DNA from: Armatimonadota bacterium
GTDB taxonomy: Bacteria; Sysuimicrobiota; Sysuimicrobiia; Sysuimicrobiales; Kaftiobacteriaceae
DNA length: 35,765 nucleotides
Assembly: GCA_031081675.1 (NCBI GenBank)
Contig: JAVHLZ010000010.1
Coordinates: forward strand, 1-35,765
Reading direction: 5' to 3'
The position numbers were made by a program, and so were the translations under genes. This document shows positions 1-35,765 of this stretch, piece after piece. Below the pieces are notes generated by a model that saw nothing but the letters and a program-made list of their open reading frames with translations, searched no databases and was not told where the DNA came from. The stretch's first letter is position 1; every line of letters begins with the position of its first letter.

Positions 1-827
1 GGGCCGGCGAGGCCGGCCCGCATGGTGTCCACGGACAGGTGGGTGGCGCCCAGGCGCTGCCACATCTGCACGGCCTGCGGCCACTCCTCCCGCGGGGTGC
101 GCGCCAGGCGGATGCGCCCTTCGATACCGAAGCGGGACGGGTCGCGCCCGGCGGCCGCCAGGTACTGGCGCATGCGCGCCACGGCGGCCTCGGCGTCCTG
201 CTCCGGCCGCACCTCCGGGATCCAGCCGTCGGCGAGGCGGGCGATGCGGCGCAGGGCGGGCTCGGCGCCGCCGCCCATCCAGATGGGGATCGGGCGCTGG
301 ACCGGCAGGGGGTTCAGTCCGGCCCCGCGCACGGTGTGGTACCGGCCGGAAAAGTCCACCAGCTCCTCGGTCCACAGGCGGCGCAGCAACGCCACCTGCT
401 CCTCCATCCGCCGCCCGCGGTCGGAGAAGCGCTGGCCCAGGGCCTCGTACTCCACCGGGTTCCACCCCAGCCCCACCCCCAGCCGCAGGCGGCCGCCGCT
501 GAGGACATCCACCTCGGCCGCCTGCTTGGCCACCAGGACCGTCTGGCGCTGGGGGAGGATGAGGATGCCCGTGGCCAGCTCCAGGGTACGGGTGACGGCG
601 GCCAGGTAGCCATACAGGACGAACGGTTCGTGGAAGGGCGACTGGTAGGTGTAGGGCGGACGAAACCCCAGGGCGGCCAGGCGGTCGGGGCGGGCGCCCA
701 CCACGTGGTCGTAGACCAGCAGGTGGGTGTAGCCCATCCGCTCGACGGCCTGGGCGAACTCGCGGATGGCTCCGGGGTCGGTGCCGATCTCGGTCTGGGG
801 AAAGACCACGCCCACGTGCACAGGCAT
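1..827 (-). CDS. LLM class (luciferase-like) F420-dependent oxidoreductase, 3' end cut by window
   Basis: The reading frame starts at ATG 827 and runs off the left edge, giving about 275 residues with no stop. The N-terminus (MPVHVGVVFPQTEIG) and the stretch around TGILILPQRQTVLVAKQAAEVDVLSGGR are typical of the bacterial luciferase-like TIM-barrel family. So are LRLGVGLGWNPVEYEALG and the PIPIWMGGG segment. Members with this pattern usually use reduced F420 or flavin as hydride carrier; the substrate cannot be told from sequence. Family length is roughly 280–300 residues, so only a few C-terminal residues are missing. GAGGTG lies directly before the ATG. The next gene is divergent and is also of an F420-linked family, which supports F420 use in this organism. 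Confidence 0.85.
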   Translation of the reverse strand, partial: MPVHVGVVFPQTEIGTDPGAIREFAQAVERMGYTHLLVYDHVVGARPDRLAALGFRPPYTYQSPFHEPFVLYGYLAAVTRTLELATGILILPQRQTVLVAKQAAEVDVLSGGRLRLGVGLGWNPVEYEALGQRFSDRGRRMEEQVALLRRLWTEELVDFSGRYHTVRGAGLNPLPVQRPIPIWMGGGAEPALRRIARLADGWIPEVRPEQDAEAAVARMRQYLAAAGRDPSRFGIEGRIRLARTPREEWPQAVQMWQRLGATHLSVDTMRAGLAG

Positions 828-873
828 CACCTCGCTACGGGTAGTGTAGCAGGGGGCGGGAGGAGGTGGGCCG

Positions 874-1311
874 GTGTCCGGTGTCCTGTCAGAGAAGGTG
901 GTGGCATTTGCGCACAGCCAGCGGGTGGGCCACCTGGCCACGGTGGACGGCGACGGCCGGCCCCACGTGGTGCCGGTCTGCTTTGCCGTCCACGGCGGAG
1001 ACGTCTACACACCGCTGGACGTCAAGCCCAAACGGGTCGCGCCCCTGCGCCTGCGCCGCGTTCGCAACCTCCTGGGGCACCCCGACGTGTGCCTGGTGGT
1101 GGACCGCTACGATGAGGACTGGACCCGTCTGGCGTGGGTGCAGCTGCGGGGCCGGGCGGGACTGGTCGACGACCCCGCCGAGCGCGGGGCGGCCATCGCC
1201 GCCCTGCGCGCCCGGTATCCCCAGTACCGGAACGCCGCCCTGGAGAGCTGTCCGCTGATCCGGGTGTCGGTCACGCAGGTGGTGGCGTGGGCGGCGGCGG
1301 GAACGCTGTAA
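874..1311 (+). CDS. PPOX-class (pyridoxamine oxidase-like) F420-dependent oxidoreductase
   Basis: A 145-residue split beta-barrel flavin/F420-binding protein. It starts at GTG 874, preceded by a good GGGAGGAGG ribosome site at about 856–868. Diagnostic stretches are VGHLATVDGDGRPHVVPVCF near residues 18–37 and the VKPKRVAPLRLRRVRNL segment, where KPKR resembles the cofactor phosphate-binding part of the Rv0121-like subfamily. WVQLRGRAGLVDDP follows. This subfamily is associated with F420, but flavin use cannot be excluded. It is divergent from the luciferase-like gene (46 bp apart) and converges on cimA, with 39 bp between stops and no clear terminator. Confidence 0.82.
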   Translation: MSGVLSEKVVAFAHSQRVGHLATVDGDGRPHVVPVCFAVHGGDVYTPLDVKPKRVAPLRLRRVRNLLGHPDVCLVVDRYDEDWTRLAWVQLRGRAGLVDDPAERGAAIAALRARYPQYRNAALESCPLIRVSVTQVVAWAAAGTL

Positions 1312-1350
1312 CGTCTGTGACGAAAAACGGAGACATGCGTCCCGAGCCCC

Positions 1351-2979
<1,629 letters not shown>

Positions 2980-2999
2980 CCGCGTCTCCTCCCCATGCG

Positions 3000-3044
3000 A
3001 AAAGCCTGAGGGACCGATCGCGAGGACCTGTCCCTCAGGCTTTT
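3000..3044 (-). terminator. Perfect 15-bp stem-loop in cimA leader, attenuator-like
   Basis: Arms 3000–3014 (AAAAGCCTGAGGGAC) and 3030–3044 (its exact reverse complement) enclose a 15-nt loop. Read on the minus strand it ends in CUUUU, 20 nt before the cimA ATG and just upstream of the ribosome site. It would end transcription before cimA unless an alternative fold forms, which is the usual layout of an attenuator. It also works as a terminator on the plus strand, but no plus-strand gene lies upstream that needs one. I could not find a convincing T-box core or a leader peptide. Confidence 0.6.
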
Positions 3045-3171
3045 GTCCCGACGGTGTAGCGGTGGTCGGTGCACCGCCCGCGCCGCTCGGACCGACCGGC
3101 CCGTGTGGGAGCCGTGGAACCCTAGGCGCGCTCCTGCCACCCGCCGGCGCGGCCGGACCGGGTGTGGCCCG

Positions 3172-3201
3172 ACACTAGCAAGCGGGCAGCCGGCGTGTCA
3201 A
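3172..3201 (-). promoter_or_regulatory. Candidate sigma70-type promoter of cimA
   Basis: On the minus strand TTGACA (3201–3196) is followed after 18 bp by TAGTGT (3177–3172). The -35 is perfect and the -10 is weak (3 of 6). Transcription from here would give a leader of about 190 nt containing the perfect hairpin. Confidence 0.4.
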
Positions 3202-3376
3202 GACGCTGCCCGGATCGTCCGCCGCACGCGGCGGGGCCGGAGGATGGCAGGACGGAGTCGACCGCCCCGCCCCCGGGCCCTCCCCCGCGATCGCCCCCGG
3301 GAACCACCGGGCCGGCGGTCGCCCGGCCTGAAACCCCCGGCCCAGCCACCCCGCGGGCGAGCCTCTCTCGGGGAGG

Positions 3377-3405
3377 TTGCAATTTTATTCCGGTATTCGC
3401 ATAAT
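3377..3405 (+). promoter_or_regulatory. argGH promoter
   Basis: TTGCAA (3377–3382), a 17-bp spacer, then CATAAT (3400–3405; 5 of 6 to consensus), with start expected near 3412. The AT-rich patch stands out sharply from the surroundings. ATTCGCA is repeated at 3395–3401 and 3407–3413, and GGTATT (3392–3397) mirrors AATACC (3413–3418). An operator, possibly for an ArgR-type repressor, could therefore overlap the -10 and start site. The operator part is inference only. Confidence 0.7.
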
Positions 3406-3441
3406 AATTCGCAATACCACCACGGAGAGGAGAGGTGTCCC

Positions 3442-4683
3442 ATGGCGCGGGCCGTCCCCCTGGAAAAACTGACCACCGTGCAGCGCGCGCCGCGGGTGCG
3501 GCGGGTGGCCCTCGCCTATTCCGGCGGGCTGGACTCCTCCCTGTGCGTCGCCCTCCTGCGGGAGGTGTACGGGGTCGAGGAGGTCGTGCCCATCACCGTG
3601 GACGTGGGCCAGGGCGCCGACGAGCTGGACGCGGCCGCGCGCACGGCTGCCGTGCTGGGGATCACCCCGCGCGTCATCGACGCGCGGGAGGAGTTCGCGC
3701 GCGACTGGCTGGCCCCGGCCATCCGCGCCAACGCCGACTACCTGGGCTACCCGGTGGCGACGGCGATGACCCGCCAGCTGATTGCCCGCCTCGTGGCCGA
3801 GCAGGCGGTGGCCCTGGGGTGCGACGGCCTGGCCGAAGGCTCCAGCGGCAAGGGCAATGACCAGTACCGCATGCACAATGTCTTCACCCTCTTCGCGCCG
3901 GGGCTGCCCATCCTCGTGCCCGTGCGCGACCTCGATCTCACCCGTACCGAGGAGCGGGCGCTGTGCGCCCATTTCGGGATTCCGGTCGACGAGCCCATCC
4001 CCGGCGGGGACGACAAGACGCTGTGGTGCCGCTCCATCGCCAGCGGGGGCCTGGGGCTGGACACCCCGATCCCCGACGCCGTGTGGCGGTGGTACGTGCC
4101 GCCCGAGCGGGCCCCCGACAGGCCCGCCACCGTCACCCTGACGTTCACAGGGGGCATCCCCGTGGCCCTGAACGGGACGCCCATGGCTCTGGCAGACCTC
4201 GTGGATGCCCTGAACGTCCTGGCCGGCGGGTACGGCATTGGCCGCATCGACATCCTCGAAGACGGCATCATGGGTCTGAAGTCGCGCGAAGTCTATGAGG
4301 CGCCGGCGGCCACCGTCGTCCTGCGGGCCCACCGCGACCTGGAGCAGCTCACCCTGACCAAGGAGGAGGTGCAGTTCAAACGCGGGATCGACCAGGCCTG
4401 GGCGGCCCTCGTCTACCACGGCGACTGGTTCCATCCGCTGAGAGCGGACCTGGATGCCTTCATCGGCCGCTCGCAGGAGGTCGTGGAGGGGGAGGTGTCG
4501 CTGCGGCTGTACAAGGGCAGCATGGAGGTGGTGGCGCGGGCGTCCCGTCAGTCTCTGTTTGCCCCCGAACTGCGCTCCATCGCCACGGGAGGCTTCGACC
4601 AGCGCCTGTGCGGCCCGGCGGCGCAGATCCGCGGGCTGCCCTATCAGGTGCTGGCCCTGCGGCGGGCGCGGGCGAAGGCCTGA
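3442..4683 (+). CDS. argG: Argininosuccinate synthase
   Basis: A 413-residue ATP-dependent ligase that joins citrulline and aspartate to argininosuccinate. The N-type ATP-pyrophosphatase loop SGGLDS lies at residues 27–32. EGSSGKGNDQYR and PVRDLDLTR follow in the expected order, and the C-terminal domain contains GRIDILEDGIMGLKSREVYE and LTLTKEE. The frame is open further upstream, but ATG 3442 has a strong GGAGAGGAGAGG site at 3424–3435 and lies just downstream of the promoter, and the protein then has the usual family length. Only 29 bp separate it from argH, so the two form an operon for the last steps of arginine synthesis. Confidence 0.95.
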   Translation: MARAVPLEKLTTVQRAPRVRRVALAYSGGLDSSLCVALLREVYGVEEVVPITVDVGQGADELDAAARTAAVLGITPRVIDAREEFARDWLAPAIRANADYLGYPVATAMTRQLIARLVAEQAVALGCDGLAEGSSGKGNDQYRMHNVFTLFAPGLPILVPVRDLDLTRTEERALCAHFGIPVDEPIPGGDDKTLWCRSIASGGLGLDTPIPDAVWRWYVPPERAPDRPATVTLTFTGGIPVALNGTPMALADLVDALNVLAGGYGIGRIDILEDGIMGLKSREVYEAPAATVVLRAHRDLEQLTLTKEEVQFKRGIDQAWAALVYHGDWFHPLRADLDAFIGRSQEVVEGEVSLRLYKGSMEVVARASRQSLFAPELRSIATGGFDQRLCGPAAQIRGLPYQVLALRRARAKA

Positions 4684-4712
4684 GGGGCCCGCCGTCCCGC
4701 AGGAGGACGCGC

Positions 4713-6065
4713 ATGGGCAAACTGTGGGAAAAGGGCTACCGCCTGCACGAGGCGATCGAGCGCTTCGAGGTGGGGGACGATGTCTGGCTGGACCAGCGCC
4801 TGGCGTGGGCCGACCTGCTGGGGTCCATCGCCCACGCCCGCATGCTCGGCCACATCGGCGTCCTCACCCGCGAGGAGGCGGCGCGCCTGGAGGAGGCTCT
4901 GCGCGCGCTCCTGGGCGAAGCCCGCGAGGGGCGGCTGGCCCTCACCGTGCAGGACGAGGACATTCACACCAGGGTTGAGGGACTGCTGGTCGAGCGCCTG
5001 GGCGACCTGGGGAAGAAGCTGCACACGGGACGCTCGCGCAACGACCAGGTGCTGGTGGACCTGCGGCTGTACACCAAGCGGGCACTGCTCGACCTCCAGG
5101 ACGCCGTCCTCGGGTGCGCCGGGGCACTGCTGGATTTCGCCGCCCGCCACCGCGACCTCCCCATGCCCGGCTACACCCACATGCAGCGGGCCATGCTGTC
5201 CTCGGTGGGCCTGTGGGCGGGGGCCTTCGTCGAGGCCCTGTTGGACGACCTGACGCTGTGCGACGCGGCGTATCGCCTGAACGACCAGTCGCCCCTGGGG
5301 TCGGCGGCCGGCTATGGGGTGCCCCTCCCGCTGGACCGGGCGTACGCAGCGCGCCTGCTGGGATTCCGCCGGGTGCAACCCAACGTCCTCTACGTGCAGA
5401 ACAGCCGTGGGAAGTTCGAGCTGGCCGCCCTGCAGGCGGCGGCGCAGGTGGCGGTGGATCTGGCCAAGCTGGCCGAGGACCTGCTGCTCTTCACCACCAG
5501 AGAGTTCGGCTTCTTCCGCGTGGCCCAGGAGATGGTCACCGGATCCTCCCTCATGCCCCAGAAACGCAACCTGGATGCGGTGGAGCTGGTGCGGGCGCGC
5601 TGCCGGTGGGCGATCGGGCTGCAGGCGCAGGTGGGGGCCATCGTGGCCGGCTGCCCGTCGGGCTACAACGGCGACCTGCAGGAGACGAAACGGCCGCTCA
5701 TGGAGGGGCTGGAGACGGTGACCGCCTGCCTGAACGTCATGGCCCTCACGGTGGCCCACACCACGCCCGATCCCGAGCGCCTGGCAGCCGCCTGCACCCC
5801 CGAGATCTTCGCCGCGGACGCGGCGCTCCAGCTGGCGGCTGCGGGCGTGCCCTTCCGCGACGCCTACCGGCAGGTCGCCACGGGGGCAGCACCTGTGGAA
5901 CGTCCCGCCGACCTGGCTGCGGCCCTGGCGCGGCGGTCCTCCGAGGGGGCCCCGGGGAACCTCGGGCTGGAGCCCGCCCGGGCGCGGTGGAGCGAGGAGC
6001 GCATCCGGGTCCAGCGGGAACGCGAACGCTTTGACTCCGCCCTGGCCGGGCTTGCCGGACCCTGA
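4713..6065 (+). CDS. argH: Argininosuccinate lyase
   Basis: A 450-residue member of the fumarase/aspartase superfamily that splits argininosuccinate to arginine and fumarate. Residues 104–112 read HTGRSRNDQ, a conserved substrate-binding segment. The superfamily signature GSSLMPQKRN, with the flexible active-site loop, lies near residue 285. The start ATG 4713 has AGGAGG at 4701–4706, and the length is normal for the family. It is the second gene of the argGH operon. The last 20 or so residues are arginine/glutamate-rich. Confidence 0.95.
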   Translation: MGKLWEKGYRLHEAIERFEVGDDVWLDQRLAWADLLGSIAHARMLGHIGVLTREEAARLEEALRALLGEAREGRLALTVQDEDIHTRVEGLLVERLGDLGKKLHTGRSRNDQVLVDLRLYTKRALLDLQDAVLGCAGALLDFAARHRDLPMPGYTHMQRAMLSSVGLWAGAFVEALLDDLTLCDAAYRLNDQSPLGSAAGYGVPLPLDRAYAARLLGFRRVQPNVLYVQNSRGKFELAALQAAAQVAVDLAKLAEDLLLFTTREFGFFRVAQEMVTGSSLMPQKRNLDAVELVRARCRWAIGLQAQVGAIVAGCPSGYNGDLQETKRPLMEGLETVTACLNVMALTVAHTTPDPERLAAACTPEIFAADAALQLAAAGVPFRDAYRQVATGAAPVERPADLAAALARRSSEGAPGNLGLEPARARWSEERIRVQRERERFDSALAGLAGP

Positions 6066-6104
6066 CCGGGGCCGTTCCCCGGCTTCGCGGTCAGAGGGTC
6101 TGAC

Positions 6105-6142
6105 GCGCAGACAGGACGCGGATCCCCGCGCCCTGTCTGCGC
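6105..6142. terminator. Bidirectional stem-loop between argH and the tRNA gene
   Basis: Arms 6105–6115 (GCGCAGACAGG) and 6132–6142 are perfectly complementary over 11 bp, with a further CGCGG/CCGCG pairing inside. No T-run follows, so termination strength is uncertain. It lies about 40 bp after the argH stop on the plus strand and 5 bp after the tRNA 3' end on the minus strand, so it could serve both transcripts. Confidence 0.55.
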
Positions 6143-6147
6143 TCCCA

Positions 6148-6224
<77 letters not shown>

Positions 6225-6235
6225 TCGCACCCTTC

Positions 6236-6263
6236 ATTATACCGTGGCGACCCCCCGGGTCAA
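6236..6263 (-). promoter_or_regulatory. Promoter of the initiator tRNA gene
   Basis: On the minus strand TTGACC (6263–6258), a 16-bp spacer and a perfect TATAAT (6241–6236), 12 bp before the tRNA 5' end. The position fits a short 5' leader removed by RNase P. Confidence 0.8.
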
Positions 6264-6347
6264 CCTGAGCCGGATTCCCTGCGCCCCAAGGGCAGGTCGC
6301 CGGAGGGGGCACGTCGAAACCCACGCCGTCCCTCGCCCGGGGAGTCC

Positions 6348-7598
6348 ATGTCCAACGATCTCACCGCCTCCCGCCGGATCGCCCGGACCCTGTTCGCCGC
6401 CCAGAGCCTCGGCTCGGCGGCGGTGGTGGCCGTGTTTCCCATCGTGGCCATCGCCGGCGCACGTCTGAGCGGGCACCCGTCCTGGGCGGGCGTGCCGGCC
6501 ACGGGCTACCAGGTGGGCGCGGCCGCGGCCGCCCTGGGCTGGGGGCGCCTGATGGACCCGCTGGGCCGCCGCGGTGTGCTGCTGCTGGGCATGCTGCTGG
6601 GGGTGGCGGGCTCGGCGGCGGCGGGGTGGGCGATCCTGTCGCGCTCGTTTGGCCTGTTCCTCGCTGGCGGCGTCCTGCTGGGCGCGGCCGTGTCGGCGGT
6701 CCAGCTGTCGCGCTTCGTCGCGGCGGAGGTCCACCCGCCAGACCAGCGGGGGCGGGCACTGTCCACCGTGGTCCTGGGCGGCACGCTGGGGGCGGTCCTC
6801 GGGCCGCTGATGGCGGGGCCGGCGAGCCGCCTGGCCGCGCACGCCGGGCTGGACGAGCTGTCCGGCCCCTATGCGGCGTGTGCCCTCCTGTTCCTGGCGG
6901 GCGGTGCGGTGGTCTTCCTGGGTCTGCGCCCGGAGCCCCGGGACCTGGCCCGCGCCCTCGCCGGCGGGTCCTCGGATCCCGCCGCGGGCTCCGGAGGGCG
7001 CCGCCTCCGCGAGATCTCCAGCGCGCCGGGAGTCCAGGTGGCCACGACCGCCATGGTGTTCGGCCAGCTGGTGATGGTCATGCTGATGGTCATCACCCCC
7101 CTGCACATGCGGGAGCACCGCCACGCCGTGACCAGCATCTCCGTCGTCATCTCCGCCCACGTGGTCGGCATGTATGCCTTCTCGGTGATCTCCGGCCGCC
7201 TGGCGGACCGCGTGGGGCGGGGACCGGTGATCCTGGCCGGCGCGGCGGGGTTGATCCTGGCGGCGCTGGCCGCGACGCTGTCGCCCCGGGTGCTGCCGAT
7301 GGCGGTGGCCCTCTTCCTGCTGGGAGTGGGGTGGAACTTCTGCTATGTGGGCGGCTCCACGCTGCTGGCCGACCAGCTCTCCCCCGGCGAACGGGCGCGG
7401 ACCCAGGGGCTGAACGACCTGCTCATCGGCCTGGCGTCGGCGGCGGGGAGCGCCGGCAGCGGCGTGGTCTTTGCCGCCGCCGGCTACGACGTGATGGGCC
7501 TGGTGGCGGTGCTGGGGGCCTGCGTGCCCCTGGTCCTTGCGGCCCTGAACCGCGCCGACGGCCCGCGGGTGAAGGTGGCGGCGGGACCGGGGGCCTGA
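6348..7598 (+). CDS. Major facilitator superfamily transporter
   Basis: A 416-residue, strongly hydrophobic protein consistent with 12 membrane helices in two halves. The loop after the second helix, WGRLMDPLGRRGVLLLG, matches the MFS motif A pattern (G-x-x-x-D-x-x-G-R-R). A second copy in the C-terminal half reads GRLADRVGRGPVILAG. A charged linker (about residues 195–225) joins the halves. This is typical of drug or small-metabolite exporters; the substrate is not readable. The start ATG 6348 has only a modest GGGGAG upstream. It is a single plus-strand gene between the tRNA and the HAD phosphatase, with no obvious operon partner. Confidence 0.85.
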   Translation: MSNDLTASRRIARTLFAAQSLGSAAVVAVFPIVAIAGARLSGHPSWAGVPATGYQVGAAAAALGWGRLMDPLGRRGVLLLGMLLGVAGSAAAGWAILSRSFGLFLAGGVLLGAAVSAVQLSRFVAAEVHPPDQRGRALSTVVLGGTLGAVLGPLMAGPASRLAAHAGLDELSGPYAACALLFLAGGAVVFLGLRPEPRDLARALAGGSSDPAAGSGGRRLREISSAPGVQVATTAMVFGQLVMVMLMVITPLHMREHRHAVTSISVVISAHVVGMYAFSVISGRLADRVGRGPVILAGAAGLILAALAATLSPRVLPMAVALFLLGVGWNFCYVGGSTLLADQLSPGERARTQGLNDLLIGLASAAGSAGSGVVFAAAGYDVMGLVAVLGACVPLVLAALNRADGPRVKVAAGPGA

Positions 7599-7653
7599 CC
7601 GCGGGATCCGGGATCTGTGATCCCGGAGTACACCGGCAGGCTCCCTCACCCCG

Positions 7654-7674
7654 CCCTCTCCCGGAGGGAGAGGG
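7654..7674. repeat. Short perfect palindrome, REP-like intergenic element / possible terminator
   Basis: Arms CCCTCTCCC (7654–7662) and GGGAGAGGG (7666–7674) are separated by GGA and preceded by CCCTCACCCCG. The sequence lies in the convergent space between the transporter and the HAD phosphatase. A second small hairpin, GGGATC/GATCCC, sits just upstream near 7602–7624. Either may stop transcription on both strands. Sequences of this type are, to my recollection, widely dispersed in intergenic regions of unrelated GC-rich bacteria. Confidence 0.5.
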
Positions 7675-7717
7675 AACTCGTCGGCGGGTTGGCAGGTCGC
7701 GTCTGCACGTGTCCCCG

Positions 7718-8368
7718 CTACAGCAGCGCGGCCAGCGCGTCGAGGTCGGGCAGGACCACGTCCGCGCCGGATGCGGCCAGGGCCTCGGCGGCCGCGAAGC
7801 CGCCCGCCACCGCGACGGTGACCGTCCCCGCCTGTCTGCCCATGAGCACGTCCTCCAGCGTGTCGCCCACGTAGGCCGCCGCCTCCGCGGCCACGCCCAG
7901 GCGGGCCAGGGCGCGCCGCAGCGGGGCCGGGTGGGGCTTGCGCTCTGCGGTGTCCCCGCCGCACACCACGACGTCGAACACCCCCTGCCACCCGGCGCGG
8001 ATCAGGTCGCGTTCCACCCGCGACCGATCTCCGGAGGTGACCAGTCCCACCGCCCGCCCCGCCGCCCGCAGGGCTCTCAGCGCGCGATCCGCGCCCGGCC
8101 GGGGGCTGACCGTCTCCTGGGCGTAGTGCTCCAGCCACAGCCGGTCCGCCTCCGCCCAGCGGTCCCGGGGCAGGCCCAGACGCTCGTAAAACAGGTACCA
8201 GTTGGGCGAGTAGTGGCGCCGGTACAGCTCCTCGTCGAATGCCACCCCCATCCGGGCGCACACCCGCCGGTAGACCCGGTAATGGGCGTCCAGGGAATCC
8301 AGCAGGGTGCCATCCAGGTCGAACAGGACGGCCCGGCAGCGCCGCAGCGGGCTCGTGTCCCCTCTCAT
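7718..8368 (-). CDS. HAD-family hydrolase (phosphoglycolate phosphatase-like)
   Basis: A 216-residue haloacid-dehalogenase phosphatase. Motif I, LFDLDGTLLDS, has the catalytic aspartates at 17 and 19. Motif II is VTSGD, motif III includes the lysine of AERKPHP, and motif IV is YVGDTLEDV. A helical cap sits between motifs I and II, as in phosphoglycolate phosphatase and beta-phosphoglucomutase relatives. The precise substrate is unknown. It lies 61 bp downstream of the ABC permease on the same strand and may be co-transcribed with the efflux operon, though no functional link is evident. Confidence 0.82.
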   Translation of the reverse strand: MRGDTSPLRRCRAVLFDLDGTLLDSLDAHYRVYRRVCARMGVAFDEELYRRHYSPNWYLFYERLGLPRDRWAEADRLWLEHYAQETVSPRPGADRALRALRAAGRAVGLVTSGDRSRVERDLIRAGWQGVFDVVVCGGDTAERKPHPAPLRRALARLGVAAEAAAYVGDTLEDVLMGRQAGTVTVAVAGGFAAAEALAASGADVVLPDLDALAALL

Positions 8369-8429
8369 CCCCGTGCTCCGGCTCCAGCATACAGGGGAGG
8401 GAATGAGAGAGAAAGGCCGGGCGGCGGCG

Positions 8430-9557
8430 TCAGTCCAGGCGCTTCTGGAAGCGGACCACGCTGGCGGTGAAGAACACCACGGCGAGAGCCGCCAGGGGCA
8501 GGATCTGGGGAAGGAGGTCGGCCAGGCCGATGCCCTTGAGAATGATCCCCCGCACGATGATCAGGAAGTACGTCAGGGGAAGCAGGTAACCGATCCCCTG
8601 GACCACCGGCGGCATGCCCTCCCGGGGGAACATGAAGCCCGACAGCAGCAGGGTGGGCAGGAAGATGAAGAACGACGCCTGCATCGCCTGGCGCTGGGTC
8701 TGGGACACGGTGGAGACCAGGATCCCCTGCCCCAGGGTCGTCATGTAGAAGATCAGCGTCAGCCCGTACAGCAGCAGCAGGCTGCCGTGGACGGGCACCC
8801 GGAACCACAGGGCGGCGATGAGCAGCGCCAGCGTGATGTCCACGTAGCCCAGGACCACGTAGGGCAGGATCTTCCCCAGCATCAGCTCGCCCCGCCGGAT
8901 GGGCGTCGCCACCAGCTGCTCCAGGGTGCCCAGCTCCCTCTCCCGCACGATGGCCAGGGCCGTGAACATCATGGTCAGCATCTGCAGGATCACCGCCAGC
9001 AGCCCGGGCACCATGAAGTTGGTGCTGCGCAGGTCCGGGTTGTACCACGCGCGGGTGCGCACCTCCAGGGGGACGCCCTGGACGGCGATGCCGGCCCGGC
9101 CCAGGACCCCGCGGGCGATCTCCAGCGAGACGATCTGGCCGATCGCCTCCGCGGTCGTCAGCGCGCTGCGGGCCACCAGCGGATCGCTGGCGTCCACGAT
9201 CACCTGGATGGAGGTGGGCCGGCCCCCCCGCAGGTGGCGCGCGAACTCGGGCGGGATGACGATCCCCACCCGGGCGGCGCCCCGGTCGATCGCCCGCTGC
9301 ACCTCCGCCACGCTCGAGGTGGCGCCCCGGACCTGGAAGTAGCGGGAGTTGACAAACCGCTGCACCAGCGTGCGGCTCTCCGCCGACTGGGAGTAGTCCA
9401 CCACCAGGGTCGGCAGCCTCTCCACGTCGGTGGTCACCGCGTAGCCGAACAGCAGCAGCTGGATCACCGGCATGAGGACCGCCATGGCCAGGGTGCGCCG
9501 GTCCCGCACCAGCTGGATGAATTCCTTGACGATCATCGCCGTCAGGCGCCGGGACAT
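8430..9557 (-). CDS. ABC-2 type efflux permease
   Basis: A 375-residue membrane subunit. One N-terminal helix (about residues 22–42) is followed by a ~130-residue extracytoplasmic domain and then five to six C-terminal helices. The family motif region is RERELGTLEQLVATPIRRGE, with MVPGLLAVILQMLTMMF before it. This is the YhhJ/YbhS-R class, which works with a HlyD adaptor and TolC. Only one permease gene is present, so a homodimer is likely. It follows the ATPase gene by 4 bp in the tetR–tolC–hlyD–ATPase–ATPase–permease operon. Confidence 0.9.
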   Translation of the reverse strand: MSRRLTAMIVKEFIQLVRDRRTLAMAVLMPVIQLLLFGYAVTTDVERLPTLVVDYSQSAESRTLVQRFVNSRYFQVRGATSSVAEVQRAIDRGAARVGIVIPPEFARHLRGGRPTSIQVIVDASDPLVARSALTTAEAIGQIVSLEIARGVLGRAGIAVQGVPLEVRTRAWYNPDLRSTNFMVPGLLAVILQMLTMMFTALAIVRERELGTLEQLVATPIRRGELMLGKILPYVVLGYVDITLALLIAALWFRVPVHGSLLLLYGLTLIFYMTTLGQGILVSTVSQTQRQAMQASFFIFLPTLLLSGFMFPREGMPPVVQGIGYLLPLTYFLIIVRGIILKGIGLADLLPQILPLAALAVVFFTASVVRFQKRLD

Positions 9558-9561
9558 GGCG

Positions 9562-10500
9562 TCATCCTCCCGATCTGTCCGGGCTCATCAGCAGGACGAA
9601 GACGTCCTCCAGCGACGCCGGACGCACCTCCACCCGGTGCACCCGCACCCCGCGGGCGCGGAGAATCTCCGGGACGTCCGCCGCCGCCCGCCGCGGGTCG
9701 TCGGCCACCAGGTGCACCGCCGTCCCGTACAGGGCCGCGCTGCGGGCTCCCGGCCAGGACCGGAGGACCCGGAGGGCCTCCTGCCAGGGCTCGGCCACCA
9801 CCTCCACCACGCCCTCCCCCAGGACACGCCGCCGGATCTCGGCGGGAGGCCCCTGGGCGATGATGCGGCCGCCGTGGATGAACGCCAGGGTGGTGCAGTG
9901 CTCGGCCTCGTCCATGTAGTGGGTAGTGACCAGCACCGTGGTGCCCTCGTCGGCAAAGCGGTAGATCAGGTCCCAGAACTCCCGCCGCTGCACCGGATCG
10001 GTCCCGGACGTGGGCTCATCCAGCAGGAGGAGGTCGGGGTGGTGCAGCACGGCGCACCCCAGGGCCAGGCGCTGGCGCCAGCCTCCCGAGAGGGTCCCCA
10101 CCAGCTGCCGCTCCCGCCCCGCCAGGCTGGCCCGCTGGATCCACCCGGACACCTTGCGCCGCCGCTCGGGGCCGGGCAGGCCGTAGATCCGGGCGTAGAA
10201 GTGCAGCAGTTCCTCCACCGTCAGGTCGGCGTACTGGGGCCCGCGCTGCACCATGTAGCCGATGCGCGACCTCACCGCCTCGGGGTGCCGCGTCACGTCC
10301 ACCCCCAGGACCCGGACGGTCCCTGCGGAGGGGGCCAGCAGCCCGCACAGCATCCGGATGGTGGTGGTCTTCCCGGCACCGTTGGGGCCCAGGAACCCGA
10401 ACACTTCGCCGCGCGGGACGACCAGGTCGATGTGGTCCACGGCCACGACGTCGCCAAAACGGCGGGTCAGGCCGGCAGCCTCAATGGCGGGTGTCGTCAT
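9562..10500 (-). CDS. ABC transporter ATP-binding protein (second of pair)
   Basis: A 312-residue nucleotide-binding subunit. Walker A GPNGAGKTT lies near residues 38–46, the signature is LSGGWRQR, and Walker B is LLLDEPTSGTDP. The H-loop histidine is in VLVTTHYMDEAEHC. The C-terminal ~80 residues are the extra domain seen in drug/lipid exporters of the DrrA/YbhF type. The gene overlaps the preceding ATPase gene by 20 bp, suggesting translational coupling. Together the two ATPases correspond to the two halves of a YbhF-like tandem ATPase, here as separate polypeptides. Confidence 0.92.
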   Translation of the reverse strand: MTTPAIEAAGLTRRFGDVVAVDHIDLVVPRGEVFGFLGPNGAGKTTTIRMLCGLLAPSAGTVRVLGVDVTRHPEAVRSRIGYMVQRGPQYADLTVEELLHFYARIYGLPGPERRRKVSGWIQRASLAGRERQLVGTLSGGWRQRLALGCAVLHHPDLLLLDEPTSGTDPVQRREFWDLIYRFADEGTTVLVTTHYMDEAEHCTTLAFIHGGRIIAQGPPAEIRRRVLGEGVVEVVAEPWQEALRVLRSWPGARSAALYGTAVHLVADDPRRAAADVPEILRARGVRVHRVEVRPASLEDVFVLLMSPDRSGG

Positions 10501-11419
10501 GGTCGGGGTGGGTGGCCAGCAGGGCCACGAAGACGTCCTCCAAAGACGGCTCCACGGCCCGCACGCTCTCCACGACGATCCCCTGAGCCGTCAGGGCCTC
10601 GCGCAGGCGCGGGCCGTCGGCGTCGCGGGAGACGACCGCGTGCAGGGCATGGCCGAACAGGTGCGCCCTGATCACCCCGGGGAGCTCGCGCGCGCGCTGG
10701 AGGGCGGCCCGGCGGGGCGCGGCCACGACCTCCAGGATCACGCCCGGCATGCGGGCGCGCAGGGTGCGGGGAGCCTCCACCGCCAGGAGACGGCCCTGGT
10801 GCATCAGCGCCACCCGGGCGCACCGTTCGGCCTCGTCCATGTAGGGGGTGGCGACCAGAATCGTCTTGCCCTGCCGGTTCAGGTCGTAGAGGATCTCCCA
10901 GAACTCACGCCGGGACACCGGGTCCACGCCCGTGGTCGGCTCGTCCAGAACCAGCACCTCCGGCTCGTGCATCACCGTCGCTGCCAGGGCCAGCTTCTGG
11001 CGCATCCCCCCGGAGAGGTGGCCGGCCAGGCGGTCCGCGGCGGCCTGCAGCCGTCCGGCGGCCAGCAGCCGGTCCATCCGCGGGCCAATCAGCGCCCGGG
11101 GAACCCCGAACATCTCGGCGACGAAGCGCAGGTTCTCCCGGACCGTGAGGTCGTCGTACAGGGCGAACGCCTGCGGCATGTAGCCGATGCGGGCCTTGAC
11201 CTGCTCCGGCGCCTCGCGGGTGTCGGCGCCGGCCACCTGCGCCGTGCCGGCGTCCGGGGACAGGACCGCGCACAGCATCCGCAGCAGCGTGGTCTTGCCC
11301 GCCCCGTCCGGACCCAGCAGGCCGACCACCTCGCCCTGCCGGACCTCCAGGGACACGCCGTCCACGGCCACCGACGATCCGTAGCGCTTGGTCAGACCGC
11401 GGGCGACGATGGCCCCCAT
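10481..11419 (-). CDS. ABC transporter ATP-binding protein (first of pair)
   Basis: A 312-residue ATPase paralogous to its downstream neighbour. Walker A GPDGAGKTT is at residues 36–44, the signature is LSGGMRQK, and Walker B is LVLDEPTTGVDP. The residue usually carrying the H-loop reads P in VATPYMDEAERC, where its partner has TTHYMDEAEHC. This ATPase therefore appears to lack the H-loop histidine and may form a degenerate site in a heterodimer. It lies 27 bp after hlyD. Confidence 0.9.
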   Translation of the reverse strand: MGAIVARGLTKRYGSSVAVDGVSLEVRQGEVVGLLGPDGAGKTTLLRMLCAVLSPDAGTAQVAGADTREAPEQVKARIGYMPQAFALYDDLTVRENLRFVAEMFGVPRALIGPRMDRLLAAGRLQAAADRLAGHLSGGMRQKLALAATVMHEPEVLVLDEPTTGVDPVSRREFWEILYDLNRQGKTILVATPYMDEAERCARVALMHQGRLLAVEAPRTLRARMPGVILEVVAAPRRAALQRARELPGVIRAHLFGHALHAVVSRDADGPRLREALTAQGIVVESVRAVEPSLEDVFVALLATHPDHDDTRH

Positions 11420-11446
11420 GGCATCTCCCTCACCAATCGCGTACCT

Positions 11447-12748
11447 TCACCCTTGGACCTTCAACGTAAGAGAGCGCGTGTCTGCGGGGCCGCGCCCCCG
11501 CGTCTGGATGACCGCATCGGCCGGCATCCCGGGCTTGAGCAGGTGGTCGGGGTTGGGCAGGGTCACCGTGACCGCGAATACCATCTTGACCCGCTCCTCG
11601 GGAGTCTGGACGTTGCGGGGCGTGAACTCGGCCTGCTGGCTGATCTCGGTCACGGTGCCCGCGAACACGCGTCCCGGAAAGGCGTCGGTGGTCACCTCGA
11701 CCCGCTGGCCGACGGCGACCCGGCCCAGCTGCGGCAAGGGCAGGTAGAGCCGGAGCCGCAGCTGGTCCAGGGTGCCGACGGTGAGGATGGGAGTCCCGGG
11801 GGTGACCACCTCGCCGGCGCGGGCGTGGCGGACCAGCACCACGCCGGCCAGGGGTGAACGGATCACCAGGGTGTCGCGCTGGGTCTGCAGCAACCGCACC
11901 GTGGCCTCGGCCTGCGCCACCTGCGCCGCCGCCGCCTGCACGTCGGCCCGTCTCTGACTGATGGCCGCCTGGCCGGCCCGGGCGGCGGCGACGGCGGCCT
12001 CCGCCTGGCGCACCTGCGCCCGGGCGGCCTCCACGTCGCGGCCGCGGATGGCCACCAGCTGGCGGTTGGCCTCGGCCAGGCGCAGCGCCGCCTCGGCCTG
12101 CTGCGCGGCCTGCGCGGCCGCCTCGTACTGCGCCCGCGCCGCATCCCGGGCGGCCCGCGCCGCCTCCACCTGCTGGGCGCTGACGGCCCCGTCCCGGAAC
12201 AGCGGCTCCAGCCGGGCCAGGTCGTCTTCGGCCCGACGCCACGCCGCCTCCGCCGACCGCGCGGTCGCCCGGGCCGCCTCCAGCGCCGCCCGGGCCTGCG
12301 CCACCGCCAGGTCCACCTGGGAGGCCGTCAGCGCCTCGGCCTGCTCGGCCTGCGGCACCCGCGCCCGGGCCGCCTCCAGCGCCGCCCGGGCCTGGGCCAC
12401 AGAGGCGTCCACCTGTCGCTGCTGCAGGACCAGGGCCGCCTGCGCCTGAGCCAGCCGCGCCCGGGCCGCCTCCAGCGCCGCCCGGGCCTGCTGCAGCTGC
12501 GCGTCCGCCTCGCGGCTGTCCAAGGCGACCACCACCTGACCGGCCCGCACCGCGTCGCCCTCGTCCACCTCCAGGGAGGCGATGCGCCCGGCCACCTTGC
12601 TGGCGACGGTGACCTGGTCCGCCTCGATGATGCCCGATGCCCGCACCGCGTCAGGCGAAGGCCCCCGCCGCCAGGCCGCCGCCCCCCACGCGGCCAGCGC
12701 CGCCACGAGGACCGCCGCCGTCAGAGCGACACCCCGCCGGTAAGCCAC
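11447..12748 (-). CDS. HlyD-family membrane fusion protein (periplasmic adaptor)
   Basis: A 433-residue adaptor linking the inner-membrane ABC exporter to TolC. The GTG start at 12748 overlaps the tolC stop by one base (TAGTG). An N-terminal membrane anchor (about residues 5–25) comes first, then a lipoyl-like half (GIIEADQVTVASKVAGRI). A very long alanine/arginine/glutamine-rich coiled-coil hairpin spans about residues 70–290. The second lipoyl half (IRSPLAGVVLVRHARAGEVV) and beta-barrel follow. The coiled coil contains a 32-residue unit repeated three times with nearly identical DNA (see the repeat entry). The frame stays open ~390 bp further upstream, but that part lies antisense-free within tolC and has shadow composition. 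Confidence 0.9.
   Translation of the reverse strand: MAYRRGVALTAAVLVAALAAWGAAAWRRGPSPDAVRASGIIEADQVTVASKVAGRIASLEVDEGDAVRAGQVVVALDSREADAQLQQARAALEAARARLAQAQAALVLQQRQVDASVAQARAALEAARARVPQAEQAEALTASQVDLAVAQARAALEAARATARSAEAAWRRAEDDLARLEPLFRDGAVSAQQVEAARAARDAARAQYEAAAQAAQQAEAALRLAEANRQLVAIRGRDVEAARAQVRQAEAAVAAARAGQAAISQRRADVQAAAAQVAQAEATVRLLQTQRDTLVIRSPLAGVVLVRHARAGEVVTPGTPILTVGTLDQLRLRLYLPLPQLGRVAVGQRVEVTTDAFPGRVFAGTVTEISQQAEFTPRNVQTPEERVKMVFAVTVTLPNPDHLLKPGMPADAVIQTRGRGPADTRSLTLKVQG
12265..12490 (-). repeat. Three 96-bp-spaced direct repeats inside the hlyD coiled coil
   Basis: Near-identical segments of about 34 bp lie at 12265–12298, 12361–12394 and 12457–12490, exactly 96 bp (32 codons) apart. 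They encode QARAALEAARA each time. The period is in frame, so unequal crossover would lengthen or shorten the coiled coil without breaking the gene. Confidence 0.8.
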
Positions 12749-14058
12749 TACCGCACCGCCTCTCCGACCGCCCGTTCCAGCTGCGCCCGCGCCACGCTGT
12801 AGGCGAACTGGGCCTGGGCGCGGGCCGCCTCCGCCTGGGACAGGGAGGCCTGGGCGCTGATGACCTCCAGCGCGGTTCCCACCCCCGCCGCAAACCGGAC
12901 CTGGGCGATCCGCAGCGCCTCGACCGCCTGGGCCACGAGCGCATCGGCTCCCGCCAGCTCCTCGCGCGCCGACTCCAGGGACAGGTACGCCTGGCGGACC
13001 TCCACCTCGATGCCCTGACGCTGCTGACCCAGAGCCGCCTCCAGCTGGGCCAGCCGCTGCTGGGCCTCGACGACCCGCTGCTGGGTCAGACCGCCGTCGG
13101 CGACGGCCAGGGTGGCCGCCAGGGTGACGCTCCACGTGGTGCCGAAGTCGGTGCCGGGCCCCAGAGCTCCCGTGTTGGAGTAGACGTAGGCCCCCGACAG
13201 GACCAGGGAGATCCGACCTCCGCTGGCGGCCACCTCGACGGCGGCCCGGGCGGCATCCCGGCGCGCCGCCAGTTCCGCCAGTTCGGGGCGCACCAGAAGG
13301 GCCCGCGCCACCAGCTGCGCCAGCGGGGTCTGGACCGGCTCGGTGGCGAACCCGTCCACGAGCTCCAGCGGCGTGTCCAGGGGCTGGTTCAGCGCGGCGT
13401 TGAGCGCCTGCCGTGCCTGGGCGACGCCGTTGCGCGCGCGCACCAGAGCCTGCCGGGCGCTGGCGACGGCCACCTCGGCCTGCACCTCGTCGAACCTCGG
13501 AGACACGCCCGCCGCCACCCGCGCCCGCGCCACCCGCAGGTTCTCGGTGGCCTGGGCCAGTCCCCGCTCGGCCGCCGCCTCGCCGGCCTGCGCCAGCAGC
13601 ACCTGGTAGTAGGCCTGCCGCACACTGAAGACCACCTGCTGGCGGACGCGCTGCAGAGCGGCCTCGGCGCCCCGCAGGTTGGCCTCGGCGACGGCGATCT
13701 GGGCCTCGACGCGCCCGCCGGTGGCCAGGGGGTACTGAGCCACCAGCCGCGCGTCGTAGACGTTGGGCGAGGGGGGCGGCAGGGTGAGGGAACCAAATAC
13801 GATCGGCTCCTGCTCCTGAGTGCGCGTGTAGCTGCCCTGGACGCTGACCTGCACCGCCGTCCCGGCGCGGGCCTGGGCCAGCTGCGCCCGGGCGATGGCG
13901 ACATCAAAGGCCGCCACCTGCACCTGCGGGTTCTGCCGGAGGGCCAGGTCCACCGCCTGCTGCACCGTCAGCCGCTGCACGGGCTGGGAGCGAGCCGCAG
14001 GCGCGGCAATGGCCACGCAGACGACAGCCCCGACGACGGACATCCAGCGACCGGTCAC
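12748..14058 (-). CDS. TolC-type outer membrane efflux protein
   Basis: A 436-residue outer-membrane channel. A Sec signal peptide covers about residues 1–24 (MTGRWMSVVGAVVCVAIAAP, cleavage near ARSQP). Two repeats of the outer-membrane efflux family follow, with long alpha-helical alanine/glutamine-rich segments (QAVDLALRQNPQVQVA; AYYQVLLAQAGEAAAERGL; AYLSLESAREELAGADALV). It is the second gene of the efflux operon, 12 bp after tetR. The presence of TolC is direct evidence that this organism has an outer membrane. Confidence 0.9.
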   Translation of the reverse strand: MTGRWMSVVGAVVCVAIAAPAARSQPVQRLTVQQAVDLALRQNPQVQVAAFDVAIARAQLAQARAGTAVQVSVQGSYTRTQEQEPIVFGSLTLPPPSPNVYDARLVAQYPLATGGRVEAQIAVAEANLRGAEAALQRVRQQVVFSVRQAYYQVLLAQAGEAAAERGLAQATENLRVARARVAAGVSPRFDEVQAEVAVASARQALVRARNGVAQARQALNAALNQPLDTPLELVDGFATEPVQTPLAQLVARALLVRPELAELAARRDAARAAVEVAASGGRISLVLSGAYVYSNTGALGPGTDFGTTWSVTLAATLAVADGGLTQQRVVEAQQRLAQLEAALGQQRQGIEVEVRQAYLSLESAREELAGADALVAQAVEALRIAQVRFAAGVGTALEVISAQASLSQAEAARAQAQFAYSVARAQLERAVGEAVR

Positions 14059-14070
14059 AGCGCTCCCCCC

Positions 14071-14709
14071 TCACCGATCTGCCTTGATGGCATCCCTCGC
14101 CACTCGGGGGCGCCTCCCCCCAGGCTGAGCCCGGGCCGCGCCCCGACCCTGCAGGTAGCCCCGCACGTAAGCCGGCACGTCCAGGGCGACCCGCACCCCC
14201 AGGGCCTCTCCCAGCAGCAGGCGCGCCATCAGCGGCCCCAAAAACGCCAGGGCCATCTGGGCCGGAGACTCGCCGCCGCCCAGCGACCCGCGGCTCTGGT
14301 GCTCCCGGAAGAAGGCGACGACGGCGCCGAGGGTGCGGGCGAATCCTTCCGGCGGCCGATCCCCCCGCAGCGAACGGGTGCGCAGCAGCTCGGGCAGCAG
14401 CCGCAGGATCAGCCCCTGGTTCTCCTCGATCAGGCGCAGGTAGTTGCGCGCCAGCGCCCGCAGGTCGGCGGCCACGTCCGGGCCCGGGGAGGGCACCAGG
14501 GCGTCCAGCGGCGGGCTGAGGCGCTGGAGGGCGGCCCGCAACAGGGCGTCCTTGCCCCCGAAGTGGCGGAACAGGGTGACCTCGTTGACCCCCGCCCGGC
14601 GGGCAATCTCCCGGGTGGTGGCGCCCCGGTACCCGCGCTCGGCCAGCAGCGCCAGCCCCGCCCGCAGCAGCCGGGCCCGGGTGGGGTCGGGGTCTGCAAG
14701 CAAGTGCAT
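14071..14709 (-). CDS. TetR-family transcriptional regulator
   Basis: A 212-residue repressor-like protein with the N-terminal helix-turn-helix at residues 10–55 (LLAERGYRGATTREIARRAG, then VNEVTLFRHFGGKDALLRAAL). The C-terminal domain presumably binds the efflux substrate. As first gene of the tolC–hlyD–ABC operon it most likely autoregulates that operon. The ATG at 14709 lies only a few bases after the expected start of the candidate promoter, so the message may be leaderless. No strong ribosome site is seen. Confidence 0.88.
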   Translation of the reverse strand: MHLLADPDPTRARLLRAGLALLAERGYRGATTREIARRAGVNEVTLFRHFGGKDALLRAALQRLSPPLDALVPSPGPDVAADLRALARNYLRLIEENQGLILRLLPELLRTRSLRGDRPPEGFARTLGAVVAFFREHQSRGSLGGGESPAQMALAFLGPLMARLLLGEALGVRVALDVPAYVRGYLQGRGAARAQPGGRRPRVARDAIKADR

Positions 14710-14718
14710 GCTGTCATC

Positions 14719-14747
14719 AGGCTAGCACGGACCCCGCCAGGGAGCAA
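14719..14747 (-). promoter_or_regulatory. Candidate promoter/operator of the efflux operon
   Basis: On the minus strand TTGCTC (14747–14742), 17 bp, TAGCCT (14724–14719). An imperfect inverted repeat TGCT…AGCA overlaps the -10 and could be the TetR-type operator. Both are moderate matches. Confidence 0.4.
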
Positions 14748-14773
14748 GCCAGGGCGACCACCGCGACCGCCGG

Positions 14774-15619
14774 CTACGGCGGTCCCGCCCGGACCCACCG
14801 GCTGGGAGAGACCAGCACCTCCCCGCCGGGGCCGGCGCCGGCGAACTCGATGAGGGAGACGTAGCGGTCCACCATCTTCGGGCGGGGCACGGCGGCTTCC
14901 ACCAGCACCCCCACGCCCACCACCTCGGCCCGGACCTCGCGCATCAGGTCGTGGACCCCCCGCGCGGTTCCCCCACCGCGCAGGAAGTCGTCCACGAACA
15001 GGACCCGCGCGCCCGGCGGGACCGCCCGCAGGGGCAAGGTCATGGACTGCACCAGGCGGGACGAACCCGACACGTAGTTCACGCTGACCGCCGGCCCGTC
15101 GGTGACGTGCGCCCCCCGGCGGGCGATCACCAGGGGGACATCGAACGCGCGGGCCACCATCAGGGCCAGCGGAATGCCCTTGACCTCCATGGTCAGGACC
15201 ACATCCGGCCGGGAGTCCTCGAAGAAGCCCGCCAGTGCCTCGCCCAGGGCGGCGGCGTACCGCGGCGTGGCCACAATGTCGGCCGTGTAGAGGAACCCTC
15301 CCGGCAGCAGGCGGGAGGGGTCCCGCAGCCGCTGGCAGACCTCCTCCACCAGGGCCCGCACCGCCTCCTTCCCCCGCCACGGGACGTACCGGACCCCTCC
15401 CGCGGCGCCCGGCAGCGTCTCCACCGTGCCCAGCTGGAACCGTTCCAGCGCGGCGCGCATGAACGCCAGGTCCTCGCTGATGGTGGACTTGGCGGCATCC
15501 AGCATCTCTCCGAAGGCACCCAGGGAAAACAGCCGGCGGGGAGCGTGGAACAGGTGGTGGGCCATCACCACCATCCTCTCCCCCCGGCGCAGGCGGCCGC
15601 GGCGGGCGCGGCGGGTCAC
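14774..15619 (-). CDS. purR: Pur operon repressor PurR (phosphoribosyltransferase fold)
   Basis: A 281-residue regulator like Bacillus PurR. An N-terminal winged-helix part (RRGRLRRGERMVVMAHHLF, then LDAAKSTISEDLAFM) is followed by a type I phosphoribosyltransferase domain. Its PRPP-binding loop VLFVDDFLRGGGTA is at residues 206–219. In the family PRPP binding releases the repressor from purine gene operators. The gene follows the nucleotidyltransferase by 6 bp and lies in the ispE cluster, as purR does next to ispE in Bacillus. Length matches the family. Confidence 0.9.
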   Translation of the reverse strand: MTRRARRGRLRRGERMVVMAHHLFHAPRRLFSLGAFGEMLDAAKSTISEDLAFMRAALERFQLGTVETLPGAAGGVRYVPWRGKEAVRALVEEVCQRLRDPSRLLPGGFLYTADIVATPRYAAALGEALAGFFEDSRPDVVLTMEVKGIPLALMVARAFDVPLVIARRGAHVTDGPAVSVNYVSGSSRLVQSMTLPLRAVPPGARVLFVDDFLRGGGTARGVHDLMREVRAEVVGVGVLVEAAVPRPKMVDRYVSLIEFAGAGPGGEVLVSPSRWVRAGPP

Positions 15620-15625
15620 GGCCGC

Positions 15626-16432
15626 CTACCCTCCCGTCCGATCCAGCGCCCGGGTGATCAGGGCGAGGTTGTGGGGCTTGCCGGCGTCCACATCCAGCGC
15701 CACCTCCGGCCGCTGCATGATGACCGCGCGGGCGGCAATCCCGGCGAGGTCGGCCACCCGGTCCATCATCTCGGCGATGGTCAGCCGGCCCGAGGCGAAC
15801 TTCAGGACCACGGACCACCCGAACGCCTGCGCCAGCAGCCAGGGCTTCTTGCGGGCCGCCAGGAGGCGCTCCACCAGCGGCCGCACCCGTTCGATCACCT
15901 GGGGCCGCACCAGCATGAGGCTGCCGCCGGTGAAGGTCCCGTCCGCCACCGTCACGTAGGTTTTCTGGGCGCCCGGGAAAACCCGTTCCATCGCCTCCCG
16001 CGGCACGATGGCGTAGTGGAAGTCGGCGGGAGACGCCCGGCAGGCGGCCAGGAACTCCTCCAGCGCCTCGGGGGTGAGCAGCGGGATGTCGGAGGCCACC
16101 ACCAGGACCGGCTCCTCCGACCCCAGCGCCCGCAGGGCGGCCACCACGTTCGCCATCAGCGACCCGCTGTCGGGCACGTGCAGGACCCCCGCGGGCAGCC
16201 AGGGGCGCACGTCCGGAGGGCCCGCCACCGCGATGCGCGCAATGGCGGCGCTGGCCCGCAGGGCATCCAGGACGTGGGCCAGCAGTGGACGGCCCCCCAC
16301 CGGCAGGAAGGCTTTGTTGGGCAGGTCCGGGGGCAGGCCCGGTTCCGCCCCGCCTCCGGCCAGGACGATGGCGTCCGTCTGGGGGTGGGGTCCGTCAGCG
16401 GGCTTCGGCAAAGGTCCGGGTGACGATGACAT
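15626..16432 (-). CDS. MobA-like NTP transferase domain protein
   Basis: A 268-residue Rossmann-type nucleotidyltransferase. The signature DAIVLAGGGAEPGLPPDLPNK lies near residues 20–40, with LPVGGRPLLAHVLDAL after it and the metal-binding VVASDIPLLTPEAL further on. This resembles sugar-phosphate or MobA-type transferases, but the loop after LAGG is altered (no typical GxGTRM/GxSRRM). The sugar or cofactor acceptor is unknown. The ATG at 16432 overlaps the end of ispE by 38 bp; a later start cannot be excluded. In Bacillus glmU lies a little beyond purR, so this may be a distant functional counterpart, but that is inference. Confidence 0.75.
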   Translation of the reverse strand: MSSSPGPLPKPADGPHPQTDAIVLAGGGAEPGLPPDLPNKAFLPVGGRPLLAHVLDALRASAAIARIAVAGPPDVRPWLPAGVLHVPDSGSLMANVVAALRALGSEEPVLVVASDIPLLTPEALEEFLAACRASPADFHYAIVPREAMERVFPGAQKTYVTVADGTFTGGSLMLVRPQVIERVRPLVERLLAARKKPWLLAQAFGWSVVLKFASGRLTIAEMMDRVADLAGIAARAVIMQRPEVALDVDAGKPHNLALITRALDRTGG

Positions 16433-17261
16433 CCACGTCGGGCACAGCGGCCAGGTCGTCGGCCACCTTGCGGGCGGCCGCCTCGTTCGCCATCAGCCCG
16501 TAGACGGTGGGCCCGGTTCCGGACAGCGCCGCGCCGTAGGCCTCTCCGGAGAGGATGATGCGCTTGATCTCCCGGATCACCGGGTACGCCGGCCCCACCA
16601 CGTCCTCGAACACGTTGCACAGCAGCCGGCCGACCCGGCGCACGTCCTCCTGGCGCAGGGCCTCCACCATCGCCCGCGTGTCCGGACGGGCCGTGACGGC
16701 GGCCGCGCGCAGCTGGCGGTACGCCCACTCGGTGGCCACGGGGATCTGCGGGCGGCCCAGGACCACCCAGGTGGAGGGCAGGGGGGGCAGGGGCTCCAGG
16801 ATCTCGCCGCGTCCCCGGGCCAGCGCCGCCCCGCCCTCCAGGAAGAAGGGCACGTCCGACCCCAGGCGGACGGCCAGGGCGGACAGGGCGCGGCCGTCCA
16901 GGCGCAACTTCCACATCTGCGCCAGCCCCAGCAGCGTCACCGCCGCGTCGGCGCTGCCCCCGCCCAGGCCCGCGGCTGCGGGGATGCGCTTGATGAGTTC
17001 GATCTGCACGCCGCGATCCACCCGGAACGTCTCCCGCACCAGCTGGGCGGCCCGCACCACCAGGTTGCGGTGGTCGGAGGGGACATCCCCGTCGTGCACC
17101 ACCACGTCCACGCCCTCCCCCGCTTCCCGCAGGATCAGGACGTCGTGGAGGGCGATGGTGTGCAGGACGGTCTCCACGTCGTGGTATCCGTCGCTGCGTT
17201 CGCCCAGCACGTCCAGGGTCAGGTTGATCTTGGCATAGGCGTGCAGCCGCAGTTCCTTCAC
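16395..17261 (-). CDS. ispE: 4-diphosphocytidyl-2-C-methyl-D-erythritol kinase
   Basis: A 288-residue GHMP kinase of the MEP isoprenoid pathway. The N-terminus AYAKINLTLDVLGERSDGYHD is the IspE signature. The ATP-binding loop is PAAAGLGGGSADAA near residue 95, and the C-terminal GHMP motif is LSGTGPTVYGL. The GTG start at 17261 has GGAGGGAGG upstream. It is first in the ispE–nucleotidyltransferase–purR operon. Confidence 0.93.
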   Translation of the reverse strand: MKELRLHAYAKINLTLDVLGERSDGYHDVETVLHTIALHDVLILREAGEGVDVVVHDGDVPSDHRNLVVRAAQLVRETFRVDRGVQIELIKRIPAAAGLGGGSADAAVTLLGLAQMWKLRLDGRALSALAVRLGSDVPFFLEGGAALARGRGEILEPLPPLPSTWVVLGRPQIPVATEWAYRQLRAAAVTARPDTRAMVEALRQEDVRRVGRLLCNVFEDVVGPAYPVIREIKRIILSGEAYGAALSGTGPTVYGLMANEAAARKVADDLAAVPDVDVIVTRTFAEAR

Positions 17262-17657
17262 CGGCCTCCCTCCTTCCCCCGGCGGTCGCGCCGCCGGCGC
17301 GGTCCGCGATCCTCGGGGCGGGCAGGGACTGCGCGGCAGGCAGAGGGCGGCAGGAACCAGGAGAGGATGGCCGGACCGTGAGCGCGCACACCACCCGCGC
17401 CGGCGCCGGCCCGCGGGAGCCGGGCAACCGCCGACACGGAGACACTGGCAGCGCCGATGGAACTGTCCTCCTGCCCGAGGCCCGATCTGTCTGAGGGTGG
17501 GGTTAGGTGCGGGCCCCGCAAACTCCTCCGGGCCGGGCGGGCGCGTTGCCCGTGTGCCGGGAATGTCCTATCATGAGGTGTGCTGCAGGTCCGTGCGGGC
17601 TCCGGGAACGGCTCCGGAGCCCGCACCGCGCGGTGGCGACGGCTGCCGCTTCGGGCC
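17262..17657. other. 396-bp divergent region between ispE and the LytR-type gene
   Basis: It contains the promoter of the LytR-type gene (17546–17574). I find no convincing promoter for ispE and no RNA or repeat. Open frames on both strands here are proline/arginine-rich shadows. Confidence 0.6.
17546..17574 (+). promoter_or_regulatory. Promoter of the LytR-CpsA-Psr gene
   Basis: TTGCCC (17546–17551), 17-bp spacer, TATCAT (17569–17574; 5 of 6). The predicted transcript starts near 17581, which rules against the upstream GTG at 17580 as start codon and favours ATG 17658. Confidence 0.55.
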
Positions 17658-18947
17658 ATGGAGAGACATCCCGTTCGCCCCTCTTCCCCTCCGCCTCGCC
17701 CGCCCTCCGCGGCGCCCGGATGGTGGCGGTACGCCCGGTGGGCGGCCCTGGGCCTGCCGGCGGTCCTGGCCGGCCTGGTGGTGGGTCTGCTCCTGGCCGC
17801 CACCGGGCCTCAGGGACCGCTGGGGGGTGCGGCGGTGAGCCCTCCCCGGCACAGCCCGGTCGCCTGGCCGGCGCGCCTGGCGCGGCGCACCACGGTCCTG
17901 GTGATCGGGGTGGACGTCACGCTGGACACCCGCCGGCAGATCGTGCCGGTGGCGCGTTCGGACACTCTGATGCTGGTGGGATTCGACCCGTTGCGGCGGC
18001 GCGTCAGCGTGCTGTCCATTCCCCGGGATACCCTGGTCACCATCCCCGGCGTGGGGGAGGCCAAGATCAATGCGGCCTACGCCTTCGGAGGACCGGCCCT
18101 GACCATCCGCACCGTCGAGGAGTTCCTGGGGGTGCCGGTCCACTACTACGTGAAGCTGGGACCGCAGTCCTTTGCCCGGCTCATCGACGCCCTCGGGGGC
18201 ATCGAGGTGGACGTGGAGAAAGACATGACCTACACCGATCGGTGGGCCGGGCTGTACATCAACCTGCGCCGCGGCCGCCAGCGCCTGAGCGGAGAGCAGG
18301 CCATGCACTACATCCGCTTCCGCCACGACCCTGAGGGGGACATCGGTCGCGTCCGCCGGCAGCAGCAGGTACTGCGGGCCATCATCGACCACCTCCGCTC
18401 GCCGCGGGCGCTGGGCGCCGCCCCGCGGCTGGTGCAGGCCGCCTCGCGCTACACCCAGACCAACCTCTCCCTGCGGGAACTGGTGGCCCTGGGCCTGTTC
18501 GCCCTCCGCCTCCCCCCCGACGCCCTTCACACCGCCACCGTGCCGGGTCAGGTGGGACCGGTGTACGTCTTCCACGACCCCGCGGCGACCCGGGCGCTGG
18601 TGGCGGAGATGTTCCTGGGAGTGGACCCCCGGGTGCTGGCGGCGACGACGGTGGAGGTCCTCAACGCCAGCGGGCTGCCGGGGCTGGCCCGGGATACCGC
18701 CGCGCGCCTGGAGCGTCTGGGCTTCCGCGTGGTGCGCGTGGGAACGGCGCCTCCCGCGGCCCGCACCGAGATCGTGGACCGCTCGAACCATCCCGAGGTG
18801 GCGCAGGCGCTGGCGGATCTGCTGGGTCCCGGGATCGTGACCCGTCAGGAGTCCGGTCGCCCGGACATCACCGTGGTGGTCGCCCGGGACCTGGCCCCGG
18901 CCATCCGCCGGGCGGCCCGGGTGGACCGGCACGTCTTTCGCCCCTAG
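17658..18947 (+). CDS. LytR-CpsA-Psr family cell-wall glycopolymer transferase
   Basis: About 429 residues from ATG 17658. A short cytoplasmic proline-rich tail and one membrane helix (WWRYARWAALGLPAVLAGLV and following) lead into the extracytoplasmic LCP domain. Conserved segments are VLVIGVDVT, ARSDTLMLVGFDP, VLSIPRDTLVTIPGVGEAKINAAYAFGG, and RFRHDPEGDIGRVRRQQQ with the catalytic/lipid-phosphate arginines. The C-terminal ~90 residues (VEVLNASGLPGLARDTAARL) form a LytR_C domain. The family attaches phosphate-linked glycopolymers to peptidoglycan. No signal-peptide cleavage is expected. An in-frame GTG at 17580 is possible but lies at the predicted transcript start. Confidence 0.88.
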   Translation: MERHPVRPSSPPPRPPSAAPGWWRYARWAALGLPAVLAGLVVGLLLAATGPQGPLGGAAVSPPRHSPVAWPARLARRTTVLVIGVDVTLDTRRQIVPVARSDTLMLVGFDPLRRRVSVLSIPRDTLVTIPGVGEAKINAAYAFGGPALTIRTVEEFLGVPVHYYVKLGPQSFARLIDALGGIEVDVEKDMTYTDRWAGLYINLRRGRQRLSGEQAMHYIRFRHDPEGDIGRVRRQQQVLRAIIDHLRSPRALGAAPRLVQAASRYTQTNLSLRELVALGLFALRLPPDALHTATVPGQVGPVYVFHDPAATRALVAEMFLGVDPRVLAATTVEVLNASGLPGLARDTAARLERLGFRVVRVGTAPPAARTEIVDRSNHPEVAQALADLLGPGIVTRQESGRPDITVVVARDLAPAIRRAARVDRHVFRP

Positions 18948-18983
18948 CCCGTCGCCACCCTGGCCGCGCTCTGCGCCCGGCTC

Positions 18984-20213
18984 TCAGGCGCCTCCGGGCC
19001 GGGCGGCCGGCAGGTGGCGGCGGACCACCCGGGCCAGGCGCTCGATTCCTTCCCGGATCTGGTCCTCGGATGGGAAGGAGAAGTTCAGCCGCATGGCCGT
19101 TCGACCGCCGCCGTCCACGTGGAAGCCGCTGCCCGCGACGTAGGCCACTCCTTCGTCGGTGATGGCCGCAGGCAGCAGGGCCTCGGTGTCCACGCCCTCG
19201 GGCAGCTGGACCCACACGAACAGCCCTCCCGCCGGACGGGTCCACCGCACCCCGGGGGGCATCCGGGCGGCCAGCGCGTGCAGCATGGCGTCGCGTTTGC
19301 GGCGATAACGGTCTATGAGGTGGGGGATCCGCGCGTAGATGTGCCCGGCGGCGCAGAACTCCGCGGCCACCATCTGGGTCAGGGACGGGCAGCACAGGTC
19401 CATCCCCTGTTTGGCCGTGACGCACTGGCGCACCACCTCGCCGGCGGCGGCCAGCCAGCCGATGCGCAGCCCCGGGCAGAGGGTCTTGCTGAAGGTGGAC
19501 AGGTAGATGACCCGGCCGTCGGCGTCCAGCGCCGCCAGGGGCGGCGGGGCCTCTCCCTCGTAGCGCAGCTCCCGGTAGGGGTTGTCCTCCACCACCAGGG
19601 TGTCCCACTCCCGGGCCAGCTCCAGCAGGCGCCGCCGCCGGTCCGGCGCCAGGGTGGCCCCGGAGGGGTTCTGGAAGTCCGGCACCACGTAGATGAACTT
19701 GGGCCGCCGCCCCTGCGCCCGCAGCCGGGCCAGGGCCTGCTCGAGCAGGTCGACGCGCAGGCCCTCGTCGTCCTGAGGCACCCCCACCATCTCGGCGCGG
19801 TAACTGCGGAACACCTGCAGGGCGGCCATATACGAGGGGATCTCGACCACCACCACGTCGCCGGGATCCAGCAGGATCCGCCCCAGGATGTCCAGCCCCT
19901 GCTGGGAGCCGGTGGTCACCAGGACCTGGTCGGGGGAGGCGCGGATGCCGTCCTTGGCCATCCACCTGGCCAGCTCGCCGCGCAGCCGGGGGTCGCCCTC
20001 GGTGGGGCCGTACTGGAGGGCCACGGCCGCGTTCTGGACCAGCACCCGCGCCGTGATCTCCCGGAGCTCCTCCACCGGGAATGTCGCGGGATCGGGCAGT
20101 CCCCCGGCGAACGAGATCAGGTCGCGGCGCCGGGTGAGGGTCAGCAGTTCGCGGATCAGCGACCGGGTCATCGCCCGGGCCGCCGCCGAGTAGTGCGAGG
20201 CGTAGTCCGTCAC
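18984..20213 (-). CDS. PLP-dependent class I/II aminotransferase (2-aminoadipate aminotransferase/LysN-like)
   Basis: A 409-residue fold-type I aminotransferase. It has FAGGLPDPATFPVEEL near residues 35–50, QYGPTEGDPRLRGELA, and TTGSQQGLDILGR. PDFQNPSGATL and EDNPYRELRY follow, then the PLP lysine K243 in STFSKTLCPGLRIGW. The pattern is that of the LysN/KAT-II-like group, which often accepts aromatic, branched-chain or 2-aminoadipate substrates. No MocR-type DNA-binding domain is present. Its ATG overlaps the rsmA stop by 4 bp, so translation is coupled, though no metabolic tie to rsmA is known. Confidence 0.88.
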   Translation of the reverse strand: MTDYASHYSAAARAMTRSLIRELLTLTRRRDLISFAGGLPDPATFPVEELREITARVLVQNAAVALQYGPTEGDPRLRGELARWMAKDGIRASPDQVLVTTGSQQGLDILGRILLDPGDVVVVEIPSYMAALQVFRSYRAEMVGVPQDDEGLRVDLLEQALARLRAQGRRPKFIYVVPDFQNPSGATLAPDRRRRLLELAREWDTLVVEDNPYRELRYEGEAPPPLAALDADGRVIYLSTFSKTLCPGLRIGWLAAAGEVVRQCVTAKQGMDLCCPSLTQMVAAEFCAAGHIYARIPHLIDRYRRKRDAMLHALAARMPPGVRWTRPAGGLFVWVQLPEGVDTEALLPAAITDEGVAYVAGSGFHVDGGGRTAMRLNFSFPSEDQIREGIERLARVVRRHLPAARPGGA

Positions 20214-21115
20214 CGGCGTTCCCTCCCCACCGCCTCTTCCCCGACCGTCTCAGCCACGGCCCGGGCCAGGGCGGCGAACTCTTCCAGGGTCAGCGTCTCC
20301 CCCCGCCGCCCGGGGTCGATCCCCGCCCGGACGCAGGCGGCCGCCGCGGCGGCGGGGGCCAGACCCAGGGCGGCGGCCACCGCGTTCCGCACCGTCTTGC
20401 GGCGCTGGGCAAAGGCGGCGCGCACCACCCGCATGAACGCGTCTTCCTCTCCGGTCTGCCAGGGCGGACGGTCATGGGGGTCCAGCCGCACGACCGCCGA
20501 CTCCACCTCGGGAGGGGGGAAAAACGCCCCGGGAGGCAGCCGCCGCACCACGGTGACGGCCGCCCGAGCCTGCACCAGCACCGACAGCAGCCCGTAGTCC
20601 GGGCGTCCCGGCCGGGCCGCCATCCGTTCGGCCACCTCGCGCTGCACCGTCAGGACCAGCCGGCGGATGCGCAGGGACGGATCCAGCAGCCTCACCACCA
20701 GGGGAGAGGCGATGCGGTAGGGCAGGTTGGCCACGACTTTGCGCACGCCCTCTTCCGGCAGCAGGGCGGCCAGATCGACCGCCATGGCGTCGGCGTGGAC
20801 CACCCGGACGTGGGGGTAGGGCGCCACCACCGCTCGCAGGGCCGGCAGGACCGCCGGGTCGACTTCCACGGCCACCACGGATCCCGCGCGCTCCGCCAGA
20901 GCCGCGGTCAGCGTGCCGACCCCCGCCCCGATCTCCAGCACCGCGTCGCGGCGGTCGAGGTCGGCGGCCTGGAGGATCGCCCTCAGGGCGGCGGCGCTGA
21001 CCAGGAAGTGCTGGCCCAGGCGCTTGCGGGGGTGGATCCCGAACTGGCGGAGAAGGCGAACCGTGCCGGCCGGGGTGGCCAGTGAGGCCGGATCGAGGAC
21101 GGCCATCGATTCCAT
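20210..21115 (-). CDS. rsmA: 16S rRNA (adenine-N6,N6)-dimethyltransferase
   Basis: A 301-residue KsgA/RsmA. PRKRLGQHFL near residue 30 is the family N-terminus. The SAM-binding LEIGAGVGTLTAALAERA follows, with EVDPA after it and the catalytic NLPYRIASP near residue 128. PPGAFFPPPEVESAVVRL is characteristic of the C-terminal half. It dimethylates two adjacent adenines in the 3'-terminal hairpin of 16S rRNA. Downstream of the YabE-like gene, as in Bacillus, but separated from it by a purine-rich hairpin. Confidence 0.94.
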   Translation of the reverse strand: MESMAVLDPASLATPAGTVRLLRQFGIHPRKRLGQHFLVSAAALRAILQAADLDRRDAVLEIGAGVGTLTAALAERAGSVVAVEVDPAVLPALRAVVAPYPHVRVVHADAMAVDLAALLPEEGVRKVVANLPYRIASPLVVRLLDPSLRIRRLVLTVQREVAERMAARPGRPDYGLLSVLVQARAAVTVVRRLPPGAFFPPPEVESAVVRLDPHDRPPWQTGEEDAFMRVVRAAFAQRRKTVRNAVAAALGLAPAAAAAACVRAGIDPGRRGETLTLEEFAALARAVAETVGEEAVGRERR

Positions 21116-21118
21116 ACT

Positions 21119-21236
21119 AGAAAGGGAAGAGGGAAAAGGGAAGAAGGAAGAGGGAAAAGCAAAAAGTCGAGGAGAGGGGAGGCGGAGAACATGCCGAGCT
21201 GGTCTTTCCCTCTTCCCTCTTCCCTCTTCCCTCTTT
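21119..21236 (-). repeat. Long purine/pyrimidine inverted repeat, copy 1
   Basis: Read on the minus strand, the stop codon of the YabE-like gene is followed at once by an almost pure A/G arm of repeated GGGAAGA units (about 21235–21205). A ~45-nt spacer comes next, then an almost pure C/T arm of TTCCCTCTTCC units (about 21160–21120). The arms can form a hairpin of 25 or more pairs in RNA. A second copy of the same design lies at 28284–28375. It may act as a terminator or mRNA 3'-end stabiliser; this is not shown. Confidence 0.75.
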
Positions 21237-22253
21237 CTACCGCGCTCCTCGGTCCAGCACGTACACGCGCACCCGGCGCACGCCGAACCGGCGGGCTTCC
21301 CGGGTGGTGTCGAAGCCCAGGTCGATGCGCAATCCCTTGATGCGGCCGCCCACGTCCCCGGCCACCGCGTAGCCGTACCCTTCGATGAACAGCTGGCTGC
21401 CCAGGGGGATCACCCGCGGATCCACCGCCACCACCCCGTAACCGGCCCGCATGCCGGTGGACGTGATGCCGTCCACGCCGGGACAGCAGAACGGCGCGTA
21501 GGCGGTGGCCAGCATCTCCAGCACCTCGTGTCCGGCGAACGGGCCCCGGGAGGCGACGTGCACGACCGTGCCCACCGAGATGATCCGGTCCATCGGCGGC
21601 CGCACGACCCGCTCGCCCACCAGCGTGCGGGCCACCACCACGCCGTCGGCCAGGGTCACCCGCCACAGCCGCTCGCGCAGACCCTCGCGGCCCGGCCTGA
21701 CGACCCGCAGCAGCCCCCGGGGAGCGGCAGCATCGCGCAGGGTGCGGACCTCGTAGGGCACCGCCTGCCGCTCCACCACCAGCCGGTGCTCGATCCGGAC
21801 GACCCGGACCGTGGCGCCGGCCGCCAGGGGCGCCTCGGGCGCCGGGTATACCTTGTCGGTGGGACGCACCCGCAGGCCCTGGCGGGCCAGCAGCTCGGCG
21901 ACGGTGCGGGCCGTGGTGCGCACGGGCCGCACGCGACCGTCGGCGACCAGGGTGACGCCGATCGCGGGGCGCACGACGATCGTCATCCCTTCCCCCACCC
22001 GGGCGCCGGGAGGCGGCTCCACCTCGTCGGAGGAAGCCACCGACACGCCCGCCTGCTGAAGAACCTCCCGGACCGTGTGCCGGTAGGTGACCATCCGTAC
22101 CGTGCGATCCGGAGTCCGGACGGTCACCTCCTTGCGCAGCGTCCCGTGGGTCAGGCCGGCGGCGAGGGCGGTCAGCAGCCCGGCGGCCAGGATGACGCCG
22201 CTGACGGCGCCGCTGCGCGGCCCCGCCGCCGGGGGGACGGAGAGAACGGTCAC
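21237..22253 (-). CDS. YabE-like protein with ubiquitin-like (DUF348), G5 and 3D domains
   Basis: A 338-residue exported cell-wall protein. A membrane/signal segment (about residues 17–36) is followed by two DUF348 repeats (RMVTYRHTVREVLQQAGV; VRTTARTVAELLARQGL). A G5 domain comes next (EHRLVVERQAVPYEVRTLRD). The C-terminal 3D domain has three conserved aspartates (VAVDPRVIPLGSQ; AVAGDVGGRIKG; RIDLGF). 3D domains resemble the MltA-type catalytic barrel, so lytic transglycosylase-like action on peptidoglycan is likely. The GTG start at 22253 has AAGGAG upstream. Its own promoter lies 118 bp upstream. Its place next to rsmA matches yabE–ksgA of Bacillus. Confidence 0.88.
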   Translation of the reverse strand: MTVLSVPPAAGPRSGAVSGVILAAGLLTALAAGLTHGTLRKEVTVRTPDRTVRMVTYRHTVREVLQQAGVSVASSDEVEPPPGARVGEGMTIVVRPAIGVTLVADGRVRPVRTTARTVAELLARQGLRVRPTDKVYPAPEAPLAAGATVRVVRIEHRLVVERQAVPYEVRTLRDAAAPRGLLRVVRPGREGLRERLWRVTLADGVVVARTLVGERVVRPPMDRIISVGTVVHVASRGPFAGHEVLEMLATAYAPFCCPGVDGITSTGMRAGYGVVAVDPRVIPLGSQLFIEGYGYAVAGDVGGRIKGLRIDLGFDTTREARRFGVRRVRVYVLDRGAR

Positions 22254-22377
22254 GCAGATCTCCTTGTTGTCATGCGACTCACCTCATCCGGCCGCAGGCG
22301 CAGGTCGGCCCGGTCGGGTCAGCCAGGCAGAGGGGGGACGGTCAGGACCGGCAGGGTCGAAAGACGCGACCGCGTGG

Positions 22378-22406
22378 ATTATAGCGATAGAGAACACTCA
22401 ATGCAA
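22378..22406 (-). promoter_or_regulatory. Promoter of the YabE-like gene
   Basis: On the minus strand TTGCAT (22406–22401), 17 bp, perfect TATAAT (22383–22378). The expected start is near 22371, giving a leader of about 118 nt before the GTG. I do not recognise a riboswitch in this leader. Confidence 0.8.
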
Positions 22407-22469
22407 GACGGCGCGGCCATTTTTTCAGCCCCGCCGTCCGCAGCTCCCGGACGCTCCGGTGCGGGAGGA

Positions 22470-22874
22470 TCACCGTCCGGGAGGAAGCTCGACCAGCTCG
22501 ACGAGGATGCCTCCGGTGGTGTCGGGGTGCAGGAACGCGACCTGGCGGTTGCGCGCTCCCATCCGGGGCGCGGGTTCGACAGGGCGGCAGCCGGCGGCTT
22601 CGGCCCGGGCGAGGGCCTGCCGGATGTCGGGCACGCGGAACGCCACGTGGTGCAGGCCCGGGCCGCGGCGGGCCACGAATCGCGCCAGGGGACCGGTCTC
22701 GTCCAGAGGTTCCAGCAGCTCCAGGTCGGCCGCGCCCCCCGACAGAAAGGCCAGCCTCACGCCCTCGCGGGGGAGATCGTACCGCTCGGTGACCACCAGC
22801 CCCAGGGCCGCCTCCAGGAGGGCCGCCGTCTCGGCGAGGTTGCGGACCGCGATGCCCACGTGATCGACGGTCAT
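22470..22874 (-). CDS. mce: Methylmalonyl-CoA epimerase
   Basis: A 134-residue vicinal-oxygen-chelate protein that interconverts (S)- and (R)-methylmalonyl-CoA. Metal ligands are visible as H5 (VDHVGIAVRNL), a histidine in GPGLHHVAFRV, and glutamates in ADLELLEP and ILVELVEL. GIAVRNLAETAALLEAALGL is typical of the family. The ATG at 22874 has GGGGGAG 4 nt upstream. It is last in the methylmalonyl-CoA gene series, 29 bp after the MeaB gene, which supports epimerase over generic glyoxalase. Confidence 0.9.
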   Translation of the reverse strand: MTVDHVGIAVRNLAETAALLEAALGLVVTERYDLPREGVRLAFLSGGAADLELLEPLDETGPLARFVARRGPGLHHVAFRVPDIRQALARAEAAGCRPVEPAPRMGARNRQVAFLHPDTTGGILVELVELPPGR

Positions 22875-22903
22875 CTGCTCCCCCCGTGCCCGGGCCGCGC
22901 CCC

Positions 22904-23908
22904 TCACCGGGCGGACCCGATCTGCGCCATCAGGCGCTCGGCGGCGGTGTACGGGTCCATCTCCCCCGCCGCCACCTTCTCGACGAACTCTTCCAGCCGC
23001 CGGTCCCCTTCCAGGATCCGCCGGCGGAGGCGGGCTTCGAGGATCCGCAGGATGTCGGCCCGATGCCGCTGCCGCCTCCTGCGCTCCAGCAGTCCGCGGG
23101 AGCGCAGGAACTGCCGGTGCTCCTCCAGGGCGGCGCGGACCTCGTCCACCCCCTGCCCGGTGGTCGCCACGGTGAGCAGGACCGGGGGGAACCATCCGTC
23201 CCGCGGCCCGGCCATGCCCAGCATCATGCGGATCTCGGTGGCCGTGCGGTCGGCGTCGGGGCGGTCGGCCTTGTTCACCACGAAGACGTCGCCGATCTCC
23301 AGGATGCCGGCCTTCAGGGTCTGCACCGCGTCCCCCAGCCCCGGCACCAGGACGATCACCACCGTGTCGGCCGCGCCCACCACGTCCACCTCCGCCTGGC
23401 CGGTCCCCACGGTCTCGATGACCACCAGGTCGTAGCCGACGGCGTCCAGGACCTTCGCCACATCCGCCGTGGCCGGCGCCAGACCGCCCAGGCCGCCGCG
23501 GGTGGCCATGCTGCGGATGAACACGCCGGGATCGGTGGCGTGATCCTGCATGCGGATGCGATCCCCCAGGACGGCGCCGCCGGTGAAGGGGCTGGTGGGA
23601 TCCACCGCGGCGACGGCCACCGTCTGGCCCCGGGCCCGCACGCGGCGGATCAGGGCGTCCACCAGGGTGCTCTTGCCGGCCCCCGGCGGGCCGGTGACCC
23701 CGATCAGGTGGGCCCGACCCGTGTGCGGATGGAGGATCCGCAGCGCCTCCTGTCCCCGGGGGTCCCCATCCTCGACCAGCGAGATCAGGCGCGCCAGGGC
23801 CGGGACGGAGCCGGCGCGGGCCTGCTCCAGCAGGCGCTCGGCGTCTCCGCTCACCGGCCCCACAGATCGCTCCCCCGACGGCGCCCTCGCCGGCCGCGCC
23901 CCGTCCAC
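22904..23908 (-). CDS. meaB: Methylmalonyl-CoA mutase-associated GTPase MeaB
   Basis: A 334-residue G3E-class P-loop GTPase that protects and reloads adenosylcobalamin on methylmalonyl-CoA mutase. Walker A GPPGAGKS is at residues 73–80. VAAVDPTSPFTGGAVLGDR is the MeaB/ArgK signature, then VIETVGTGQAEVDV (switch) and VVNKADRPDAD for guanine recognition. It has a C-terminal helical extension for dimerisation. ATG 23908 gives a ~20-residue unconserved head; GTG 23854 (VSGDAERLL) is an equally plausible start. Directly follows the mutase gene. Confidence 0.92.
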   Translation of the reverse strand: MDGARPARAPSGERSVGPVSGDAERLLEQARAGSVPALARLISLVEDGDPRGQEALRILHPHTGRAHLIGVTGPPGAGKSTLVDALIRRVRARGQTVAVAAVDPTSPFTGGAVLGDRIRMQDHATDPGVFIRSMATRGGLGGLAPATADVAKVLDAVGYDLVVIETVGTGQAEVDVVGAADTVVIVLVPGLGDAVQTLKAGILEIGDVFVVNKADRPDADRTATEIRMMLGMAGPRDGWFPPVLLTVATTGQGVDEVRAALEEHRQFLRSRGLLERRRRQRHRADILRILEARLRRRILEGDRRLEEFVEKVAAGEMDPYTAAERLMAQIGSAR

Positions 23909-23918
23909 CCCGCGGCCA

Positions 23919-25571
<1,653 letters not shown>

Positions 25572-25604
25572 GCTCTCGCGCTCCCCTCGGGCCCGCTGGC
25601 CCGC

Positions 25605-26144
25605 TCACTCCCCGGGGTCCAGCGTGACCAGCACCGTCCCCCCGGCCACGTCCTGTCCGGCCGACACGTGCACCGCGCGCACCCGCCCGGATGAGGGCGC
25701 GCGGATCTCCATCTGCATCTTCATCGCTTCCATGATCACCACAGCCTGTCCCTGCTCGACGGCGGCCCCGGGCGTCACCTCCACCGCCACCACCAGACCC
25801 GGCATGGGCGCGCGGATCTCCCGGGCCGCCGGGGGACCCCCGGTCCGGACGCGGCGGGCCACCGGGAGGTCCGGCTCCACGCGCACCACCGCCCGGTCGG
25901 CGCCCACGGTCACCACCCACTCCGCCCCCCGGCGGCGGACCTCCACCACATGGGTGGTGGCGCCGACGGCGAGCCGGAAGTGAGTGCTCCCCAGCAGCGG
26001 GCGCAGGTCCACCGCCACCGGGGGAGCACCGTCCACGGAGATCTGGAGGGCCTGCCCCGAGGGCCACGCCGTCACCCGGTGGGTGCGTCCGGCGACGAAG
26101 ACCAGGAAGGCGCGGGCACTCCCCGGCGCAGCCTCTTCGCTCAT
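25605..26144 (-). CDS. Biotin carboxyl carrier protein of acyl-CoA carboxylase
   Basis: A 179-residue protein whose last ~75 residues form a biotinyl domain. The biotin-accepting lysine K142 lies in EAMKM (139–143), flanked by MPGLVVAVEV and SSGRVRAVHV. The N-terminal ~100 residues are a beta-rich stretch like the BT linker region of propionyl/methylcrotonyl-CoA carboxylase alpha chains, here a separate polypeptide. Located 25 bp after the biotin carboxylase gene and followed by the mutase gene 33 bp later. Confidence 0.9.
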   Translation of the reverse strand: MSEEAAPGSARAFLVFVAGRTHRVTAWPSGQALQISVDGAPPVAVDLRPLLGSTHFRLAVGATTHVVEVRRRGAEWVVTVGADRAVVRVEPDLPVARRVRTGGPPAAREIRAPMPGLVVAVEVTPGAAVEQGQAVVIMEAMKMQMEIRAPSSGRVRAVHVSAGQDVAGGTVLVTLDPGE

Positions 26145-26169
26145 GGATGGTGGGGTCCTGGCCGGCCGC

Positions 26170-27648
26170 TCATGGAGGCGGGGGGCGCAGTCCTTCCTGC
26201 CGCGCGGCCTGGATCCAGCGCGCCGCCGCCCCCCGGAGGGGAGCGGGGCCCCGCGGGAAGGCGGCCGCGGCCACCGCGGCCAGGACGGCCACCCGCTCGG
26301 CCCCGGGCGAGGAGGGGCGGGCCTCCCACCGCGCCACGAACCCGGTGTCGTGGTGCCCGGAGGCGAAGGCGGGCTCCCGCAGGGCCCACCGGTGAAAGGG
26401 CAGGGTGGTGGGGACGCCGGCGATCACGGCCTCGTCCACCGCCCGCCGCAGCCGCCGCAGCGCCTCATCCCGGTCCGCGCCCCACGCGATGATCTTGGCC
26501 AGCAGCGGGTCGTAGTGGTGGGACACCTCCATCCCCGCATACACGGCGGCGTCAATCCGGATGCCCGGTCCCCCCGGCAGCCAGACGCCGTCGATGCGCC
26601 CGGCCGCGGGCAGGAACCCCTCGTGGGGATCTTCGGCCCCCACCCGGCACTCGATGGCCCACCCGCGGGCGGAGACGTCGGAGCGCACTCCGGCGCGCCC
26701 CTCCAGCGCCACCCGCAGCTGTTCGGCCACCAGGTCCACCCCGGTGACCATCTCGGTGACCGGGTGCTCCACCTGCAGGCGGGCGTTCACCTCCAGGAAG
26801 TAGATCTCGTCGGCGCCGACCAGGAACTCCACCGTCCCCGCGTTGACATACCCCACAGCCCGGGCCGCGGCGGCGGCGGCCTGCCGCAGGCGCGCCCGCA
26901 GGGGCTCGGACAGGGACGGGGCGGGACTTTCCTCGATCAGCTTCTGGTGCCGGCGCTGGACGCTGCAGTCGCGCTCGGGGAAGACGACCACCACCCCGGA
27001 GGCATCGGCGAGCACCTGCACCTCCACGTGGCGGGCGCCTTCCACCCACTTCTCCAGGTACACGCGGTCGTCGCCGAAGGCGGTGCGGGCTTCCCCGCGC
27101 GCCAGCCGCAGGGTGGCCGCCAGCTGCCCCGGCTCCCGGACCAGGTGGATCCCCTTGCCGCCGCCGCCGGCGGCGGCCTTCACCAGCAGCGGGTAGCCCA
27201 ACCGCTCCGCCAGGGTCGGGGCGTCCCGGTCGTCCACCGGCCCGGTGCCCGGCAGGACGGGCACGCCCGAACCGGCCATCGCCATCCGCGCGGCGGCCTT
27301 GTCTCCGCACAGCTCCAGGACCTGGGGCGGGGGCCCCACGAAACGCACGCCCGCGTGCTGGCAGGCCCGGGCGAAGGCCGCCGACTCGGCGAGAAAGCCG
27401 TATCCGGGATGGATGGCGGTGGCGCCCACGCGGCGGGCGGCCTCCAGCAGGGCGTCCAGGTGCAGGTAGCTGTGCTCGGGAGGGTCGCCCGGCAGGGCCA
27501 CCGCCTCGTCGGCCTGCCAGACGTGGGGAGCGTTCCGATCGGACGGCGAGTAGACGGCGGCCGCCCGCAGCCCCATCTCCCGGCAGGCGCGGATGACGCG
27601 CACCGCGATCTCTCCGCGGTTGGCCACCAGGATCGTGGGACGCGTCAC
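26170..27648 (-). CDS. Acyl-CoA (propionyl/acetyl-CoA) carboxylase, biotin carboxylase subunit
   Basis: A 492-residue ATP-grasp enzyme that carboxylates biotin. ILVANRGEIAVRVIRACRE starts the N-terminal domain. KAAAGGGGKGIHLVREP is the ATP-binding glycine-rich loop. ERDCSVQRRHQKLIEE and FLEVNARLQVEHPVTEMVTG carry the metal, bicarbonate and biotin residues. The C-terminal ~45 residues are alanine/proline-rich. Together with the carrier protein and the carboxyltransferase it would make methylmalonyl-CoA from propionyl-CoA; an acetyl-CoA role is also possible. Confidence 0.94.
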   Translation of the reverse strand: MTRPTILVANRGEIAVRVIRACREMGLRAAAVYSPSDRNAPHVWQADEAVALPGDPPEHSYLHLDALLEAARRVGATAIHPGYGFLAESAAFARACQHAGVRFVGPPPQVLELCGDKAAARMAMAGSGVPVLPGTGPVDDRDAPTLAERLGYPLLVKAAAGGGGKGIHLVREPGQLAATLRLARGEARTAFGDDRVYLEKWVEGARHVEVQVLADASGVVVVFPERDCSVQRRHQKLIEESPAPSLSEPLRARLRQAAAAAARAVGYVNAGTVEFLVGADEIYFLEVNARLQVEHPVTEMVTGVDLVAEQLRVALEGRAGVRSDVSARGWAIECRVGAEDPHEGFLPAAGRIDGVWLPGGPGIRIDAAVYAGMEVSHHYDPLLAKIIAWGADRDEALRRLRRAVDEAVIAGVPTTLPFHRWALREPAFASGHHDTGFVARWEARPSSPGAERVAVLAAVAAAAFPRGPAPLRGAAARWIQAARQEGLRPPPP

Positions 27649-27682
27649 AGCGGAACGGGCGCAGAGATGAGCCCGGCGGCCG

Positions 27683-28234
27683 TCAGAGCTCCTCCTCGTC
27701 CTCGTCCTCGCGGCGCAGGCCCGGGCGGTACACCAGCACGTAGCGGGAGATCTGGAAGCTGCAGGCCTCCCAGAAGCGCAGCCCTCGCAGGTTGCCGGCC
27801 GACACCGACGCGTGCACGTCCTGGCAGCCGCGCTCCCGCAGGAAGGCGATCACGGCTTCGGCCATCCGGCGCCCGTAGCCTTCCCGACGATACTCGGGGT
27901 ACACGTAGAATTCGGCGATCATCCCCTGCAGGCGGTGGCGGTCGGCGACCTGCGGGGTGACGATGGCCACCGCGAAGCCCACCCGCCGGCCGTCGGCCAC
28001 CCCCCACCAGATGTGCCGGTGCCGGCCCTGCTCGGAGAAGATGTGCTTGAGGTAGGCGTCCAGCCACTCGTCGGTGGGCGCCTCCCCGGCCACCTCCTCC
28101 CGGTACCGCCGGAGCCAGTCGCGGAACCGGCGGTCGTCCGGCGAGACGTACTCCAGCGTCACCGTCGCCGATGACGCCGGCCGCACGGGGTCCGCAGGTC
28201 GGGACGTCTCACGTCGGGACGCCGGTTCGCTCAT
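27683..28234 (-). CDS. GNAT-family N-acetyltransferase
   Basis: A 183-residue acetyltransferase. Motif A, EFYVYPEYRREGYGRRMAEA near residues 111–130, contains the acetyl-CoA pyrophosphate loop R-x-E-G-Y-G. DVHASVSAGNLRGLRFWEAC is the motif B region with the N-x-x-x-x-x-F-W pattern. The N-terminal head is serine/arginine/proline-rich and the C-terminus ends in an acidic DEDEEEL run. The acceptor is unknown. It sits between the two carboxylase subunit genes; control of CoA enzymes by lysine acetylation is one possibility, without direct evidence. Confidence 0.8.
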   Translation of the reverse strand: MSEPASRRETSRPADPVRPASSATVTLEYVSPDDRRFRDWLRRYREEVAGEAPTDEWLDAYLKHIFSEQGRHRHIWWGVADGRRVGFAVAIVTPQVADRHRLQGMIAEFYVYPEYRREGYGRRMAEAVIAFLRERGCQDVHASVSAGNLRGLRFWEACSFQISRYVLVYRPGLRREDEDEEEL

Positions 28235-28283
28235 CTCGGGGATCCGAGCAGGAAATTCCGCGCGCCCGCCCCGGCTCCTGCTG

Positions 28284-28375
28284 GGGGAGGGACGAAGGAA
28301 GAGGGAAGAAGGAAGAGGGATGAGGGAGGAGGATGAGATCTCCCTTTTCCCTCTTCCCTCTTCCCTTTTCCCTAT
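28284..28375 (-). repeat. Long purine/pyrimidine inverted repeat, copy 2
   Basis: Same design as 21119–21236. Directly after the carboxyltransferase stop (minus strand) comes an A/G arm of GGGAAGAGGGAA units (about 28371–28340). A short spacer follows, then a C/T arm of TCCCTCTTCCTTCTTCCC type (about 28325–28287), ending about 50 bp before the GNAT start. The arms pair extensively. A second copy in the same orientation relative to genes shows it is a dispersed element. Confidence 0.75.
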
Positions 28376-29920
28376 TCACAGCGGCAGATTGTCGTGCTTC
28401 TTGCGCGGCAGGGTCTCGCGCTTGCCCGCCAGGGCCCGCAGGGCCGAGATCAGGCGGGGGCGCGTCCGGCGGGGCTCGATGACATCGTCCAGGTAGCCGC
28501 GGGACGCCGCCACGTAGGGCGTGGCGAACTGGGCCCGGTACTCCCGGACCAGCCGGTCCCGGAGCGCCTGGGGGTCGGCGGCCTCGGCCAGCTCGCGGCG
28601 GAAGATGATCTCGATGGCCGCCTCGGGCCCCATCACCGCGATCTCGGCGGTGGGCCACGCCAGGTTCACATCGCCCCGGATGTGCTTGCTGGACATGACG
28701 TCGTAGGCGCCGCCGTACGCCTTGCGGGTGATCACGGACAGCTTGGGGACCGTCGCCTCGCAGTAGGCGAACAGCAGCTTGGCGCCGTGGCGGATGATGC
28801 CCCCGTGCTCCTGCTCCACCCCCGGCAGGAAGCCCGGCACATCCACGAAGCTCACCAGGGGAATGTTGAACGCGTCACAGAACCGGATGAAGCGCGCCCC
28901 CTTCACCGACGCGTTGATGTCGAGGACGCCGGCCAGGACCTGGGGCTGCTGGGCCACCACGCCGACGGTGCGGCCGTCCAGGCGGGCCAGGCCCGTGATC
29001 AGGTTGGGGGCGAATCCGGCCGCCACCTCCAGAAACGTCCCGGCGTCCACCACCCGGGTGATCACCTCGCGCATGTCGTAGGGCCGCACCGGGTCGTCGG
29101 GCACGATGTCGTCCAGGGCCGGGTCCTCCCGGGCCGGATCGTCCCCGGTGTCCACCACCGGGGGGTCGTCCAGGTTGTTCTGGGGCAGGTAGGAGAGCAG
29201 GCGGCGGATCAGCTCCAGGCAGGCGGGATCGTCGTCCACCACAAAGTGGGCGACCCCGCTGCGGGTGGCGTGCACGTCGGCGCCGCCCAGCTCCTCAAAG
29301 CCCACCTCCTCCCGGGTCACCGCCTTCACCACCTGGGGGCCGGTCACGAACATGTAGCTGGTGCCCCGCACCATGATCACGAAATCGGTGATGGCCGGCG
29401 AGTACACGGCTCCCCCGGCGCAGGGTCCCATGATGGCCGAGATCTGCGGGATCACGCCCGAGGCCAGGGTGTTGCGCAGGAAGATCTCGGCGTAGCCGCC
29501 CAGGCTGGCCACGCCCTCCTGGATGCGGGCCCCGCCGGAGTCGTTGAGGCCGATGAGCGGTGCCCCCGCCCGGAGGGCCATATCCATCACCTTCACGATT
29601 TTGCGGGCGTGGCCCTCGCCCAGCGATCCCCCCAGAACCGTGAAGTCCTGGGAGAACACGAACACCAGCCGGCCGTCGATGGTCCCGTAGCCGGTGACCA
29701 CGCCGTCGGCGGGCGCCTCCACGCGGTCCAGCCCGAACTCGCGCCCGTGGGGAGTGACGAACATGTCCAGCTCGGTGAAGCTGCCGGGGTCCAGCAGCAG
29801 GTCCAGGCGCTCGCGCGCGGTCAGCTTGCCGGCCTCGTGCTGGCGGGCGACCCGCTGGGGGCCTCCCATGGCCAGGATCCGTTCGCGGCGGCGGCGCAGG
29901 TCCTCGATCCTCTCGCTCAT
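28376..29920 (-). CDS. Acyl-CoA carboxylase, carboxyltransferase subunit (PccB-like)
   Basis: A 514-residue carboxyltransferase of the crotonase superfamily. Features in order: [52 protein letters not shown] (N-terminal oxyanion loop); [17 protein letters not shown]. The C-half has [40 protein letters not shown] and [10 protein letters not shown]. It transfers the carboxyl from biotin to propionyl-CoA or another short acyl-CoA. First of the carboxylase/mutase series on this strand. Confidence 0.94.
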
Positions 29921-30007
29921 CGCCGTCCTCCCTCGTCAGGCGCGCGACGCCCCGCGCGGCTGCGCGCGCTCCCGCACACCGCGGGGCGGGAACGCGGGGT
30001 CCAGCCG

Positions 30008-31096
30008 TCAGCTCCGCAGGGGGCGGATGGCGATGATGCCGTGCTTGAAGACCAGTTCGCGGCCGCCGGCGTGCTCCACCAGGAGGCTGTACGTCCCGAA
30101 ATCCCTGACCACCGCCTGGGGGATCTCATAACCGTCGCGGCAGCGGATGTGCACGGGCGTGCCCGCGGCGACCAGCTGGCGGAGGAACTCATCCTCCATG
30201 GACCCCCGCCCCGCCCGCGGGGGCTCCCGCGACTCGACCGCCGCGCCGCCCGGCCGCTCCGGGCGGATCTGGGCAACGTCCACCGCGTCCGCCGGCTCCT
30301 CCTCCCCCTCGGACCCCAGGGCGGGCATCTGGCGCTGGGGCTCCCGCAGCCTCCGGTACTGAGCCCGCATGGACTCCAGCTCTTCCCGGCGATCTCTCAT
30401 CCCCCACCCCCGTCGCTGCGACCGCTCTCCCTCCCGGGCCACGGCATCCAGGGTCGCCGCAATCACCGCCTCGGTGTCGCGACCGTCCACCAGCGCCACC
30501 CCGGCATAGCGCCGGCCCTCCCCGGCTCCGGCCACAGCCACCGTCACCAGGATCGCTTCCCCGTCCGGCACGACCACCGGCGTCACCGCTTCCAGGGTGG
30601 CCCGGCGGCCCGCGTCCAGGGCGGGCCGCAGCGCGTCCAGGGTGGCCAGGGCCACCGCCCGCAGGCGGCTGGTCCGATCCGGCAGGGCCCGGGCGCGCCC
30701 GATCAGGGGTCCGCCCTCTCCCCGCCGCAGTTCCACGGTGACCCGCACGCCGTCCGGCTGCAGGACCTCCTCCACCCGGTGGATCCTCCAGGAAGGCGCC
30801 GCGGACGGGTGGAGGCGGGCCACCCGGATCCGCCACCCGTCCACGGCCAGGGAGTAGCGGGACATCAGGGCGGCCGCCACCGCCCGGCGGACCGCCGACT
30901 CTTCCCGGTCACCCGATGCCGTCACGTAGATGGCGTCGATCTCCCCGGCATCGGTGGCCACCACCCGGGCCGCCGTGATCCCCTCCAGGCTCTCCAGCAG
31001 AGCCTCCAGGTCCTCCGCAAAGACCTCCCCGGATGTCGCGCTCGCCCTTCGGGTGGCCATGGTGTGCATGGGGAAATTCCGTGCGGTGCTGGACAT
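30008..31096 (-). CDS. Uncharacterised protein with C-terminal Hfq-like (Sm) domain
   Basis: 362 residues in three parts. Residues ~20–90 are a small alpha/beta domain (FAEDLEALLESLEGITAARV … VRRAVAAALMSRY); residues ~95–225 a second alpha/beta region (VRVTVELRRGEGGPLIGRA … ATLDALRPAL). A charged, arginine/proline-rich linker follows (~226–299). Residues 300–362 match Hfq: FLRQLVAAGTPVHIRCRDGY (Sm1) and GRELVFKHGIIAI (Sm2, with the F/Y-K-H triad at 351–353). Ordinary Hfq is 70–100 residues, so a fused form is unusual. The start could also be ATG 31069. I do not know a function for the N-terminal parts. The gene follows the GerMN gene by 57 bp. Confidence 0.7.
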   Translation of the reverse strand: MSSTARNFPMHTMATRRASATSGEVFAEDLEALLESLEGITAARVVATDAGEIDAIYVTASGDREESAVRRAVAAALMSRYSLAVDGWRIRVARLHPSAAPSWRIHRVEEVLQPDGVRVTVELRRGEGGPLIGRARALPDRTSRLRAVALATLDALRPALDAGRRATLEAVTPVVVPDGEAILVTVAVAGAGEGRRYAGVALVDGRDTEAVIAATLDAVAREGERSQRRGWGMRDRREELESMRAQYRRLREPQRQMPALGSEGEEEPADAVDVAQIRPERPGGAAVESREPPRAGRGSMEDEFLRQLVAAGTPVHIRCRDGYEIPQAVVRDFGTYSLLVEHAGGRELVFKHGIIAIRPLRS

Positions 31097-31153
31097 TCCT
31101 GCGGGCCGGATCGGCCGGGCCGCACCCCTCCGATGGCATCCGGAGGCGGGCCT

Positions 31154-31672
31154 TTAGAATTCGGGCAGCGACGGCGGCCGGGACAGCGGCCGGTCGATCA
31201 GCACCCCCTCTCCGCCCAGGGCCTCGCGCGCCTGGCCGTCGATCAGCAGCCGCACCCTCGGGACCGTGGGGATCTGGGTGGCGGTGTAGACGATCTGCCA
31301 CAGCCGGCCCAGCATGCTGGCGGTGCCGCCCCCGGAGGCCACCTCGCCGCTGAGATCCACCACGACCATGCCATCCTCGATCCGCAGGCCGCGCAGGCGC
31401 GTGCCGGACGGGATCGCCGTGGTCAGGCCCCGGGCCCGCTCGTCGGCGGTGGGGCCGGACAGGAGGGCCTGTAGGGCGCCCCGCAGGCGGGCGTGGGCGC
31501 TCCGCCCCCGCACCCGCCGGGACACGTCCTGGAGGGTGTCGCCGCCGTCGCTGGCGCGGATGAAGTACACGGCCACCGTGGTCTCCGACCGCGCCAGCCA
31601 CCACCATACGACCCCGGCCCCGACGATGGCGGCCAGCGCCGCGGCCACCCCCGCCCGGACGCGCCGACTCAT
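31154..31672 (-). CDS. GerMN-domain protein, membrane-anchored
   Basis: A 172-residue protein with an N-terminal membrane segment (residues ~8–27, ending WWWLA) and an outside GerMN domain. Typical elements are VAVYFIRASDGG, LRGALQALLSGPTADERARG, TTAIPSGTRLRGLRIEDGMV, VVDLSGEVASGGG and LLIDGQAREALGGEGV. GerMN domains occur in spore germination GerM and in envelope lipoproteins of many non-sporulating bacteria; there is no lipobox cysteine here. An envelope role is likely, exact function unknown. It lies 123 bp after the sulfur-carrier gene; that gap holds nothing I recognise. Confidence 0.78.
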   Translation of the reverse strand: MSRRVRAGVAAALAAIVGAGVVWWWLARSETTVAVYFIRASDGGDTLQDVSRRVRGRSAHARLRGALQALLSGPTADERARGLTTAIPSGTRLRGLRIEDGMVVVDLSGEVASGGGTASMLGRLWQIVYTATQIPTVPRVRLLIDGQAREALGGEGVLIDRPLSRPPSLPEF

Positions 31673-31795
31673 CCCACCCCTACGTTATCGCTGCGGACCG
31701 CCAATCCCTCCGTGCCCCGGACACGCCACGGCGGGCGCGTGGGGGTGCGAGGCCTCGGGCGGCTCCTCTCCGCGGGGGCCGCCGCGCCGGGGCGA

Positions 31796-32107
31796 TCAGG
31801 TCCGATCGCCGATCCCGGATCTCCGCGGCGTGCCCTCGCCGCCGGCCATGGCCGGGATGATGGAGACCTCCGCGTCGTCGTCGAGGGGAGTCTGCAGGCC
31901 CTGCAGAAGGCGGACGTCCTGGTCGTTGACGAAGATGGTGACAAAGCTGTGGATGCGTCCGTCGCCATCCACTAGGCGTGCCTTCAGTCCCGGAAACCGG
32001 CGCTCCAGATCGTCCACCAGGTCGGCCACCGTGGCCCCATGGGCCTCCACCACCCGCTGGTCGCTGACCAGCCGGCGCAGAGGTGTCGGAATCCGCACCG
32101 TCGCCAT
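31796..32107 (-). CDS. Ubiquitin-like sulfur carrier protein (MoaD/ThiS/CysO-type) with C-terminal tail
   Basis: A 103-residue beta-grasp protein: MATVRIPTPLRRL, then ATVADLVDDLERRFPGL, FVTIFVNDQDVRLLQGLQTP and VSIIPAMAGG. The di-glycine at 89–90 is where family members are adenylated and turned into a thiocarboxylate. The N-terminus and the IIPAMAGG end resemble mycobacterial CysO more than MoaD or ThiS. Unusually, 13 residues (EGTPRRSGIGDRT) follow the GG, so a protease would have to expose it. The gene lies 32 bp after the threonine-synthase-like gene in the SAM-riboswitch operon, which suggests sulfur delivery to an amino acid rather than to molybdopterin or thiazole. Confidence 0.88.
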   Translation of the reverse strand: MATVRIPTPLRRLVSDQRVVEAHGATVADLVDDLERRFPGLKARLVDGDGRIHSFVTIFVNDQDVRLLQGLQTPLDDDAEVSIIPAMAGGEGTPRRSGIGDRT

Positions 32108-32139
32108 CCCATCCCTCCCCGATCCGCCCGGCGGCCGGA

Positions 32140-33369
32140 TCAGCCCGTCAGGCTGGCCGCCGCGCGCTCGAACTCCCGCAGGCTGGGCGCAATCCGCAGC
32201 GGGGGTGCCACCGCGTCCGCGATCGCCTCGGCGGTCTTCAACCCCGCGCCGGTGATGTAGGCCACCACCAGCTGGTCGGGGCCGATGACCCCCTGGCGCG
32301 CCAGGGACCGCAGGGCGGCCACCGTCACCCCGCCGGCGGTCTCGGCGAACATCCCTTCGGTTCGGGCCAGCAGCTGCATCCCGTCCACAGCCTCCTCGTC
32401 CGAGACGGCGACGATGGCGCCGCCGGTGTCCCGGGCCACCCGCAGGGCGTACCGGCCGTCGGCGGGAGAGCCGATGGCCAGAGACCGCACGATGGTCTGG
32501 GGCCGGACGGGCCGCACCTCGTGGGAGCGGGAGGAAAACGCCTCCGCCACCGGCGCGCAGCCCGCCGCCTGCGCGCCGTGCACCCGGGTCGGGACGGCGG
32601 GCAGCAGCCCCACCCGGTGCAGCTCCGCGAGGCCCTTGTGGATCTTGACCATCAGGCTGCCCGACGCCACCGGCACCACCACGTGGTCGGGCGCCCGCCA
32701 CCCCAGCTGCTCGGCCACCTCGTAGCCCAGGGTCTTGCCCCCTTCGGCGTAGTACGGGCGCAGGTTCACGTTGACGAACGCCCACCGGTGCTGATCGGCG
32801 ATCTCGGCGCACAGGCGGTTCACGTCGTCGTAGGTGCCGTCCACTTCCACCAGCGTCGCCCCATAGGCCGGGGCTGCCAGAACCTTGGCCCGCTCCAGCC
32901 CCCGGGGGATGAACACCCAGGCCCGCAGTCCCGCCCGCGCGGCGTGGGCGGCCACCGCGTGGGCCAGGTTGCCCGTGGAGGCGCACGCCACCACCTGGTA
33001 GCCGAAGCGCAGCGCTGCGGCGATGGCCACGGCCACCACCCGGTCCTTGAAGGACCACGTGGGGTTGACGGTGTCGTTCTTGATGTACAGGCGCTCCAGG
33101 CCCAGCTCCCGCCCCAGGCGCGTCGCCCGTACCAGCGGCGTCCAGCCCGGAGCCAGGTCCACCTCGGGGACGCGGGAGGCGGGCAGGAGGGCCTGGTACC
33201 GCCAGATGGACGAGGGGCCGGAGGCGATCTCCTCGCGAAGGGGCCGGCGCGTCAGGGCGTCGTAGTCGTACACCACCTCCAGGGGGCCGACGCAGTTCTC
33301 ACAGACGTAGATCGGTCCCGCCGCATACTCGGCTCCGCACTCCCGGCACCGCAGCCTCTGCGCGATCAT
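32140..33369 (-). CDS. Threonine-synthase-like PLP enzyme (threonine synthase or O-phosphohomoserine sulfhydrylase-type)
   Basis: A 409-residue fold-type II PLP enzyme. An N-terminal zinc-ribbon-like head has cysteines 8, 11, 23 and 26. The PLP lysine is K108 in NPTWSFKDR, where classical threonine synthases usually have NPTGSFKDR. ACASTGNLAHAVAAHAARAG binds the cofactor phosphate side. PVASGSLMVKI and YITGAGLKT follow. By family it acts on O-phosphohomoserine. Its start overlaps the thrB stop (ATGA). The operon is under a SAM-I riboswitch and ends with a sulfur-carrier gene. A role in making homocysteine from O-phosphohomoserine plus a protein thiocarboxylate is therefore a serious alternative to threonine synthesis. 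Substrate outcome cannot be read from sequence alone. Confidence 0.88.
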   Translation of the reverse strand: MIAQRLRCRECGAEYAAGPIYVCENCVGPLEVVYDYDALTRRPLREEIASGPSSIWRYQALLPASRVPEVDLAPGWTPLVRATRLGRELGLERLYIKNDTVNPTWSFKDRVVAVAIAAALRFGYQVVACASTGNLAHAVAAHAARAGLRAWVFIPRGLERAKVLAAPAYGATLVEVDGTYDDVNRLCAEIADQHRWAFVNVNLRPYYAEGGKTLGYEVAEQLGWRAPDHVVVPVASGSLMVKIHKGLAELHRVGLLPAVPTRVHGAQAAGCAPVAEAFSSRSHEVRPVRPQTIVRSLAIGSPADGRYALRVARDTGGAIVAVSDEEAVDGMQLLARTEGMFAETAGGVTVAALRSLARQGVIGPDQLVVAYITGAGLKTAEAIADAVAPPLRIAPSLREFERAAASLTG

Positions 33370-34283
33370 CCGTCCGCCTCCTGGGCCATCACGGTCGCCC
33401 CCTGTGTGTCCACGTCCACCTGCCGGTATGCCGCCCGGTGACCGCAGTCCGCAAACGCCCGCATCATGGCGCGCCCCACGCGCTCGGCGGCCTCCCGCGG
33501 CGCCACCGCCAGGACCGCCGGCCCGCTGCCGCACACCGCCGCGCCCCACGCCCCCGCCCCGCGCGCCGCCTCCCGTGCCTCGGCGGCTCCCGGGGCGAGC
33601 TCCGCCCGGTAGGGCTGGTGCAACCGGTCCTCCATCGCCGACGCCAGCAGCTCGGTGCGCCCTGTCAGCAGGGCGGCCACCAGCCACGCCGCCCGGCCCA
33701 CGTTGTACACCGCATCGCGGAACGGTACCGCCGCCGGCAGCACCGCCCGCGCGCGCTCGGTGGCCACCGGGTAGTCGGGAATGGCCACCACCAGCGCCGC
33801 GTCCCACGCCGGGACAAACCGCGTCCAGCGCAGGCGGCCGTCGGCGCCGTCGGCCAGGACCGCCCCGCCCAGCAGCGCCGGCGCCACGTTGTCGGGGTGT
33901 CCCTCCATGCGCCAGGCCAGGTCCAGCAGCCCCGCACGGTCCAGCGGCTCTCCCAGAATCGCGTTGGCGGCCACGGCGCCGCCGACGATGGCGGCCGCGC
34001 TGCTGCCCAGCCCGCGCCCCGGGGGAATCGCATTCTCGCACCGCAGCGCAAACGCCGCCCGGCGGCCCGCCGCCTCGGCCACCGCCACCGCCGCCCGGTA
34101 GACCAGGTTGGTGGCGTCGGCGGGCAGGACACCGGCGCCCTCGCCCACCACCTCCACCACGGGGGTGTCGGCCAGGCGGGCGCGCACCACGTTGTGCAGC
34201 GTCACCGCCACGCCCAGGACGTCAAACGCCGGCCCGACGTTGGCGATGGTCGCCGGCACCCGCACGGTCACCGCGCCGCGCAT
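33366..34283 (-). CDS. thrB: Homoserine kinase
   Basis: A 305-residue GHMP kinase that makes O-phosphohomoserine. The N-terminus VRVPATIANVGPAFDVLGVA, the ATP loop PPGRGLGSSAA (87–97) and the C-terminal AAVCGSGPAVLAV motif identify it. The length is normal. The ATG at 34283 has GGGAG about 8 nt upstream and lies about 19 nt beyond the riboswitch terminator. It is the first gene of the thrB–thrC-like–sulfur-carrier operon, with a 4-bp overlap to the next gene. Confidence 0.93.
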   Translation of the reverse strand: MRGAVTVRVPATIANVGPAFDVLGVAVTLHNVVRARLADTPVVEVVGEGAGVLPADATNLVYRAAVAVAEAAGRRAAFALRCENAIPPGRGLGSSAAAIVGGAVAANAILGEPLDRAGLLDLAWRMEGHPDNVAPALLGGAVLADGADGRLRWTRFVPAWDAALVVAIPDYPVATERARAVLPAAVPFRDAVYNVGRAAWLVAALLTGRTELLASAMEDRLHQPYRAELAPGAAEAREAARGAGAWGAAVCGSGPAVLAVAPREAAERVGRAMMRAFADCGHRAAYRQVDVDTQGATVMAQEADG

Positions 34284-34301
34284 CCCCTGGCTCCCGACAA
34301 C

Positions 34302-34329
34302 AAAAACCCCCTCCCAATTCCTGGAGGGG
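34302..34329 (-). terminator. Intrinsic terminator of the SAM-I riboswitch
   Basis: Minus strand: CCCCTCC (34329–34323), loop AGGAATTG, GGAGGGG, then G and TTTTT (34306–34302). The loop and adjoining bases GGAATTGG (34321–34314) are perfectly complementary to CCAATTCC (34359–34352) at the 3' side of the aptamer, and GAGGG/CCCTC can pair inside. This gives a competing antiterminator. SAM binding, which stabilises the aptamer, should favour the terminator, so the operon would be off when SAM is plentiful. Confidence 0.85.
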
Positions 34330-34339
34330 TGGCATCCCT

Positions 34340-34448
34340 CTCTTATCTCTCGGAATTGGTTCCGCGGGAGTTGGCACCTTGCGGCGCCGGAAGCGCCGCA
34401 GGTTGCCGGGGGTCATCGGGCCCGTCCCTCGCCCACTCTGGATAAGAG
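34340..34448 (-). ncRNA. SAM-I (S-box) riboswitch aptamer
   Basis: A 109-nt leader element on the minus strand. P1 is CTCTTATC (34448–34441) with GATAAGAG (34347–34340). Conserved core blocks in order: CAGAGTGG, GAGGGACGGGCCCGATGA, CGGCAACC, a GC-rich P3 (TGCGGCG…CGCCGCA), AAGGTGCCAACTCC and GAGAGATAAGAG. These match the SAM-I consensus (GAGGGAC…GCCC-GAUGA…GCAACC…AGGUGC-AA-UCC) closely. It is followed by a terminator and thrB. SAM-I elements normally control methionine, cysteine and SAM genes, so placement before thrB/thrC is informative. Confidence 0.95.
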
Positions 34449-34467
34449 CGCCTATGCAATTTGCTCT

Positions 34468-35391
34468 CTATATAGCACGCGGCCTGGGGGGCGTCAAGTA
34501 GACGGATGAACCTACCGCGCACGCATCGCCGACTCCCGCCACCCCCAGGGCGTCCGCCAGCGCCTGGTCCAGCCTGACCTGGCCTGCCGGAATCTCTGCC
34601 TCACCTCCCGGGCCTTCGGCTGCAACTGCACGACCGTCCGCCTCTGGGTCCGGCGCTACTGTCGGGGTGGTTGGAAGGCTCTGGTCGGCCGCCAGCGGCC
34701 GGGACATGCCCCACCCCGCAAGACCCCGCCAGCCATCGAGCACGAGGTCGTCCGCCTGCGCCGCCGGCTCCAGCGCCATGTTGGGCGGCCGGTTCGTGGT
34801 GGGCACCACGACGGATGCCACGAGCCAATCCTCAATTCTCTCGGTCTGGAGTGTCCAGCCGTTACCATCGCTCTGCAGCCGGGAACGAATCTTCTTGAGC
34901 GAGTCCTCGCAAGAAACACGAACTCGCTCTGGCTCCGGCAAGAGGACAACCCACCCCAACTCGGCTCGGGTGGCAATGCCTCCTTCTCGATAGAGACGCA
35001 CGAGCCTCAGATCGTTCTGGAGCTCAACGGGCGTGATCCCGGTTTTCAGTTCCGCGATCCAGTACTCGCCGGGTGCACTTGAGGGCCTAACTGACAGGTC
35101 GGCGGATATGTACGTTGCCCTTGCTTTCCTGCCTCGAAGCCCTGGAACGTCCTTCGATTGGACTCTCTTGGGAGCGGGGATGTCCTGCCCCTCCGCAAAG
35201 AACCCGTTCGTCAGAACGACCCGAGCGTCGCCGGATTCCAGGAGCTGATAATTCAGTTCGACGAGAAGCCAGTTCTCAAAATTCTTAATGCGGCCTTGCA
35301 GGTTAGCCTGACTCCGCCACCGTCGCAGCACTGGCAGCCCCTTTTTCAGGACGGCCAACAGGTGTGGCTGCAGCCAAGAATCAGTGATCAT
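34468..35391 (-). CDS. Hypothetical cassette-like protein with PD-(D/E)XK nuclease-like motif
   Basis: A 307-residue frame. Residues 1–200 look genuine: NFENWLLVELNYQLLESGDA (E39/E45), SADLSV (D98) and WIAELKTG (E114-x-K116). This order resembles the D…E-x-K core of PD-(D/E)XK nucleases, but the match is by eye only. Base composition is clearly lower in GC than the neighbours. After residue ~200 the frame reads through an attC-like half site (RPPNMALEPA, DNA at 34786 and below) and then antisense through a transposase relic. The last ~100 residues are therefore probably not native. Start ATG 35391 lacks a clear ribosome site. The stop falls inside the thrB promoter. Confidence 0.55.
   Translation of the reverse strand: MITDSWLQPHLLAVLKKGLPVLRRWRSQANLQGRIKNFENWLLVELNYQLLESGDARVVLTNGFFAEGQDIPAPKRVQSKDVPGLRGRKARATYISADLSVRPSSAPGEYWIAELKTGITPVELQNDLRLVRLYREGGIATRAELGWVVLLPEPERVRVSCEDSLKKIRSRLQSDGNGWTLQTERIEDWLVASVVVPTTNRPPNMALEPAAQADDLVLDGWRGLAGWGMSRPLAADQSLPTTPTVAPDPEADGRAVAAEGPGGEAEIPAGQVRLDQALADALGVAGVGDACAVGSSVYLTPPRPRAI
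34469..34497 (-). promoter_or_regulatory. Promoter of the SAM-riboswitch operon
   Basis: Minus strand: TTGACG (34497–34492), 17 bp, TATATA (34474–34469). The expected start near 34462 is 14 nt before the riboswitch P1. Confidence 0.8.
34510..34778 (+). pseudogene. Transposase N-terminal relic (helix-turn-helix type)
   Basis: Plus-strand frame after a TGA at 34507 with no start codon. It reads SRHPQGVRQRLVQ, then LTSRAFGCNCTTVRLWVRRY, CRGGWKALVGRQRPGHAP and RKTPPAIEHEVVRLRRRL. The pattern (helix-turn-helix, W-x-x-R-Y, G…L, R-x-P-x-x-P-P-x-x-x-E) is that of the DNA-binding head of IS481/IS630-like transposases. No DDE catalytic part follows; the frame runs into the cassette gene antisense. It is a truncated remnant. 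Confidence 0.5.
34780..34786 (-). other. attC-like R'' core site (half attC)
   Basis: Minus strand GCCCAAC fits RYYYAAC and is followed by ATGGCGCTGGAGCCGGC, like the left half of many environmental integron attC sites. The expected right half (complementary arm ending in GTTRRRY) is missing; transposase-relic sequence is there instead. It is nearly complementary (one mismatch) to the GTTAGGC at the other end of the putative cassette. Confidence 0.45.
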
Positions 35392-35420
35392 CGTGTCTTT
35401 GATGCGTGCGAGTCTTGTCC

Positions 35421-35452
35421 GCCTAACTCGTGTTTACACAGACCAGTCTAAC
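35421..35452 (-). other. Two integron-type core sites (GTTAGGC, GTTAGAC), candidate attI/cassette junction
   Basis: Minus strand GTTAGAC (35452–35446) and GTTAGGC (35427–35421) both fit GTTRRRY, the crossover core of integron recombination sites. They lie between the recombinase 3' end and the cassette-like gene. A small palindrome TGTCAG-C-CTGACA is at 35463–35475. The 7-bp core is short, so chance matches are possible; the support comes from context. Confidence 0.4.
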
Positions 35453-35570
35453 ACCCCGCTCTTGTCAGCCTGACACGACGGGGCCAGACGCCCGGGCCCC
35501 CGGCGGTAACGCGTCCTCTCTGAATTCCCTCATCCCGCCCCGGCCTCCGGTCAGTCTAGCACCCTCAAGA

Positions 35571-35765
35571 TCAGCAGGACTCAACCGGGGTGCAGCCGTC
35601 CATCGGGCTCCGGACGCCCTTTCCGCCGCGGTTCAGCACGTAAGTGTAACTCATCGTGGTCTTCACGTCCTTGTGTCCGAGCAGCTCCTGGACCGTCCGG
35701 ATATCGTATCCGTCTTCCAGGAGGTGTGTGGCGAACGAATGCCTGAAGGTGTGGCACGAGGGGGG
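35571..35765 (-). CDS. Integron-type tyrosine recombinase, C-terminal end only (5' part outside window)
   Basis: 64 C-terminal codons plus stop. [20 protein letters not shown] holds the catalytic H-x-x-[14 protein letters not shown] holds the next conserved histidine. The tyrosine nucleophile is in MSYTYV (codon 35646–35648). The ending [13 protein letters not shown] is the tail typical of integron integrases (IntI group), where GG-x-GVRSP follows the active tyrosine. XerC/D proteins lack this tail. The N-terminus lies beyond the right edge, so presence of the IntI-specific internal insertion cannot be checked here. Confidence 0.85.

Follow-up and report, generated by a model that had tools for sequence, protein, structure and literature searches.

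Hfq is usually seen as a small hub whose activity follows the supply of RNA and protein. The locus studied here raises the question of what an Hfq domain might do when it shares one chain with a domain shaped like the sensor of LeuA. The window (the whole stretch of 35,765 nucleotides that was analysed) encodes on its minus strand a protein of 362 amino acids, which a first-pass annotation had described as an Hfq-like domain fused to two uncharacterised alpha/beta regions. The open reading frame and its coordinates stand as described, and only the start codon has been corrected, to uncertain (M1, M10 or M13), because the first 12-20 residues are not conserved. In an AlphaFold model built from 19 sequences (single chains only), two confident N-terminal domains are followed by a long helix, a low-confidence linker and a confident Hfq domain (residues 300-359). 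The gene and its parts are as follows.

30008..31096, minus strand: fusion gene, 362 amino acids in a single frame
30809..31027, minus strand: domain 1, residues 24-96, alpha-beta-beta-alpha-beta (AlphaFold; 67% mean column identity in alignment A7)
30431..30799, minus strand: domain 2, residues 100-222, (beta3-alpha)2, like the LeuA regulatory domain (Foldseek; Pfam LeuA_dimer on paralogous copies)
30335..30478, minus strand: long helix, residues 207-254 (AlphaFold), with conserved R236/E241 and the pattern 'DRR..LE.MR..Y'
30206..30331, minus strand: low-confidence linker, residues 256-297 (pLDDT below 50), of varying length among relatives
30239..30268, minus strand: linker motif IRPERPGGAA, residues 277-286, retained in most relatives
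30011..30199, minus strand: Hfq domain, residues 300-362 (Pfam, NCBIfam, PDB profile, AlphaFold/Foldseek, alignment)

The C-terminal assignment to Hfq is borne out by sequence and by fold. Pfam PF17209 (Hfq) matches residues 302-361 with 28.3 bits (E 1.4e-6), above its gathering score of 27. It is the sole Pfam family found in the fusion protein, and it also matches 29 of the 31 family members (E <= 0.1). The first-pass annotation held that its idea would fall if a profile search gave no Hfq/Sm match at the C-terminus; such a match was obtained, and the idea survives. When a profile of 31 relatives was compared with the PDB, the low-E matches were all Hfq/Sm chains, the best being T. maritima Hfq (2.9e-7). 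The modelled domain is confident (pLDDT about 93-95) and resembles many Hfq crystal structures (Foldseek E 2.3e-5, TM by target about 0.8-0.9). RimP and WYL were considered as identities of the Sm-like domain and rejected, as neither Pfam nor the family-profile PDB search gave such a match.

This is nevertheless not a textbook Hfq. The fusion C-terminus shares with Hfq the Sm fold, the N-terminal helix, the order of Sm1 and Sm2, and K56 and H57 (E. coli numbering), but it differs by a one-residue insertion after L32. It reaches 23.9 bits against the NCBIfam Hfq equivalog TIGR02383, whose cut-off is 61.7, and it likewise falls far under the cut-offs of the other NCBIfam Hfq equivalog models. 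Nor is it a stand-alone short Hfq, since it lies inside the 362-residue chain in one frame. The first-pass annotation had also called for a search for a separate short hfq elsewhere in the genome; a six-frame search of the window's genome (97.8% complete) found neither this nor any second gene with an Hfq domain.

A simple explanation for such a chain would be an artefact of assembly or annotation, with hfq read through from a neighbouring gene. The fusion is known from draft and metagenome genomes only, and in one of them (G042) its frame is split. Yet the frame is uninterrupted in 31 genomes, including one in which it lies on a 3.15-Mb contig (G023), and the amino acid sequence is strongly conserved, with a linker motif that is conserved too. 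In comparisons between related genomes, all three folded domains (1, 2 and Hfq) show a dN well below dS; the linker region is less constrained. This selection against amino acid change in the folded domains, together with the intact frames and the linker motif, refutes the read-through artefact, to which we give a negligible chance.

What the domain could still do with RNA can be judged from the residues of its faces, compared across the 31 fusion sequences. The F/Y-K-H triad of Sm2, reported in the first-pass annotation, is present as F350-K351-H352; across the family its first position is F in 25 sequences and Y in six, and K and H (K56 and H57) are invariant (31/31 each). At the proximal U-site, position 42 is Tyr in 26/31, Q8 is replaced by E in all 31 and 30 sequences have T at position 41. 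Given the invariant K56/H57 and the Tyr at position 42, the uridine pocket may have kept its core. The distal face that binds ARN/poly(A) in canonical Hfq has been rebuilt: Y25 is R in 30/31, and I30, K31 and Q52 have become Y, E and E in 31/31. In all 31 domains L26 is also replaced, by C. On the rim, R16 is V, I or L, R17 is mostly A, T, E or V, and position 19 is G in 19 and R in nine of the 31, so that the arginine patch is missing. RNA annealing is diminished in Hfq variants with a poor arginine patch (PMC9037510). With the rim arginines lost and the distal face rebuilt (Y25R, K31E, Q52E), canonical ARN/poly(A) binding is unlikely.

Altogether, the replacement of Q8, Y25, K31, Q52 and the rim arginines is family-specific, and the domain is therefore not an orthologous Hfq. 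It is Hfq by fold and core signature, with a rebuilt surface of its own that is constant across the phylum. E301, R318, C319, Y323, E324 and E347 are invariant or nearly so and specific to the family, and the net charge of the domain is near zero. The constancy of this surface suggests a specific partner.

One way to read the rebuilt surface is that the Sm fold binds a ligand or nucleotide and not RNA, as has been proposed for WYL. WYL domains resemble the Sm fold. They offer a precedent for such a domain in ligand-responsive regulators (PMC4012209, PMC6789036). The charged and cysteine residues that are invariant and peculiar to the family on the distal face would suit this idea, but the sequence matches Hfq and no WYL model, and the uridine site retains its K-H pair. 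We regard it as improbable. The reading that we prefer is that of an RNA-binding regulator, whose N-terminal half would be the part that responds to a ligand.

Of the two N-terminal regions that the first-pass annotation left uncharacterised, both are indeed folded domains, but one of them can now be given a likeness. Domain 1 has weak fold neighbours only (e.g. ring-building domains and cytosolic domains of cation transporters in Foldseek). Domain 2 has the (beta3-alpha)2 fold of LeuA_dimer, as judged by secondary structure and Foldseek. M. tuberculosis LeuA takes all five of the top PDB places (E 5.3e-5 to 3.9e-4; TM by query 0.39-0.43 for a model of 207 residues), with 3fig, 1sr9 and 3hpz aligning over about 130 columns at an rmsd of about 4 A. 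Behind them comes the regulatory domain of citramalate synthase with isoleucine bound (LiCMS, E 0.025). In LeuA itself, leucine is held by the regulatory domain in pockets at the dimer interface (PMC11057210).

At the sequence level the likeness is fainter. PDB sequence searches with domain 1 alone and with domain 2 alone returned nothing significant, and Pfam PF08502 (LeuA_dimer) gave no match to the window's fusion protein up to E 1. Paralogues do lend independent support at this level: PF08502 reaches their copies of domain 2, the best being in G030 (E 4.7e-4; 21.4 bits vs a cut-off of 24.9), and the sites of these matches coincide with those of the domain-1/2 profile. The domain has the duplicated beta3-alpha fold of the LeuA regulatory domain and a similar C-terminal '..EA...A.LDAV.K' pattern; unlike LeuA, the fusion protein has no catalytic TIM barrel, and where LeuA has the ligand loop SGDGPVDAL (core GDGPVDA) the fusion consensus reads GxARGxxGxAxRLRTxA. 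Homology of domain 2 to the LeuA regulatory domain is likely and stops short of proof, because direct profile comparison is weak (hhalign probability 15%, E 0.0018). The first-pass annotation had suggested that the fusion could tether an enzyme or a sensor to RNA. The sensor has gained from these results, since the fold recognised in the middle region is that of the allosteric domain of LeuA, and the enzyme has found no support.

Domains 1 and 2 also occur without Hfq. A stand-alone protein of about 220 amino acids, which belongs to no Pfam family, consists of the two domains in the same order; it differs from the fusion in having no long helix, linker or Hfq domain. In CSP1-3, the candidate phylum now named Sysuimicrobiota (PMC11604079), it sits between hpf (ribosome hibernation factor) and secA (e.g. 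L090:6984-7637 and L096:7085-7738). The domain-1/2 profile matched 18 genomes outside the order, some partially, and in other phyla the relatives adjoin argS/purM-like genes or a Jag/KhpB-like gene. LeuA-like domains further appear as small stand-alone copies, several per genome in CSP1-3, and at the C-terminus of CBS-CBS-GGDEF proteins (L151:2998-4284, L155:3245-4513 and L157:4211-5488).

The genes around the fusion offer a metabolic context. The first-pass annotation placed the gene between an envelope protein gene and acyl-CoA carboxylase genes; the upstream neighbour encodes a Germane-domain protein and the downstream one a carboxyltransferase subunit. The neighbours in the window are the following.

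31154..31672, minus strand: upstream neighbour, Germane-domain protein (PF10646, E 3.7e-23), its position kept in relatives
28376..29920, minus strand: downstream neighbour pccB, carboxyltransferase subunit (PF01039, E 1e-202)
26170..27648, minus strand: biotin carboxylase subunit (Pfam and kept gene order)
25605..26144, minus strand: biotin carrier subunit (Biotin_lipoyl, 4.7e-20)
23919..25571, minus strand: methylmalonyl-CoA mutase large subunit (PF01642, 1.1e-231)
22904..23908, minus strand: MeaB GTPase (PF03308, 1.8e-94)

Gene order was scored in relatives whose contigs extend far enough, and it runs Germane, fusion, pccB, (GNAT), biotin carboxylase, biotin carrier, methylmalonyl-CoA mutase, (MeaB). 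The Germane-fusion-pccB order holds wherever both flanks are readable, assembly gaps aside, and where the order is shared, the relatives' pccB is about 72-83% identical. From the stop codon of the fusion to pccB there are 1-45 nt in most genera; in the window, as in some of its close relatives, the distance is about 87-150 nt. In one genome (G011) pccB, biotin carboxylase, mutase and MeaB are retained and the fusion is absent, the Germane gene being followed directly by pccB; another (G010) has the same Germane-pccB junction with a partial pccB. The remaining genomes of family f3 have no fusion, and no full-length carboxyltransferase closer than about 39% identity. Given these losses, the fusion is an optional but old member of the operon.

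In this context, our best explanation, to which we give somewhat less than an even chance, is that the fusion is an RNA-binding regulator that forms a ring and responds to a ligand through its N-terminal half, serving propionyl-CoA/methylmalonyl-CoA metabolism. The C-terminal Hfq domain would most likely form the ring and bind RNA. The LeuA-type domain would respond to a small molecule of that metabolism (a branched-chain amino acid, for example, or a short acyl compound), and the small alpha/beta domain 1 is of a type that often serves in contacts between proteins. The likely job of the fusion would be post-transcriptional control, for instance of its own propionyl-CoA carboxylase/methylmalonyl-CoA mutase transcript. 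The domain architecture, the single origin, the purifying selection, the linkage to the operon and the clean losses are established by the data; the ring, the binding of RNA and ligand, and the RNA under control are our inference. The proposal draws on the Hfq match over the cut-off, the invariant K56/H57 and the two folds. It draws also on the copies of domain 2 that end CBS-GGDEF proteins (i.e. adjoin signalling domains), on the domain-1/2 paralogue between hpf and secA, on the Germane-fusion-pccB synteny and on the f3 genomes, which lack the pccB orthologue and the fusion alike. Against it count the rim and distal changes, the near-zero charge, the lost LeuA loop, the weak hhalign result and the lack of a conserved RNA element adjoining the gene in Rfam searches and in folding of the fusion-pccB gap. 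A more specific version, in which a compound of branched-chain amino acid or propionyl-CoA metabolism is sensed by the LeuA-like domain, which directly switches RNA binding by the Hfq ring and so controls its own operon, is in our estimate unlikely.

A conserved RNA target in the fusion-pccB gap was considered and rejected: the gap is often under 50 nt, and the hairpins found in it consist of differing repeats. Strong hairpins (z about -5) occur in the gap of L061, L064 and L065; they are long, like an inverted repeat that the window has between pccB and the GNAT gene, and differ from it in sequence. The window's own fusion-pccB gap folds no better than shuffled sequence (z -0.09).

The same synteny feeds one of the two main rivals to the regulator reading, in which the protein belongs to the acyl-CoA carboxylase as an accessory or assembly subunit. 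Its Hfq domain would then be a ring scaffold for the (typically hexameric) carboxyltransferase and would have lost its RNA role. The fusion adjoins pccB in nearly all relatives, and the altered RNA faces with their new, (nearly) invariant E301, R318, C319, Y323, E324 and E347 also speak for this rival. However, the RNA-contact residues K56 and H57 remain invariant, G011 has pccB, biotin carboxylase, mutase and MeaB and lacks the fusion, and domain 2 is also found on CBS-GGDEF proteins unrelated to carboxylases. A carboxylase scaffold is thus, in our view, rather unlikely.

The fusion is present in 33 of the 43 genomes of the order, including the window's own (32 of the 42 others), and a search of genome contigs gave 20 fusion loci, in CSP1-3, ANGP1 and loosely labelled MAGs (Armatimonadetes, Bacillota, bacterium). 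It is missing from ten genomes: eight belong to families f2 and f3, and the other two have low completeness (G036, 78%; G041, 64%). The fusion has been cleanly lost in two lineages, and it has a single origin: by their N-terminal domains all 31 fusions group together at 100/100 support, separate from the stand-alone relatives. As part of our best explanation, and with the same reserve, we take it to be ancestral or near-ancestral in CSP1-3/Sysuimicrobiota.

The other main rival is that the fusion is a general RNA chaperone of the phylum, replacing short Hfq, with N-terminal domains that only add contacts and dimerise and a place in the operon that is inherited and has no regulatory meaning. 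The Hfq domain is well conserved, and no other gene in the window's genome carries one. The sole strong short hfq in the order (L100) lies on a 4.7-kb contig of the G006 MAG (C156), beside HflX-, HflK- and Der-like genes; this is a gene arrangement of proteobacterial type, and the contig is probably contamination. On the other hand, the eight f2/f3 genomes have no significant Hfq match whatever, a housekeeping chaperone would not need nearly so strict a synteny with pccB, and the rim arginines, important for annealing (PMC9037510), are missing. We consider a general Hfq substitute somewhat unlikely, and keep to the operon-linked regulator as the preferred reading.

Two short proteins in the order, L086:7178-7411 (G001) and L087:7174-7653 (G021), resemble the fusion's Hfq domain and not canonical Hfq; the second is without the K-H pair.

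Longer chains with an Hfq domain already exist elsewhere, and the LeuA-like partner is a new variation. Among the 389 genomes sampled, the architecture of Hfq plus LeuA-like domain is seen in Sysuimicrobiota only. Other long frames matching Hfq comprise an HTH-Hfq protein, tandem Hfq proteins (e.g. L205), and Hfq-related matches below the cut-off (L198/L199) with ParB-like or unknown parts; the remainder are probably merely extended reading frames. L203:1358-1927 encodes 189 amino acids, in which a match to a Crp-like helix-turn-helix precedes the Hfq domain (52 bits), and G200 and G335, of the same family, have Hfq matches in frames of similar length. L203, L198 (Hfq-related plus ParB-like) and L205 thus resemble the fusion in setting an Hfq domain in a larger chain, but their partner domains differ and include no LeuA-like region. 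The papers searched gave no match for an Hfq domain fused to another domain, an absence that does not show the fusion to be undescribed, and the main text of the CSP1-3 description (PMC11604079) makes no mention of Hfq or propionyl-CoA.

The fusion raises the idea that a metabolite might influence how an Hfq handles RNA. With Hfq and an allosteric-type sensor joined in one chain, it offers a direct route to ask about metabolite gating, and its value for this question is the greater as the search of the window's genome turned up no second Hfq. It also connects an unnamed and widespread domain-1/2 protein to RNA biology, and it is a first candidate post-transcriptional regulator for CSP1-3.

In the window, Rfam finds only a SAM riboswitch and a tRNA. 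The riboswitch (RF00162, 85.5 bits) lies at 34340-34448 on the minus strand, upstream of homoserine kinase and threonine synthase genes. Between pccB and the GNAT gene, a long purine/pyrimidine inverted repeat spans 28288-28377, with arms of 35 nt that are 83% complementary.
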